Below, piece by piece: positions 1 to 64,000 of a stretch of DNA of 64,000 bases. Numbering within the stretch: position 1 is the first letter of the stretch; every line of letters begins with the position of its first letter. Source of the DNA: Streptomyces sp. P3 (GTDB lineage Bacteria > Actinomycetota > Actinomycetes > Streptomycetales > Streptomycetaceae). The notes under the pieces were generated by a model. It was not told the origin of the DNA and did no database searches. It worked only from the letters and a program-made list of their open reading frames with translations. The position numbers and the translations under genes were made by a program. The DNA is taken from positions 186,001-250,000 of the forward strand of contig JAFEKX020000001.1 in assembly GCA_016893485.2 (NCBI GenBank). Direction: 5' to 3'.

Positions 1-1
1 A

Positions 2-543
2 GCCGAGCGGACCGCCGACCGACTGGACCCACTGGACCCACTGGACCAGCAACTGGCGGACGCACTCCTGGACGAAGTGCGGGTCACCGACGTGACGCTG
101 CCTTGGCCGCGCGTACCGAACACCCACAATTCACCGCCCGACGGCGCCTGGCTGCACTCCTGCGCGACCGCGCCCTGGCCACCCACGTGGTCCCGGACCC
201 CTGCGGACTGGGGCTTAACGTCGACGCCAACCTCTACCTCCCGATCCCGCCCGCACACCTGGACACCGCCGGGCGCACCCTGGCGGCCCATCCGTCCGTG
301 CACGGCGTCCTTGCTCTTCCCGGCCCGTCCAACCTCAGCGCCGCCGTGTGGCTGCACGACCTGGAAGACCTCCGCCGCTTCATCACCCAAGACCTCGCAT
401 ACCTGCCCGTCACCAGCATCGACACTGTTCCGGTGGGCCACGCGGCGAAACGACCGGGCCGCCTTCCGGCCGGCGGCTGTACACCGGGTGGCACGTCCTT
501 GCGTGCGAGGAGTGCCACCCGGGCGCCTGTCCGGGGTCAGTAG
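2..543 (+). pseudogene. Lrp/AsnC-family regulator remnant, cut by window edge
   Basis: The two halves read in different frames. Bases 2-100 give an AsnC-like start (LDPLDQQLADALL), and 103-543 give an AsnC ligand-binding domain (VDANLYLPIPPAHLD, then SAAVWLHDLEDLRRF and DTVPVGHAAKRPG). Family members are one-component regulators of about 150 residues, or double-length ones, with an N-terminal HTH and a C-terminal RAM-type sensor fold. The order of motifs here suggests a double-length AsnC protein that has lost part of its middle and shifted frame. The C-terminus after AKRPG has no family likeness. The 5' end lies outside the window. Its stop overlaps the stop of the convergent NTF2-like gene. 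Confidence 0.55.
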
Positions 544-895
544 GCGGGTTCGTTACGGACGATGATCAGCGAGGTGATCTTGTCGTCGCAGACCGTGAAG
601 TAGTTGGTCATGAACAGCTCGCCGTGCAGGTTGGTCTTGTCGTACTCGCCGTCGTAGCGGGCGCGCACGATCTGGTCCCCGTAGTGGTCCACGACCTCGG
701 TCACCTCAAGGTGACCTTGTCTCCGACGATCTCCTTGGCGACCCAGCGGCGGATGGCCGCGGCACCGCGAAACTCGCGGCGCACATCGTTGACAAAGGCG
801 TCCTCGGCAAACGTGGCAACGATCGCGTCCTCATCGAACGCGTTGACGGCACGGACGTGCTCGGCCAGGACCGGCAGCAGCGCGGTGTTGGACAT
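537..895 (-). pseudogene. NTF2/SnoaL-like small protein, one frameshift
   Basis: The N-terminal 64 residues (MSNTALLPVLAEHVRAVN, then AIVATFAEDAFVND and AAIRRWVAKEIVG) and the C-terminal part in another frame (VTEVVDHYGDQIVRARYDG, then GELFMTNYFTVCDDKI) together make a normal NTF2-like fold of about 119 residues. This is the SnoaL-like polyketide cyclase/isomerase superfamily, and the substrate cannot be predicted. The frame breaks near 707, where one G is missing (TTGAGG where TTGGAGG restores the frame). The gene is divergent from the MerR/GyrI regulator at 1033, which probably controls it. The ATG at 893-895 follows a GGAGG-type site. Confidence 0.7.
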
Positions 896-995
896 GAGGG
901 GACCTCCCTGGTGCGGGGTTCACGGCCACCACCCCGGCGGCCTGGTCACCACACTCGGCGCTCCGGCTGCGGGAGGATCAACACCGGATCTGCCG

Positions 996-1026
996 GTCGA
1001 CTCTCCCGCAGGGGAGGGTCGATACT
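996..1026 (+). promoter_or_regulatory. MerR-type operator/promoter
   Basis: A 26-bp inverted repeat occupies 997-1022: left arm TCGACTCTCCC, spacer GCAG, right arm GGGAGGGTCGA, with one mismatch between the arms. It lies between a possible -35 (GTCGAC, 996-1001) and -10 (GATACT, 1021-1026) separated by 19 bp, the long spacer typical of MerR-regulated promoters. The predicted transcript would start at or very near the ATG at 1033, so the regulator may be made from a leaderless mRNA and autoregulated. Confidence 0.6.
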
Positions 1027-1032
1027 GGCGCG

Positions 1033-1853
1033 ATGAAGCAGACACTGACGGTCGGGGACTTCTCTCGGGTGACGCACCTGAGCGTCAAGACGCTGCGCCA
1101 CTACCACCAGGTCGGCTTGCTGGACCCCGACGATGTCGACCCCGACACCGGCTACCGCTACTACGCGCTCGACCAGGTCCCCACCGCGCAGGTCATCCGA
1201 CGCCTGCGGGACCTGAACATGCCCATCGCCGATGTCAAGGCTGTCCTGGCCACCTCGGACGCGGCAGCGCGCGGCGAGGTGATCGTCAGGCACCTGGACC
1301 GCTTGGAAACGGAGCTGGCCCGGACCCGCGCTGCGGTCGAATCCGTGCGCAACCTGCTGCAACGCCCGGCGGGCGACTCCGTCGAGTACCGCACAGTGCC
1401 GCCCTGCCCAGCCGCGGGCATCACCGCGGCCGTGGACCGCGGAGACCTGCTGCCCTGGTGGCAGGGCGCAATGGGGAACTGCACGCCGCAGTCCAAGCCC
1501 AGGGCCTGGACCCGACTGGTCCCCCAGGTGGCTTGTACGCGAGCGAGATCTTCCAGGACGACCATGGCCAGGCCACGGTCTTCGTCCCGGCAGAGGGGCC
1601 CGTGCGCCCCATCGGCCGGGTCGAGCCGTTGCTCATCCCGGCCGCCGAACTCGCGGTCATCACCCACCACGGCCCACTGGCCGACGTCGACCTCACCTAC
1701 GGCGAACTCGGCGCCCACACCATCCGACACGAGATCAGCGTCGCAGGCCCACTACGCGAGTACTACCTGCGCGCCGCCCACAACAGCTCCGACCCCTCGC
1801 AATGGACCACCGAGATCGGCTGGCCCATCTTCCGGGCCGAACACGACCAGTGA
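1033..1853 (+). pseudogene. MerR-family regulator with GyrI-like effector domain, one frameshift
   Basis: The N-terminus is a classic MerR winged helix (MKQTLTVGDFSRVTHLSVKT, then LRHYHQVGLLDPD and TGYRYYALDQV), followed by a coiled-coil dimer helix and a C-terminal GyrI/SOUL-type effector-binding domain (ELAVITHHGPLADVDLTYGE, and EYYLRAAHN near the end). BmrR and TipA-like regulators with this arrangement sense bulky or cationic compounds and activate a linked gene. The frame breaks in the G run at 1473-1476; one added G gives a continuous protein of about 273 residues. A MerR-type promoter lies just upstream, and the divergent NTF2-like gene is the likely target. Confidence 0.85.
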
Positions 1854-1859
1854 AGCCGC

Positions 1860-2500
1860 ATTTCCACCGCGCCCCCAGAGCGTCAACGGATCCGTGCTCA
1901 CGGAGCACATCCAGGCCCAGACCGAGCGCTTCGGCGCCGAGGTGCTCGACGACGACATCGTCGCTGGCACAGCTGCGCAAAGATGTCCCGCACCGCAGGA
2001 TCAGAGTCCGCCAGCACCAGCCGAGCCAGCTCCAACCGGCTCTCATCGAGCACGAGCACATGCCCACCCGTCGTCGTCGCGTCCGCCGGACGGTAGCGCC
2101 CGGTCCCAAGGGGCACATGCTCGGGATCCGAGGGGCCGGTCAAATGCCGGTGCGAGCGTTGATTCAGAGCCGGTAGAACCCGACATGGGGTAGAAGCTCG
2201 GGTAGCACAGACTTCAGTTGGACGCGACGAACCTGACGCCTCCGGCGACCTGTGTGGAGAGGCCGGCTCGGCGGACGCTGTCCCTGTTCCGGCGGTCAGC
2301 GTGAAGTCAGGGTGCCGCGCTGCCCAGGGTCGGCGTGACTGGTCATTGACCTCAACGTTGCTGGTGCTCATGATCACGCGGAAGTGCTCCCGAATCTGCG
2401 GAACCTACAGAGCCGCTGCGGTAAATCCCTGCCCGGCGCTCCCGCAGCGGCGCTCTACGTCGTCGTCGTGCTTGCCCTGCGCTTCTCGGGAAGCAGCATG
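1860..2500. other. 640-bp stretch with no assignable gene
   Basis: No full-length gene is convincing. On the minus strand, 1930-2180 has a protein-like stretch (HVLVLDESRLELARLVLADS, then DPAVRDIFAQL, then in another frame VVVEHLGAEALGLGLDVL). It could be the end of a decayed conserved hypothetical protein. I do not recognise the family. Confidence 0.25.
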
Positions 2501-2673
2501 GGTGGTGGATGGCGTCGACGGCGGGGCTGGTTGTGACGCCGCTGGCGCTGTGGGTGACGTGGCTGCGCAGGCGTTCCGCGGAGCGGGCGAGGGAGTTCGG
2601 CCGACGCCACGGGCCGTCAGCGTCGTTGTGCTACCTCAGAATTCGGCGGAGCAACAACGACGCCGTCGTCAAT

Positions 2674-2880
2674 TCAGTGCGATGTGCGTCTTCTACGGCC
2701 GATCAGATACACAGCTCTGGCCACAATAGAAGCGCAGGCCAGGACAGCGATCGCCTTGATGATCGATCCGATGCCTGAGGTCACGGCGGCCGCAGCTAGT
2801 GCTACAGCGAGCAGCGCCGCTATCCACGGAATGCACCTGTCCAGGGGGCCGTCGTTGCGAAACGGATTCTCCACTGTCAT
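2674..2880 (-). CDS. Small membrane protein, unknown function
   Basis: The product is a 66-68 residue protein with a short polar N-terminus (ENPFRNDGPLDRC), two closely spaced hydrophobic stretches (IPWIAALLAVALAAAAVTSG and IIKAIAVLACASIVARAVYL) and a basic tail (IGRRRRTSH), so probably a small integral membrane protein with its C-terminus inside. Two starts are possible. The ATG at 2880 lies directly on the GAGGAG ribosome binding site, whereas the GTG at 2874 is 6 nt downstream of it, so GTG is the better start. No known family is recognised, and it does not obviously pair with a neighbour. Confidence 0.5.
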   Translation of the reverse strand: MTVENPFRNDGPLDRCIPWIAALLAVALAAAAVTSGIGSIIKAIAVLACASIVARAVYLIGRRRRTSH

Positions 2881-3159
2881 CTCCTCGCGCACTCTGCAAA
2901 TGACAGGTACGCATACCCGACGAAGTGCGAAACGTTCTCTCGTAGGCACTTTCCACAGAGTTCAGCGAGCCAGGCCAGGGGGAGTTTGACCGCTGGGCTC
3001 ACGGAGACATCGGCGCGGGCGTGCTTGCTGGTGCCCCGCCCGTAGCGGTTCTGCGAGAGGATCGACGGCGATCCTACGTGGCTGGACAGGGTCCGGGGCC
3101 AAGAGGGTCACGAGGAGACCGCACTGGGGCGGCTGCACGACACGCGAGAGGGACTACCA

Positions 3160-5548
3160 GTGACCGGGATCAAGCTGCGCGACCACCAGGTCGAGGCCGT
3201 AGCCGCCATCGTGCGGGGCCTGGACATCCCACCCGGGGATCTCTGAGAACGGTCTACGTGGGCAGGTGCACGCCGCGTGCGGCACGGGGAAGACCATCAT
3301 TGCGGCGGCGTCGGCGAGGCGGCTTGTGCCCAGGGGGCGTGTTCTCGTGCTGGTGCCGACGCTGGACCTTCTGGCGCAGACGGTGAAGGCGTGGCATGTC
3401 GCCGGGCACAAAGGGGCCTGCGGTTGCGGTGTGTTCACTGCAGGACGACCCGGAGCTGAGGGACCTTCGGGTGCGTTCGACCACGAACCCTGTGCAGTTG
3501 GCGCTGTGGCACGGGCAGGGTCCTGTGACGATCTATGCGACGTACGCCAGTCTGGGTGTCCTGGCTGAGGCTTTCGAGGGCGTATACGGACAGCAACTGG
3601 CGCCGGTGGACCTGGCGGTGGTGGATGAGGCGCACCGGACGTCTGGGTCGATGGGTAAGGCGTGGGCGGACATCCACGACCAGAGCATCATCCCGGCGCG
3701 CCGGCGGCTGTACCTGACGGCGACGCCGCGGATCTGGGAAGAGCGGCTCAACCGCGAGGTTGCCGAGGGAGTGTGGGACCCGTTGCCGCGTGAGATGGCG
3801 GCTTCCATGGACGACGAGAAGGTCTTCGGGCCCGTCCTGTACAAGCTCTCGCTGGCGTCGGCCGTCTCGCGCGGTCTGCTTGCCCGCTACCAGATCATCG
3901 TCCTGGAGCTGAAGGACCCGATCGTCACACCCGCGCGGCTGATGGGCGAGGAGCGGCGCAGCGAGGAAGTACGTGGGCAGCGGATCGGAGCTTTGCAGGC
4001 CGCTCTGCTCCACACCATGGCGCAGTACAACCTGTCGACGTGCATCACCTTCCATCACCGGACGATCGAGGCCCAGGCGTACGCGGAGGGCCTGGAGCAC
4101 GTGGCCGCCAAGCTGCACGCGGATCGGCCGGAGACGTACCCCGCTGGGATCTGGGCGGACTGGCTGTGCGGGGAGCACGTCCCCGAACACCGGCGGGAAG
4201 TCCTCGGTTCGTTCGGGACCACGGCGCAGCGGGCCGTTCTCTCCAACTGCCGCGTTCTGGGTGAGGGGTCGATATTCGAAGCGTGGATTCGGTTGCCCTG
4301 CTGGACCCCAAGGGGCGCCGCACGACATCGTCCAGGCCGTCGGCCGGGCGCTCCGGCAAAAGCCCGGACAGGGCAAGCTCGCCTCCCTGATCGTGCCCGT
4401 CTTCCTCCAGCCGGGAGAACAGCCCGAGGACATGTTCACCTCCGGTTCCTACCGGCCCCTGGTGAAAGTCCTCGAAGGCCTGCGGGCTCACGATGAAGAG
4501 GCCGTGGAACTGCTCGCCATCCCCAGGAGCCGCAGAAAGACGTCGCACAGCCATCCGTGAACATCGGTGTCGCCCCAGAGGAGGGCGAGCACGAGTCTCG
4601 CCTGCTGCTGCGTTTTGCCGCCCCACGCGACCCGGTGATGGTCGCGGACTGGGTCTCCTTCAACGTCATCAACACCGAACGCCAGGACTGGGCACGCGGC
4701 TGGGCGGCACTCAAGAAGTTCACCGAACGGGAGCGGCACGCCCGAGTCCCTTATGGGCACAAAGAGGGCGCGACACCACTTGGACAATGGGTCGCAGAAC
4801 AACGACGCGCGTACACAGCCGAACAGATGACCGGCCAACGCGCGAGGCGACTTGAGCAACTCGGCATGGTGTGGTCCGTGGCAGATGAGCGGTTCCAGGA
4901 GAACCTCGAAGCCGCCAAGGCGTACTACGACCAGCACTGGACGCTCTGCGCCCCCGCACCGCGACCATGCTGGATCGGCCGGTGGGGATGTGGCTGGCGA
5001 ATGTGCGGCGGCCCGGCGCGCTGGAGGGCCATCCCGAATGGAAGACGGCGCTGGAGGCCGTGGACGAGGACTGGAACCCGGACTGGCCGCCGGACTGGCA
5101 ACGCCACTACGCCGCCCTGCGCGAACTGGTCGCCGACGAAGAAGGCCAAGCCGGCACGGTAGAGGTCCTGCCCGGCGTCACCGTCCACGGCATGGACATC
5201 GGGAAATGGCTGGCCCGGCAGCGCAAGCCCGAGGTCTGGCAGGCCCTTCACGACGGGCAGCGCGAGCGCATGGAACAACTCGGCATCGCGCCTCCGGCCC
5301 CGGAGCCGGAGGCCCCACGAAGCCGTCCAAGACGCCCTTGGGGGCCTTCGAGCGGGGCGTCGCGGCCCTGGCGCGGTATAGAGCCCGCACCAGCTCCGTG
5401 ACGGTCCCCAGGGCTCACGTAGAGCGGCTGGATGACGGCACGGACGTCAAGCTCGGGGTGTGGATCATGAACCAAAAAGGGCCGCCGCGCGAAGCTGACC
5501 GCCGACAAGCTTCAGCAGCTCGCCGATCTCGGACTCAACTGGGAATAG
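3160..5548 (+). pseudogene. DEAD/DEAH superfamily II helicase with helicase-associated repeats, several frameshifts
   Basis: Joining the frames gives about 800 residues. In order they hold a Q-motif-like start (KLRDHQVEAVAAIVRGLD), Walker A (ACGTGKT, about 3276), Walker B (VVDEAHRTSG, about 3620), motif III (LTATPR), motif VI (IVQAVGRALRQKPGQ, about 4325), then several helicase-associated (HA) repeats (WARGWAALKKFTERERHARV; KLGVWI near the end). The start chosen is the GTG at 3160 after GAGAGGG. Frame changes occur near 3250, 3400, 4290, 4555, 4960, 5300 and 5480, so no full-length product is made as the sequence stands. The gene ends NWE-stop. HA-domain helicases are frequent in Streptomyces accessory DNA, and the role of this one is unknown. 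It lies 1.4 kb upstream of tap-tpg on the same strand. Confidence 0.8.
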
Positions 5549-5769
5549 CTGTGTGACGTTCAGCGGGTGGTGGTTTCGGCGTGCATCCATGCGGCGCAGG
5601 CCGATGCGGGCGACGGTGAGTTCTTCCTCGAGTGAGGCGGTGTGGCCCCACACCCCGGGCAACCCCAGACAAGCAGAGACCCGCAGCCGGCGACCTGCCC
5701 CTGACCAGCACCCCCGACCACGCCTGCCGCCACGCGCAACAGCACGGGCATCTCACCTTCGCCAACACC
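5549..5769. other. Gap with no recognised gene
   Basis: This stretch lies between the helicase 3' end and the left inverted repeat. Short open frames exist on both strands, but none shows family likeness or a good ribosome binding site. Confidence 0.3.
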
Positions 5770-5835
5770 GACCGCGAGTTTGTGTCGTCGGAGTTTGATC
5801 ACCACAGGTCAGCGACCCAGCGCACGTCCGGCGCG
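5770..5835 (+). repeat. Left copy of a 66-bp inverted repeat flanking the DUF4232 gene
   Basis: This copy contains GGAGTTTGATCACC and matches the reverse complement of 6727-6792 at about 80 percent of positions. Translated in the same relative frame, both copies read SSEFDH followed by ATQRT, which suggests the repeats are two tails of one former coding sequence or mobile element. Confidence 0.6.
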
Positions 5836-5933
5836 CCGAGTCGCTGACCTGCACATATGTGCAGTGCCTCATACACGTGTAGGTCAGAGCGTTGCGATCA
5901 TCCCGCAGGCTCCGCGTTTTGTGGGGACGGGGG

Positions 5934-6504
5934 TCAGGAAGGCTTGACTGCCGAGACCGGGGTGACGGTCACCTTGTTGTCGCACTCGGCCCACACCCCG
6001 TCGTTCAGGGCGACCTGGTGCTTCCCGGAGTGCAGCAGCCCGATGACCATCGTCGGATACGCCTTCGGAGTCTTGCCGGACACGCAGTAGCCGTCGCCCT
6101 CGCCCTGGACCTGGACGAAGGTCAGCTTCACCCACGCCTTGCCGTGCGGCCGGAGCGTCACGGTGGTCGCCCTGCCGGTGGGGGTGACCTTGAGCGGGGG
6201 TGTTGTGGGCGGGAGAGCCGTTGCCGGCGCCCGCGACCGTCGGGTGGCCCTTCAGGGCGCACGCCTTCCGGGAGACGTTGGTGAACTGCACGACCGCCGC
6301 CCCGGTCCCGGTCCCGACGGGCCGGTGGACGGCCTGCCAGGCGCTGACCTGGAGGGCGGAGGCCGGGCAGGCGGGCGGCGGGGTGGAGGTGGAGGTACTC
6401 GCCGCCATGGCGGTGCCGGGCAGGATGCCGGTCACCGCCGCCGCGACGGCCGTGACCGCCGTCGTCGCCAGAACCGCCCTGCGAATGCCGTTGCTGTGCC
6501 GCAT
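5934..6504 (-). pseudogene. Secreted DUF4232 protein, one frameshift
   Basis: It begins with a typical Sec signal peptide (MRHSNGIRRAVLATTAVTAV, cleavage after MAA), then a Thr/Ser/Pro linker and a DUF4232 domain (CPASALQVSAWQAVHRPVG, AAVVQFTNVSRKACALKGHP and, after the shift, WVKLTFVQVQGEGDGYCV, then LNDGVWAECDNKVTVTPVS). DUF4232 proteins are secreted, often lipid- or wall-associated actinobacterial proteins of unknown function; the paired cysteines probably form disulfides. The frame breaks at the G run 6196-6200 (one base too many). The restored length is about 190 residues. The gene sits alone between two inverted repeats, as if carried in by a mobile element. Confidence 0.75.
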
Positions 6505-6726
6505 GTTGTCGTCCCCTGAGTCGTCTCGTCCGCGGGTTTCGGTCGTCGGTTGTTGCCCCGCGGTACGCGTGGTCGTTGTACGTGAGTGCAGACAGGGCGG
6601 GAGAGCGGCAGGTTCCGTGTGGCGGCTCTTGTGACGGAACGGTGACGACAGGCCGCACCCGTGCAGATCGCCGGCAGGGCAGACAGAAGCACCTCCGGTG
6701 CACCACGGGTTTTACCAGCCCCCGGC

Positions 6727-6792
6727 GGGCACCGAAGGTGCGCTGAGTCGCTGGCCCGCGGTGATCAAACTCCGATGACACGAACCCGCGTT
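6727..6792 (-). repeat. Right copy of the 66-bp inverted repeat
   Basis: On the minus strand this matches 5770-5835 with about a dozen differences. The identical core is CGGAGTTTGATCACC. The pair encloses about 0.9 kb holding only the DUF4232 gene. No transposase is visible between the repeats. Confidence 0.6.
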
Positions 6793-6944
6793 CTTCAAAG
6801 TCCGACGGCAAACGGTCAAGATCCAGTGGCACGGGACGCCCCCGACGACTCGCCGCACTCGGGCTGGAGTGGACACAGGAAGGTTAAGAGATGGGCTAAG
6901 TTTCGGGTTAAGCGCTATCGAGTCCTGAGGTAAAGGTGCAGGCA

Positions 6945-9046
6945 ATGGCATCCGAGGAAGAGCTGTTCGCGTCCGTCGACGCTCTGCTGGAGGAGGAGCC
7001 ACATCTCCCCCTCCGGCGGAGCGTGCCCGGCTTCGTGAGGCTGCCGGGATCACGCAGGCCCGCCTCGCCACCGCGTTGAAGACGACGACCCAGTCGGTGA
7101 AGAACTGGGAGAACGGCCGCTCGGAGCCGAAGTCACCGCGCCTGGATGCCTATCAGCGGCTGCTGAACGGGTGGGCCGCGAAGTATCCCGCACCCGGTGC
7201 AGCCGCAGCTACCGCGGCTCCCGCGCCGGCGGCGGCGTCCAGTGAACCGGCCGCGTCCGAGGCGCGAACGGCAGACACCCCGCTGACTCCCCCGTTCCAG
7301 CCACCGCAGCAGCACGTCCCGCCTCCCGGCCGACCTCGGCATCGCGCCACCCAGCCGCAAAGACAGCAGCCCAGCCCTCAGCCGATCCACGCTTCCCGCA
7401 CGGCCCGCTCGCCGTCCTGGACGGCGACGGCTCCGCCTACGGCACGGGCGGCATCGTGCTCGACTGCCCCGCCACTTCCGTGGTGGAACTGGTGGAGTGG
7501 ACACTGCGCGAGTCCGGCCTCGGCGCTGCCAAACTCAACCGGTACGGCAAGGACTCCGACCCGCTGGTCGTGCTCACCGCTGCGGCCGCCGTGAAGCTCG
7601 GGTTGCCGGAGCGTCTGGAAGGCCACGAGCAGCGCCGCTCCCTGCGTCTGCCCGCCGACCACTCAGTGGTCAAGCAGGTGGTGAAGGCGAAGTGGCAGCT
7701 CACTCAGCGCGGGTTCGGGCCATGGGCACGCATCTACCGCACAGCGCAGGGCCGTGACCGGCAGTGCGTGCAGCTCGCCATCCTGCCCTGGGACGCCCTT
7801 GATGAGCGCTCCTGGCCCGGCGTCGCGGACATGGAGGCGGCCGACATCGCCCGCGTCCTCGGCGTGTACGCGACCCGGGTCCTCACCCCGCGCGGCTCCA
7901 CGGCGGTGTCCGGGCTGGAGCTGATGACGGCGCTGCGCCCGCCGACGAAGGCCGTACAGGACCCGGCAACCGGGAACTGGGTGTCCGGCCACAACCCCGG
8001 CAGCTTGGGGACGCAGCCAGTGGACCCGGCGCCGCCGGAAGCCACCTCCGAGCACCCCGTCGTCGTCAACTCCGGCTGGACTGGCGGGTTCCTCAACGAG
8101 GAGGCCTACCAGTGGGTGCGCTCGGTGGACACGCTCAGCGATGAGGAGTGCACGCTGCCCTTCGCCATCGGCCTGGACCTCAACACCGCCTTCCTCGCCG
8201 CCGCGGCCCGCCTGGTCGTCGGCCTCTCCGCCCCGACCACTTCCACACCCCGAGGTTCAACCCGAAGATCCCCGGCTCCTGGCTGGTCGACCTGTCCCAC
8301 ATCGAGCTGGATCCACGGCTGCCCTCGCCGTTCACGCCGAACGGCACCCGCCCCAGGGCCCGGCCTGGTACCAGACCCACACCATCGCCTACGCCCAGGA
8401 ACTCGGCTACGACGTCCACCCGATCGAGGCATACCTGCGCCGGGAGACCGGTGCGTACCTGGACCCGTGGCACGACCGCCTCAAGACCGCCTACGTCGAC
8501 ACCCTCGCCGACCTCGGCGTCACCAAGGAACTGGACGACCGACAGTTCCTCGCCGCGATGGAGCAGCACAAGCAGGTCGACCCGGCGATGGCCGCCGTCC
8601 TGTCCGCCATCAAAGCGACGGTCAAGGGTGGCGTCGGCAAGCTGCGGGAGCGTCCGCAGGGCAAGTCCTACAAGGAGGGCGAACGGTGGCCAGCCCTTGA
8701 GCGGCCGACCTGGCGACCCGACATCCGCGCAGCCGTCATCAGCAAGGCGCGGGTCAACATGCACCGCAAGCTGAACAACATGGTCAAGATGACGGGCCTG
8801 TACCCGCTCGCGGTGCTGTCCGACTGCGTCGTCTACCCCAGCCCGGGCGACAGCCCGCTGGACTTCCTGCCGTACGCCGCCAGCGGGAAGCCGCAGCCGG
8901 GCGGGTTCCGCCTCGGGCCCACGCCAGGGCTGGCGAAGCTGGAGGGCGTCCAGACGATGCTGTGGGCGGTCGACCTGATGGAACAGGGCTACAACCCCGC
9001 CCGCCACATCAAGGGCGGCGACGCCGTCCTGGACGAAGGAGAGTAA
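6945..9046 (+). pseudogene. tap: Telomere-associated protein Tap, several frameshifts
   Basis: Tap binds the 3' overhang of Streptomyces telomeres and recruits the terminal protein Tpg for end patching. The N-terminus (MASEEELFASVDALLEEE) leads into a helix-turn-helix (REAAGITQARLATALKTT, then SVKNWENGRSEP), an Ala/Pro-rich linker, a middle domain (SVVELVEWTLRESGLGAAKL, ELMTALRPPTKAVQDP), then NPKIPGSWLVDLSHIELDP and a C-terminal domain (SKARVNMHRKLNNMVKM, LYPLAVLSDCVVYPSPGDSP). Restored length is about 700 residues, normal for the family. Frame changes: the C run at 7007-7011 (one C short), the linker at 7310-7440, and near 8238 and 8345. Three bases separate its stop from the tpg start, so the two form an operon. 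Confidence 0.88.
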
Positions 9047-9049
9047 CCG

Positions 9050-9606
9050 GTGAGCGAGATCGACGACGCGATCGAACGCGCCGACCGGGAAGCCTTCACC
9101 CGCCAGCCACCGAAGACCCTCAAGGGCCAGGTCGGCTACCTGCTCAAGCAGCTGGGCAGCGCCAAGGCCGTCGCGCAGGAGATCGGGGTTACCGCAGACT
9201 CCGTCAACCGCTACCGACGCGGAGCCCGCAAACACGCCCGCGCCGACGTCGCCGCGAAGATCGACGACGCAGTACGGACCCGCTGGCAGCCCCAGGTACG
9301 CAAACGCCGACAGAAGCGGGCCGCCACCACGACCGGAATCACCGTGGAGACGAGGGCTCGCTTCGGCTACACCGCACCGGTCGGCACGACCGACGACGGA
9401 CGCTTCAGGCGGCTCACCGTCCACCTCCCCCTACCTACGCGCAACGCCTCTTCGACGCCCGCCACACCGGTGCCAGCGACCAGCAGATGCGCCAGATCAT
9501 CGCCGAAGGACTCAAAGAGATCTACTTCCAAGACGGCGGAGCCCGCGCCACAGGACTCTCCGACGTCACCCTCAACGACATCGACTACCTCGACCTCGAC
9601 TACTGA
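9050..9606 (+). pseudogene. tpg: Telomere terminal protein Tpg, one frameshift
   Basis: Tpg is covalently attached to the 5' ends of linear Streptomyces replicons and primes end patching. Restored, this is a 185-residue protein, the usual Tpg size. It has an N-terminal MSEIDDAIERADREAFTRQ, an HTH-like region (AVAQEIGVTADSVNRYRRGA), the conserved centre (RWQPQVRKRRQKRAATTTG, then RARFGYTAPVGTTDDGR) and an acidic tail (LFDARHTGASDQQMRQIIAE, KEIYFQDGG, DIDYLDLDY). The frame breaks in the C run at 9427-9431; one extra C joins the halves. The GTG start lies 4 nt after the tap stop. With tap it marks a linear replicon. Confidence 0.9.
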
Positions 9607-9882
9607 GTCCGGTCCCCAGCCGGTCAGCGCCGCCGGACCTGTGAGCCGAAGCACATAGTTGTCACATAGGCGGGCTTGCTGTCGCCGTGGGCAGGCAGCG
9701 GTTGCGGTGGACGAATCCGTGGTCGGTCGTCCCCGTCTCCGGGGCGAAGGGACAGCAGGCCGGCCAGCGGGTGCCCGGCGAATCCGGCAAGCACCGCGGC
9801 GGGGATGCCGGGCAGTCCACTCCAACTTCTCGCCCCAGTCCGCCCCGGCGGGCGCTGTCGAAGGTCACAGCGCCGGACGCCC
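9607..9882. other. Gap downstream of tpg
   Basis: No recognisable gene, repeat or terminator is seen. Open frames here are GC-rich shadows. Confidence 0.3.
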
Positions 9883-10410
9883 CTAGCCGGACACAGGTGT
9901 CAACTGCTCATCCGCCCACTCTGCGAAGGTAGTGAGGGGGATGCCCAACTCCCGGGCGAATGCGGGCCGGGCGGGCTGGAGGACCACGTTGTTCCACTCG
10001 TGTCCGGCTCCCCACTTCGGCATGCCCGCGTCGAGGGCCTCTTCCATGTTCATGGAGGGCGCGGTCACGGGCACGCCCCAGGCTGCGGACAAGGTCTGCG
10101 CGATCTGCTCCATCGTGGGCAGGTCACCGGCCAGTTCCAGTTCCCCTGGTGGAACCGGTCGGGGTTTCGGAGGGCGTGGGCCGCGGCCGTGCCGATGTCC
10201 CGCACGGCCCCCTTGTGCTGAAGAACGACCGAAGCGGAACCCGCCTCACACGCCGTCCGTTCACGAAAGAGCCCAGGAACGAGGAAGCGCCCGAGCCTGC
10301 CCGGACGCTCCGCAGCACGCCGACGGGCATATCCCCGACCACCACCGGCAGACATTGCCCGTCCCAATGGTGCCCTGGTTTCGGCGTGCCAACAGTGCGG
10401 CGGAGCGCGG
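9883..10410 (-). pseudogene. NmrA-like NAD(P)-binding protein, 3' remnant
   Basis: The intact 3' part (MEQIAQTLSAAWGVPVTAPS, then LDAGMPKWGAGHEWNN and FARELGIPLTTFAEWADEQL) matches the C-terminal end of NmrA/HSCARG-type atypical short-chain dehydrogenases. Upstream frames add DIGTAAAHALRNPDRFHQG, also a typical NmrA piece, but the Rossmann N-terminus is missing. The fragment reads in at least two frames. It follows the LysR gene on the same strand and is a relic. Confidence 0.55.
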
Positions 10411-10459
10411 TACCGGAGCGTTGGAACGGGGGAACTTCCACTCGCCCGGTGAGGCAAAG

Positions 10460-11424
10460 TCAGGTAGGAATCGAGGCGCCTTCGCCTTCTTCTTGTCCGA
10501 GGGGGCCGAGCCGGTCGTCGAGCGCGGCACCGACCTCGGGGCAGTTCTTGCGGACGATGTGGAGGAAGGCGTTCAGTGCCGGGGAACGGTCCCGGGCTTG
10601 GAAGGACAGGACCAGATCGGGCAGAAGTGCGCGCGGGGTCACCTGGCAGAACCATGTGCCTCGGCGTGGGGCCGCCATCATGCGAGAGGGCCCCAGGCCT
10701 ACGCCCACCCGCAGGCGGCGAGGCTGATAATGGTGTGGATGTCCCGCGCGACGGTCGCGCCGGCGAGCGCCGGGGAGTCCTTGCCCAGTAGGGTCCGCAG
10801 GCCGGTGACGACGGCAGGCTCGTCCTCGCCCGGCGCCACGATCAGCGGCTGTCGCCGCAGCTGGTCCACGTCCACCGACGACTGCCCCGCGTAGGGGTGC
10901 GTGCTGCTCACGACCGCGACCAGGTGGTCGTGTCCGATCGGGACTGATACCAGTTGCTCGGCCCCGACGCCGCGTGGACGGCCGAGGCCGATCGCCACGT
11001 CAAGTTCGCCGGAGACGAGCGCGGCCGTGCTGCGTTTGGTCGCCATCTCGTGCAGTTCCAGTTGCACGTCGGGCCGTTCGCGGACGAAGCGGCCGAGGAC
11101 GTCCGGCAGGGGTTGGAGCAGAGCCGAGGCGATGAATCCCAGGCGCAGTCGTCCCGTCTCGCCGCGTGCTGCCCTGGCCGCGTCGGCCGAGGCCGCCGTG
11201 ATCTCGTCGAGCGCCCTGCGTGCCCGGGCAAGGAAGGCAGCGCCCGCCGCTGTCGGGAAGACCCCTTGGCGGGTGCGGTCGAACAGGCGCGTGCCCACTT
11301 CTCGTTCGAGGTCGGCGATCTGCTTGGACAGCGGAGGCTGCGCGATACCCAGCGCACTGGCGGCCCGGCCGAAGTGTGCGTGCTCGGCGAGGGTCAGTGC
11401 GTACCGCAGGTGCCGCGCCTCCAT
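10460..11424 (-). pseudogene. LysR-family transcriptional regulator, one frameshift
   Basis: The N-terminal winged helix is clear (MEARHLRYALTLAEHAHFGR, then AASALGIAQPPLSKQIADLE and VGTRLFDRTRQGVF), followed by a LysR substrate domain (LRLGFIASALLQPLPDVLGR, ELDVAIGLGRPRG, PLIVAPGEDEPAV). The frame breaks in the short C run at 10708-10710 (one base short); after it the protein continues GVGLGPSRMMAAPRRG to LNAFLHIVRKNCPEVG. The start used is the ATG at 11424, with GGAG 9 nt upstream; two further ATGs lie at 11439 and 11457. It is divergent from the hydrolase-MFS operon, its likely target. Confidence 0.85.
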
Positions 11425-11514
11425 ACAGTCTTGCTCCATATCTCCTGGGTATTGCATGCCAGCTTGCCATATCTTCTAGTGGATGATCGGGGCCGGGCCG
11501 CGTGGAATGCGGTC

Positions 11515-12358
11515 ATGACTGCTTGTTCTCCTACAGACACCGTCTTCGTCTTCGTGCACGGGGCCTGGCACGGCTCGGGGCAGTGGGCGGCGACGCAGCG
11601 CGCCCTCGCCGCACTCGGTGCCGCAAGCGTGGCAACCGACCTGCCGGGGCACGGCTTCGACGCGCCACTGCCCAGCGGGTACCTTCAGCCGGGCCAGCCG
11701 GGTCTGCAGACCGAGAGGTCCGCGCTCGCCACCGTGACGATGGACGAGAGCGCCGGGGTTGTGCTGGATGCGCTGCGCCAGGCCCGCCGCCACCGTCGTG
11801 TGGTGCTGGTCGCGCACAGTGCGGGCGGCGGTCCCGCCTCACTGGCCGCCGAGCGCGCACCCGAACTGGTTGACGAAATCGTCTACCTCTCGGCCTTCGT
11901 GCCCGCCGGACGTCCCCGGTTCTTCGACTACCTGGGCTCGCCCGAGAACGCCACGGCACGTGGCCAGAGTCTGAACCTCGGCAACCCCGGGGAGCTGGGC
12001 GCCGTGCGGATCAACCCGCTCTCGCAGGACCCCGCCTACATCGAGGAACTGCGGCAGACTCACTACCACGACATCCCCTGGACCGCTTCGACCGCTGGCG
12101 CTCGGCACTGAGCACCGACCTGCCTCTGGCGATCCCCACCACCCCGGTCATCGTGACCCCGGGCCGGTGGGGCGCATCCCGCGGACCTTCCTGCGCTGCG
12201 CGGACGACCGGGCACTGCCCAGCACCGTGCAGGATCTGATGGTCGCGGAAGCCGACCGGGCGATGCCCTGCAACCCCTTCACCGTGCGCACGCTCCCGGG
12301 CAGCCACAGTCCGTTCGCCGCCCGGCCCCATGAGCTCGCCGCGGCGCTGCTGCCATGA
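11515..12358 (+). pseudogene. Alpha/beta hydrolase, one frameshift
   Basis: The protein has an alpha/beta hydrolase fold with the oxyanion-side motif FVHGAWHGSGQW, a DLPGHG turn and the nucleophile elbow VVLVAHSAGGGPASL, so Ser is the probable nucleophile. After a shift near 12085 the C-terminal frame supplies the lid and cap end (LPLAIPTTPVIVTPG, TVRTLPGSHSPFAARPHELA), which carries the likely catalytic His (GSHSPF). Restored length is about 281 residues, similar to MenH/esterase-like relatives. Its TGA overlaps the ATG of the MFS gene (ATGA at 12355), indicating translational coupling. The substrate is unknown. Confidence 0.8.
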
Positions 12359-13747
12359 GCGGCGGACGCCTCGTGCTGCCGGTGGTGCTCAGCGCGACTT
12401 TCGTGCAACTGCTCAACGTCACTGTCGCCCAGGTGGCTGCGCCGGCGATACAGGCGGGCCTGGGCGCCGGTCCGGGCGCCGTGCAACTGGTCCTCGCCGG
12501 ATACACCCTGACGTACGCGTGCCTGCTCATCCCCGCCGCACGGCTCGGCGACCGGTACGGCTACCGCCGCCTGTTCGTGACGGGCACCGTGGTCTTCACC
12601 GCGGGCTCGGTGGCCGGCGCGTGTGCCCCCGACGCCGCTTCACTGATCACGGCCCGGCTGGTGCAGGGCGCGGGCAGCGGCCTGGTCGCCCCCAGGTCCT
12701 CTCCCTCATCCAGGCCACCACCCCCACGACACGCCAGCCCGCGCCCTCGGCCTGTACGGCGCCACCATGGCCGTCGCGTCACTAGCCGGGCCCCCTGACC
12801 GGTGGCCTCGTCCTCAGTGCCGATCTCTTCGGCCTCGGCTGGCGGCCGGTGATGCTCCTCACCGTGCCGGTGGCACTCGCCTCCCTCGCCGGAGCGACCG
12901 CGTTGCCCCGCATCCGCGGGGCGGAGGGACTCCGCGTCGACAAGTTGGGTGCGTTGTTGGTCACCGTGGGAGCCGGCGCGCTGATCCTGCCTCTGGCGCT
13001 GGGGCGGGAAGCAGGCTGGCCCTGGTGGACGTGGGCCGGATTCGCCGTGGCTGTGGCCGCCCTCGGCCACTTCGTCCGCAGCCTCCCGCACCAACCTGAC
13101 CCCTGATCCATCCGGCAGTGCTGCATCACCGGCCGGCGCGCAGGGGCACCTTGCTGGTGTTCGTGTTCAACACGGGTGTGCCCTCCTTCACCTACCTTCT
13201 CTTCCTCCACCTTCAGTCCGCCATCGGGTACTCGGCCCTGGCTGCTGCGCTGACGTCAGCACCGTTCGCCGCCGCCGCCATTGTCGGCAGCAGAGCCGCG
13301 CCCGCTCTCACCCGTCGGCACGGGCCGATGGTGCTCACCGTCGCCTCTCTGGTGCTGGCCGGGATGTGCCTGGCGCTGGCCCCGCTCGTCGGTTCGGCAG
13401 CGGGACGCCAGGTGGCACTGCCTGTGCTGGCCGTCGGCGGAGCCGCATTCGGTGCCTTCACCGCGTCGGTGTTCACCCTGGTCCTGGCCATGGTGCACGG
13501 CCCTGCCGCCGGTTCGGTCTCCGGACTGCTGCCCACAGCGCAGCAGCTCGGCGGATCCGTCGGAGTGACCGCGGCCGGACTCGCCTACTACGCCCCCGCC
13601 GCCGATGCGGACACCGCTTTCCGGCACGCCATGCTTTACCAGGTCGCCGCCTTCACGATCACCGCACTGATCAGCCTCCGGCTTCGCGACTGGAAGGAAT
13701 CCACGCCCGCACAAGGTCGTAGCAGCCACCGCGGGAAAGTGCGCTGA
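12355..13747 (+). pseudogene. MFS (DHA2-like) efflux transporter, two or more frameshifts
   Basis: The restored product has about 464 residues and the hydrophobic profile of a drug:H+ antiporter. The first segments hold motif A (LLIPAARLGDRYGYRRLFV) and motif C-like sequence further on. Later segments include VPVALASLAGATALPRIRG, TLLVFVFNTGVPSFTYLLFL and TAFRHAMLYQVAAFTITALI. Frame changes lie near 12700 and 13100. It is the second gene of the LysR-controlled pair, with its start inside the hydrolase stop. Export of the hydrolase substrate or product is plausible but unproven. Confidence 0.8.
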
Positions 13748-13753
13748 GGCGGG

Positions 13754-13773
13754 GCCGCCTGCTCTCAGGCGGC
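13754..13773 (+). terminator. Hairpin after MFS gene
   Basis: A perfect 8-bp stem (GCCGCCTG / CAGGCGGC) with a CTCT loop starts 7 nt after the MFS stop. There is no T tract, which is common for Streptomyces terminators. Confidence 0.5.
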
Positions 13774-14464
13774 GAAGCCGATGCGCGGCGGGATGCCCTA
13801 CCGCTGAAGGGACCAGGCCCCGGGTGTGCCGTCTCTACGCCACGTCCTGCCGCGCCCACCGGTCGCTGCACAGGCTCCTGCTCGCCGAGCACCCGCTCTT
13901 CATCACCCTCGGCCCAGGCACGCCGTCCCGTCCGACCCACCGGTTGCGCGAGGGAGGTATTCCGTCGCTGACCATGGTTGCGTCGGAGAGCTTCGCCGGC
14001 GGCACGGAAGATGTTCCCGCGTCATGGTTGGCTGGCGTCGGAGGCCAGTGCCGGTGAGGCAGCCGTCAATGACGTCATGGCGGTACTGGAGCTGGCGCAG
14101 GCCGCGTCGAACGGCAGTGATCAAGTCGTCGGGCTCGGCGAAGGCACACGGACAGGCACAGCCACCGCACCTCCAGCGGTCAGATCGGGCGTCATCCCAC
14201 ATCCAGCCGCCACGACCACCAACCCCGCGAACCTACTGGGTCACCGCACTAGTTGTCCTTGCATGCGCTCTGTGACGCTCGGATGGGTTCCGGGCTGCCA
14301 CGGGGACAGGCAGCGTTTCCTGACTGTCACTCGGCTCACTTCCTTCTCGGTCGGTGTGGACGGGAGTCGGCGGGGCGCAGTTAGGTGCCGTTCTCCTGAT
14401 GCCCAGGCGCATCACCCGCGGACGCTGCTCGCAACGGCCATCAGCCCCCGATGTCCGGCCGCTT
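13774..14464. other. 690-bp intergenic stretch, holds only an IS630 scrap
   Basis: Apart from the transposase C-terminal scrap at 14041-14139, no gene is recognisable. The stretch separates two convergent units. Confidence 0.4.
14041..14139 (-). pseudogene. IS630-family transposase C-terminal scrap
   Basis: The translated piece AEPDDLITAVRRGLRQLQYR followed by IDGCLTGTGL matches the C-terminal end of IS630-family transposases. The same ending (IQLRPHLIDGCLTATGLAL) is seen at the 3' end of the IS630 copy at 44925-45931. Nothing else of this element remains. Confidence 0.6.
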
Positions 14465-15714
14465 TCAGGCGGCGCTGATCGGCGCCGGGCTCTCGGGGAG
14501 CTGCCAGCTGCCGCCGCGGTCCTCCTTAGAAAAGCGCGCGGCGAGATCGGGAACGTGCAGGAAGCAGGCCAGGGCGGTCGCGGCCTGGAAGGCGTCGATC
14601 GCACGCTGGGTCATCGGCATGCCCAGGCGCAACAGACGCGGATTCACTCCGCCCTGGATCTCGTCGACGAAGGGCCGCAGCACGCTGTCGTAGTTCGCCA
14701 GTGCGGTCGGTATGTCGCCCGGGTGCCGGTTGATCTCGCCGGCCAGGACGTAGGCGCCCACCAGGCCGCCGGAGATGCCCATGCCGCTGTAAGGGGAAGC
14801 GCAGTGGGCGGCGTCGCCGACAAGGACTACGCGGCCCTTGGACCAGGTGTCGGTGCGGACCTGGACGATCTCCTGGGAGTAGAAGAAAGGGCTCGTCTGC
14901 ATGCCGTCGATGAAGCGCGCGGTCTGCCAGCCCGCGTCGCGGAACCTGCTCGCCCAGAACTCCCGCTGGCGCTCGACGGGTTCCCGGTGGATCGCCGAGG
15001 CCTCCTCGGACTCCTCCCGCATGACGAAGTACACCTGGGTCTCGGTCGGGTTGTGGCTGCGGCGCATGATCTGACGGCCGCCCGGGACCATGTAGGTGTC
15101 CCGGATGTTGGTGTCGGACGCGATGCGTGGGATGAACCAGTAGGCCATGTGGATGCCGACCCGCCAGTACGGATCGGGCCCTCCGGGAGGATCGCCTGCC
15201 GGATGCGTGATCCCTGCCCGTCCGCGCCGACCAGGAGGTCGAACTCGCCGGAGGACCCGTCGGAGAAGTGCGCGAGGACCTTCTGTTCGTCCTGCTCGAA
15301 GCCGTCCATGCTCACGCCGAAGAGGTACTCGGTGTCGTCCTTCGACGCGTCGTGCAGGATGCGTACCAGGTCACCGCGCATGATCTCGTACTCGGACGTG
15401 AGGGTCTGCCGGCCCTGGCCGGAGGTGTTGGCCATAATCGTCGCCCTGGCCCTGCCGCGCGCGTCGACGAAGGCGACTCCCGCTTCATCCACCAGTTTGC
15501 CGCGCACGGCGTCAAGAAGTCCCATCCGCTCGACGGCCTCGATGCCCTGCCCCCGGAGGTCGACCTGCGCCCCGGTGGCCCGCAGCGCCGGAAAGCGTTC
15601 GACGACCGTCACCCTGTGTCCGCCGCGCGTGAGCCAGAAAGCCAGCGCCTGGCCAGCTATCCCGCCGCCGGCGACAAGGACCCGCAGGGGGCGCGTTCCC
15701 GATCCGTCGACCAT
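14465..15714 (-). pseudogene. FAD-dependent monooxygenase (TetX/PHBH-like), one frameshift
   Basis: The FAD-binding Rossmann motif is at the N-terminus (VLVAGGGIAGQALAFWLTRG, then HRVTVVERFPALR), with the DG motif (FDLLVGADGQGSRIR) and the GD motif (RVVLVGDAAHCASPYSGMGI) further on. These are the three signatures of group A flavoprotein hydroxylases. Restored length is about 416 residues. The frame breaks near 15178. The start is the ATG at 15714, with GGAG 9 nt upstream. It is divergent from a TetR-type regulator with tetO-like operators between them, an arrangement like tetracycline resistance loci. Oxidative inactivation of an aromatic drug is an inference. Confidence 0.82.
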
Positions 15715-15728
15715 GCCCACCACTCCAA

Positions 15729-15746
15729 AATCTATCAGTGAATGAT
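15729..15746. promoter_or_regulatory. Second, imperfect tetO-like site
   Basis: AATCTATCAGTGAATGAT carries one intact tetO half (CTATCAGTGA) and a degenerate second half. It lies 14 bp from the perfect palindrome at 15761, resembling the paired operators of tet loci. Confidence 0.5.
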
Positions 15747-15760
15747 TCTCCTTCAGAGTC

Positions 15761-15777
15761 ATCTATCGGTGATAGAT
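15761..15777. promoter_or_regulatory. tetO-like operator
   Basis: ATCTATCGGTGATAGAT is a perfect palindrome (7-bp arms, GGT centre). It matches the core of the Tn10 tetO operator (CTATCAGTGATAG) at all but one position. It lies between the divergent monooxygenase and TetR genes, 9 nt before the probable GTG start of tetR. Confidence 0.75.
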
Positions 15778-15785
15778 TTGTCAAC

Positions 15786-16364
15786 GTGACCAAGGTGAAC
15801 CGCGAGATCGTCGTCTCTGAGGCGCTCGACCTGCTCGACGAGGTCGGGCTGGACATGGTCAGTACGCGGCGGCTGGCGAAGCGGCTGGGTGTCGAACAGC
15901 CCTCGCTGTACTGGCACTTCCGCACCAAGAAGGACCTCCTCACCGCCATGGCGGAGGCAGCCATGGCACCGCATGCGGCCGCCCCGCTGCCGACGCCGGA
16001 CGACGACTGGCGCGACTGGTTCCTGGACAACACGCGAAGCTTCCGGCGCACCCTGCTGATGCGCCGGGACGGCGCACGCCTCCACGCAGGCACCACCCCC
16101 GCCAGCGACCTCGACCGGATCCGCCACAAGATGGATTTCCTGCTCGCCTCCGGAGTGCCCGAGCGGGACGCACAGATGGCGATGCTGGCCGCCAGCCGTT
16201 TCACGGTCGGCAGCGTCCTGGAAGAACAGGCCGACGCCGGCCCCGGCGACGGCTCCGATCCACCGGCGGACACGCCCGCGATCGACCACGAGTCGGCATT
16301 CGAGGCCGGCCTGACCCTCATCCTGGACGGCCTGGCACACCGCACTGAGGCACGGACCGCTTGA
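15786..16364 (+). CDS. TetR-class regulator (tetracycline-repressor type)
   Basis: The product has 192 residues from the GTG at 15786 (TKVNREIVVSEALDLLDEVG), aligning with the start of classical TetR. The HTH is STRRLAKRLGVEQPSLYWHF, very close to TetR's own recognition helix (GVEQPTLYWHV). The C-terminal part (RTLLMRRDGARLHAGTTPAS, FTVGSVLEEQADAG, ESAFEAGLTLILDGLAHR) fits the TetR_C ligand-binding domain. An upstream ATG at 15738 lies beyond the operator and is less likely. No ribosome binding site is evident, so translation may be leaderless. The reading frame is intact. Confidence 0.88.
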   Translation: MTKVNREIVVSEALDLLDEVGLDMVSTRRLAKRLGVEQPSLYWHFRTKKDLLTAMAEAAMAPHAAAPLPTPDDDWRDWFLDNTRSFRRTLLMRRDGARLHAGTTPASDLDRIRHKMDFLLASGVPERDAQMAMLAASRFTVGSVLEEQADAGPGDGSDPPADTPAIDHESAFEAGLTLILDGLAHRTEARTA

Positions 16365-16505
16365 GCTCGCCATCGTTTGACGACAGACGGCCGACGTGTC
16401 CGATGAACCCGTGCAATCCAGGGGCTCGCGGCGGCGCGAATCCCATCAGATCCGACAGTGGCTGCTGACAGGGTTCGACGACAGCCAGGGTCCGTCTAGG
16501 TGGGG

Positions 16506-17510
16506 TCAGGAGGCGGGCCGGTAGGTGGCGGCCGGGCCGATCGCGCCGGGCCCGAACTTCTTGCGGATCCGGTCGGCGGCCGACTCCGCCACCAGACGCG
16601 CCTGCCGCGCGGCACCAAGGCTGAGCTGTTCGGCGACCTGACCGGCATCGACGAGATCCTCACCGCGCAGCTCGAGCCCGGTCAGCCGGCCCCGCTGCAG
16701 ACCTGCGGCGTCCATCAGTTGGTAGGCGAGCAGGCGCAGGTCATCCTCGTGCGCGGACGGCTCGACCATGCGGCGCGTCTTCTCCCACTGCGGCCCGCCC
16801 GCGAACGACAACGTGAGCGTGAGGGCGCGGGCGGCCTGCCCGCGGCGGCGCAGTTCGGCCCCGAGCTGCACGACCAGGCCGAGCAGGGCCGCACGGGCGG
16901 GGGCGCCGTCGTGGACGTCGTGGGGAAGCGGTGGCGGACGGTTGCTGAGGCGGGTTGGAGGCGTGGGGTGACTGTGCGGGGTCGATCCCGCGTGCCCGGT
17001 CGACGGCCATGCGGCCAGTTCTGCCTCCGAGGATCCGCTGGACGGTGGCCGGAGGGAGCGCGGCGAGCAGGCCGACGCGGTCGATGCCGTAGCGCTTCAG
17101 GGTGGCCGCGTGGCGGGGGCCGACGCCGTGCAGGTCCTCCACGGGGAGCAGGGCGAGCCAGCCGGCGGCATCGGCCGGGGCGATAGCGAGGACGCCACCC
17201 GGGTGTGGAACCTGTGCCGAGGCGGTCGTGGCGACAGTGATGGTCGGTCCGATGCCGACGCGCACGTCGATCCCATACCGGGAGACCGTCCGCAGCCGCA
17301 GCACGTCCCCGAGATGGGCGGCGGTGGCGGCGTGGTAGCGCAGCGCGCCGCGCAGGTCGGCCAGCGCCGCGGTGGGAGGCAGCGCCTGCACCACCGGCGA
17401 CAGCTCCCCAGCTGCTCCAGGACCTGCCGGTACAACTCCTCCGGCAGCCTCTCCGGGCAACGCACATGCATCACCACCGGCGCCTGATGCCTCTCTTTGT
17501 CTATTTTCAC
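16506..17510 (-). pseudogene. Y-family DNA polymerase-like protein (DinB/ImuB-type), frameshifts
   Basis: Joined frames give about 335 residues. The palm-like start lacks the usual catalytic DLD (VVMHVRCPERLPEELYRQ). It continues PVVQALPPTAALADLRGALR, YGIDVRVGIGPTITVATTAS, a helix-hairpin-helix region (LPVEDLHGVGPRHAATLKRY, then VQRILGGRTGRMAVDRARGI) and a little-finger domain (ALTLTLSFAGGPQWEKTRRM, then LLAYQLMDAAGLQRGRL). This resembles Streptomyces 'DNA polymerase Y family' proteins that have lost polymerase residues, as ImuB has, so an accessory role in translesion synthesis is more likely than catalysis. Shifts lie near 17400 and 16960. The start used is the GTG at 17510. An SOS box lies 28 bp upstream. 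Confidence 0.78.
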
Positions 17511-17537
17511 CGCACCCGCCTCTCGCACCCCACGCTA

Positions 17538-17553
17538 TCGAACTAGTATTCGA
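17538..17553. promoter_or_regulatory. Probable LexA (SOS) box
   Basis: TCGAACTAGTATTCGA matches the actinobacterial LexA consensus TCGAAC-N4-GTTCGA at 11 of 12 fixed positions. It is placed between the Y-family polymerase-like gene (minus) and the DUF6233 gene (plus), so it could repress both. Confidence 0.65.
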
Positions 17554-17598
17554 ACACGCGAGTTGCGTGCACCACGGACCACGAATCCGGATCACGTC

Positions 17599-18032
17599 AT
17601 GCCCGACGACCTGCCGCCCGACCTGGACCGCCTGCACACCCTGCGCATCTGGCACGCGATGTGGCTCGAGCGCATCGACCACCAGATCGCCTACGCCCAG
17701 CGGCGGCAGACCGAAGAGGAACGCGGACGCCGCAGCCGCCCCCGGCCCGCGGACTGGGTCGTCGAACTCAGCAGGGCCACGGATGGGCCGCTCCAGGTCC
17801 ACGACGGCGCCTGCCGCATGAGGGCAAACGGCACCGCGCGGTCAGCCGCGACGAAGCACGCCGGCTCCTCACCGCAGACGCGGTGCCGGCGTGCCCGGTC
17901 TGCCAGCCCGACACCCAACTGCGCATCATCGGCGGCTTAGCCAACCAGCGGACCCGCCCCGGCCCCGCCTCGAACGACCGTTCCACCCCGCCCGCTATCG
18001 TGCCAAATAGGCGACTTGCGAAGACCGCCTAG
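17599..18032 (+). pseudogene. DUF6233 family protein, one frameshift
   Basis: The protein starts MPDDLPPDLDRLHTLRIWHA, has a basic heptad-like helix (IAYAQRRQTEEERGRRSRP), the core PADWVVELSRATDGPLQVHD, and, in the next frame, RAVSRDEARRLLTADAVPAC followed by CPVCQPDTQL. The Cys pair plus GDC-like segment is typical of DUF6233, a Streptomyces family of about 110 residues with no assigned function. Family members usually stop shortly after PDTQL, so the 30 extra residues to 18032 may also be a frame artefact. It is divergent from the polymerase-like gene across the SOS box. Confidence 0.65.
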
Positions 18033-18048
18033 AACAGGACCCCCTACG

Positions 18049-18251
18049 ATGACCACGACTCCCCGCCACCGATCACCGAACCCGACCCCTCCGCACTAAC
18101 CTGCCCAGGAGACCGAGTCGGCCTCTGCTCCGGATGCCAGCGCAACACCCACAAATACGGATCCGGCGACAGCCCGCTCTGCCAGTGGTGCATGGCCCCG
18201 GTCCAGGCCGGGTGGGGCACGGTCGTGCGCTACATCAACAACCGCACCTAG
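18049..18251 (+). pseudogene. Small zinc-ribbon protein, one frameshift
   Basis: From the ATG at 18049, one extra C in the run 18061-18064 gives a protein of about 67 residues with the zinc-binding pattern CSGC then CQWC (LCSGCQRNTHKYGS, then LCQWCMAPVQAGWGTVV). It lies 16 bp downstream of the DUF6233 frame on the same strand and may share its transcript. No function is known. Confidence 0.5.
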
Positions 18252-18550
18252 GCCCGCTGCAGTGACCGTGCCATGGCGGAGAGCGCGGCATCGGGTGCGT
18301 CGCCCCCCCGCGTAAACGCGTGAGCCCCGGGCCGATGTCAATGAGTTCGGGAGTCACCGCATCCGTTGTCGGGCTATCCGGAACTCAGTCGACCATTCGC
18401 GGTGATCGTATGGAGAAGTGCCGGGCCCGTCCGACGAGCCTGGCTCGGGGCTTCGCGCACAGTGAGACTGGCAGCCAGCTGTGGCGGCCTGTCCGAGCAG
18501 TGTGCCGGCCGCCGAATCCCCACTGGCCGATTGTCGATCGAGGAGTCCAG
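18252..18550. other. Intergenic stretch
   Basis: About 300 bp without a supportable gene. It should contain the promoter of the small secreted protein at 18551, but I cannot point to -35/-10 boxes. Confidence 0.3.
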
Positions 18551-18749
18551 ATGCGTCTGCGCAAGCGTGCGATTGCCGCCGTGTTCGTGACCACCGCGGC
18601 CTTCACCGCCATCGCCCCCAGGCCATGGCCGCCCCCATGCCCTGGGAGACCAGCAAGACCCCCGCAGCCACGCCCCACCACGCCAACTCAACAGCGAACA
18701 GCAAGAGTGGCACGGTCACCCGCTGTGCGGGGACCCCTGCTACCAGTAG
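18551..18749 (+). pseudogene. Very small secreted Cys-pair protein, two frameshifts
   Basis: A clear signal peptide (MRLRKRAIAAVFVTTAAFTA, then IAPQAMAAP) is followed by a Thr/Pro-rich stretch and the tail LNSEQQEWHGHPLCGDPCYQ just before a stop at 18747. The frame needs one C more in each of the runs 18615-18619 and 18673-18676. The mature product would be about 38 residues with two cysteines in a CGDPC motif. I do not recognise a family. A second small secreted protein gene follows 158 bp later. Confidence 0.45.
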
Positions 18750-18907
18750 TCGGCCAACTCGGGGACTTGAAGGTCCTGGGGTCCGGGGGCTTGACGCTCC
18801 CCGGCCCCGTCCCTCCGAACGGCACAGCAGGCATGCGATGCCGACCGGCAGGCCGGCCCTTTGGAAGGGATGGGTGACCGGTTTCGTGCAAGATCGTTCA
18901 CTCGTGT

Positions 18908-19196
18908 ATGAACAACACCAAACGTGTACTTGTCGCCCTCACCCTTTCCGGGGCCGTCCTGTCCATGTCGGGAGCCGCTGAGGCCGCGACGGCGAGCAGC
19001 CACAGCACCGGCATTCCGGTTGACGGACCCCGAGATCCTCGGGATCGGTCTCAGCCACATCCTGCACGGCCTGGGCCTCGGCGTCGGCGGCCAGCTCCTC
19101 GGCAACGCCCGGGGCGAAAACCACGCCAAGGGCCAGTTCCTCCCTGCCGGCCACTCCGCCGTAGCGCCGCTCCCCATCGCAGGCGGCCTCCGGTAG
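18908..19196 (+). pseudogene. Small secreted glycine-rich protein, one frameshift
   Basis: The signal peptide is MNNTKRVLVALTLSGAVLSM followed by SGAAEAA. After a one-base shift near 19015 the mature part reads LTDPEILGIGLSHILHGLGL, then VGGQLLGNARGENHAKGQFL and ends PIAGGLR. The amphipathic Gly/Leu-rich centre could be membrane-active or a spacer; this is inference. Restored length is about 96 residues. No family is recognised and no strong ribosome binding site is visible. Confidence 0.45.
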
Positions 19197-19199
19197 CAG

Positions 19200-20029
19200 C
19201 CACCTGACTCGCCGGACAGAGTGACCCGGTCGCCCGCGGGAGGCGGCACGCCGCGTCCCGACCCCGGGTCGGCCTTCGCGGACGGCGACCTCGCCACCGA
19301 GTCCCTGCCCGGCGGCTACACCCTGACCGTCGCACAGGACGAGACCGGCGCCTGACCTCCCGCGTCTACACCCAGGACAGCGACAGCTCCGTCGTCGCCT
19401 CCGACAGCATCGACGAGTGTCCAGGGCCAAGCCGTCTCCGACACCGACACCGCGGGCCAGACACACTCCCGGTCCTACACCTACGACGCAGACGGACGCC
19501 TCACGCGAGCGGACGACACAAATCCGGATGGGGCCTGCACCCGCCGCGACTACACCTTCGACAACAACACCAACCGCACCGCCCTCGCCACCGGGACCGC
19601 CGGTGTCGGCGTGGCCTGCACCTCGACCAGTGCGACAACGACCTCGTACTCCTACGACAGCGCCGACCGGCTGCAGACCACGGGCACGGTATACGACACC
19701 TTCGGCCGCACCACGACACAGGCGTCCGGCGCGACGATCGGCTACTACGCCAACGACCTCGTCCGCCAGCAGACCTCCGGCACCAGCCGGCAGACCTGGA
19801 CCCTGGACGCGGCAGGCCGCCTCGCCGCCTGGACCGCCGAATCCAACAGCAGCGGCACCTGGACCCAGACCGGATCCAAGACCAGCCACTACGGCGCCGA
19901 TGGCGACAGCCCCGACTGGATCCAGGAATCCAGCTCGGCCATCACGCACAACGTCCAAGGCATCGGTGGTGACTTCGCAGCCACTACCACCGCCACCTAT
20001 CCCACCGAGAACACCGCTCTCCGCGAGTA
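19200..20029 (+). pseudogene. RHS/YD-repeat protein remnant
   Basis: YD-repeat sequence is clear in the last 420 bp (TTSYSYDSADRLQTTGTVYD, TFGRTTTQASGATIGYYAND, RQTWTLDAAGRLAAWTAES, GSKTSHYGADGDSPDWI), and earlier frames hold SYTYDADGRLTRADDTNPDG. RHS proteins are large wall-associated or secreted toxin-delivery shells of 1000-2500 residues. Only about 270 residues remain here, without the N-terminus, the conserved RHS core or a toxin tail, and in at least three frames. Confidence 0.75.
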
Positions 20030-21060
20030 GCTCGCCGGCGCTCAGAAGCCGCTCCCCACGCAGCACACCGCATCCCAATAGCTGGACGCTCCTGGGCGTG
20101 ACAGATGAAGAGATCCTCAACATCCTGAAAGTCCCGGCGTGGGGCGGCCTGGCCGGGGGCCTTGTGCCTGTTGAAGATGACCCCGCAGCCGAAGACCACG
20201 CACCGCACGAACAGACGTTCCCTCCCCGGCCCTGGGTATCGGGGATCTCGGCGGCTTCGGCCGCACCTGGACCCTCAAGCGCGGCAAGCTGGAGGACCCG
20301 GTCCGCGCGCTCCGTCAGCGGCACCAGCAACTCGCGTGCCGCGCCGAGAAGTTCGGTGTAGAGGAGGACGGCGTCACCGGGGCCGGCCACCCGGACGCGC
20401 AGGATGCCTGACGCCAACGTGTAGACCTTCCCACACATCCAGCACCTTCTCCTGCACCCCGCCCAGCGTGACGCCCGTCAGCCGCTCGACGATGCCGCGG
20501 GCCCGCCCTCGGTGATAACCGCCCGGGTGCTCCAGCTCGCCGCGCAATACCTCCGCCGCCGCGGTCACCCGCTCCCGCACCGCGCCCAACGTCGCCGACG
20601 GGTCCTGCGGATCAACGAAGCCCGTGCAGCAGCACCGGTCCCGGCACCCGGCGCCTCCCGGGGATCTCGGCAGCAGCATCCGACGGGCTGGCCTCCGCGG
20701 CGACGGCCGGCGTCCCGACAGCGTTCACCGCCGCCAACAGATCCTCCGCCGCGGCCTGCAGACTCACCGCCTCGGGACCGGGGCCGGGCGGCCCTCCCGG
20801 TCGGCACCCGGTGATCATCCCTCATCAGCCCCAACGCCCGTGCGCCGTCTCGCCCTGCACCGTCAGGGCCTCCGGGAGGATGTCGTCGACCTCGGACAGC
20901 ACGCTCGCGCCCACCGGCGCCACTTCGTCGCTCACCGCAGCACCGTAGACCCGTCGGACACCGCCCCCGCACCGATATCGCGGAGACAGCTTCATCAGCG
21001 CAACCGGCAACACGAGGCCAGCAGTCCACCGAAGGCCGCAGGGGAACCGTCTGTCGGCGA
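20030..21060 (-). other. Decayed minus-strand coding region, family not recognised
   Basis: Several minus-strand frames look protein-like in sequence (VSDEVAPVGASVLSEVDDIL; LQAAAEDLLAAVNAVGTPAV; LGAVRERVTAAAEVLRGELE, then IVERLTGVTLGGVQEKVLDV; VYTLASGILRVRVAGPGDAV, then ELLVPLTERADRVLQLAALE). They may be one helical protein of about 300 residues broken by frameshifts, running from about 21000 to 20200. No family or start can be assigned. Confidence 0.3.
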
Positions 21061-21104
21061 AACTCAGTTCCTGTTCGGGCCTGGCTCTGCATACGTTCGG
21101 CTGC

Positions 21105-21828
21105 ATGGTTGACGACTGTTTCGCGCATCCACGACTCGCGGCGATCTACGATCCGCTCGACCCCGACCGCAGCTTCCTCGATCCATACCTGCGGATGGCA
21201 GAGGAGTTCGAGGCACAACGTGTACTGGACGTCGGCTGCGGTACGGGGGTGTTCGCGCTTCTCTTGGCTGGCCGCGGGTTCGAGGTCGTCGGTGTGGATC
21301 CCGCCCAGGCATCCATCGACGTCGCCCGGACCAAGCCGGGAAGTGAACGAGTGCGCTGGATCTGCGGCGACGCGACATGCCTGCCGCCGCTGCAGGTTGA
21401 CCTCGCGACGATGACAGCGAACGTCGCCCAGGCCATCACTGATCCGCAGACATGGCAGAACACGCTACGTGGAGCCCACGAAGCACTGCGGCCCGGCGGG
21501 CATCCGATCTTCGAGACACGCGATCCGGCCAGACGCGCCTGGGAAGAGTGGACCCGCGAGCTCCTACCGCGTGACCGAGATCCCGCGCGTCGGCCGCGTC
21601 GAGAGCTGGGTTCAGCTGATTGAGGTGAGCTGGCCTCTGGTCACGTTCCGCTGGACTTATCGGTTCGCAGTGGACGGACAGGTGCTGACGTCGGATTCGA
21701 CGCTGCGCTTTCGCGAACGGGCTGAAGTCGAGCGGGACCTGGACGCGCACGGATACGTGGTGGATGACGTTCGCGATGCGCCCGACCGCCCAGGAAAGGA
21801 GTTCGTCTTCCTGGCGCGACGTCCGTGA
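21105..21828 (+). pseudogene. Class I SAM-dependent methyltransferase, one frameshift
   Basis: Motif I is VLDVGCGTGVFALLLAGRGF, the acidic SAM-ribose contact lies in FEVVGVDPAQASIDVA, motif III-like sequence is WICGDATCLPPLQVDL, and a downstream GAHEALRPGGHPIFE fits motif post-III. The frame shifts near 21565; the second frame supplies the C-terminal part (VTEIPRVGRVESWVQLIEVS to GKEFVFLARRP). Restored length is about 241 residues, normal for this group. The methyl acceptor is unknown. Its nearest same-strand gene is a truncated LuxR regulator. Confidence 0.8.
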
Positions 21829-21910
21829 TCTTCCGCAATCCATGCCGCTCAATCCTCGATGACACACGCTCAAGGTTCGATGGCACGGGAGACCAGCCCG
21901 CCAACGGCCG

Positions 21911-22348
21911 TTGACGGCGGACAGACCACAGGTGTTGTATGCCGCGATCACGGCCGCCGGGGCGGAACGCAAGGCCCTGCCCGAACGCGTCACGGACCGC
22001 GTCGTACAGCAGATGCGCACTCCCCCGCCCACCTTCTCGGAGCGTGCGCGGCACATCCTGCGGCAGCTCGCCGAGAAGTGCACCAACCGCGAGATAGCCC
22101 GCGCGCTGTTCCTGAGGGAGCCCACTGTGAAGTCACTTCTGCGCCGGATCTTCAACGGCCTCGACGTCGGGACGCGTGCGGCGGGCGTCTCCACGGCCAC
22201 TGAACTGCGGCTGCTGGAATGGCAGTTGGCTCAGGCCGACAGCGCTGAGCATCCGGTGGGGCTGCGCTGGTCCGGGATAGGAGGAGCAGCGCGGGTACTC
22301 AGGGAGAGATGTCGGCTCAGCGAGCCGTCCAGCGACGGCCACTCCTAG
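21911..22348 (+). pseudogene. NarL/LuxR-type response regulator, N-terminally truncated
   Basis: The C-terminal LuxR HTH is recognisable (FSERARHILRQLAEKCTNRE, then IARALFLREPTVKSLLRRIF and AAGVSTATELRLLE). The receiver domain with its phospho-acceptor Asp is missing; upstream sequence is a short unrelated stretch. About 45 extra residues follow the HTH. It probably cannot respond to a kinase, and it may be an inactive relic. Confidence 0.6.
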
Positions 22349-22438
22349 ATCGCGTCTTGCGGTACGGACGCGGTCCGGCGTTTCAACCGCTCGGGCCTGT
22401 ACAGGAGTTCCGCCCCGAGGACCGTCAAGTCGTCGACA

Positions 22439-23377
22439 TCAGGCGGCGCGTGCGATGAAGCCGGCCAACGCGGCAGCGACGGCTTCGGGCTGCTCATCAG
22501 GGATGAAGTGCCCGGCGTCGGGCACGACGACTCCAGTGATGTTGTCAGCCCAGGGGCTGAGGGAGGCCGCCATGTCCGGGATGGAACCGTGGCTGCTGGA
22601 GATCCCGAGCATGGGCACGGTCAGGTGCTGCCGGTTGAGCGCCTGGTGGTTCTTGCGCGCCGACTCGGCCGCGTCCCGGTAGTACGCGAGGGAGGCGCGG
22701 AGGCCGCCGTCGGCAGCGAGGGATGCCGCGTAGTGGTCGACGTCGGCGTCGTCGAACGTGCCGGGCGAATGAGCCTTCGTCTTCAGGAACCAGTCGACGT
22801 ATTCCCGTTCGCGGCCGGTGAGCAGGGTCTCGGGCAGGTCAGGCACGAGGTGGAACGCGAAATGCCAGGTTTTCCACGCCCGTTCCGGGTCGGTGGGAAT
22901 CGTTTCCGGAAGGGCGATGCCGGGGATTCCGGCGTCGAGCAGGGCGACCCCGCGCAGGTCACTCTCGTAATTGAGGGCGAGGGAGAAGGCGACCCAGGCG
23001 CCGATGTCGTGGGCGGCCAGCCAGTAGGTCGACACTCCGAGAGCTTTGACGGCGGAGTGGACGTGGGCAGCGGCCGTGTGGGTGTCGTAACTACCCTCCG
23101 GACGTTCCGAGTTGCCCTGCCCCGGGAGGTCGACCGCGATGACGCGGAACCGGCCGACGAGGCTGGGCATGACTTTTCGCCAGGCCCACCAGGTCTGCGG
23201 GAACCCGGCGAGCAGGACGACGGCCGGGGCGTCCGGCCGGCCGCCATCAACGGCATGAAGGCGGACGCCGCCCGCCTCGACCCAACGGTGTGTGAACCCG
23301 TTCAGCTCGTACAGGGGAAGGTCGCGGACAGGATTGGTTCCGGAGACATGCGGAGTGACGGTCGCTGGGTCGGTCAC
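22439..23377 (-). CDS. Alpha/beta hydrolase (epoxide hydrolase/haloalkanoate dehalogenase-like)
   Basis: An intact 312-residue protein. Motifs: PAVVLLAGFPQTWWAWRKV (oxyanion loop HGFP-like, here AGFP), VIAVDLPGQGNSERP, nucleophile elbow YWLAAHDIGAWVAFSLAL with Asp as nucleophile, and a late VVVPDAGHFIPDEQP carrying the catalytic His. An Asp nucleophile points to epoxide hydrolases and dehalogenases rather than Ser esterases. The lid has Trp-rich segments (AWKTWHFAFHLVPDLPE). It is divergent from a TetR regulator with a palindromic operator between them. The substrate is unknown. Confidence 0.85.
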   Translation of the reverse strand: MTDPATVTPHVSGTNPVRDLPLYELNGFTHRWVEAGGVRLHAVDGGRPDAPAVVLLAGFPQTWWAWRKVMPSLVGRFRVIAVDLPGQGNSERPEGSYDTHTAAAHVHSAVKALGVSTYWLAAHDIGAWVAFSLALNYESDLRGVALLDAGIPGIALPETIPTDPERAWKTWHFAFHLVPDLPETLLTGREREYVDWFLKTKAHSPGTFDDADVDHYAASLAADGGLRASLAYYRDAAESARKNHQALNRQHLTVPMLGISSSHGSIPDMAASLSPWADNITGVVVPDAGHFIPDEQPEAVAAALAGFIARAA

Positions 23378-23637
23378 GTGAGTCCTCCATGGGGCGGGAT
23401 GTCGAATATGGGGGCGGGGTGGGTTGGTTCGCTACTGGAACAGCCGGAGCGATGCTGAAGATCCGGGGCCCGACCATGCCGGACCGGGTGCGGCTGATGC
23501 CGTGACGCACTCCGCCGGTAGGCCCGCGTCAAACTCACCGAGACCATCGCCGCGATGAACAGCGGTGGACAGTACCCATACGGCCCTGCGGCCGCTTGCG
23601 GATGTCGGCGGTCGCGATCACGTCTGCAACGTAACAC

Positions 23638-23661
23638 ATCTTGAACCATTCAGTTCAAGAT
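23638..23661. promoter_or_regulatory. Palindromic TetR operator candidate
   Basis: ATCTTGAAC-CATTCA-GTTCAAGAT: perfect 9-bp arms with a 6-bp spacer. It is placed between the divergent hydrolase and TetR genes, about 70 bp before the tetR start and beside a possible -10 (TAGAGT). Confidence 0.7.
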
Positions 23662-23728
23662 AGAGTGGTGTGCAGCTTGACCCAAGGACAGGCATCGACA
23701 CACCGGACACCGGCAAGGGAAGTACCCC

Positions 23729-24325
23729 GTGGCAGGCAAGAAGCAGTTCGACATGGATACGGCCCTCGACGCCGCGATGGTCCAGTTCTGGCGCGCCGGT
23801 TACGCCGCCACCTCGGTGGACGACCTGTCACGCGCCACCGGCCTGAACCGCAGCTCCATCTACTCCTCACTCGGCGACAAGGACGCTCTCTTCCTGCGCT
23901 GCCTGGACCGCTACGCCGCGCGCTATGGCGAGAAGTACGACGCCGCCCTGTCGTGTGCCGCCTCGGAACCCCTTGCGGCCGTTCGCGCGTTCTTCGATGT
24001 CACCCTCAAGCGCATTGCCGACCCCGAGCTGCCCGATGGATGCCTGATCGCCCAGTCGGCCATGGCGATTCCGATGCTGAGCCCAGCCGTCGCGGCGCAC
24101 ACCAAGGAGTCGCTCGACTTCCAGCGTTCGCGTCTGCGCGCAGCGCTGAAGGCCGGGCGATTGCCCGACCAGGACGCCGACGCCTTCGCCGAACACATGG
24201 CCGCCGTGAACCAGTCACTCGCCGTCATGAGCAGAGCAGGGGCAAGCACGGCGCAACTCGCGTCCGTAGTGGGCGTGACCCTTGACGCACTCTCGCAGGC
24301 TCTGCCTGCGACGAGGCATGCCTAG
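23729..24325 (+). CDS. TetR/AcrR-family regulator
   Basis: An intact 198-residue protein. The HTH is ATSVDDLSRATGLNRSSIYS followed by SLGDKDALFLRCLDRY; the C-terminal domain carries the GCLIAQSAMA segment seen in the TetR_C_13 subfamily, whose members often control divergent oxidoreductase or hydrolase genes and respond to electrophiles. The GTG start lies 8 nt after AAGGGA. The 24-bp palindrome upstream is the likely operator, and the hydrolase at 22439-23377 the likely target. Confidence 0.88.
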   Translation: MAGKKQFDMDTALDAAMVQFWRAGYAATSVDDLSRATGLNRSSIYSSLGDKDALFLRCLDRYAARYGEKYDAALSCAASEPLAAVRAFFDVTLKRIADPELPDGCLIAQSAMAIPMLSPAVAAHTKESLDFQRSRLRAALKAGRLPDQDADAFAEHMAAVNQSLAVMSRAGASTAQLASVVGVTLDALSQALPATRHA

Positions 24326-24750
24326 GGAGACCCAAGGCCGGAGCCACTCGCCCACGAGAGCCCCACGGCAGGTCCCTCAGTTCGGCGACGCAGCTCTCGG
24401 TCACAGCGCACAGACCCACCACCTGGCCCTCCTACGCCTACCGCCGCGACCGTGCACCAGACCGCACTGTCTGGAGCGGGGCGCACGCATCATGTCCGGA
24501 ACAACCACGCCGACCAGTGAGCCGACCTCCCAGTACAACACCCAGGTAGCGCACGAAGCAGAGCTCGTCGGTCTTCTACGCCTCCCCGACACGACCAAGC
24601 CGTAGGCACGCAATGAGGAGACTCAGCAGCGCTCCGGTTGCCGACAACTGAGCCCATGACACCCGAGGGCCACTCCCCAGCCGGCAGGTAACCCGGCACG
24701 CCCCAACTCGGTCCCCATCCCTCGACGGCCGGCGGGCAGTCCGTCCTTGG
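24326..24750. other. Intergenic stretch of about 425 bp
   Basis: Only a 37-residue frame (24492-24605, MSGTTTPTSEPTSQYNTQVA) without a clear ribosome binding site is seen. No repeat or RNA gene is recognised. Confidence 0.3.
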
Positions 24751-25782
24751 CTATCCCGCGTGCCCAGCACCGGTCCCGCTCGGGGAACATCTCACCTCAT
24801 CGCCTACGACATCGCTCGCCACGAGGGTCCCCGTGTGCGCCATCGAGGACCAACCCTCCCCGACCGTGACCACGACCGCGCCCCTGCGGGAGGATCGTCG
24901 TAGGCCCGGCAGCGATACGGCGGTCAGGCCGATCAGCATCAGAACGCACCCGGCGACAGCGGTGGCCGACAGGCGCTCGCCGAGCACCAGCACGCCGAGC
25001 AGGGCTGCGGCCAGGGGTTCGGCGAGGCTCAGGGTGCCGACCGCGGTGGCGCTCATCCGGGTCAGACCGGCGGAGAACAGCCAGTAGGCGGCGACCGTGG
25101 TGGCCAGTCCCAGCCACGCGACGAGGCCTAGGGTGCGGGGGTCGGAGAGTCCGGCGGTGTCGGTGACCATCCAGGGCAGCAGCATGGCGGCGCCGGCGGT
25201 CAGCGAGACCGCGGAGACGGTCGGCAGGTGGACGGCCGGGTTGTCGGCGGCCAGCCGTTTGGCGAAGACCGTGTACAGGCCGTAGCAGGCACCGGCGGCG
25301 ACCCCGAGGAGTAGACCGAGCGCATCGGCCGGACGGCCTCCGGGAACGAGCAGCAGGGCGCATCCGGCCGTCGCCGCACCGGTGCTGACCAGCCAGGACA
25401 CGCCCACCCGCTCACCGGTGAACCACCACGCGCAGACGCCGGTGGTGACCGGGGCGGTGCCCAGCGCGACCACGGTCGCCAGCGCCGCCCCGGTCAGGGA
25501 CACGGAGTACAGGAAGGCCGCCTGGTACAGGCAGGTCGACAGCGCGCACACCAGCAGGGGCACCCAGGCCGAGCGGGCCGCCAGGACCCGCAGCCTGTCC
25601 CGGTCCCGCGCCGTCAGGGCCCCCAGCACCACGCCGCCGACGAGCATCCGCCAGCCGCCCAGGGCCACGGTTCCCAGCGGGCTGTCGGCCATGACCTGGG
25701 CCGGGCCGACCGTGCCCCACAAGACGGCCGCGCCGAGCACCAACCCCGCTCCGGCCGCCGTACCGTTCTTCTGCACATTCAT
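24751..25782 (-). CDS. EamA/DMT-family transporter
   Basis: An intact 343-residue inner-membrane protein with two five-helix EamA halves. The first begins AGLVLGAAVLWGTVGPAQVM and includes LYQAAFLYSVSLTGAALATV. The second begins GLLLGVAAGACYGLYTVFAK and ends ALLGVLVLGERLSATAVAG. Family members export amino acids, purines or metabolites. About 40 hydrophilic residues trail the last helix. The gene is divergent from an AsnC regulator (73 bp apart), a common pairing for amino-acid exporters. Confidence 0.88.
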   Translation of the reverse strand: MNVQKNGTAAGAGLVLGAAVLWGTVGPAQVMADSPLGTVALGGWRMLVGGVVLGALTARDRDRLRVLAARSAWVPLLVCALSTCLYQAAFLYSVSLTGAALATVVALGTAPVTTGVCAWWFTGERVGVSWLVSTGAATAGCALLLVPGGRPADALGLLLGVAAGACYGLYTVFAKRLAADNPAVHLPTVSAVSLTAGAAMLLPWMVTDTAGLSDPRTLGLVAWLGLATTVAAYWLFSAGLTRMSATAVGTLSLAEPLAAALLGVLVLGERLSATAVAGCVLMLIGLTAVSLPGLRRSSRRGAVVVTVGEGWSSMAHTGTLVASDVVGDEVRCSPSGTGAGHAG

Positions 25783-25855
25783 GAGGCGTTACGCTAGGCA
25801 TAGATCAGGACCTTTACATCAGTCGCCGTATTTTATTCAGTGATGCAGGGATTCC

Positions 25856-26806
25856 ATGGAACTTGATGCGCTGGACCGAGCTCTTCTGCGGGAGCTGCAG
25901 AACGATGCACGGCAGACCAACCGCGATCTGGCCGCCAAGACGGGAGTCTCGCCCTCCACCTCGCTGGAACGCGTGCGACTGCTGCGCGAGCACGGGATCA
26001 TTACCGGCTACCACGCGGCCCTGGATCTCGAAGCCGCCGGCCGTTCCGTCCAGGCCCTGATCTCCGTCCGCATCCGGCCGCCGGCCCGCCCGGTCATCGA
26101 GGGATTCCGCGAATGGGCGGCCCAACTGCCGGAGACCATCGGCCTGTTCGTCACCTCCGGCGCCTACGACTTCCTCATCCACATCGCCGTTCCCGACGTC
26201 AACGGGGTGTACGCCTTCGTCATCGACCGCCTCACCGAGCGCCGCGAGGTGGTGGATGTACAGACCACCATGGCCTACGAGCACGTCCAGTCCCGCTGCA
26301 TCGAACCCGCCGACGCCGATCGCCCCGCACCACCGGACACAGGCCACGTTGATCACCGCGGCGGCCCACGCGCGGCATCACCACGGACTCGACGCGGCGC
26401 CGTCGACGACGACGACAGACGATCAGTGGGGCATGGGCACGCAGATCATGTCCGGTGCTCAGGGGCGTTCTGGCGCTCGCCGGTGACCTTCGACGACGGG
26501 AGACGGCCGGCCTTGGAGGTGCCGCGAAGGGTGTCACCGTCGAGGGTCACGTCGAACGCCAGGTTCAGCCGCATGGGCTTGGTGACGGCCTGCTTCCATG
26601 TGAGCCGGTCGCCGTCGAGGGAGACGTCGGCGAGTGGTACCTCCTCGCCGGCTCCTCGGGCGACGCCGGTCAACACGCCTTCCCGCTCGTGGAGTTCGAT
26701 GACGACCTTGATCTTCCCTATGGGGGTGAAGACGGACAGGTCCCAGGTACCGACGACGGACATGCTGGTGTACTTCCTTACGGGGCACGGGGATGACGGA
26801 TGCTGA
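25856..26806 (+). CDS. Lrp/AsnC-family regulator with abnormal C-terminal extension
   Basis: The first 150 residues are a complete AsnC protein: HTH (MELDALDRALLRELQNDARQ, NRDLAAKTGVSPSTSLERVR) and RAM domain (VQALISVRIRPPARPVIEGF, ETIGLFVTSGAYDFLIHIAV, VVDVQTTMAYEHVQSRCIEP). Family members end about here. The open frame continues another 160 residues (PPDTGHVDHRG onward) antisense to the gene at 26446-26763, with no domain likeness. A lost stop or one-base slip near 26310 is likely. It probably controls the divergent EamA exporter in response to an amino acid. Confidence 0.75.
   Translation: MELDALDRALLRELQNDARQTNRDLAAKTGVSPSTSLERVRLLREHGIITGYHAALDLEAAGRSVQALISVRIRPPARPVIEGFREWAAQLPETIGLFVTSGAYDFLIHIAVPDVNGVYAFVIDRLTERREVVDVQTTMAYEHVQSRCIEPADADRPAPPDTGHVDHRGGPRAASPRTRRGAVDDDDRRSVGHGHADHVRCSGAFWRSPVTFDDGRRPALEVPRRVSPSRVTSNARFSRMGLVTACFHVSRSPSRETSASGTSSPAPRATPVNTPSRSWSSMTTLIFPMGVKTDRSQVPTTDMLVYFLTGHGDDGC
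26446..26763 (-). CDS. Conserved beta-rich protein, unknown function
   Basis: An intact 105-residue protein (MSVVGTWDLSVFTPIGKIKV, then GAGEEVPLADVSLDGDRLTW and LAFDVTLDGDTLRGTSKAGR). The GTW start and alternating strands recall calycin-like small barrels; related short proteins of unknown function occur in Streptomyces. There is no signal peptide. It lies 70 bp downstream of the DJ-1/PfpI gene on the same strand, so the two may be co-transcribed. The AsnC frame runs antisense through it. Confidence 0.65.
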   Translation of the reverse strand: MSVVGTWDLSVFTPIGKIKVVIELHEREGVLTGVARGAGEEVPLADVSLDGDRLTWKQAVTKPMRLNLAFDVTLDGDTLRGTSKAGRLPSSKVTGERQNAPEHRT

Positions 26807-26833
26807 GCGGCTGTTCCACCAACGGCAGGGCGC

Positions 26834-27522
26834 TCACAGGGCGGTAGGCGTCAGACCTTGGGCACGCCAGACGGTGCCCCGCCGTTCGTGGGCGAACAAC
26901 TCCTCGACGGCGTGGGCGACACGGGGACCCACCTCGCGCTCCAGGAGGTACAGGCCCAGGTCCAGCCCAGAGGTGACACCGGCACCGGTGATCAGGTCGC
27001 CGTCGTCCACGACACGGGCGTGGATCGCGTGTGCGCCGGTGGCGTCGAGCATGTCGAGGCCCAGGTGGTGGGTCGTGGCATGACGTCCCTCCAGCAGACC
27101 GGCCATGGCCAGGACGAGGGACCCGCCGCAGACGGTGGCGACCGTGATCCCGGGGTCGTCCATGGCCTGCTCGAGCAGTGCGGGCAGTCCCGTGGTCAGC
27201 GTGCGTCCCAGAAGCACCGGGATGAACTCGTCCTGCTTCCGGCCACCGGCACCCACCTCCTCCTCCGGGACCTCCCGGGTTCGCCCACCCGGCCGAAGGC
27301 GCCGGGCACAAGAAGCATGTCCGCACGTTCCAGATCCACGGCGCCCACAGCGCGCAACGCCAGTGCCCCGATGCCACTGGTCACCTCACGCGGGCCTTCG
27401 GCGGAGACCAACTCGACGGTCACCGCGCCACCCGACGCCGAACCGCCGGCGTGCAACACCTCGTACGGGGCAATGACATCGAGCGGATCGAAGCCGTCGA
27501 ACAGCACGAACTGGATGTGCAT
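26834..27522 (-). pseudogene. DJ-1/PfpI-family protein, one frameshift
   Basis: The N-terminus is a typical DJ-1 fold start (MHIQFVLFDGFDPLDVIAPY, then ELVSAEGPREVTSGIGALA). After a shift near 27255 the second frame carries the nucleophile elbow (DPGITVATVCGGSLVLAMAG with Cys), then HHLGLDMLDATGAHAIHARV and ITGAGVTSGLDLGLYLLERE. GlxA/isonitrile hydratase-like members share this layout. Restored length is about 229 residues. The ATG at 27522 follows GAAGGA by 7 nt. The substrate is unknown. Confidence 0.8.
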
Positions 27523-27671
27523 GGTGGAGTCCTTCAAAGTCGATCTGCTTCGGACGCTCCGAATTCAACCGACTGCCGTCCCGTTCCCCAGTGGCATTGG
27601 TGCCGTATCCCAACGGGTTATAGCCACGACCTGCCCATGCGGCGCAGCGACTTCAGGCGAAGTCCGCCTCG

Positions 27672-28188
27672 GTGATCCCGCCGACGTGTCCGGACCGGCA
27701 CACAGGCGCTCGCCAGCTTCGCCGACGACGACTCGACCTGGCCGCCCCGAGCGCTTGCGCCCGCGGGTATCTGCCGAGGAACGCGGGCCGCCAGGACATC
27801 GTCCGAGCGATCCGAGCTGCCGCCGCCGGACAGTCCGTACTGGACGGCGAGGTCCAGAACCGTCTCCTGGCCACGGCCCGCACGCGTCCTCCAGCCCACA
27901 CACCGCCACTCCCCAGGACCTCACCGCCGTGAACGCGAAGTCCTCGCCCTGATCGGCCAGGGCCTGCCCAACCGGGCCATCGCCGAGAAGCTCTTCATCT
28001 ACGAGGCCGCGGTCAGGACCCGCATCAACAACCTGTTCGCCAAGGCCGGCTTCCAGGACCGGACCGAGGCCGTCCGCCGCGCCAGGGCCGCCGACTTGGT
28101 GTGGCGCGGCTGCGCTCCGTGGCTACGGGGACGACGGGTTCGCGTTCTCGTCGGCTTCGGAAAACAACGCGCGGCCTCTTCCCCGTGA
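27672..28188 (+). pseudogene. NarL-type response regulator fragment, truncated and frameshifted
   Basis: The end of a receiver domain (GYLPRNAGRQDIVRAIRAAA, then GQSVLDGEVQNRLLATA) passes, after a one-base shift near 27925, into a LuxR HTH (PNRAIAEKLFIYEAAVRTRI, NNLFAKAGFQDRTEAVRRAR). The first 100 or so residues, including the phospho-Asp, are gone. No histidine kinase is nearby. A 13-bp hairpin follows 8 bp after the stop. Confidence 0.65.
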
Positions 28189-28195
28189 TCGCCGG

Positions 28196-28236
28196 GCGGC
28201 CCGGCCTGGCACCCTCTGTGTGACAGGCCGGGCCGC
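28196..28236. terminator. Bidirectional hairpin terminator
   Basis: Perfect 13-bp arms (GCGGCCCGGCCTG / CAGGCCGGGCCGC) with a 15-nt loop, between the convergent response-regulator fragment and the zinc-ribbon membrane gene. The plus strand continues GTTCTTCT. Confidence 0.65.
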
Positions 28237-28242
28237 GTTCTT

Positions 28243-28725
28243 CTAGTGCGTCGAGCGGGAAACCGTAATGCGCGGAACAACCGTCGATCGCGGTGCGGCG
28301 TGCCGGGCCGGTCCTTCTGCACTCGCGCCCTCAAGGCGCCGCAACCACACGGTTGTCAGGGCCAGCAAGCCCGTGAAGACGACAAGGAGAAGCACCGACG
28401 TCCACATCGGTCGGCTTCCGGGCGAGTCCCATGCCGCCCAGGCGGTCGAGACGGCCCAGAGGGCGACGCCCGCTCCGTAGAAGCCCCGGACATGGCTCAG
28501 TTGTTTCAGCGTTCGCTTCCGCTGCGGCGGGGCCTCCCCGTCGGATGAGGTGTTCCGACCCTCGAAGTCCCGCCGTACGGCCGCACCTTCGTCCTCGATC
28601 AAGCTCGCCTCCTCAGGGATCTCCAGCACGACTCCGCAGTGTCGGCACAGCTTCCCCTCTCCGGCGGGCGCGCCGCATGCCTTGCAGAACCGGCTGTGCT
28701 CAGGGCCTTCCGTATGCTCCGTCAT
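28243..28725 (-). CDS. Zinc-ribbon membrane protein, unknown function
   Basis: An intact 160-residue protein. The N-terminal zinc ribbon has CxxC twice (FCKACGAPAGEGKLCRHCG), then an acidic linker, a basic stretch (QRKRTLKQLSH) and two membrane helices (YGAGVALWAVSTAWAAWD and MWTSVLLLVVFTGLLALTTV). Both termini should face the cytoplasm. Such zinc-ribbon/TM proteins are common in actinobacteria without known roles. It stands alone and shares a terminator hairpin with its convergent neighbour. Confidence 0.7.
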   Translation of the reverse strand: MTEHTEGPEHSRFCKACGAPAGEGKLCRHCGVVLEIPEEASLIEDEGAAVRRDFEGRNTSSDGEAPPQRKRTLKQLSHVRGFYGAGVALWAVSTAWAAWDSPGSRPMWTSVLLLVVFTGLLALTTVWLRRLEGASAEGPARHAAPRSTVVPRITVSRSTH

Positions 28726-28857
28726 GACCTCTCCGGGGGCGGGTGAACACTGACTTCAGGCGAGTGCCCCGACCGGTGACGAAGATTCGTCCGTCGGTCC
28801 CGCAACGCCGACGGCGCCGAATTCACCCTCGTCGCCCACCCGACACACACTCACGTC

Positions 28858-29433
28858 TCAGGGCGAGACCGAACTCGCAGAAGCCCTCACGTCATTGAGC
28901 GCCTGGCGCGCGATCGCGCCGAACTCGGCATCGTCCGTCGCCTCGATCCAACGTTCATAGGCGATGGCGGAAGCGAGCGAGCCGAGTTCCGCGGCCACAC
29001 GGGCGGTCAGGTCCGGGACACCTCGCCGTTGGAGCGCGTCGGCCATGGAGGCGACCAGGGCGAGGTTCTTCAGGGCCTCGCGTTCCCGGAGTTCGGGGTT
29101 GGCGGCGATCACCGCCTGCCTGCGGGCGGTGAAGGCGCGGCGCGCGGCCGTGAACACCTCCGCACCGGCCGCGTCCAGTGCGTGCGCGACCGCCTCGAAC
29201 GGGTCGGCGGTCGCCGGTGCCGAGTCGATGGCCTCGGTGAGGAGTCCGCTCACGGTTCCGCCGCCGAAGAGTACTTCCCTCTTGTCCTGGAAGTGCCGGA
29301 AGAAGGTGCTCTTCCCCAGCCCGGCGCGCTGCGCGATGTCGAGCACGCTCGTGTTTTCGTAGCCGCGCTCGGCGAACAAGTCCAGGGCGGCGTGCGCCAG
29401 CCGTTCGGGGGCGTTGGGTTCCCAGCGAGCCAT
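28858..29433 (-). CDS. TetR-family regulator
   Basis: An intact protein of about 191 residues from the ATG at 29433 (MARWEPNAPERLAHAALDLF). HTH: NTSVLDIAQRAGLGKSTFFR, then HFQDKREVLFGG. The C-terminal helices (VAHALDAAGAEVFTAARRAF, VAAELGSLASAIAYERWIEA) form the ligand pocket. It is divergent from the quinone oxidoreductase at 29553, and two matching palindromes in the 119-bp gap are probable operators, so autorepression and repression of the oxidoreductase are likely. Confidence 0.88.
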   Translation of the reverse strand: MARWEPNAPERLAHAALDLFAERGYENTSVLDIAQRAGLGKSTFFRHFQDKREVLFGGGTVSGLLTEAIDSAPATADPFEAVAHALDAAGAEVFTAARRAFTARRQAVIAANPELREREALKNLALVASMADALQRRGVPDLTARVAAELGSLASAIAYERWIEATDDAEFGAIARQALNDVRASASSVSP

Positions 29434-29466
29434 GAACACAGCCTATGGGACTCGGTTTCATCACTC

Positions 29467-29483
29467 ATGGGACTTGGTCCCAT
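29467..29483. promoter_or_regulatory. TetR operator 1
   Basis: ATGGGAC-TTG-GTCCCAT, a perfect palindrome with 7-bp arms. A weaker partial copy (TATGGGACTCGGTTTCAT) lies just upstream at 29443-29460. Confidence 0.7.
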
Positions 29484-29496
29484 CGCGGGTATACAG

Positions 29497-29515
29497 TGAT
29501 GGGACAAAGTCCCGT
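29497..29515. promoter_or_regulatory. TetR operator 2
   Basis: TGATGGGAC then AAA then GTCCCGTCA, 8 of 9 arm positions pairing. The same GGGAC-N3-GTCCC core as operator 1 recurs about 30 bp away, roughly three helical turns. Confidence 0.65.
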
Positions 29516-29552
29516 CACGCGTCACGTCATTCATCCCGTCAGGAGTCGTCCC

Positions 29553-30473
29553 ATGAGCCGAGCCGTCATCTACGAAGCGTTCGGAGGCCCCGAGGTGCTG
29601 GAGCTGCGTGAGGTCCCCGAGCCGCATGCCGGTCCGGGCGAGGTCCGTGTGAGGGTGACGGCCGCCGGGCTGAACCCGATGGACTGGGCCATCGCCGCGC
29701 GACCGGAGGTGGCAGCCCGGTTCGGCATCACCGCTCCGTCCGGCTTCGGGTTCGACCTCGCCGGCGTGATCGACGAAGTCGGCGACGGCGTCACGGACTT
29801 CGCCGTGGGCGACCGCGTCCACGGTGGCGCCCTGGGCCGAGCGGTGGCCGACTTCGTCGTGGTCAGGCCGCCTGCCGATCCCCTGTGGCACACCCCGCGG
29901 GAGATCGGCGACGAGGTGGCGAGCGTGCTCCCGGTGGCCGGCCTCACCGCGGTCGCCGCCCTGGCGGCAATCCGCCCGGAGCCCGGCGACACCGTCCTGA
30001 TCGGCGGAGCCGCAGGCGGCGTGGGTGTGTTCGCCCTGCAGCTCGCCCAGCTCGCCGGCGCCACCGTGATCGGCACCGCCGCACCGGAAACCTTCGCGTT
30101 CCTACGGCAGTTGGGCGCCGAACCGGTGGCCTACGGCGCGGGGCTGGCGGACCGGGTCCGGGCACTGTCGCCCGGCGGGGTCACGGCCGCGACCGACCTG
30201 TTCGGCACCGAGACGGCCGAGGCCGCACTGGCGCTCGGTGTCGCGCCCGAGCGGATCTCCACGGTCGCCGCGGGCGCCGACGCGCCCGACGGCGTCCACG
30301 CCACCGGCGCAGTCGACGCAGGGCCGGACGCCATGGAGCGGATCACCGCCGCGATCCTCGCCGACCGGCTGACCGTCCCCATCGCTGCGGCCTTCCCGGT
30401 CGAGAAGATCCGCGACGCCGTGACGCTCCAGGCCGGACGCCATGTCCACGGGAAAATCGTCGTCACGCTGTGA
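29553..30473 (+). CDS. NADPH:quinone oxidoreductase-like protein (MDR, zinc-free)
   Basis: An intact 306-residue medium-chain dehydrogenase/reductase. N-terminal GroES-like domain (VIYEAFGGPEVLELREVPEP, AAGLNPMDWAIAARPE, FGFDLAGVIDEVGDGVTDFA), then a Rossmann NADPH site (DTVLIGGAAGGVGVFALQLA). No zinc-binding Cys/His set is present, as in quinone oxidoreductases. The ATG at 29553 follows AGGAG by 7 nt. It is controlled by the divergent TetR, presumably induced by a quinone or other electrophile. Confidence 0.88.
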   Translation: MSRAVIYEAFGGPEVLELREVPEPHAGPGEVRVRVTAAGLNPMDWAIAARPEVAARFGITAPSGFGFDLAGVIDEVGDGVTDFAVGDRVHGGALGRAVADFVVVRPPADPLWHTPREIGDEVASVLPVAGLTAVAALAAIRPEPGDTVLIGGAAGGVGVFALQLAQLAGATVIGTAAPETFAFLRQLGAEPVAYGAGLADRVRALSPGGVTAATDLFGTETAEAALALGVAPERISTVAAGADAPDGVHATGAVDAGPDAMERITAAILADRLTVPIAAAFPVEKIRDAVTLQAGRHVHGKIVVTL

Positions 30474-31058
30474 CCACGGAGGAGGGTTGGCGTCGGCCCC
30501 CTGCTTCGCCGCCAGTCTTCTCCTCCGAGGCAGCCACGGTGAACTCGCTGAGCGACTGCCTCGGTCGTATGCGCCCACCGAGCGGGCTGAGCTGGTCCAC
30601 GTGCTGTTCAACAACTGCTGCGGTGACGCCCCGGTGCGGGCCGCGGAGCAGCTGACGCACCTGATCCGGCAGGAAATCAGCACGTGTTCCCCCTCCCCGC
30701 CGGTCACCGCAGCCACCACACCCGCAGCGAAACCGAAGTCCACGCCGCCCGCCAGGTCCCCTCCCCGGGGGCGCCCGTCCGGGTGCGCCGGCGGAAAAGG
30801 GGGTCCGTCCACAGCCTGCGCTGACCGGAGTTGATCAGCACCCTCCGCACCGCTGCGTAGGCAACCGCATATCCACCAGGACACCCGTGCTGGGGTGGAT
30901 GCCGGGCGACGGGCTGATCGCAGCGAACGGCTACATCGCCGGCTCCATCACCACATCCGGCGGTGATGACGAGAGCGCGCGGGGAAGGCGTCACGTGCTC
31001 GCACAGCTGCCGAGCGCGCCCACCGCACTGGTGTTCCCCGGCGCAGCTACTGTCGTCG
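30474..31058. other. 585-bp stretch with no assignable gene
   Basis: Open frames exist on both strands, but none resembles a known family or has a good start. A plus-strand piece (APTERAELVHVLFNNCCGDA) looks weakly protein-like. Confidence 0.3.
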
Positions 31059-31711
31059 TCACACGAGGTGGGCGAAGACCACCAGGTTCTCGGTGTAGTC
31101 CTTGGCGGAGTGGTCGTAGTTGCCCGCGCAGGTGATCAGGCGGACCTGGGCGTCGGGGTGTCCGCGTACACGCGCTCGTCGGGGAAGTCGTCCTTCTCGA
31201 ACGTGTCCGAGCTGTCGACAGCGAACGTAGCCGTACGGCCGTCGGACCGCTTGACGCTGAACCTGTCGCCCTTCTTCAAGTCGCTCAGACCGGCGAACAC
31301 GGCGGCGGAGGTCTTGGTGTCGACGTGCCCGGCAATGATCGCCGCACCACGCTCACCGGGCGAGGCACCTTTGGCGTACCAGCCGACCATGTTCACGTCG
31401 TCCGCCGGCGGTGGTTCGAGCCGGCCCGAGTCGTCGGTGGCGAGTTCGGTGAACGGCGCGTCGACCTCGATCTTCGGAATGAGCAGCCTCGTGGGCTCGG
31501 CCCGAGGCAGGTACTTGCCGGACAGGTGGGGCGCCGAAGACGCGGCGGGGGCCGCCGCAGCGTGGGACATACCGGTGGGGCCGGACGGATCGTCGTGACC
31601 GCGGAACACGCTCATGGCCATGACGATCACGATGCCCGTGCACCATACGGCCCATGCCAGGCGTCGCCGGGGATTGCGGGTCTCGGCGGGAAAGGTCGAA
31701 CGGACTGCCAT
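31059..31711 (-). pseudogene. Class F sortase, one frameshift
   Basis: An N-terminal membrane anchor (RLAWAVWCTGIVIVMAMSVF) precedes a sortase barrel: ATRLLIPKI-like entry (PTRLLIPKIEVDAPFTELAT), GRLEPPPADDVNMVGWYAKG, catalytic His in AAIIAGHVDTKTSAAVF, and, in the second frame, catalytic Cys in VRLITCAGNYDHSAKDYTEN. Class F sortases are actinobacterial transpeptidases with poorly known substrates. The frame breaks at the G run 31155-31158 (one base short). Restored length is about 217 residues; the ATG at 31711 follows GAGGTGG. A probable substrate gene lies directly upstream on the same strand. Confidence 0.85.
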
Positions 31712-31972
31712 CGGGCACCACCTCATCGGGTCGGGCAGGGAAGCAAACCAGCGGCGGTCAGGCTCCCCGGACGTACGGCGAGCGTGGTGACCGCGAAAGA
31801 AGCGGCGGAGCGCAGCCGGGGAAGCGCTGCGTCTCGAGTCGAGGACGCGGTGCGTCGGGCGCGCCCATGGGGCTTTGGGCCATGCGCCGACAGCCAGGGG
31901 GCTAGCGAAAAGTCAGCCGGGCCGCCACGGAGTACGGGGTGGCGGCCCAGGCCACTATGTCGTCAGGCATGG

Positions 31973-32515
31973 TCAGGCCACACCGCCCTCGTTGTTCCTG
32001 CGACGCATCACGTAGGCACCCGCGGCCACGAGACCGAGGACCGCGACACCGCCGGCCGTGACACCCGGCGTGGCGAGCGCGCCGCCACCGGTGTGCATGC
32101 CGCCGTGCGGCTTCTCCTCCTCGTCCCTACCTTGCTCGTCCCACGATCCTCCGTCCTGCTCGGAGTTCCAGGAGCCCTTTTCCTGGTCCGAACCCGAGGA
32201 CTCCTTGTCCTTGTAGGTCTCCGGATCGAACTTCTTGTCGCCCTTGAACGAGTCGTCCGTCTTGACGACCGTCAGCGCGCCGCCGCCGGTGTGCATACCG
32301 CCATTCGGCTTCTCGTGCCACGAACCCTTGTCGTGGTCGCTGTCTTTGTCGTGCTCCCTGCTGTAGGAAGAGGAGGAGTCGTCGCGCTCCTTCGTCGAGG
32401 AGGACGAGGAGTCGTGGTCCCCGTCGCCGAGCGTGGCGGCGTAGGCACCAGGGGCGGCGATCGCGAGAGCGGCGGTGGCCGTCGCGGCAGCAAGGAGCAT
32501 GCGGGCAGATCGCAT
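31973..32515 (-). CDS. Surface protein, probable class F sortase partner
   Basis: An intact 180-residue secreted, membrane-anchored protein. Signal peptide MRSARMLLAAATATAALAIA cut after AYAA. The mature part is extremely hydrophilic and Ser/Asp/Lys/Glu-rich (SSSSSTKERDDSSSSYSREH), with the motif GGMHTGGGAL twice: in the middle (KPNGGMHTGGGALTVVKTDD) and near the end (KPHGGMHTGGGALATPG). The second copy directly precedes a membrane helix (VTAGGVAVLGLVAAGAYV) and a basic tail (MRRRNN). It has the layout of a sortase substrate but no LPXTG, so GGMHTGGGALA-TPG may be the sorting signal. The sortase gene is 261 bp downstream. Confidence 0.75.
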   Translation of the reverse strand: MRSARMLLAAATATAALAIAAPGAYAATLGDGDHDSSSSSTKERDDSSSSYSREHDKDSDHDKGSWHEKPNGGMHTGGGALTVVKTDDSFKGDKKFDPETYKDKESSGSDQEKGSWNSEQDGGSWDEQGRDEEEKPHGGMHTGGGALATPGVTAGGVAVLGLVAAGAYVMRRRNNEGGVA

Positions 32516-32873
32516 CGTCGGAGTCCTTCCGTCAGGACCGGCAGCTGACCTCTTGTCAGCACAGGTGAATCCGGTACGACGTGATCTACCGTCACTTCGA
32601 TTCGCCCGGCCCACCACTCGGAGCGCGCGCTCGGCCTACTCCCCGGCCGCCTCCATCGGTCGAGCCGTTCGCCCACCAGAGAACGGTCACACCTCTTTGA
32701 CCTGCGATTCGACGCGAACCCCAGGCGTGTCGGCGAGCCCGCAGGACGCGCTGTGCTTGACCCGATCGGAGGCCACACGTCTGCTCAGCGCGCCCCGCCA
32801 TGTGCGTGAAAGGCCGCGGCCCAAACCCGCCTCACCTCGACCCGCAGGCCTCCCGGTGTGATCGTCTTCCGCT
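32516..32873. other. Upstream region of the surface-protein gene
   Basis: About 350 bp without a recognisable gene. It should hold the promoter of the surface-protein/sortase unit. The right part abuts the IS5-type element. Confidence 0.35.
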
Positions 32874-33560
32874 AAGACCGTGTCCTATGTGGTGAGGCGG
32901 ACGAAGCGTTCTTAGCAGCAGAGGCGGCGGCGAGACCGAGGAAGGCCAGGTAGTTGCGGGGATGGCGCTCACATCGGGGGCCGAGTCTGCGGTAGCCGGA
33001 CAGCCACGACATCGTGCGCTCGATCATCCACCTGCGGCGGCCCAACAGTTCGCTGGACTCGATGCCTTTGCGCGCGATCCGGACTCCGATGCGCTTGCCG
33101 CGCAGCCATTTTCGCAAGCTGGCGTGGTCGTAGGCTTGTCTGCGTGGAGGCGTTGTGGCGCGACGATCCCGACGAGGAGGGCCAGTCCGTTCGCGTCCGA
33201 CAGGACGTGCATCTTGGCGCCCGGCTTACCCCGGTCCACGGGGCTCGGGTCTGTGTGTTCGCCCCTTTTTAGCCCTGCCGTGGGCGGTGTCGAGGACAAC
33301 GCGGATGACGTCGATGAGCCCGGCGTCGTCGAGGCGGTGCAGCACGGCTTCGTCCACGCAGGCCCAGACGCCGGCTCTCGACCAGAGCAGGAACCGGCGG
33401 TGGGCGGTCGACTTCACTATCCCGAAGCACGGCGGCAGTTGACGTCAGGCGCAGCCGCTAACCAGGACGTAGATGGTGGCGGCGAACAGCGTCTCACCAG
33501 GCGTGCGGGATCAGCGGCTTCGCGATCTCCCACAGACCATCCGGAACAATCCAACTCCAC
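32872..33560 (-). pseudogene. IS5-family transposase, deleted and frameshifted
   Basis: In order on the minus strand: PDGLWEIA-like N-terminus in broken frame (about 33545), HRRFLLWSRAGVWACVDEAV, LHRLDDAGLIDVIRVVLDTA, DRGKPGAKMHVLSDANGLAL (first catalytic Asp region), a deletion where the second Asp block should be, then KRIGVRIARKGIESSELLGR, RRWMIERTMSWLSGYRRLGP (catalytic Glu) and HPRNYLAFLGLAAASAAKN. At least three frame changes plus the deletion make it inactive. Confidence 0.8.
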
Positions 33561-33615
33561 GAACCCCGGCCCAGGACCAGTCCAACCACTCACCAGCACG
33601 TAGGACACGATCTTT
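32874..33615 (-). mobile_element. IS5-family (IS427-like) element, decayed
   Basis: Terminal inverted repeats are visible: left AAGACCGTGTCCTATGTG (32874-32891) and right, on the plus strand, CACGTAGGACACGATCTTT (33597-33615), 15-16 of 18 positions pairing. The length of about 742 bp is short for the group because the transposase has lost an internal block. No clear target duplication is seen. Confidence 0.75.
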
Positions 33616-33831
33616 GGCGACGAAGATCCACGCCACCCGAGGACACGGAGAGACGGACTCCCTACGCCTGTACTGAGCGCGACGCACACAGCTGCGCCGC
33701 GCCCAGGCGTTCTCTGGCCTGGGCCTGGCTGGGTTACCCGCAGAAACCTCTTTCCCCACCGGCCCCCTTCCACCACTATGGTCACCCGACAAACTGGCTG
33801 GTACGTCAGCACGGGTGCGAGGAGGCGGTGA

Positions 33832-35313
33832 ATGGTTCACTCCGAGGAGTACGGCGGCACACACGCCCACGCGTCCGACGCACACCTCACGGAACTGCTG
33901 CGCGCCGACACGTCCACGCTCTACCCAGCCCTCCAAGAACTCCGCGCCCGGCACCAGCCGTCCGTCCTGTCCTACGCCCGCCTGTGCACCACGAGTGAGC
34001 CCGCGGCACGGCAGCTGGCGGCGCAGGCGTTCACGCTCGCGGCCCGCGAGACGGCACGCGGCGTCGATCCGGGGTCCCCTGGCGTCACCAACTCCTGCTC
34101 CTGACCGGGCGGGTGGCCCAGTCCTGGTCCCTGGACGACCGCTCGGTCGGCCTCGACGCCGGCCTCCTACTGCTTCTCAGCACGGCGGCCCCGAGGCCCA
34201 CCATGCTCCCGGCCTTCCAGTCCCTCCCCTCCCGTACACAGGGCCTGGTCTGGTACGGCGTCGTCGAGCAGGAACCGCCGGCCGTGACCGCCACCTTCCT
34301 GGGCCTCACCCGTGAGGACGTCGTCCACGGCACCGAACAGGCCCTCCAGGCCATGGCCCAGGCCTGTCTGAAGTCCCGTCTGGCCGCGTCCGACGACCCG
34401 TGCTGCGGCGACTTCCGGCGCCTGATCGAGGAGTCGGTGCGCCCCGACACCCCGGGACAGCGCCGACCTGCACGCCCACATGGCGCACTGCGCCCACTGC
34501 ACGGGCGCGTACGAGGAACTGACGGCACTGCGGGACGCGCCGCGGGCGACGCTGGCGGAGGGCCTGCTGCCCTGGGCGGGATCGTCGTACGTACGGCGGG
34601 ACCGCGCGGAGGCGGCGGGCAACCCTCTGGGCACTGCCCCGACTTGGTCACCCTCCCGCCGGCTGGTGCTGGCCTCCGCAGCGCTGGGTGTGGCGCTGGT
34701 GCCGCTGCTGTTCTTCCTGCTGCGGCCGGGGACGCGCCGCGCCCCGGGGCGGCGGGGACGGTGGCGGTGCCGTCGACCCCGACGGAGGTGACGGTGACGG
34801 CCACGATCCCGGTGACGCAGTCGCCGACGCCTCCCAAGTCACATCCCCGAAGCGGAGTTCAAAGCCGACCAGGTCCGCAGGCCCCACGCCTACTCCCTCC
34901 CCTCCCCGCTCACGCGCCCAACGGCACGTACGCGCAGGTGGTGAACGTCTCCACGGGCCGGTGCCTGGACATCCGGGACGGTGACCTGACGGAGGGCACG
35001 GATGTGATCACGGCCCCCTGCACCTCGTCGGCCACCCAGCTGTGGCGGGTCGATGCGGCACGCGGGGTCGTGCAGTCGTCCGCCGACTCGGACCTGTGCC
35101 TGGACAGCCGGGGTCGGTGGAGAAGGGGGTCGGTGTCTGGGAGTGCGACTCGGTGGACGGCGGCCACGGCGACAACCTGAGGTTCACGGTGGACTCCGAC
35201 GGCGTGATCCGCCCGGCGATCGCGATCGAGACGGGGGTGACACCAGAGGGGGCCGAGGGGTGTCGCTGGTGCCGTTGAGCGGGGGCGCGGAGCAGCGGTG
35301 GCGGGCGGGGTGA
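33832..35313 (+). pseudogene. ECF-sigma-like / zinc-finger / transmembrane / ricin-lectin fusion protein, frameshifts
   Basis: Joined frames give about 490 residues. The N-terminus resembles sigma region 2 (LRARHQPSVLSYARLCTTSE, ARQLAAQAFTLAARE), then region 4 (LPSRTQGLVWYGVVEQEPPA, TFLGLTREDVVHGTEQALQA). A ZAS-like zinc finger follows (HAHMAHCAHCTGAYEELTAL, H-x3-C-x2-C), one TM helix (RLVLASAALGVALVPLLFFL), a Thr/Pro stalk and an extracellular ricin-type trefoil (NGTYAQVVNVSTGRCLDIRD, SATQLWRVDAARGVVQSSAD). Single-chain sigma/anti-sigma fusions with carbohydrate-binding tails have been described among actinobacterial ECF groups. Shifts lie near 34080, 34455, 34750 and 35115. Start: ATG 33832 after GAGGCGG. 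Confidence 0.75.
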
Positions 35314-35417
35314 GGGCAACCGCCGTCGGACGCGTCCTGGCGTGAGCCCTGCCGGAACGGCCGGTACCGGTGACACTGAACAGTCCGAAGTGTGGCTCCG
35401 GCAAAGGGGAGTTGGGC

Positions 35418-36191
35418 ATGACGGCACAGAACATCGACGAGGTCGTGGACGGGCTTGCCGAGATCGTGCGGGAGGCGACCCGCACCGGTGACCGGATCGG
35501 GTACTTCGCGGCCCTCTACCGGCAGGTGACCGTCGAGATCCGTACGGCCATCCATGAGGGGCGGTTCGAGGACGGTGCCCGCATGGACCGCTTCGACACG
35601 CTCTTCGGGAACCGTTACTTCGCGGCGCACGACGCCTGGCGCCGGGACCGGAGCGGGCCGCGCTGCTGGCGCGAGACGTTCGGTCTGCTCGACGACTTTG
35701 ACACCGTGATCGTCCAGCACCTGGTACTCGGCGTGAACGCGCACATCAACCTCGACCTGGCCGTCGCCGCCGCGGGGACGGACCCCGGCCGGGACATCCA
35801 GGCGCTGCGGCACGACTTCCTGCTGATCAACGACATCCTGGCGCGGGTGGTACTGGCGGTGCAGGACTCGGTCGACGCCGTGTCACCGCTCCTTTCCCTG
35901 CTGGACCGGGTCGGCGGCCGCACCGACGAGCAGATCCTCGACTTCAGCATCGTCCAGTCCCGCGCGGAGGCCTGGCACAACGCGGTACTTCTGGCCGGCC
36001 AGCGCGAAAAGGACCGCGAGACCACCATCGACCGCCTCGACATCCGGGCCGCAGTCCTGGCCCGGCTGATAGCCCGCCCGACCGCCCTGGTCCGCCCGGC
36101 CCTGGAACTGATCCGCCACACCGAGAGCGACGACGTGGCGGCGGTCATCACCCACTTGGACAACGCGGTGCGAGGGGCGACGGCGCCTTGA
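35418..36191 (+). CDS. DUF5995 family protein
   Basis: An intact 257-residue, all-helical cytoplasmic protein. Conserved blocks: YFAALYRQVTVEIRTAIHEG, RFDTLFGNRYFAAHDAWRRD, LVLGVNAHINLDLAVAAAGT and RSRAEAWHNA-like QSRAEAWHNAVLLAGQREKD. The GVNAHINLDL and AWxxA patterns are hallmarks of DUF5995, a family of unknown function. The ATG at 35418 follows GGGGAG. It follows the sigma-ricin gene by about 100 bp on the same strand. Confidence 0.8.
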   Translation: MTAQNIDEVVDGLAEIVREATRTGDRIGYFAALYRQVTVEIRTAIHEGRFEDGARMDRFDTLFGNRYFAAHDAWRRDRSGPRCWRETFGLLDDFDTVIVQHLVLGVNAHINLDLAVAAAGTDPGRDIQALRHDFLLINDILARVVLAVQDSVDAVSPLLSLLDRVGGRTDEQILDFSIVQSRAEAWHNAVLLAGQREKDRETTIDRLDIRAAVLARLIARPTALVRPALELIRHTESDDVAAVITHLDNAVRGATAP

Positions 36192-36269
36192 GGGCGCCCC
36201 GTTGACCCATTTCGTACGGGGCGTCCAGTCCGGACTGTTCCGTACGACCCGGCATACGATCACGCGATG

Positions 36270-36520
36270 CACGCGGACAGACCACGGGACGCTCGCGGCC
36301 ATGACGGTGGGTCCGCCGAACTCAAGCAACACTTTGACCCCGTACAGCCGCGAGATCTTCCCGCTCCGACGGAAGCCGCGTAACCGACCACGCCCATGAT
36401 CAGCATCACCCATCCGGCGTCACTGCCCGAGAGCCCGAGACCGACCGGCGCCGCCTTCGGGAGCTGCAGCACGATCGGGACCAGAAAGGAGAAGCCGCCC
36501 ACCCTCCTAGGCCGACATGT
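36270..36520 (-). pseudogene. MFS transporter fragment
   Basis: Minus-strand pieces FSFLVPIVLQLPKAAPVGLG, LSGSDAGWVMLIMGVVGYAA and, in another frame, LYGVKVLLEFGGPTVMAASV match the middle of a DHA2-type MFS protein (around TM9-TM11). No start, stop or other helices remain. Confidence 0.5.
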
Positions 36521-36866
36521 GCTACCTGCGGTTCGGCATCCGGGAAGGGACGGGGCTGAGGTCCCCACTCACTAGGGGGACCGGGCAGTGACAGGTCGCG
36601 AGTTCCAGCTGGCCGCATCAGTGATGGGTCCCTGTCTGCCGCACCCGGCAGAGGCCCTCTCGCCGCACCAGGCCACTACCACCCGCCGCACCGCCTGACC
36701 GGCCGAGCCGGCCGTGACAACAACCTGGCTGCCGCACTGGCCAATCCGGCGCAGACAAGACCAGGCAACAACCCTCCGCCGCCATTTCCCCGACGAGACC
36801 CTCACGAACCGGCCGCGGTGCAACGCGTAACCCGCCACAGGGAACGCGGAGTTGAAGGGGCATTTT
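36521..36866. other. Gap with no recognised gene
   Basis: Low-similarity open frames only. A minus-strand 81-88 residue frame near 36572-36863 is not supported by any motif. Confidence 0.3.
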
Positions 36867-37393
36867 TCAGGTCAGGACCAACCAGCGGCGGCCGTCGATT
36901 AGTTCTCGCGCCGCATCGAGGTGGCCAGCATGGCACGCAGTCTCGGTGATGACATGCAGAAGGACGTCGCGCAACGTGTGCAGGTGCGGTTCACCGAACA
37001 GGTCGTGGGGCCACCAGGCCAGTGCGGCGTCGGCCGGTGTGGCGGTGATGACGGCATCGGTGAGTTCAGCCTCCCGCCGATACAGTTCGAGCACTTCGAT
37101 CGCTGACACTTCCGGGGCCACCTTCCACGCTTCGTCGCCGTTCGGCAGTCCGTGGATGACCTCCTCATCCCCAGCGACAACGGCACGGAACCAGAACCGC
37201 TCCACATCGAGCGTCAGGTGCTGAACCAGCCCCAAGCAGTGCCATCCAGAGGGCAGCGCGGGCCGTCGAAGGTTCTTCGCGTCGAGGCCGTCAAGGATGC
37301 CGAGGACGTGGCGTCGTTGTCCGTCAAGATCCGAAGAAGCGTCCTTACCTCACTGTCCGGCGTCGTATCGCTCAAGTTTTCCGTCACGGTCAT
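36867..37393 (-). pseudogene. DinB-superfamily protein (DUF664), one frameshift
   Basis: The C-terminal 122 residues are intact (LVQHLTLDVERFWFRAVVAG, RREAELTDAVITATPADAAL, LRDVLLHVITETACHAGHLD with the metal-binding HVITETACHAGH). The N-terminal frame starts at the ATG at 37393 (MTVTENLSDTTPDSEVRTLL) and shifts near 37330 into HVLGILDGLDAKNLRRPALP and PSGWHCLG. This is the usual 175-residue DUF664 layout: a four-helix bundle with three metal-binding His, related to thiol transferases. Confidence 0.75.
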
Positions 37394-37779
37394 CCAGGGT
37401 CGCCGAATCTCTGCGGCTGCGCCCGCAGTTGTCCAATATCCGGGACGTGCTCGCGACCGAAGGCCGACGGGATCGCGAGGTAGACAGCCGCTGGAATGCC
37501 TTCACGTCGGGAGCATGTCGGCAGGGTCTTGCTTCGTCCTCTGAGCGCAGATCACAGATTTGTTAAAGCCGAGGCTCTAGGGTTCGTCGAGTGGTGAACC
37601 GGGCGCCGATCTGCAGGACACCTTTACGAAAGCTGGCCGAAGTCCGTGGCCTCGCTCCTTGTCGCCCTGGTGATGTAGTAGACGCCCACGACCGCGGCTG
37701 GTTCGCCGTCGGTACGGCTCTCTACCTGTGCGCGGCGTGGTCGACTCCTAGGCCGACGACGGCTCACCCGCGGAACCGG
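37394..37779. other. Gap with no recognised gene
   Basis: No motif, repeat or terminator is apparent. Confidence 0.3.
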
Positions 37780-37900
37780 CACAGCAGCAAGGTGCTGGGC
37801 GTGGACGGGATGTCGACTCAGAACAGCGCGCAGGTGGTGCAGTTCGACGACAACGGAACCGATGACCACTTGTGGCGCCTGGCGAGAGCAGTTAGTTGCC
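37780..37900 (+). pseudogene. Ricin-type lectin (CBM13) fragment
   Basis: The frame gives SSKVLGVDGMSTQNSAQVVQ followed by DDNGTDDHLWRL, the signature of one beta-trefoil repeat as found in secreted Streptomyces glycosidases. The rest of the parent gene is missing. No closely similar copy is kept in the window; the trefoils at 59280 and 61970 differ in sequence. Confidence 0.55.
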
Positions 37901-37943
37901 GCGCATTGCGGCGTGACTTTAGGGGAGGGCTTTGTGCTTTGGT

Positions 37944-39586
37944 TCACCGACCGCTGACGTACTCAATGGTCAGGGACACAAGAGAGCGTTCAGTACGAGT
38001 CGGTTCGGCGCAGCGCCGGGGGCGGCCATCGGGGTCGGCGAGCAGGCGGTAGAGGGGGGTGACCAGGGCCGTCGTGGTGGGCGACAGTCGCGGGGTGCGG
38101 TAGGTGCGCAGCCGGCCGGGAGGCCGGGGGCCCTGGCGTCCGCCGTCGTACCAGGCGTCCAGCGCGGCGGCCGACTCCGCGAAGGCTCGGAACGCCTTCA
38201 CCGGGTCGCACAGCCCCGATGGGTCAGGGCGGTCCAGATGCTCGCAGGCCAGTTCGAGTCGCAGGTCGCGGGCGTAGGCGCGGGCTCCGTCGCCGAGACC
38301 TCCCGGGTCGCGTGGCTCACGAGGATCGAGCGCCTCGTCCACGACGGCGCAGCTCAGCTCGGAATCGTGCGTCCAGGAGCGGCGGTTGACGTTGTCCGAT
38401 CCGACGGAGGACCACACGTCATCGATGACGCAGACTTTCGCGTGGACGTACACGGGAGTCCCGGCATGGTTCTCCGGTGCGTAGACGGCGACCCGGTCAC
38501 CGCCCGCGCGGCGCAGGAGATTCAGTGCGCTGATCCGCCCGACGAGGTTCATCGCCTGCGTCATCCGCCCGTCCTCGTCGGGCTGGGCCGGGATGACCGC
38601 GATGAGCCGGAGGTCGGGGTGAGCGGCCAGTGCCTCGGCGAAGCACCTGACGACCTGGGCCGACCACAGGTACTGGTCCTCCAGGTAGATCAGGGAGCGG
38701 GCCCGGCGCAGGACCTTTTGGTAGCCGCGGGCGATGCTGCGCTCGCCGTGCGGGGCGAAGTCGTAGCCGTGAATGCGGGCCGGGTAGGTGCGTAGTAGCT
38801 GCACGGGTGTGTGCGCCGCAGGGCTCCGGGTCGTCCAGCTGTGGGGGGAAGGGGGTCTGCTGTGGTGTCCTCATGGTGCAGGAGCTCTCGCAGCCGTCCC
38901 AGCGGGCTGCGGCTGAGCGGGGCCGGGTCCTCCCAGCGTTCGCGGAAGGTGGCTTCGACATCGCCGACGGCAGGGCCGTGGATCGCGAGTTGGACGTCGT
39001 GCCAGGGCGGGCGCGGCCCGTAGGCCGCGGCGAACGGCTGGCTGAGCGGGTCGCCCCGGTGTGCGGTGTCGTCGCGACGGCTGTGACACAGGTCGATGCC
39101 GCCGACGAAAGCGACGTCCCGCTCGGGCCGTCCCGGGTGACGCAGTATGACGGCCTTCTGATGGTGCGAACCGCCGGGGCGCACCCGCATGTCGAGCAGG
39201 CATTCTCCGCCCGCCGCTCTGATCTCCTCACCGAGGTGACGGTTCTCGCGTTCGCTGAACTGGAAGCGGTCCAGGTGAGAACGCCAGATCAACCCCTTGA
39301 CGATGACTCCGCGCTCGGCCGCCGCACACAGCACCTGTCCGATCTCGCTACCGGGGCCGTCGAGCCGTTCGTCTGGATCGCCGCGCCAGTCGGTGAACAG
39401 CAGCAGGTCGCCCGGCTGTTGGGCGCGGACGGCCTTGAGCAGTTCACCGAAGTACACCGCGCCGTGAACGAGGGGTCGTACCTGGTTCCCCGTCGACCAC
39501 GCCACTCCCCCGGGCCGGCGGCTCTCCAGACGGGTCGCCGGGTTGCCTCGCTCGCCGGGCGCGAGCAGCCAGTCGGCCAGTTTCAT
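37944..39586 (-). pseudogene. Phospholipase D-like protein, one frameshift
   Basis: Restored length is about 547 residues. The first HKD-type motif is SHHQKAVILRHPGRPERDVA followed by FVGGIDLCHSRRDD, with an insertion before the Asp, as in other Streptomyces members. The second is VYVHAKVCVIDDVWSSVGSD then NVNRRSWTHDSELS, a complete HxKx4D. PLD-superfamily enzymes hydrolyse or transfer phosphatidyl groups. Here there is no signal peptide, so the substrate side is unclear. Start MKLADWLLAPGERGNPATRL. The frame breaks near 38805. It stands alone, with about 480 bp of empty DNA upstream. Confidence 0.82.
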
Positions 39587-40066
39587 GACCCCTCCCAGGG
39601 ACAGCCCCCGGCGAAGGAGGTATGTCCATCAGTCATCTGTGTCTGGGCGGCCACCGGAAGCGCGTAGCTGGACATCTCGGCACCATGGTTCCGTGGTGTC
39701 CGCGACGCGGAGAATTCCGAACCCACAGGGACATGGCCGTAGCGTCTGGACATGTCTGACGAGTGACCCGAGCAGACGTGCCGAAACCTCGCCTCTCCGG
39801 CACGAAGTCGCTGTTGGGCAGGCGGCGCAGACGCGGCAAGGCGAAGCCACCGGAAAGAAACAAGCCGATCAAGAGCTACGGCCCTGTAGGAATCTGTGCG
39901 TCGGCCGGATGCCCCAGATGCCGTGTGCCTCGCTGATTTGGTCGGGGCAATGAGGCGTTCGTTGATCGTCAGCTGCCCTGTGGGCTTGATACTCCACGGC
40001 TTCCCGAGAGCGGTCCGGTGGCCCCGCCGGTGCGGGCGGCGGAGGCCGAGGTGCGATGTGCTGCAG
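39587..40066. other. 480-bp gap with no recognised gene
   Basis: Upstream of the PLD-like gene. Open frames on both strands lack motifs and ribosome binding sites. Confidence 0.35.
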
Positions 40067-40590
40067 TCAGCTCAGGCCGAGATCGGCCAGGGCTGTGGTC
40101 CAGTCGGACTTGATGTGGGTGCGGGCCTGGGACAGGGTGATGGTGCCCGCGCACACCGCCTTCTTGAGTTTGGTCTCGACTGTGTCCTTGTTGCCCGCGG
40201 TCTTTGATCCGGCATAGGGCTCGGGCCAGAGGTTTTGCGCGCTCGTCGGGTCGCCGCCGAGTTCGAGAGGGATGAAGTGGTCCTCCTCATAGGAGGAGGT
40301 GCTGGTGTCGGTGTAGCCGTACTGGACGATCTGCACCTTCTTCAGGGCGGTGGTGTACGAGCTGGAGGGCGGACGGTCGCGGTCCAGCCGGACACGCAGA
40401 TCGTGGTGTCGATGGTGGACTGGGTCACGTCCGAGTTGTAGACGCCGGGTTGGCAACTGGGGTCGGGCAGAGGCAGGTATGCCTGGCTGCAGGTCAGGGC
40501 GTGGGCGCTGCCGGTGCTGAAGAAGAGACCGGCGGCGGTGAGGGCGAAGGTGGTCATGGCTGCGCAGGCGGAACGCTGTATTCGGGGCAT
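40067..40590 (-). pseudogene. Secreted HNH-like protein, one frameshift
   Basis: The signal peptide is MPRIQRSACAAMTTFALTAA with cleavage after SAHA, then LPDPSCQPGVYNSDVTQSTI and, in the second frame, LKKVQIVQYGYTDTSTSSYE, EDHFIPLELGGDPTSAQNLW, then VETKLKKAVCAGTITLSQAR. The EDHFIPLELGG plus NLWPEP block is the His-containing hairpin of HNH-type nucleases in a family of secreted actinobacterial proteins. An extracellular nuclease role is an inference. The frame breaks near 40370. Restored length is about 174 residues. Confidence 0.7.
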
Positions 40591-41161
40591 GAGGGAGTTC
40601 CCGACGGTTGGCCCGGTGGAGGAGTCCGGGCGGTTGTGTGCATGACAGCACCGCCGGGTCTATGCGGGTAGATTTCTTTGCCTTGCTTGACCTCGCTTGC
40701 CCAGGATTTTGACGCGAGCATGCCTGAAAGGTGTCACGTCATGGGTGCGGTTTGGCGAGCGGGGCATGCCAACACCCGTCCGCTGCATTCGAGTTGGCGT
40801 GCGAAGAACGTGCTGCAAATCTTGGAATCACGCCCGCTCAAGGGACGGGCCCCGCCATGCGCAGGCCCGGCTCACCAGGACACCGCTTCAGGGGCGGCCA
40901 GAGCCGTTACGTCGCGACCCGCATGTCCCGTGCCTGCCACGTTCCGGGGCACCATCGGGCTGACAGACCGCCACGAACCTGGCCTGACAACGCCGAAGCC
41001 ATGCAAGGGCTGCGAGTCCGAATTGAAAGCTCTACGCAAGCGTTCGGGAACGACCACGATGTCGGCTCCCCGAACGGAGCGGCTTGATCGATCTGGAGGC
41101 GACGGTCAGCACCTAATCCGCAGGTCGCCGAAATCGAACAGCGGACCTGAGCGGAACACAA
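40591..41161. other. 570-bp gap with no recognised gene
   Basis: Contains the upstream region of the secreted HNH-like gene. Nothing else is supportable. Confidence 0.35.
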
Positions 41162-41176
41162 TCACTGGAAATTACG

Positions 41177-41460
41177 GCATGTTGGTGCAGTTTCCCGATT
41201 GGCCAGAGTCGAGCGTCCACCTATTGGCGCCGCTGGAGAAGTCGTGGTCCCATCCCAGGCCATAGCACGAGTGGTACTGGTCGTAGGTGATCTCCGCCAC
41301 CGGGGCCGCAGCGTAGTAGATGTCCGACTGGTCGATCGGGATGAAGAGGCTGTCCGCCCATCCAACGTTTGAGTCACGTCGAAGGTGGCCGCCTCGGGCT
41401 GTACCTGGAACCAGCTGTCACCGGGCTTCGGACCGTCGGGCGCCATTGCTTTCCCCGGTT
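41177..41460 (-). pseudogene. 3' part of an unknown minus-strand gene, cut by IS remnant
   Basis: Reading across one frame change near 41365 gives KPGDSWFQVQPEAATFDVTQ, then VGWADSLFIPIDQSDIYYAA, PVAEITYDQYHSCYGLGWDH and DSGQSGNCTNMP-stop. Its 5' side runs directly into an antisense IS5-type transposase fragment, so the gene may have been interrupted there. The family is not recognised. Confidence 0.4.
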
Positions 41461-41539
41461 CACCGAGTGGCCCGAGGCCCAGGTGTAGGCCAAGACCAGG
41501 ACCTACCGCCTGGGCCTCGATGAACTCGGCTCCCAGGGG

Positions 41540-41808
41540 AAGCTGCGCGGAGACAGGGGCTACGACTACCGGCCCCTGCGGCGCCAGCTGGCTTTGCGCA
41601 GTGTTCGGCGCCGGCTCGCCAGCAAGGGTATTGAGCATCCCAACACCTGGGCACGCACCGCTGGGTCGAGAACGGACCGTGTCCTGGCTGTCCGGCTGCC
41701 GCCGCCTCCACCGCCGACCGAGGTCAAACCCGAACCCTTCCTCGCCTTCACGCCATCGCTCCGACCTTCATTTGCCATCGTCGACTCAACAACTGAAATG
41801 ACGTCTTA
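41540..41808 (+). pseudogene. IS5-family transposase C-terminal fragment
   Basis: KLRGDRGYDYRPLRRQLALR, VRRRLASKGIEHPNTWAR and, in the neighbouring frame, RERTVSWLSGCRRLHRR then FLAFT-like residues match the second catalytic Asp block and the ERT..WL Glu block of an IS5 subgroup different from the element at 32874. The 5' half and the termini are missing. Confidence 0.7.
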
Positions 41809-41815
41809 GTTTCTG

Positions 41816-42037
41816 CTTGCAGTCGGAGCAGTTCCTCGCATTGCAGTTGTTGCCGAAGTCTTGTTCGTGGGCATGCTTCCGCAAGATGGGCCGGGCACTC
41901 TTGACGACGGACTCGTTCTCCCTGGGGTCGGCCCCACCAGTAGTCCATACCCATGAGGTCGGAGACGTTGACGGGATCACCGTAGCCGTTGAGGGAATCA
42001 AGGACAGACCGGGCTTGCACGTTGCCCTAATCTGCAA
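41816..42037 (-). other. Unassigned minus-strand frames, possible RHS-type tail
   Basis: One frame reads VLDSLNGYGDPVNVSDLMGM then DYWWG, recalling the end of an RHS core (GDPVNxxDPxG). The next reads ENESVVKSARPILRKHAHEQ then DFGNNCNARNCSDCKQK, a Cys-containing tail. It lies downstream of DUF4142 and upstream of the IS5 scrap. Too little remains to assign it. Confidence 0.3.
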
Positions 42038-42090
42038 CTATCAGGTTGAAATACCCCGAGAAAAGCCGGTCATGACGCTGTCGCAGGCCA

Positions 42091-42867
42091 TTAGCTACCC
42101 GGCGGGGTCGAACTGGGCGCTGCCCCAGCCCCAACTCCGATGATTGCGTCGATGTCCGCCGGTGTGGAAGTGGCGTTCGGCGGCGGGGTGAGGACCACGG
42201 TCGACTGCCCCAGGGATGGAGGCGGTGGGGTGAGGTCGTACGAAGGGAGATTAGGCGGAGTGGTCTGCCGCAAGAGGGTCTGGTCGAAGTTAACCAGGCC
42301 CGTTCTTTCCATAACCGTGATGTGATCCAGTACGGTGTCGTTGGCTTGGTCGGCCAAGGCGCGAACGAGCGTATTCTTAGTGGTAGAGCGGATTTTCGCC
42401 ACCGTGTTGAAGATCGATCCGTGTGTCATTCGCAGGATGTTGGAAAAGTCTGAATCAAACTGCTCGCGAGAGTCTTCCGTCAGTGCGGAAACAAAGCCCT
42501 GCTGCTGAGGGCTCGCGGAATTGGGTAGCATGATGTTCAACATCGGTGCTATCTTCCGGCAGGTAGTGTCCAGTGCGGCATGCCCGTCGATGAGGTGTCG
42601 ACTCGCAGTAACAACAGCTTCTGTTGTCCCTTTCTGCAGGCCGAGCTGGCCGACAGGGTATTCCCATAGCCCGGCCGCACGGACCTTCACAACAAAGTCC
42701 CGGTCCGACTCGGTCAGAGGGCCCCACGGCGTCTGGGCAATGATGCTTTCGTGCGAGGCGGGGGCAGCACTGACACCCGCAGTACTCGGGTAGACGAGGG
42801 CCGCGACCGTAAGACTCACGGCGCCGCCGATAATGAAAGCTCCCGTCATATTCCAAGCGAACCGCAC
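42091..42867 (-). CDS. DUF4142 domain protein, membrane-anchored
   Basis: An intact protein of about 258 residues from the GTG at 42867, 4-5 nt after GGAGGA. The N-terminal anchor (MTGAFIIGGAVSLTVAALVY) is followed by a DUF4142 helical bundle: TPWGPLTESDRDFVVKVRAA, LWEYPVGQLGLQKGTTEAVV, HLIDGHAALDTTCRKIAPML, SNILRMTHGSIFNTVAKIRS and a Pro-rich tail. DUF4142 bundles are ferritin-like and secreted or anchored, with unknown function. The open frame could extend to 43005, but the ribosome binding site favours 42867. Confidence 0.8.
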   Translation of the reverse strand: MRFAWNMTGAFIIGGAVSLTVAALVYPSTAGVSAAPASHESIIAQTPWGPLTESDRDFVVKVRAAGLWEYPVGQLGLQKGTTEAVVTASRHLIDGHAALDTTCRKIAPMLNIMLPNSASPQQQGFVSALTEDSREQFDSDFSNILRMTHGSIFNTVAKIRSTTKNTLVRALADQANDTVLDHITVMERTGLVNFDQTLLRQTTPPNLPSYDLTPPPPSLGQSTVVLTPPPNATSTPADIDAIIGVGAGAAPSSTPPGS

Positions 42868-43032
42868 TGTTCCTCCTGCAGGTCGTAGATCCGTCCGTGG
42901 ACGGGTGTAATCAGCGGTACGCACGCAGCACGGAAGCGACTCGACGGCTTTGGTAAAGAATTGACGGATTCTGGCCGGAGTTGGCGCCGCGCCCTGTCGG
43001 TGCACGCCTGGTGCCCAGATTCAGTTGCCGAA

Positions 43033-43892
43033 CTACGTCGGCGCCGCGAACGGCGATGCGCTCGACAGTCCGCTTTGACCCGATCTGAGCTGCGTTGCCT
43101 CGGTGAGTTGACGCGCGTGCGATCGAGTTTCGTCGTTCATCGGGAAGAAGCACTCGATGCGCAACTCCTGCAGCGTCACGTCCTGGGGTGTCCCGAGCGT
43201 CGTCACGGTGGAGAAGAAGTCGAACCGCCGGCCACCGTGCACGTACTGGATCGGCACGATCGGCAGCACCGGCGTGGACGCGTCGAGCGACCGCAGCGAG
43301 GCCGGCACCCCTGGGTAGTCCAGTACCTCGTTGAGGATCCGCTGGGCGCGCTCGTCGGTGACACCCCGATCGCCTCCCGGCGTGCGCGCTGGACCAGCGC
43401 CGCCGCAACGTCCGGCCAGTTCGTCACGTGCCGGCGGACGCCGTCGGGGTGGAACATCCGGCGCAGCACGTTCGCCGGTCCGGGAGCTGTCTTCGCCTGT
43501 CCGTCCTGGAGGAAAGCGAAGAAGCGGCGAGCGGCGGCGTTCGTGTGTCGGATGTCCCAGCTCCGGTCCATCACCAGGGCTGGGAAGGGCTCCTGCTGCG
43601 TCAGGATGGTGTCGAGCGCGTCGCGGACGGCGGCGAGCGACGGCGCGTCCAGTTCGGACTCCGGGTATTGGGGCGCGAACCCGGCCTTGAGCAGCAGGAT
43701 GTTGCGTTCGCGCAGGGGTACGTCGAGCACCTCGGCGAGCTTGAGGACCATGGCCCGGCTGGGGTTGGCGCGGCCGGTCTCGAGGAAACACAGATGGCGG
43801 ATCGACACCGCGGCCTCGGCGGCCAGAGCCAGCTGGCTCAACCGCCGGACGCTCCTCCAGTGTTTCAACAGTGGACCGACCTCAGACACCAC
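43033..43892 (-). pseudogene. XRE-family regulator with MmyB-like sensor domain, one frameshift
   Basis: The HTH at the start is KHWRSVRRLSQLALAAEAAV followed by SIRHLCFLETGRANPSRAMV. The MmyB-type ligand domain continues FPALVMDRSWDIRHTNAAAR, NVLRRMFHPDGVRRHVTNWP, then after a shift near 43360 LNEVLDYPGVPASLRSLDAS and VVTTL..TPQDVTLQELRIE-like FSTVTTLGTPQDVTLQELRI. Members often bind fatty acids or aromatic ligands and control a neighbouring oxidoreductase. Restored length is about 287 residues. Its start overlaps the 3' end of the CMD gene by 11 bp, so the two are one operon. Confidence 0.82.
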
Positions 43893-44451
43893 TCGAGTAT
43901 CCCGCAGTCCACGCGTGCGGCTGCACCGCCGCCTCCAGCGGTGGCCGGGCGACGTTCGCGGTGTAGTTCGTCATCGCGGAGATCGCCACCCCGGTGATCA
44001 CTTCGAACAGTTGCTCCTCTGTGAAGCCGGCCGCCGTGAACGCGGCCACGTCCGCCTCCTCGATCCGGCCCCGCTTGTCGATGAACGCGCGGGTAAGCGC
44101 CGACAGCGCCGCCATCCGCGAGTCGGTGGGAAGATCGCCGCGGCGCAGGGCCTCGACCACGGCCGGTTCGACCCCGTCCGCGAGCGCCTCCAGCGTGTGG
44201 AACGCGACCGCCCATTCGCTGCCGTTGGCGACCGCGTTGGACAGCAGCAGGACCTGCCGTTCGTCCGGGCCGAACGTTCCGCCACCTCGGAAGTGCCCGA
44301 ACGCGGAGAAGAAGGTGTTCAACAACGCCGGCGAGTTCGCCATGAGCCCGGCCGCGGCCGGAACGAACCCGAATGCCCCCTGCAGAACCGTCAGCGGCTC
44401 CTTCGCGGCTTCGGACGCGGTGTCGGCTGTGTGGATCTGGTAACTGGTCAT
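43882..44451 (-). CDS. Carboxymuconolactone decarboxylase-like (AhpD fold) protein lacking the CxxC
   Basis: An intact protein of 189 residues (MTSYQIHTADTASEAAKEPL). The CMD/AhpD core is recognisable (VLQGAFGFVPAAAGLMANSP, ERQVLLLSNAVANGSEWAVA, FHTLEALADGVEPAVVEALR, FTEEQLFEVITGVAISAMTN). In AhpD-type enzymes the ANGC-x-YC-x3-H segment holds two redox Cys; here it reads ANGSEWAVAFHT, so both Cys are replaced and thiol peroxidase activity is unlikely. It is translationally coupled to the XRE regulator. Confidence 0.8.
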   Translation of the reverse strand: MTSYQIHTADTASEAAKEPLTVLQGAFGFVPAAAGLMANSPALLNTFFSAFGHFRGGGTFGPDERQVLLLSNAVANGSEWAVAFHTLEALADGVEPAVVEALRRGDLPTDSRMAALSALTRAFIDKRGRIEEADVAAFTAAGFTEEQLFEVITGVAISAMTNYTANVARPPLEAAVQPHAWTAGYSSGV

Positions 44452-44924
44452 GACTCGGAGTCTGCGGCAGCCACGACGTCGAACCAATTCCCTCGGAGGT
44501 AAATGCGCGTGATACCGCTCGCGCGTGGCCACCGCAGCAGTTCGACGGGCCCGGCAGCTGAGCGCGCAATGTGCTCCCGCACGGCTTACTCGCCAATCGC
44601 GTGCGTACGGCGGACATCTGTTGTTCGAGAACTGGCGCCCCCGCCAAGGCGCTGAGGCAGAACACCTCCGGCCCGTACGAGGCGGCAGGCAGCGGCGACG
44701 AACGTGGTGTGCGCAGCCCGGGCGAGTTGCCGCGCCGGTCGCGGTCGGCCCGGTCGGAGGTGTCGTGCAGGGTGAAGGTGACATCGACGATGCGGTCGGC
44801 GAGCGCCAGGACATGCGGTAGCGCCCTGACCAGGCCGGACCCGAACGGGGACGCTCGAACGCCCCTGCCCACCCCGACCGTGTTCTGTACAACACCAGGT
44901 CCACCACCCGGCGCACACGCCCCT
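44452..44924. other. Gap upstream of the CMD gene
   Basis: The CMD frame stays open upstream to 44916 but has no family likeness there. It probably contains the CMD-XRE promoter. Confidence 0.3.
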
Positions 44925-45931
44925 ATGCCGGCTTGCGGTTCGCGGCGGGTGAGTAGACCTCGGTGATCGCGAAGGACCTGCGGGTGAGTATGCGGTCGGT
45001 GGAACGCTGAGGCCGTGCCTGGGGCGAGGGGGCGGCTTGGAGGCCCTGCGCTCGACAGTTCCGGCGAACTCCCCGACCGTCACCGATGCCCGGTTCGCCG
45101 TGCTTGAGGCAGAGCTCGGCAAGGGGCCGTCAGCGCACGGCTTTCACGATGAGCGTTGGACTCCGGCCCGGGTCCAGACGGTGATCCGGTGTCGTCTGGA
45201 GCTGAGCCTGCCCGTGGCGACGGTGTGGCGAATACTGAAACGGCACGGCTGGTCACGGCAGGCGCCTGCCCGCAGAGCACTCGAACGCGACGCGCACGCA
45301 GTTGAACTGTGGAAGAGGGATGTGTGGCTGAGGGTGAAAGCCTCGCGGCGGCCCGCGGGGCCTGGATCGTCTTCGAGGACGAGTCCGGATTCTCCATGAC
45401 GCCGCCTCGCGCCCGCACCTGGGGCCGGCGCGGGCACACCCCGTCATTCGAGTGAGAGGCCGATCCCGCCGCAGGACCTCGGTCGCAGCCCTGTGCTGCT
45501 ACAAACCGGGCGTGGCAAGCCGTCTCATCCACCGGCCACGTAACCACCTCATGCTAAAAGGCGTACGCAAGAGCTTCTCGTAGCAGGACTACCGCGACCT
45601 GCTCGTCCGTGCACACATCCAGCTCAGCGACCCGATCGTGGTGGTCTGGGACAATCTCAACACCCACCTGGCGGCCGGGCTGAAACGACACGAGGCCGAG
45701 CGCGACCGGCTCACCACCGTCCGCGTCCCGCCGTATGCACCCGGCCTGAACCCCGTCGAGGCCGTCTGGTCACTGGTACGCCGGGCCCTGGCCAACACCG
45801 CCGTCAGCACACTTGACGACCTCGACCGCGTCCTCCGCCGGGAGTTACGCGGGATCCAACTCCGGCCACACCTGATCGACGGCTGCCTCACCGCCACCGG
45901 CCTGGCCCTCGCACCACCGACCCCACCCTGA
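44925..45931 (+). pseudogene. IS630-family transposase, multiple frameshifts
   Basis: A worn copy readable end to end across frames: HTH (VIAKDLRVSMRSVER), RFAVLEAELGKGPSAHGFHD, RVQTVIRCRLELSLPVATVW, then the DDE domain WIVFEDESGFSMTPPRARTW (first Asp), DPIVVVWDNLNTHLAAGLKR (second Asp), TVRVPPYAPGLNPVEAVWSL (Glu) and the tail IQLRPHLIDGCLTATGLAL. All three acidic residues are present, but stops and shifts (near 45395, 45450 and 45580) block translation. Confidence 0.82.
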
Positions 45932-46036
45932 AAACTAGTAGTTCGTCGGCAACTGTGAGCACCGCTTGGCTGCGCCACGAATCACCCCTGCCCAAGGGCG
46001 GGACGGTCGATGCTGCGCGTGCGAGTGCTCGAGCCG

Positions 46037-46417
46037 TCAGCCATCGAAGCGGCGGCGGGCGGCCTCGATTTGACTGAGGTACTGGTGGGTCCAGTCGCAC
46101 ATTCCATCGATCGTCGCTCGGAGGCCCTGGCCCGACTGGGTGAGGGTGTATTCGACCCGCGGCGGCACGGTGGGGTGTACCCGGCGCTCGACCAGCCCGT
46201 TGCGCTCCAGCATGCGCAGGTTCTGGGTGAGCATCTTGTGGCTGATGCCCTCGACCGCGTTCCGCAGCTCACTGAAGCGCAGGGTGCCTTCACCGAGAGC
46301 TTCGATGATCAGGAACGCCCACTTGTTGGCGACGTCGGAGAAGATCTCCCGCGCCAAAGAGTCCGCGCGCCTCAGGTCTGCTTCCTCGGGCGAGCTCCTG
46401 AACTGCTTGGTCACCAT
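46037..46417 (-). CDS. HxlR-family regulator
   Basis: An intact 126-residue winged-helix protein: SDVANKWAFLIIEALGEGTL, RFSELRNAVEGISHKMLTQN, LRMLERNGLVERRVHPTVPP and VEYTLTQSGQGL. HxlR proteins are redox- or aldehyde-responsive dimers that usually control a divergent gene. Here that is ridA (46557), and the 139-bp gap has an imperfect GGTT-N7-AACC dyad. Confidence 0.88.
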   Translation of the reverse strand: MVTKQFRSSPEEADLRRADSLAREIFSDVANKWAFLIIEALGEGTLRFSELRNAVEGISHKMLTQNLRMLERNGLVERRVHPTVPPRVEYTLTQSGQGLRATIDGMCDWTHQYLSQIEAARRRFDG

Positions 46418-46556
46418 ACGGTTCCCCTGTCACTGAAAAGTGCGTTCTTCCACGTCAGCGGCCACTCTCCTACGGTTCCTGAGTAACCACAAGAAACCGA
46501 GAGCACCTTGGTTGGGACGCGAGCCCACGGGCGCTCATCACGAGGAGGCAGGCAGC

Positions 46557-46962
46557 ATGGCCATCACCCTGGTAAACCCCAGCGGATTGCCGGAGATCCC
46601 GGTGTACCGGCAGGTATCGATCGCGACCGGGTCGAAGCTGGTCTTCGTCGCCGGGCAGGTCTCCTGGGACGCCGGGGGTCACGGTCGGCGAAGGTGACCT
46701 CGCCGCTCAGGTCGAGCGGAGCTACCTCAACGTCGGCATCGCACTGGCCGAGATCGGGGCTTCCTTCGATGACGTGGCAAAGCTGACCGTCTACGTCGTC
46801 GACTGGACCCCCGACAAGATGCCCCTGTTCCTGGAGGGCGTCGCGCGGGCCTCCGCGAAGCTGGGCATCACCCCGATCGCGCCGGGCACGCTGATCGGCG
46901 TGACGACACTGGACGTGCCGGACCATCTGGTTGAGGTCGAAGCCACCGCGGTCATCGACTGA
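46557..46962 (+). pseudogene. RidA/YjgF-family protein, one frameshift
   Basis: Starts MAITLVNPSGLPEIPVYRQV, then IATGSKLVFVAGQVSWDAG and, after removing one G from the run 46674-46678, VTVGEGDLAAQVERSYLNVG, DVAKLTVYVVDWTPDKMPLF and ITPIAPGTLIGVTTLDVPDH. RidA enzymes hydrolyse reactive enamine/imine intermediates; the catalytic Arg of true RidA (usually within a VExxAxA/R context) is not obvious here, so it belongs to a side branch. Restored length is about 135 residues. ATG at 46557 after GAGGAGG. Confidence 0.82.
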
Positions 46963-46978
46963 AGCAGACGCTCCTGCG

Positions 46979-47053
46979 GTCGGGTAGCAGGAGCCCATTG
47001 CTGGACCCCGGCCTCCTCAGAACCGTGCTTGCACCTCGCCGCGCACACGGCTC
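46979..47053 (-). ncRNA. Group II intron 3' end (domains V and VI), remnant
   Basis: Domain V is exactly 34 nt (minus strand 47053-47020): 5' arm GAGCCGTGT, upper stem GCGC with GTGC, six-nt tip, two-nt bulge AA, 3' arm GCACGGTTC. Domain VI follows and ends CTACCCGAC at about 46979, like group IIC introns. No reverse transcriptase frame is found upstream, so only the 3' tip survives. It lies 17 bp beyond the ridA stop, the terminator-proximal position favoured by group IIC introns. Confidence 0.65.
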
Positions 47054-47535
47054 AAGCAAGCCCCTGGGGCGTCGCGGGTCAACAAACGCCCGACGACAAC
47101 CCGAGAAAATCGGTAACCGCTTGTCTGCGGAGAAGTCCTGAGGCGTGACGGCCCTGCCGCGCGCCATACTCCGGGTCAGTCAGCCCCGGGCCCCCGCTGC
47201 GATCAACGGCGCGGGGGCTTGGTCCTGCGTGCTCCAGGCGTCAGGTGGGGGTCGAGGCGGCGGAGCCGTTGGTACGGGCGAAGCAGTAATTCGAGCACGA
47301 CGAGATGGACTGGGTGCATCCGGACGCCACACCGGAGCTGCCTCTGCCGGTTCCGTTCACGCCGATGGCTGCTCGTTCCCGGTCTCCATACCGGCCACCA
47401 ACGCTCGGCTCGCTTCCGCTCGTTCCGCTGAGCGGATCCGTGGTCGACAACGGGGCAGCGGCGCAGCACGCTGTCCACCAGCCGCCTGACTGCCGTGGGC
47501 TGTCCGGCGTGAAGTGAGTAATCACCAGGGGAGTC
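47054..47535. other. Gap with a possible hairpin and no clear gene
   Basis: A GCCCCCGC/GCGGGGGC stem (47190-47218) may be a terminator. A minus-strand Cys-containing frame ending near 47241 (TQSISSCSNYCFARTNGSAA) is protein-like but unassigned. Confidence 0.35.
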
Positions 47536-48228
47536 ATGAGAGAAACATCGAAGTCGGCGCGTCGTCGCGTACCGACCGGGGCGGTGGCCCGGCTGCGGAG
47601 GTGGGCGGCCCGGGTTGTGCGCTCGCCCAGGGCGGTGGTGCTGGTCGTGGCAGCGCTGGTGGCCACCGCGTTCGCGGTGACCCCCGCCTACGCGGACGAT
47701 CCAGGACTGAACTGCGCGGTCACCGCGACCGCCAACATCACGGTGACGCCCAGCCCTGTGCTGTACGGCCACAACGCCCTGTTGCAGTGGAGCGCGGACT
47801 GCGTGGGCAACACCCCGAGGACGTGCTGGTGCTCAGCGGTCCGGGCCTGACACCCGCGACCGCGGTCTTCCCCGTCGGCGGCGGATCGCAGTCGGTGTTC
47901 ATCTCCCAGACCGGAACGCTCAGTTGGGGTGTGACGGTAGTCGACACATCATCGGACACCGGATACAGCCGCCCTCTGGCGTCCACCTCGGCCTCGGTCA
48001 GCGGCGTGACGACCGTACCCAGCGTGCTGGGTGACACACAGACTCAGGCCAGTGCGGCGCTCTCCGCCGCCGGATACGTCCTCGGCAGCGTCACCACCGT
48101 CGTCAACTGCGACAGCATCAACCGGGTGACCTCGCAGAGTCCGAGCGCGGGCACCGTACTGCTCCCCGGATCAACGGTCTCCGTCACGCTCGGCAGGAAA
48201 CCCACCCCACCCGCCCAGTGCCCGTGAT
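47536..48228 (+). pseudogene. Secreted PASTA-domain protein, one frameshift
   Basis: A long n-region and signal peptide (RAVVLVVAALVATAFAVTPA, cleavage after YADD-region) is followed by an Ig-like domain (LNCAVTATANITVTPSPVLY, then, after a shift near 47820, DVLVLSGPGLTPATAVFPVG) and one C-terminal PASTA repeat (TTVPSVLGDTQTQASAALSA, then SQSPSAGTVLLPGSTVSVTL). PASTA domains bind peptidoglycan or beta-lactams. Here there is no kinase or penicillin-binding domain, so it is a secreted wall-binding protein. Restored length is about 231 residues. Confidence 0.75.
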
Positions 48229-48240
48229 CCAACAGCACCG

Positions 48241-48291
48241 CACCGTCTTCGTGCCAGGACCGCACCCGGCGGTCCCGGCACGAAGACGGTG
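48241..48291 (+). terminator. Long hairpin after the PASTA gene
   Basis: 22-bp arms (48241-48262 and 48270-48291) with one mismatch and a 7-nt loop, starting 12 nt after the stop. The arms contain CACCGTCTTCGTGCC and its complement. No T tract follows, but length and position suit a Streptomyces terminator. Confidence 0.7.
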
Positions 48292-48297
48292 CCGCAG

Positions 48298-48483
48298 ACG
48301 CCGGAAGCGGCCCAGACCGTGATTCCGTCCTTCGCCTCCACCGATAGCGGCGGGCGGATGGCGGTGAGGTCCCTCGAGGGCATCTCCAAGGCCGCCGTCG
48401 ACCTGATCGAAGCCCGCACCGCGCTCCAGGATGCCCGGATCGACTACGACTCCGCCGCCACCAACTTCGTCCTCACCATGTAG
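48298..48483 (+). CDS. Small open frame, unassigned
   Basis: The frame ends MAVRSLEGISKAAVDLIEAR, TALQDARIDYDSAATNFVLT, M-stop, a helical-looking stretch. It begins just inside the hairpin with no ribosome binding site, so it may be the tail of a lost gene. Confidence 0.3.
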   Translation, partial: TPEAAQTVIPSFASTDSGGRMAVRSLEGISKAAVDLIEARTALQDARIDYDSAATNFVLTM

Positions 48484-48492
48484 GACCCGGTG

Positions 48493-49146
48493 GGGCGGCA
48501 ACGTCCCTGGGGCTGCAATGCCCTCCTGCTCGTTCCATGCAGGTGCCGAGCAGGTCCACGGGCTGGCCGGACAGGCGTACGACCGCATGATCGGCCTCCA
48601 ACTCCCTGAGCTGTCCGTCGACAGGTGCATCACCAAGGCTCCCTACGGCTGCGAGAGAGCCGGACGCTCCCCGGTCGACCGGGGCAAGCAGGGCCTGGAG
48701 CGCTCAGTGGCCATCGAAGCCCGCGGCGTCCCGATCGGTCTCGTCTCGGCCGGGCCGACCGTCATGACTCCGTGCTGCTCGTGCCCACCCTGGAGGCGGC
48801 GAAGAAGCAGATCGGCGTGTTTCCCGAGCAGGTCAACGTCAACTTGGACCGGGGCTACGACAGCGACAGGACCGGAGCCGAGCTCAAGGAACTGGGCTTC
48901 ACCGGCGAGACCGCCCGCAAGGGCGTGCCCGCACCGATCCAGGCCGGCAAGAGGTGGGGCGTGGCGCGGAGCCACTTATGGATGAACGGCTTCGGCAAGC
49001 TCCACCGCTGTACCGAGAAGCGCCCAGGCGGTGTGGACTCCTACCTCTACCTGTCCGCCGCAATCGTCACGCTCTGCATGCTCATCCGCCACGCGACCCC
49101 GCTCTACCGCTGGGACGGACGGCCCACCACCAAGAGACTCAAGTGA
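48493..49146 (+). pseudogene. IS5-family transposase, 5' truncated and frameshifted
   Basis: Reads EQVHGLAGQAYDRMIGLQLP, ELSVDRCITKAP, RSPVDRGKQGLERSVAIEAR, then after a shift near 48755 DSVLLVPTLEAAKKQIGVFP, NLDRGYDSDRTGAELKELGF, then RSHLWMNGFGKLHRCTEKRP and LYLSAAIVTLCMLIRHATPL. The conserved ERT/ERTHSWMN Glu region reads ARSHLWMN, so the catalytic Glu seems lost. The N-terminal HTH part is absent. This is a third IS5 subgroup in the window. Confidence 0.75.
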
Positions 49147-49215
49147 CGTCTACTGAGGGGTGTCCGTCTGCGTCGGGCGGACAAGCGCTGCCGCACGCCT
49201 GGGAAGGCGCGCTGC

Positions 49216-49583
49216 TCAACGAGGGCAAGGCCGACCCGCGCTCCTGGCTGTGGAGGCCGTGGTGATGATGGCGTCGAGCCGGTCCCGGGTTTTCACCAGG
49301 GCGCTGACCTGCGTATCGATGCGGTCCCGCTCGACCGACAGCCGGTCGAGCAGGGCAGGGTCACGTCACCGGTCTCGACGCACGGCAGCAGTTCCAGGAT
49401 CGCCCTGCTCGGCAGCCCTGCGGAGTACAGCTGCTGAATCAGCTGGACGCGGTCGACCGCGCTGTCCGGGTACAGCCGCTGGCCGCTGGGGCTGCGCGCC
49501 GAGACCAGCAGGTCCTGCTCTTCGTAGTAGCGCAGTGCCCGCACACTCACGCCCACCCGCGATGCCAGCTCACCGATGCGCAT
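49216..49583 (-). pseudogene. MerR-family regulator, one frameshift
   Basis: MRIGELASRVGVSVRALRYY, EEQDLLVSARSPSGQRLYPD, then VDRVQLIQQLYSAGLPSRAI is a standard MerR DNA-binding domain. After a shift near 49365 a dimer helix follows (LLDRLSVERDRIDTQVSALV, KTRDRLDAII) and the protein ends without an effector domain, as in small MerR members of about 122 residues. ATG 49583 after GGAGGGGG. It is divergent from an SDR gene with a MerR-type operator between them. Confidence 0.82.
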
Positions 49584-49621
49584 CAACGCCCCCTCCATGA
49601 CCTGGATCACATTCCTTGCCT

Positions 49622-49637
49622 CTGACGTCAACGTCAG
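49622..49637 (+). promoter_or_regulatory. MerR-type operator
   Basis: CTGACGT-CA-ACGTCAG, a perfect 16-bp palindrome, lies between a possible -35 (TTGCCT, 49616-49621) and -10 (TAGCGT, 49642-49647) with a 20-bp spacer, close to the 19-bp MerR arrangement. It faces the SDR gene. Confidence 0.6.
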
Positions 49638-49701
49638 GTTTTAGCGTAGCCCGTGACCAGCCCGGACAGGACTTAACCTCACCACTGCCAGGAGACTCCC
49701 C

Positions 49702-50413
49702 ATGAAGATCACCGGTTCCGTCGCCCTCGTCACCGGCGCCAACCGCGGTATCGGCAGGCACTTCGCCCAACAGCTCCTGCACCGGGGCGCCACCAAGGTC
49801 TACGCGACCGACCGCGCGCCCCCACCTCGTCGACCTCCCCGGTGTGGAGGTACTGCGGCTCGACATCACCGATCCGGATTCGGTCGCCGCCGCGGCGGCC
49901 GAGGCCTCGGACGTCACCCTCTTGATCAACAATGCCGGTGTCTTCACCCAGCAGAACCTCGTCACCGGGGACCCCGAGAAGATCCGGCTGGAGATGGACA
50001 CCAACTACTTCGGCACCCTCAACGTGGTCCGGGCGTTCACTCCCGTCCTGGCCGCCAACGGCGGTGGGGCCATCCTCAACGTCCTGTCGGCGATGTCCTG
50101 GCTCGCCTACGACGGGGCCAACGCCTACAGCGCGTCGAAGGCGGCGGCGTGGAGCCTCACCAACGGCATCCGCCTCGAACTCGCGGCCCAGGGAACCGCG
50201 GTGACGGGCCTGCACCTGGCCAGCACCGACACCGACATGATGGCCGGGTGGGACGTGGAGAAGAACGACCCCGCCGATGTCGTGCGCGCCGCCCTCGACG
50301 GTATCGAGGCCGGGAAGATGGAGATCCTCGCCGACAACAACTCCTTCCAGCTCAAGGCGGCCCTGTCCGCCGACCCGAGCGTGCTCTATCCGCAGGCGGT
50401 TCCCGCCGCCTGA
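49702..50413 (+). pseudogene. Short-chain dehydrogenase/reductase, one frameshift
   Basis: Cofactor motif TGANRGIGRHFAQQLLHRGA, then after dropping one C from the run 49819-49823 VEVLRLDITDPDSVAAAAAE, NNAGV motif in TLLINNAGVFTQQNL, catalytic Ser in ILNVLSAMSWLAYDGANAY and Tyr-x3-Lys in AYSASKAAAWSL. Restored length is about 237 residues, normal for a classical SDR. The ATG at 49702 follows AGGAG. Probably induced through the divergent MerR protein. Confidence 0.85.
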
Positions 50414-50731
50414 CCCTCCGGCAGCCACCCGGCCAGGCTTCAGCCGACGTTCGAGGATCTAGGGATCTACCGGGCGCGGCCATGCGTACTCGGCCCGCTC
50501 CGCACGCGCGTCCTGATCCGCCAGTCGGTACGCAAGCTGAAGTGCCAACGTGACCCCCGCCCATGCTGTCGGATCAGCCGCCGTCGGGACCCACTTCCTG
50601 TTCGCGCTCCCGCACTGCCCGAGGCCCACCGTAGAGCGGCGGGCCTCGTCAGCCGACGGGGTCTGTACGTCCCGCCAGGCCACCTGCCCTCGGATCGTGG
50701 GAGTCTCCACACCACCGGGGTCACCTCAGGA

Positions 50732-50764
50732 AGGCCGTGCACCCCCAAAGAAGGTGCACGGCCT
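50732..50764. terminator. Bidirectional hairpin terminator
   Basis: AGGCCGTGCACC / GGTGCACGGCCT, perfect 12-bp arms with a 9-nt loop (CCCAAAGAA). It lies 20 bp from the stop of the convergent secreted-protein gene. Confidence 0.75.
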
Positions 50765-50783
50765 GTGGAACTGACTCAGTACT

Positions 50784-51218
50784 TCAGAAGGTGCGGCTGG
50801 TGTTCCAGTTGGCCTGGCTGCTCGGGTTGTTGATGTCAAGGTGTAGCCCGACAGGCGTCGGTCCGGGCCGAGAGTCCCGGTGTACCGACCCAGGGCCCCA
50901 TTCGACCAGCCGATGATGAAGTAGATGCTGGCGCCGTCGACCCGGCCGCCTCGGATCGTTCCCGGGTTGCCGCAGCACGAAGCGCTTCCATACAGCGCCC
51001 CCCCGCCGAGTCCTGGGACACGTTCATCGTGACCACGGGGCCGTTGCTCTGGTACAGCTTCCAGGTTCCGCTCACGTTGAATCCCGGTGCTGCAGCGGGT
51101 GCCGCCTGCACCGCGGTGTGCTGCGGGGCCACGGGGCGGCGCTGACGGACGGAGCGAGCACCACGCCTGCCACGGCTAGCGACGCGAGGAGGGCGGTGGT
51201 TGCGATCTTGGTGCGCAT
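50784..51218 (-). pseudogene. Small secreted beta-rich protein, frameshifts
   Basis: Signal peptide MRTKIATTALLASLAVAGVV, cut near SVSAAP. The mature part in joined frames reads APAAAPGFNVSGTWKLYQSN, GPVVTMNVSQDSAGG, ALYGSASCCGNPGTIRGGRV, SIYFIIGWSNGALGRYTGTL and LDINNPSSQANWNTSRTF. The GTW start and repeating strands suggest a small barrel (lipocalin- or avidin-like). No binding residues can be assigned. Shifts lie near 51150 and 51000. It converges on the SDR unit and uses the shared hairpin. Confidence 0.6.
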
Positions 51219-51480
51219 GGGTGTTCCTCTCCTGATGCGCTGGATGCAGTCGGCTGTCTGCAGGGGCGTTCGAACCCGCGAAAGGCCCAGCCGAAGGGTC
51301 CAGTTGGTGGCCCTGCTCTCCACGATGGGGCCGCGTGCCAGCGGGTTTACGAAGCCGTACGTAATCTGACGGAGGCGGACGAATCCTTACGCGGGCCCTT
51401 GAGGGGCTCCTCACGGGGACCGGATGTCGTTACACTTCTCGTGACGCAGCGTGGTTGCGCGATTACGGGTGGGGGCCGCC

Positions 51481-52998
51481 GTGACGATGTTCGACCCGCC
51501 GTTACCGTCCGCCGGAAGTGGCGACGAACTGCTTGCGCTACGGCTTCGGTTGCAAGATCTGCATCGCTGGGCGGGAAAACCCAGCTCTCGCCAACTCGCC
51601 ACGAACATCCAGGCGTTGAGCCACACCACGGTGCATATCGTGATCCGCTGCGAGCGGTTGCCCCGGTGGGGCAATCTGGAGCTGGTGGTAGACGCGCTGG
51701 GAGGGGACGTCGAAGAGTTCCGTCGGCTGTGGCTGACGGCGGAGGCGGCGACTTCGACCACCATCGGACCGGCCGCCGTGACGGGGGGCCTCGGTCGACG
51801 CGCTGCCCGGGCACGTTGCGCAAAACGGCCAGTCGCCGGAGCCCCTCAAGTCTCCCGCCACTCCCCGGCATCGCCGTCGCGTCCCCGGCGCCAGGTGCTG
51901 ATCTCGTTGTCGGCGGTGCTCGCGGCCGCAACCGCCGGCGTCGCAGTCACCGCGTGGCTGGACAGCAGTCCCGACCAACCGGCAGGGCGACACCCCTCGG
52001 CGGGGAAGACCGGGCAGCACCCGGTGCCTCTGAACGACACCCTCACCGGAGAGCCTCTGGGAGGCCCGCTGTCCGACGACAACCACGGCGCTGTCTGGAC
52101 GGTCACGACCGGCACTCTCGACGGCCAGACCATCGTCGTCACGGGTCGGCAGGACGGCGTTCTGCAAGTGCGGGACCTGGCCACGGGTGCCGTCCGCGGC
52201 GGCCCGCTCACCGGCCACGCCAAGGCTGTCTACTCCGTGTCGGTGGGCAACCTGAACGGCCGGGCCACCGCCGTCTCCGGCAGCGTGGACGGCACGCTAC
52301 GACTCTGGGACCTCACCGCCGAGCGACCCGCCGGCCGACAGCTCGGCGGGGCGCAGCCGTCCGGCTCCATCAACGGCGTGGCACTCGGCACCTTGGGCGG
52401 ACGGACGGTGGCGGTATCGGCCGGCGACGACGGCACCGTACGTCTGTGGGACCTGACCGTCGCAGACCCGTCCGGCAGGCCGCTCGGCGAACGGCTGGGT
52501 ACCGCGGTCAAAGCCGTGGCCGTCGGCGCCATGGACGACCGGGCCATTGCTGTGACCGGCGGCGACGACCACGCCGTACGACTGTGGGACCTGAGTGCAG
52601 ACCAACCGGCGGCTCGCACGCTCGGGGACCACGACGGCACGATCTGGAGTCTGGCCGTAGGCACCTTGGACAACCGGCCGTTCGCACTCTCCGCTGGGGA
52701 CGACGGCACGACCCGCGTGTGGAACCTGACCGTGCCCGAGCCGGTCGGTCAGATACTCGGTCCGCGGCTGGACACCGCGGTCAAAGCGGTCGCGGTCGCC
52801 AAGCTCGGCTCCCGGCCGGTCGCCTTCTCCGGCGGGGACGACGGCGTCCTGCGCGGCTGGGACCTTGCCACCGGCCATCCCTACGACACCCGCACCGCGC
52901 CCTCCGGCATCGAGGCGTTGACGACCCATGCCGTGGGCGACCGCCTCACCGTGCTCGCCGGACTGTGGAGCGGCGCCACGTGGAAGTGGACGGTCTGA
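51481..52998 (+). CDS. WD40 repeat membrane protein with HTH-like N-terminus
   Basis: An intact protein of 505 residues. The N-terminal 85 residues (ELLALRLRLQDLHRWAGKPS, SRQLATNIQALSHTTVHIVI, LVVDALGGDVEEFRRLW) resemble the XRE-like start of Streptomyces WD40 proteins. One TM helix follows (QVLISLSAVLAAATAGVAVT), then a seven-bladed propeller outside, with blades ending VRDLATG, LRLWDLTA, VRLWDLTV, VRLWDLSA and TRVWNLTV. Such proteins are thought to be scaffolds. The GTG at 51481 lies beyond GGGGG; the ATG at 51487 is an alternative. Confidence 0.78.
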   Translation: MTMFDPPLPSAGSGDELLALRLRLQDLHRWAGKPSSRQLATNIQALSHTTVHIVIRCERLPRWGNLELVVDALGGDVEEFRRLWLTAEAATSTTIGPAAVTGGLGRRAARARCAKRPVAGAPQVSRHSPASPSRPRRQVLISLSAVLAAATAGVAVTAWLDSSPDQPAGRHPSAGKTGQHPVPLNDTLTGEPLGGPLSDDNHGAVWTVTTGTLDGQTIVVTGRQDGVLQVRDLATGAVRGGPLTGHAKAVYSVSVGNLNGRATAVSGSVDGTLRLWDLTAERPAGRQLGGAQPSGSINGVALGTLGGRTVAVSAGDDGTVRLWDLTVADPSGRPLGERLGTAVKAVAVGAMDDRAIAVTGGDDHAVRLWDLSADQPAARTLGDHDGTIWSLAVGTLDNRPFALSAGDDGTTRVWNLTVPEPVGQILGPRLDTAVKAVAVAKLGSRPVAFSGGDDGVLRGWDLATGHPYDTRTAPSGIEALTTHAVGDRLTVLAGLWSGATWKWTV

Positions 52999-53082
52999 AC
53001 CGTCAGCCGCGTGTGCTTGTGCCTGTACCGGCGGATCATGCTGATCGGCAGGGTGAAGCAGGTATCGCACTACGATCACGGG

Positions 53083-53343
53083 ATGCTGGAGTACCACGGT
53101 TGGATCACGGTCAGGGAGACCGCCGCTGATGACGACGATGGGGCCGGTCTGCGGCAGATCGTCAATGAGCTTCGGCCTCACACCGCCGAGATGGACAGCC
53201 CGTACTTGCTTGACCTTAGGTGGATGAGCGGCGAGCCGTTCATCCACCTCGGCGGCCACTCCGATCACCGCTCGCCGCCTGACGTTGTCCAACTGTTCGA
53301 GCATGTGGCTGTGGTTTGCCTCCGCCGTGCCCAGCCGCCATGA
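53083..53343 (+). pseudogene. Imm7-family immunity protein, C-terminally broken
   Basis: MLEYHGWITVRETAADDDDG, LRQIVNELRPHTAEMDSPYL, LDLRWMSGEPFIHLGGHSDH and VVQLFEHVA match the first two thirds of Imm7, an immunity family for polymorphic (RHS/colicin-like) toxins. The usual ending (a GSYGLLYxRDDED-like block) is lost after a shift near 53300 and replaced by CLRRAQPP. No toxin gene lies next to it, so it is an orphan antidote or a relic. Confidence 0.7.
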
Positions 53344-53783
53344 GGTGGTTCGGGGTGACGACGTTCTCCGGCTCGGCGGGGTTGGCCGTGTCCGTCCCCC
53401 TCCTTCCCGTCGTAGCTTGCGTCATCCGTACAGTCGATCTGGGCGTGGCAAGCGGGCGGGTGGACGATGAGCTTCTGCCAGGTCGCTTGGCGTCGTCGCA
53501 TCCGGCGACGTTCTCCGCGGTGAGCCGGACGGTGGCTTTGCCGACCAGCGTTGGGGCTCCGAGACGAACCAGTTGGGCCCCTGGTGACGTACTCGGTCGG
53601 ACCTCGTAGCAGCGCCCGGCGGGCCGGCGGCACACCACGCACGGCAGCAAGGAACACGCCTCCGCCGCCTGCGCACCCGAATGCTGTGGCCGGAGCGCCC
53701 TGGATCGGAAGTGGTCCTATCCTGAAGACGGCCGCTGGAGACCACCCCTGAGGGGTATCGCTGTCCAGACGGAGGCGTGGTAC
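53344..53783. other. 440-bp gap with no recognised gene
   Basis: Holds the promoter region of the phosphatase gene. Open frames on the minus strand lack motifs. Confidence 0.35.
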
Positions 53784-56304
53784 ATGGAAATGGCCGACGA
53801 CCCGGACGCTCCCACAGCAGCCATCCTGGTGGACGCGGACGGCAGAGTGAGCGGCTGGAGCGAGGGCGGGCGTCTGCTGCTGGGCTGGTCGCCGGAGGAC
53901 GTCCTCGGGCGTCCCGTCACCGACTTGCGGGCGGATCCTGCGGCACTCGATACGGATTTCCCGGCACCCAGCTCGGCGCCGCGACCGCCCGGCTCGGAGC
54001 CGTCAGCGTCCGATTCGCCCGGGCGCAGCGGTATCGGCGCCGACGGCCCGGTGCTCGTGGCACTGCGACACCGGGACGGATCCACGTTGGACGCGGTGGT
54101 GACCACTCACCCGCTCGTCGGCTCCGACGGGGGGTCTCAGGGCCGGGTGATGACCGTTCAGCGCTGGGACCGGCGCCCGGTGATCGCCGACCGGGCCTTC
54201 GAACAGTGCCCCTTCGCCCTGGGGTCTACGACCCCGAGTTGCGGTTCCTGTGGATCAACGCCTCCGCGAGCCGGGTGATCGCGCACTCCGAGGAACAGGT
54301 GCTCGGCAGGAAGTACAGGGACGTACTGCCCGAGTTCGACCGTTCGCTGTTTCCCGAGAGGGACGACAAGCCCTACACCGACCAGCTCGCCGAAGTGGCC
54401 AGGACGGGCGAACCCGCGCGCCTGATCACCGTCTTCCGTCCCCTGGGCAGCAACTACGCCAACGCCTGGGCCACCAGCATGTGGCCGGTCCGGGACGCCG
54501 AGGGCACCGTGCGTGCGGTCGCCAACTGGGGATTCGACATGAGTGCCGAGTACTGGGCCCGGCAGCGACTGCTCATCCTCAACAAGGCCAGCAGCGGCAT
54601 CGGCCGCACTCTCGACGTCATGGGCACCGCCCAGGAGCTGGCGACGACCCCCGTACCCGGCTTCACGGACCTCGTCACCGTGGATCTCTTCGACGAGGTG
54701 CTGCGCGGGAAGAACCGCCCTCCCCCTCGACGATCGACCGCGGCGCGTCCCTCACGCTCAGCCGTGCCGCCCACCGCAGCACCACGGAGGACACCCCCAA
54801 TCGGCCGGGCCGGCGGCACTGGTCACGCACGCCGCCGGTTCCGTGGCCACCAGCTGCATGGCGACCGGCAGGTCCACGGTCGAGCTCGCCGCCGCTCCCG
54901 GCGGGGCGGCGAATGGGCCTTCGGACCCGGACTCGCCGCAGACCCGGCCCACTGGCCGCCGGGGAACCCGGTGATCGACAAGTCGATCGCGGCGGACGGA
55001 CTGACCGGCCGCATCACCGTGCCGCTGCGGGCCCGTGGCGCGCTGCTGGGCGTCGTCGCCTTCTCCCGCAACGACCGCCCCGAGGCCTTCACCGCCGACG
55101 ACCTGATCCTCGCGGAGGAACTCGCCGCGAAGGCAGCCGTAGCCATCGACAACGCCCGCCGGTACTCGCGCGAGCGCACCACCGCGCTGACCCTGCAACG
55201 CACCCTGCTGCCACAGCGGCTGCCGAACCAGGAGGCGGTGGAAGTCGCCTCGCGCTACCTGCCCGCCGGGACGCAGGCGGAGGTGGGCGGGGACTGGTTC
55301 GACGTCATTCCCTGTCCGGAGCCCGGGTTGCACTGATCGTCGGCGACGTCGTGGGCCATGGCCTGCACGCCTCGGCCAGCATGGGCCGGCTGCGCACAGC
55401 GGTACGTACCCTCGCCGACGTCGACCTGCCACCGGACGAGCTGATGACCCATCTCGACGACCTAGTCCTCCACCTCGCCAGCGACCTCCAGCCCAGCAGT
55501 CACTTCCAGACGACCGGCGAGACCGGCGCGACCTGCCTGTACACCGTCTACGACCCCGTCTCCCGCCGTCTGACACTGGCGAGCGCAGGCCATCCGCTCC
55601 CGCTGGTCATCGCCCCTGACGGCACCAGGACCCCGGTGGTTGCCCAACCCGGCCCGCCGCTCGGGATCGGCGGCCTGCCGTTCGAGGCGACCGAGCTCGA
55701 ACTGCCCGAGGGCAGCCTCCTCGCGCTCTACACCGACGGGTTGGTGGAGAGCCGCGAGCGTGACGTCGACCAGGGCGTCGCCGAACTGCTGGGAGTCCTG
55801 GACCACGCAGCGCCCTCGCTGGATGCCCTGTGCGACAAGGTGCTGAAAGCCGTGCTCCCCGAGCACCGCACCGACGATGCCGCGCTGCTGCTCGCGCGCA
55901 CCCATGCCCTGGATCCCCAGCACGTCGCCGACTGGGACGTCGAGCCGGACTTCACAGAGGTGTCGCGCGCCCGGCAGTTCGCTCTCGACCAGGTGGCGGC
56001 CTGGGGCCTTGAGGAGACGGCGTTCGTCACCGAACTGGTCGTCAGCGAGCTGGTCACCAACGCCATCAGATACGGCGAACTCCCGATCAGCCTCCGGCTC
56101 ATTCGCGACACCGCCCTGATCTGCGAGGTTTCCGACTCCACCAACACCGCTCCGCACCTGCGCCGAGCCCGCGCCTTCGACGAGGGCGGCCGGGGCCTGC
56201 TGCTCGTCGCCCAGCTCACCCAGGGGTGGGGCACCCGTCACACCGCCCACGGCAAGACCATCTGGTGCGCCCAGTCCCTGGCGCCCAATGTCACCGGGAC
56301 CTGA
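53784..56304 (+). pseudogene. PAS-PAS-GAF-PPM (SpoIIE) phosphatase with HATPase tail, frameshifts
   Basis: Joined frames give about 840 residues. Order: PAS (TAAILVDADGRVSGWSEGGR, LLGWSPEDVLGRPVTDLRAD), second PAS (RFLWINASASRVIAHSEEQV), GAF (LNKASSGIGRTLDVMGTAQE to LAEELAAKAAVAIDNARRYS), a PPM domain (ALTLQRTLLPQRLPNQEAVE, EVGGDWFDVIP, VALIVGDVVGHGLHASASMG, LALYTDGLVESRERDVDQGV) and an anti-sigma-type HATPase (FVTELVVSELVTNAIRYGEL, DEGGRGLLLVAQLTQGWGTR). This is the common Streptomyces partner-switching signalling layout. Shifts lie near 54220, 54720-54900 and 55320. No anti-anti-sigma gene is adjacent. Confidence 0.85.
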
Positions 56305-56756
56305 ACGCGCCCCGTGGGTGAGTGACTTCCGGAGGGTGAAGGTGCGCCATCATCAACGATCCGGACACCTACGGAACTTGATCAAGTCCTGTTGGAGGAG
56401 TGCGCGGCGGCAACCTTCTCGTCCTCTGCGGCAACTAGGAGCTGGAAGGCCGACTCGAACTACCGGATGGACGGGCATGAGGGCAACCAAGCACGCCGCG
56501 CCGCAACCGTGGCGCAGGCGCGGAATGGGCACGGGCATTTTCTTGGCGCTGCTCGTCGCCGCCGTGCAGCCGGACGTCGCTCAGCCGGCCGGCGTTCGGT
56601 TCACCCGACCTTGACCAGCCCGCCGGCCGGACCGCACCGCCACACAACCATGCACGACCACCGTTCGAATCCCGGGCCGGGCGCTGTTAAGCTGCGCTCA
56701 CCGTTGTTGAACGCGCAACTAACGCGCACATCATGGCAAGGAGAGGGCGACCGGGG
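56305..56756. other. Intergenic stretch before the sigma-factor operon
   Basis: About 450 bp without a supportable gene. It should contain the promoter of the sigma-factor operon. Confidence 0.35.
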
Positions 56757-57283
56757 ATGGTCCTCGATGACGCGTCCGCGGAGTTCCACGAATTCTTCGA
56801 ACGCCACTATGCCGAACTCGCCCGTCTGGCACACCTACTGACCGGCGAGACCGACGCGGCGGACGACCTCGCGGCGGATGCCCTGGTCGCCCTGTGGCAG
56901 CACTGGGACCGGTTGCGGCAGGCCGACCACCCGCTCGCCTACGCCCGCGGTGTGGTGGCCAACCTGGCGCGGGGGCGCATCCGCAGCACGGTGCGGGAGC
57001 GACGCCGGATCACACTGTTCTGGTCCCGCAGCCCCGAGAAGGTGGAGGGGCCCGACATGGCGGCCGTGCTGGACGTGCGCGCGGCGCTCGCCCGGCTGCC
57101 GTTCCGCAAGCGCGCCTGTGTGGTGCTGCGACACGCCCTCGACCTGTCGGAGAAAGAGACGGCGACAGCGCTGGGCATATCGGTCGGAACGGTGAAGAGC
57201 CAGACCTCGAAGGGAATGGCCGAGCTGGAAAGGCTCCTGGGCGCACACGCGGCCGGGGACCTGGTGCCAGGGAGGAGGAACCG

Positions 57284-57287
<4 letters not shown>
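56757..57287 (+). CDS. SigE-family ECF sigma factor
   Basis: An intact 176-residue protein. Region 2: FHEFFERHYAELARLAHLLT, ETDAADDLAADALVALWQHW; region 4: ALARLPFRKRACVVLRHALD, LSEKETATALGISVGTVKSQ, TSKGMAELERLL. These are features of the actinobacterial SigE-like (SACE-type) ECF group. The ATG at 56757 has GGAGAGGG upstream; a further in-frame ATG at 56733 has no such site. The stop overlaps the next gene's ATG (ATGA), so translation is coupled to the membrane protein downstream, a possible regulator. Confidence 0.88.
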
Positions 57288-60669
<3,382 letters not shown>

Positions 60670-60692
60670 TCCTCAGCCCGCCGAAGACGACG

Positions 60693-60725
60693 AAGGCGCC
60701 CCCATCGAAGAGATGGGGGCGCCTT
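60693..60725. terminator. Bidirectional terminator between convergent secreted-enzyme genes
   Basis: AAGGCGCCCCCATC-GAAGA-GATGGGGGCGCCTT, perfect 14-bp stem (60693-60706 with 60712-60725), 5-nt loop, A and T tracts outside. It serves the xylanase fusion (plus) and the ricin-domain enzyme (minus). Confidence 0.9.
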
Positions 60726-60745
60726 TCGTGTAGAGTGCTGCACCG

Positions 60746-62564
60746 CTACTTGAGCGCTGTTCCGCCCGAGTTGTGATAGGCGATCGTCTTGTTGATCAGA
60801 TTTCCGCCGTCGGACTCGACCGTGGTCTGTTCGTCCTGCCCCGGACCGAAGAACAGGCCTGCTATGTGGGAGTTTGCGACCTGATCCATGTGGGCGAAGA
60901 ACCAGTCCACCTTGTCGTCCTTGTAGTGGTTGCGGGTGTTGTTCTGCGCCATGTTGCCCACGGGGATCTGCCACAGGACCACCGGCTTACCCACGGACTC
61001 GGCCATCGTCTTGTAGAACTTCAGCGTGGCGGCGGCCTTCTGATCCGTCCAGAACGTGGCAAGGCCGCCGTGGGCAGACTGCGCGTACCAGCCCGCGTCG
61101 CGGTCCGACACATCGCTGACCAGGAAGTCGGCGTTCTTCGCCCCGAAGCTCGCGTAGTCCTTGACGCAAGCCTGTGTGTTGGTCTCCCAGTCGAAGCAGG
61201 AGAGGTGCATCCCCACGGCGGCGTTCGGTGCGTACTTGTGCGCCATCGAGATCAGGCACTGGGCGAGTCCGGTGGCGCTGTTCTCCTGCGATCCGCAATC
61301 CTTCGGATTCGCGCCCGAGATCTGTGCGGGAACCTTGTGCGGATCGCCAAGCGACCGGACGTAGCCCCAGAAGTCGGGTTCGAGGTCGATCGCGTCGTGC
61401 GATGTGCCGATCTTCTGGAGGAAGAAACGGTAGTCGTCCAGGTACCGGGTGAGCAGGTCGGTCCGGTTGATGGCCTTGACCTCGCCCGGACCGTCGCCCT
61501 CGCCTGCCGCATCCCCGAGGTCGCGCAACGAGTACCAGGTCCAGAGCATCTTCTGCGGACGCGGGCTGCCCTTGTACGTCGCCTGGGACACCACGTCGTC
61601 CCGCCAGGTCACATACGTGCCGGGCGCCGTGGTGCTGCCGTTCCAGCAGCCCCACCAGCTCGACCACGCGTCCTTGCACTTCGCTGCCGTGTAGTAGTCC
61701 GAGGAGGGCGCGGGCTGACTGTGCACATAGGCGTAGCGCGCGTCGAACGGCGCGGCGGTCGCCGAGGCGTCGGACATCGAGCCGCCGATGATCACTTTGT
61801 CACTGCCCATGAACCGCTTCGCCGAGCTGCCGCCACCACCGGCGGGCGCCGGAGACGCGGACGAAGGCGAGGACGACGGGCGCGGGTCGCTCGGAGTCGG
61901 CCTCGCGGGAGCGCTGCTGCTTGGCGTGGTGGACGTACCGCCGCCGCTGACGTTTCCGACCGCGACGAGCTTCCACTGCTGATCCGCGCCGCTCCGGTCG
62001 CGGTTCTGGACAACGTTGGTCCCGTCGGCCTTGGCGGCGTTGCGGACACCGACAGCCATACCACTGAAGCGATTGACCAGACGCGCGTAGCCGTTCGACG
62101 ACTTGGCCAGTTTGAACTGCTGGTTGGTGGCGTTCAGGTCTTTCCACTGCACGATGGCGGAGCCGGCGGTCTTCGACCAGCCGAGGTCGTCCAATACCTT
62201 GCCAGAGGTCCGATTCTTCAGCCGGTAGTACCCGTCACCCGCGTCGATGAACCGCCACTGCTGGTTGGCCCCGCCGTGGCGCGCCCACTGCACCACCGCC
62301 GCGCCGTCGTTCTTGGCGGAGCCATGGTCGTCCAGCACCTTGCCACTGTTGCGGTTGACCAGTACGTACCACTTCTTCAGGTCCAGGGTTTTCTGCTTCT
62401 GGTCCGCCGAAGCCTGGCTGACCACGACAGCGGAGCCGGCCACGACCACCATGGCGAGACCCGCCCAAAGACCCCGACGCGCGAGCAGCCGACGACCACG
62501 ATGCCTCGGACGACCACCGCGCGCACCGCCGTCGGCACGGTGGCCGCCGCCGCGGGACGCCACC
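60746..62564 (-). CDS. Secreted ricin-domain protein with putative TIM-barrel hydrolase domain
   Basis: An open frame of about 605 residues; the start is uncertain (GTG 62564 used, and the frame is open to 62866). A basic leader and TM/signal segment (LWAGLAMVVVAGSAVVVSQA) precede a ricin-type trefoil (YVLVNRNSGKVLDDHGSAKN, YRLKNRTSGKVLDDLGWSKT, ARLVNRFSGMAVGVRNAAKA), a Ser/Pro linker and a 380-residue catalytic-looking domain (KVIIGGSMSDASATAAPFDA, HDAIDLEPDFWGYVRSLGDP, NAAVGMHLSCFDWETNTQAC, GKPVVLWQIPVGNMAQNNTR). DLEPDFWG on a strand end suggests acidic catalytic residues in a barrel. I know no assigned GH family for it. It is convergent with the xylanase fusion. Confidence 0.7.
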
Positions 62565-62799
62565 GATGACGAGGGTGGACGGGGACATGTCTGCGCTCTC
62601 GTTCCAGGGACATGCCTGTGCTCTCTTTCAACTGTTGCACTGACCGGCCCACTTGGCCGGACAACACTGAGTGGTCGGAGAGGCCGAAAAGGTTGCCTCG
62701 AAGATCCACAGAACATTTTTCTACGGGCCGGACGGTCACCCTGAAGCTCAACAGCGGGGAGGAAGGCGGCGCCGCCCGCCTCTCCACGGCCGGCGGTTC

Positions 62800-63621
62800 C
62801 GCGAAGAGATCCGGATGCCGGCGGCCGAGCGGTATGCCGTGGGCAAGCCGAGTCCGGTGGTTCCAAAGGTGTTGTGGGTCAGCGTCCGGTCGGTGCAGCA
62901 ATGGCGGCGGGCCTGGGACACGGGCGGACTGCGGGCTTTGCGTTCGGCGGGTTCCGCGTCGCCTCCGAGGCTGAGCGAGGCCCAGATCGTGGTACTGGAA
63001 AGGGAGTTGGCCAAAAGGCCGGTCGCGCACGACTGGCCGGATCAGCGGTGGACGCTGTCGAGGATCAAGACGGTGATCGGGCGGCGCTTCCACAAGAGTT
63101 ACACCCTTCAAGGGGTGCGCAAGCCGCTGCTCCGGCACGGGTTCTCATGCCAGACACCAGTCGGACGGGCCGGGAACGTGACGAGGAACGGGTCACGGGC
63201 TGGGGAAGGAGACCTGACCTCAGGTGGAAGGACCGCGGCGGCGCTCGATACATGGATCGTCTTCGAGGACGGGTCCGGCTTCTCGATGACGCCACCGATC
63301 GCCCGCACCTGGACCCGATCCGGTCGCACGCCCGTCATCCGGGTCCGTGGCCGCTCACGCCGCCGCATCTCGAGCGCCGCCCTGACCTGCTACGAGCCGG
63401 GCGAATGGTCCCGACTGGTCTACCGGCCGCGCAGCGATGACGGCCGACGCGACGGTCGCAAGAGCTTCGCCTGGACCGACTACCGCGACCTGCTCTCATC
63501 ACCGCCCATCAGCAGCTCGATCGTGCTCGTCTCGGACAACCTCAATGTCCACCTCGCCGCCGGGATGAGGCAGTTCATCGTCGGACGGGGCTGGCCGACC
63601 GTTTACCAGCTGCCGTTCTAG
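62800..63621 (+). pseudogene. IS630-family transposase, truncated at both ends
   Basis: HTH and linker: VPKVLWVSVRSVQQWRRAWD, TGGLRALRSAGSASPPRLSE, HDWPDQRWTLSRIKTVIGRR, FHKSYTLQGVRKPLLRHGFS. DDE domain: TWIVFEDGSGFSMTPPIART (the usual DES reads DGS), SIVLVSDNLNVHLAAGMRQF. It stops at VYQLPF, before the PELNPVE-type segment with the catalytic Glu. It is 274 residues long against about 350 normally. Confidence 0.8.
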
Positions 63622-63624
63622 GTT

Positions 63625-63765
63625 GTGACACCCAACGACTTCGCAGACCTTCATGAGGGCACTGACCAGCTCCGAATCTTCGAAGACCGCTACAACGCCA
63701 CGGCACAGCCGTTCCAGTGCAAGTTCACCGCCTCCGACCTGGGTTATGGCGCCACTGCTCGAATA
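63625..63765 (+). pseudogene. IS630-type transposase C-terminal fragment
   Basis: VTPNDFADLHEGTDQLRIFE, DRYNATAQPFQCKFTASDL matches the C-terminal tail of a second kind of IS630-like transposase. It is joined directly to the truncated copy at 63621, so two different elements or an internal deletion met here. Confidence 0.55.
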
Positions 63766-63853
63766 GGGCTTCCCATTGCGTCCGCCCTGTCTCAAGCCGG
63801 GCACCCGAGCCGGAGGACGGGTCTGCAGGATGAGGGGCTGCGGGGCTCCGTCG

Positions 63854-64000
63854 TCAGGGGTGACGATCGAGAACGCCTTGTCCGGCTCGGTGACGTAGGA
63901 GAAGAGGCGGGCGAGGAGGGACGGGTCGCCGTCCACCTGGACGTCGTCGAGGCCCTTGTCGGCGAGGATGCCGAGGAGGTGGGGCTTGGTGAGGGTGAGC
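63854..64000 (-). pseudogene. Alkyl sulfatase (SDS hydrolase) 3' end, runs off window
   Basis: LTLTKPHLLGILADKGLDDV, QVDGDPSLLARLFSYVTEPD, KAFSIVTP is the end of the SCP2-like C-terminal domain of class III alkyl sulfatases (metallo-beta-lactamase fold, SdsA/BDS1 type). Family members stop right after IVTP. Here one C is missing (ACCCCTGA where ACCCCCTGA gives Pro-stop), so the frame reads on to 63499. Only about 47 residues of the gene lie in the window. Confidence 0.75.

Follow-up and report, generated by a model that had tools for sequence, protein, structure and literature searches.

The window analysed here, a stretch of 64,000 nucleotides from Streptomyces sp. P3, carries on its reverse strand a class F sortase gene paired with a gene for a predicted secreted, membrane-tailed stalk protein in which the sequence GGMHTGGG stands twice. 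From sequence evidence we consider it probable that the motif represented by these copies, PxGG(M/V)x(T/A)GGG(A/G)L, is the sorting signal of the adjoining class F sortase, that it replaces LPXTG, and that it would be cut between Thr and Gly, with the stalk becoming attached to the wall. What we observed in favour of this reading is the motif itself, its place before a hydrophobic stretch and a basic tail, the pairing of the genes throughout Streptomyces, a single HTG clade of sortases, the match to the class F profile together with the sortase fold modelled for relatives with an open frame, and the variation at the X and the Thr/Ala positions. The motif peptide representing the putative substrate signal of the HTG clade is KPHGGMHTGGGALAT.

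Features of the sortase and stalk genes (window positions) and the related tail proteins
Feature	Position	Strand	Basis
Substrate-like stalk protein, 180 aa, ATG at 32515, stop included	31973..32515	(-)	ORF list and homologs
Signal-peptide-like N-terminus, residues 1-26	32438..32515	(-)	read from sequence, no dedicated predictor
Internal GGMHTGGG, residues 72-79	32280..32302	(-)	DNA pattern search; kept in internal copies, best 120 of 689 homologs
Membrane-proximal GGMHTGGG, residues 138-145	32082..32104	(-)	DNA pattern search; kept in terminal copies, best 120 of 689 homologs
Predicted C-terminal TM helix, residues 152-170, then RRR at 171-173	32006..32062	(-)	read from sequence, no dedicated predictor
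Class F sortase, longer first piece: N-terminal TM and sortase domain, catalytic His (GHVDT)	31136..31726	(-)	PF04203 E 2.3e-16; NF033748
Class F sortase, C-terminal Cys stretch (LITCAGNYD...), different frame	31060..31157	(-)	class F profile match at C1:217062-217280
TM-less tail proteins (L081-L085, L193, L213, L214, L216, L217, L219, L220)			

The signal peptide, polar stalk, TM helix and basic tail described by the first-pass annotation are all present when the sequence of the stalk gene is read, and the part between signal peptide and tail is predicted to be an acidic stalk rich in Ser, Asp and His. The elements follow the classical order, in that the motif at residues 138-145 is followed by the hydrophobic stretch (152-170) and then by the basic residues (171-173). 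It had also been claimed that LPXTG is missing and that another motif precedes the helix and recurs once in the middle of the protein; this holds, as neither LPXTG nor LAXTG is found in the stalk protein sequence and both copies of GGMHTGGG are embedded in KPxGGMHTGGGAL. Comparison with Pfam gave no anchor family at E<=1 and nothing above any cut-off, and a search of its own genome for a second copy of the stalk protein gave none at E<=1e-3. Homologs elsewhere amounted to 689 proteins at E<=1e-3. In the best 120 of these 689, the number of xxTGGG copies per protein ranges from 1 to 6 (2 in 84 and 3 in 25), and terminal and internal copies have in common the core P-x-G-G-M/V-H-T-G-G-G-A/G-L and diverge afterwards, a conservation that is biased upward because the homologs were retrieved with the window protein itself. 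Around the stalk gene we noted a possible DDE transposase fragment just upstream (window 32875-33117, minus strand; 22.9 bits against a cut-off of 23) and an ORF ending in a ricin-type lectin domain (window 34113-35177, plus strand).

In 150 Streptomyces genomes we searched for the DNA pattern GG[FLIMV]HTGGG, independent of the remaining protein, with the reversed pattern as the control. The pattern was present in 81 of the 150 genomes and the reversed control in only 3, which rules out the motif as a chance repeat. The only exact matches in the 10-Mb genome of the window are the two copies of the stalk protein. Across the order, the pattern was found in 147 of 293 genomes and in two of nine genera.

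Most of the motif ORFs with a membrane tail lie beside a class F sortase. Among the matches listed, 53 of the 76 motif ORFs at 76 fetched loci had a TM-like stretch and a basic tail, and 48 of these 53 had a class F sortase adjacent on the same strand, where genes within 1.2 kb on the downstream side were considered and L040-L069 carry only about 1.5 kb of flank. Four of the five misses (L040, L058, L106, L112) are without a contig end that would explain them. The class recorded as truncated stalks in the 76-locus count is a mixture of contig ends (L048, L103), non-coding frames (L091, L099, L100) and two true stalks with a variant last copy (L052, L107). A set of 26 new loci from the order-wide search gave an adjacent class F sortase in 20/20 TM-tailed cases. 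In the fetched stretches no class F sortase was found near motif matches in frames judged non-coding (0/14 and 0/5), a judgement that follows our own reading of the ORFs (no tail, no stalk) and not an annotation. The check proposed in the first-pass annotation, a motif before the last TM helix of the neighbours of class F sortases, favours its interpretation in the TM-tailed cases of both sets.

The reverse direction was followed with 70 class F sortases, comprising five from the window's genome and the complete set of 65 that exceed the cut-off in 11 contiguous genomes. A TM-tailed ORF whose motif follows the general scheme G[VMA]x[TAG]GxG was found within about 1 kb of 60 of them, on the same strand in 50, and the other ten had no such motif partner. 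Examples of the partner motifs are GHVQTGVGG, GSVKTGVGG, VHAGGGG, GVRGGLGGS, GVEAGFG, GGVAAG and GVGAGLGG. A first general regular expression caught 36/70 sortase neighbours, and eight types were then defined by hand after seeing the data. Beside sortases of the GGLGG type we also saw two TM-tailed candidates, one per strand (L125, L131, L137, L144, L149, L154, L160, L168, L174), and these paired candidates often differ in motif version, for example GVRGGLGGS versus GVHAGEGGS.

Sortase and motif also occur together at the level of whole genomes. Over the 150 genomes the pattern was present in 71 of the 76 with an HTG-type sortase versus 10 of the 74 without, where the score cut defining the HTG type (1e-53) was chosen after viewing the data; the Fisher value is 3.5e-25 with relatedness ignored. 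The genomes breaking this rule explain it. Exceptions were followed up in nine of the ten pattern-only genomes (all but G094) and in the three readable ones among the five sortase-only genomes, the remainder being G112, where the stretch ends at the contig, and G102. In eight of the ten genomes with the pattern and no HTG-type sortase, the matches are in non-coding frames. Apart from these ten, G075 also has its pattern match in a non-coding frame, and the true partner there carries GGVHAGGG four times. In G139 (L067) there is a TM-tailed protein and the locus ends 331 bases downstream. The sortase-only genomes G034, G077 and G144 carry GGVDA, GGVHA and GGVKA before GGG, the copies in these three being GGVDAGGG (three), GGVHAGGG (two) and GGVKAGGG (two).

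A FastTree phylogeny of 152 sortases placed 59 of the 60 HTG rows in one clade with a support of 98, the exception being L132, whose partner carries GAMHTGTG. With L132 counted, the HTG label needs one change on the tree, and the joining branch has a support of 20. The other types were clustered without forming single clades (five changes for xTGxG, four for AGFG, three for AGGGG, and two each for VAAG and GGLGG). All labels together needed 20 changes versus a mean of 82.3 after shuffling, and none of 200 shuffles went as low, in a test that is inflated by relatedness and in which nine partner-less rows are treated as one group and the label of L132 was set by hand. The tree includes some loci twice (e.g. 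L050 and L150) and, since its profile was built from the window ORF, covers the domain only as far as the residues ahead of the Cys. Sortases with Ala-variant partners, namely those of G075, of the sortase-only genomes and of L224 (GGVRAGGG), fall inside the HTG clade, which gives 69/69 rows when L132 and six gappy or long-branched rows are left out. The partners within this clade vary as GG[VMI]x[T/A]GGG, and proteins mixing the T and A versions also occur. Because partners of the same clade carry these variants, we read the motif as GG[VMI]x[T/A]GGG, in which X tolerates several residues, as it does in LPXTG, and Ala may take the place of Thr. In 133 of the 134 class F Cys segments from the fetched loci, an Asn precedes the final hydrophobic strand (N[VLIT][VI]..), probably at the position where other sortases carry the catalytic Arg.

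In the mechanism that we propose, the stalk protein would be exported and anchored to the wall with peptidoglycan as the acceptor, and the membrane-proximal copy would be the natural first cutting site. Cleavage is predicted between the T/A and the G of the motif by analogy with LPXTG, and the conserved Gly after T/A is in line with such a cut. The internal copies would be recognised as well, since the same core is offered in a low-complexity stalk. Alternatively, only the membrane-proximal copy is a sorting signal, and the internal copies, which would remain uncut, arose as a side effect of repeat expansion in the low-complexity stalk. We give this alternative nearly an even chance. Classical sorting signals act next to a TM helix, and most of the other class F partner types have a single copy (AGGGG 18/18, GGLGG 10/10, xTGxG 9/9, AGFG 5/5 and GAGLGG 3/3). 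Against this, the internal copies keep P-x-G-G-M/V-H-T-G-G-G-A-L and end at the same residue as the terminal ones, in homologs that were selected for similarity to the window protein. Agreement with the terminal variant of the same protein was also seen for 114 of 140 internal copies from 83 proteins, versus a mean of 102 on shuffling (reached in 2/2000), although repeat homogenisation or relatedness could also give this agreement. One-cut anchoring as the only role of the motif is weakened. A GGVAAG-type partner with two motif copies (L135:2765-3304, minus strand; RGGVAAGD... and RGGVAAGE...) was also seen, and the HTG type is therefore not the only one with a repeated motif.

The sortase of the window, which starts 246 bases beyond the stop of the stalk gene, has an interrupted reading frame. 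That a class F sortase adjoins the substrate gene, as the first-pass annotation had it, is supported by the adjacency and by the match to NF033748 (E 4.5e-46), but the assembled ORF stops before the catalytic Cys stretch; the frame ends early and the score of 156.3 bits is below the curated cut-off of 166. The catalytic His is in frame, and the LITC Cys stretch is present in another frame, where it forms a second match to the class F profile (E 3.1e-9). When the window sortase was used as the query, the genome search returned six relatives only. A relative in Streptomyces sp. M41 (L070; 86% identity in the best tblastn segment) has an uninterrupted frame, therefore the gene is intact elsewhere. 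This and a second intact relative (L065) score 206.7 and 207.1 bits against NF033748, both over 166, and the intact relatives have the catalytic His and Cys within one frame. They are predicted to have a sortase fold, going by the model of L070; among the comparison rows behind that fold is 5uus, a structure named SrtF of Corynebacterium diphtheriae. A sequence search of the PDB with the HTG sortase profile gave two weak chains only.

The interruption is likely an assembly error, because other genes of this assembly look broken too. That the sortase is a true pseudogene in this strain, leaving the stalk protein an orphan or served by another class F sortase, would agree with a reading frame that ends ahead of the Cys stretch, but we regard it as unlikely. 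The assembly looks rich in indels (9,998,232 bases in 2 contigs, 74.69% complete), a second class F sortase of the same genome was matched as two side-by-side pieces (G000:C1:1347972-1348423), the coding sequence of a DJ-1/PfpI protein (window 26837-27537, minus strand) is divided between two frames, and a class F partner (L005) likewise looks broken. Elsewhere in this genome (3357294-3357635) a further class F sortase was matched only partly by the class F profile.

The first-pass annotation also raised the possibility that the motif is equally common away from class F sortases. This is not the case for the TM-tailed ORFs, with 48/53 and 20/20 paired, but copies without a TM helix do occur with no sortase nearby. 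Thirteen secreted-looking proteins from six genomes end in GG[VMI]HTGGG and a few more residues; nothing TM-like follows, and the fetched stretches contain no class F sortase, some of these isolated-copy loci having been hand-picked as isolated or otherwise of interest. Eight of them are chaplins with a His/Lys-rich linker and five are small His-rich proteins. The chaplin domain PF03777 scored over its gathering score of 21 in 8/8 of the former (93.1 to 96.8 bits), and no Pfam family was found for the four small His-rich proteins scanned. Among chaplin clusters, in the best 120 of 3128, an HTG-type tail was present in 20 and L[PA]xTG within the last 60 residues in 86. A DUF4394 protein with the HTG motif and a TM tail (L222:5310-6392, plus strand) has no sortase in its 12.5-kb stretch and is a second substrate-like type at a distance from a sortase.

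Six of the seven genomes with remote motif proteins have a sortase of the HTG type (64 to 100% identity to the query). In our reading, the TM-less copies on chaplins and small His-rich proteins would add to the substrates, being acted on in trans. The seventh genome, G229, has two TM-less motif proteins and no HTG-type sortase; its best match is probably another paralog because it is only 42% identical. No other single result speaks as strongly against explaining the motif by sortases only. Copies in the middle of the protein and at TM-less C-termini are unlike a classical sorting signal, and they too count against our interpretation. Judged from the sequences, the HTG clade is odd in two ways: its putative signal is repeated, and some genomes also encode TM-less tagged proteins at other loci. 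We consider it possible, but rather doubtful, that the HTG-clade sortase reads every copy. The stalk would then be a polyprotein, whose pieces end in GGMHT or begin with GGGAL (the amine acceptor) and are linked with tagged chaplins and His-rich proteins into one covalent surface layer. If this is true, the sortase would build a network from soluble and membrane-tailed tags, and would not be a one-cut anchor.

The same copies could be explained if the motif served as a module for non-covalent binding or for self-association, or held a metal through its His, and the sortase acted on something else. The number of copies (1 to 6 per protein), their place in mid-stalk and at the TM-less C-termini of chaplins and His-rich proteins, and the motif proteins of G229 all fit such a module. 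We nevertheless find it quite improbable, given that the last copy stands directly before the TM helix in the TM-tailed partners and that at this position the partners of other class F sortases carry other variants. Metal binding by the motif His as the main role was rejected because, within one sortase clade, some partners have Asp, Lys or Arg in place of the His. It is very improbable that a different intramembrane or surface protease, similar to a rhombosortase or myxosortase, processes the C-terminus in place of the class F sortase, for although the Gly-rich motif, TM helix and RRR resemble GlyGly-CTERM or MYXO-CTERM tails and the homolog P0020 is named 'MYXO-CTERM domain-containing' in a source, a class F sortase is next door in 48/53 and 20/20 TM-tailed cases and the HTG partners correspond to one sortase clade.

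Returning to the motif as a sorting signal, its closest described counterpart is the NCBIfam family GVDTG_CTERM (NF058571), which likewise has a C-terminal GxxTG, a TM helix and a basic tail, and for which 28 of the 30 loci returned lie no more than about 1.5 kb from a class F sortase. The family mostly has [KQRD]TG, whereas the window protein has HTG followed by GGG, repeated copies and no domain found in its stalk. Membership of the window protein was rejected (19.1 bits against a cut-off of 29; another HTG partner reached 17.5), and the cut-off was passed by one of ten partner proteins scanned. GVDTG_CTERM covers one cousin type, and the HTG motif is likely a class F sorting signal. The suggestion in the first-pass annotation of an unrecognised sorting or processing signal gains from the genomic pairing and the HTG clade, and has to be qualified in that this cousin is already in NCBIfam and the motif is also found away from sortases. 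The classical LPXTG signal shares the succession of motif, TM helix and basic tail, and at corresponding positions both have a variable X and a Thr-Gly or Ala-Gly pair; unlike it, the HTG motif has GG[VMI] for LP, GGG after the Thr, and copies inside the protein.

An exact-word search of open-access papers gave no relevant paper on the HTG motif. In the passages of PMC5148588 on which we draw, sorting motifs are given for sortase classes A to E and none for F, five class F versus two class E sortases are reported for Streptomyces coelicolor, and chaplins are among the cargo of its class E sortases. SrtE1 and SrtE2, which are class E and act on LAXTG chaplins, resemble the system described here in belonging to the same genus and in displaying surface proteins by a sortase; they differ in sortase class and motif, and the HTG chaplins have no TM tail and carry a His/Lys-rich linker before the C-terminal HTG copy. 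The class F sortase of Cutibacterium acnes, of the same class by name, is said in the part of PMC13257024 available to us to recognise LPXTG, a motif different from HTG, and this counts against our interpretation. Closer by description are SrtF1 and SrtF4 of Actinoplanes missouriensis, which adjoin AMIS_11010 and AMIS_36440, proteins with a signal peptide, TM helix and basic tail and no known pentapeptide. In the excerpt of PMC13251363 available to us, its authors state that these two may be substrates of SrtF1 and SrtF4, with no motif proposed there, and call the physiological role of class F sortases unknown. The same excerpt reports no phenotype after deletion of all four class F sortases of this species, which counts against the sorting reading.

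Class F sortases of Streptomyces lie beside proteins with putative GxxTG-like signals, an arrangement that is coherent and open to testing. For many of these enzymes the neighbouring gene supplies a candidate substrate together with a candidate motif, and therefore one peptide panel could test much of the class. If cleavable, GGMHTGGG would be a new and possibly orthogonal handle for protein ligation. For Streptomyces itself, if chaplins are attached through their TM-less tags, some of the hydrophobic surface coat would be held covalently in a way that does not depend on SrtE and LAXTG.
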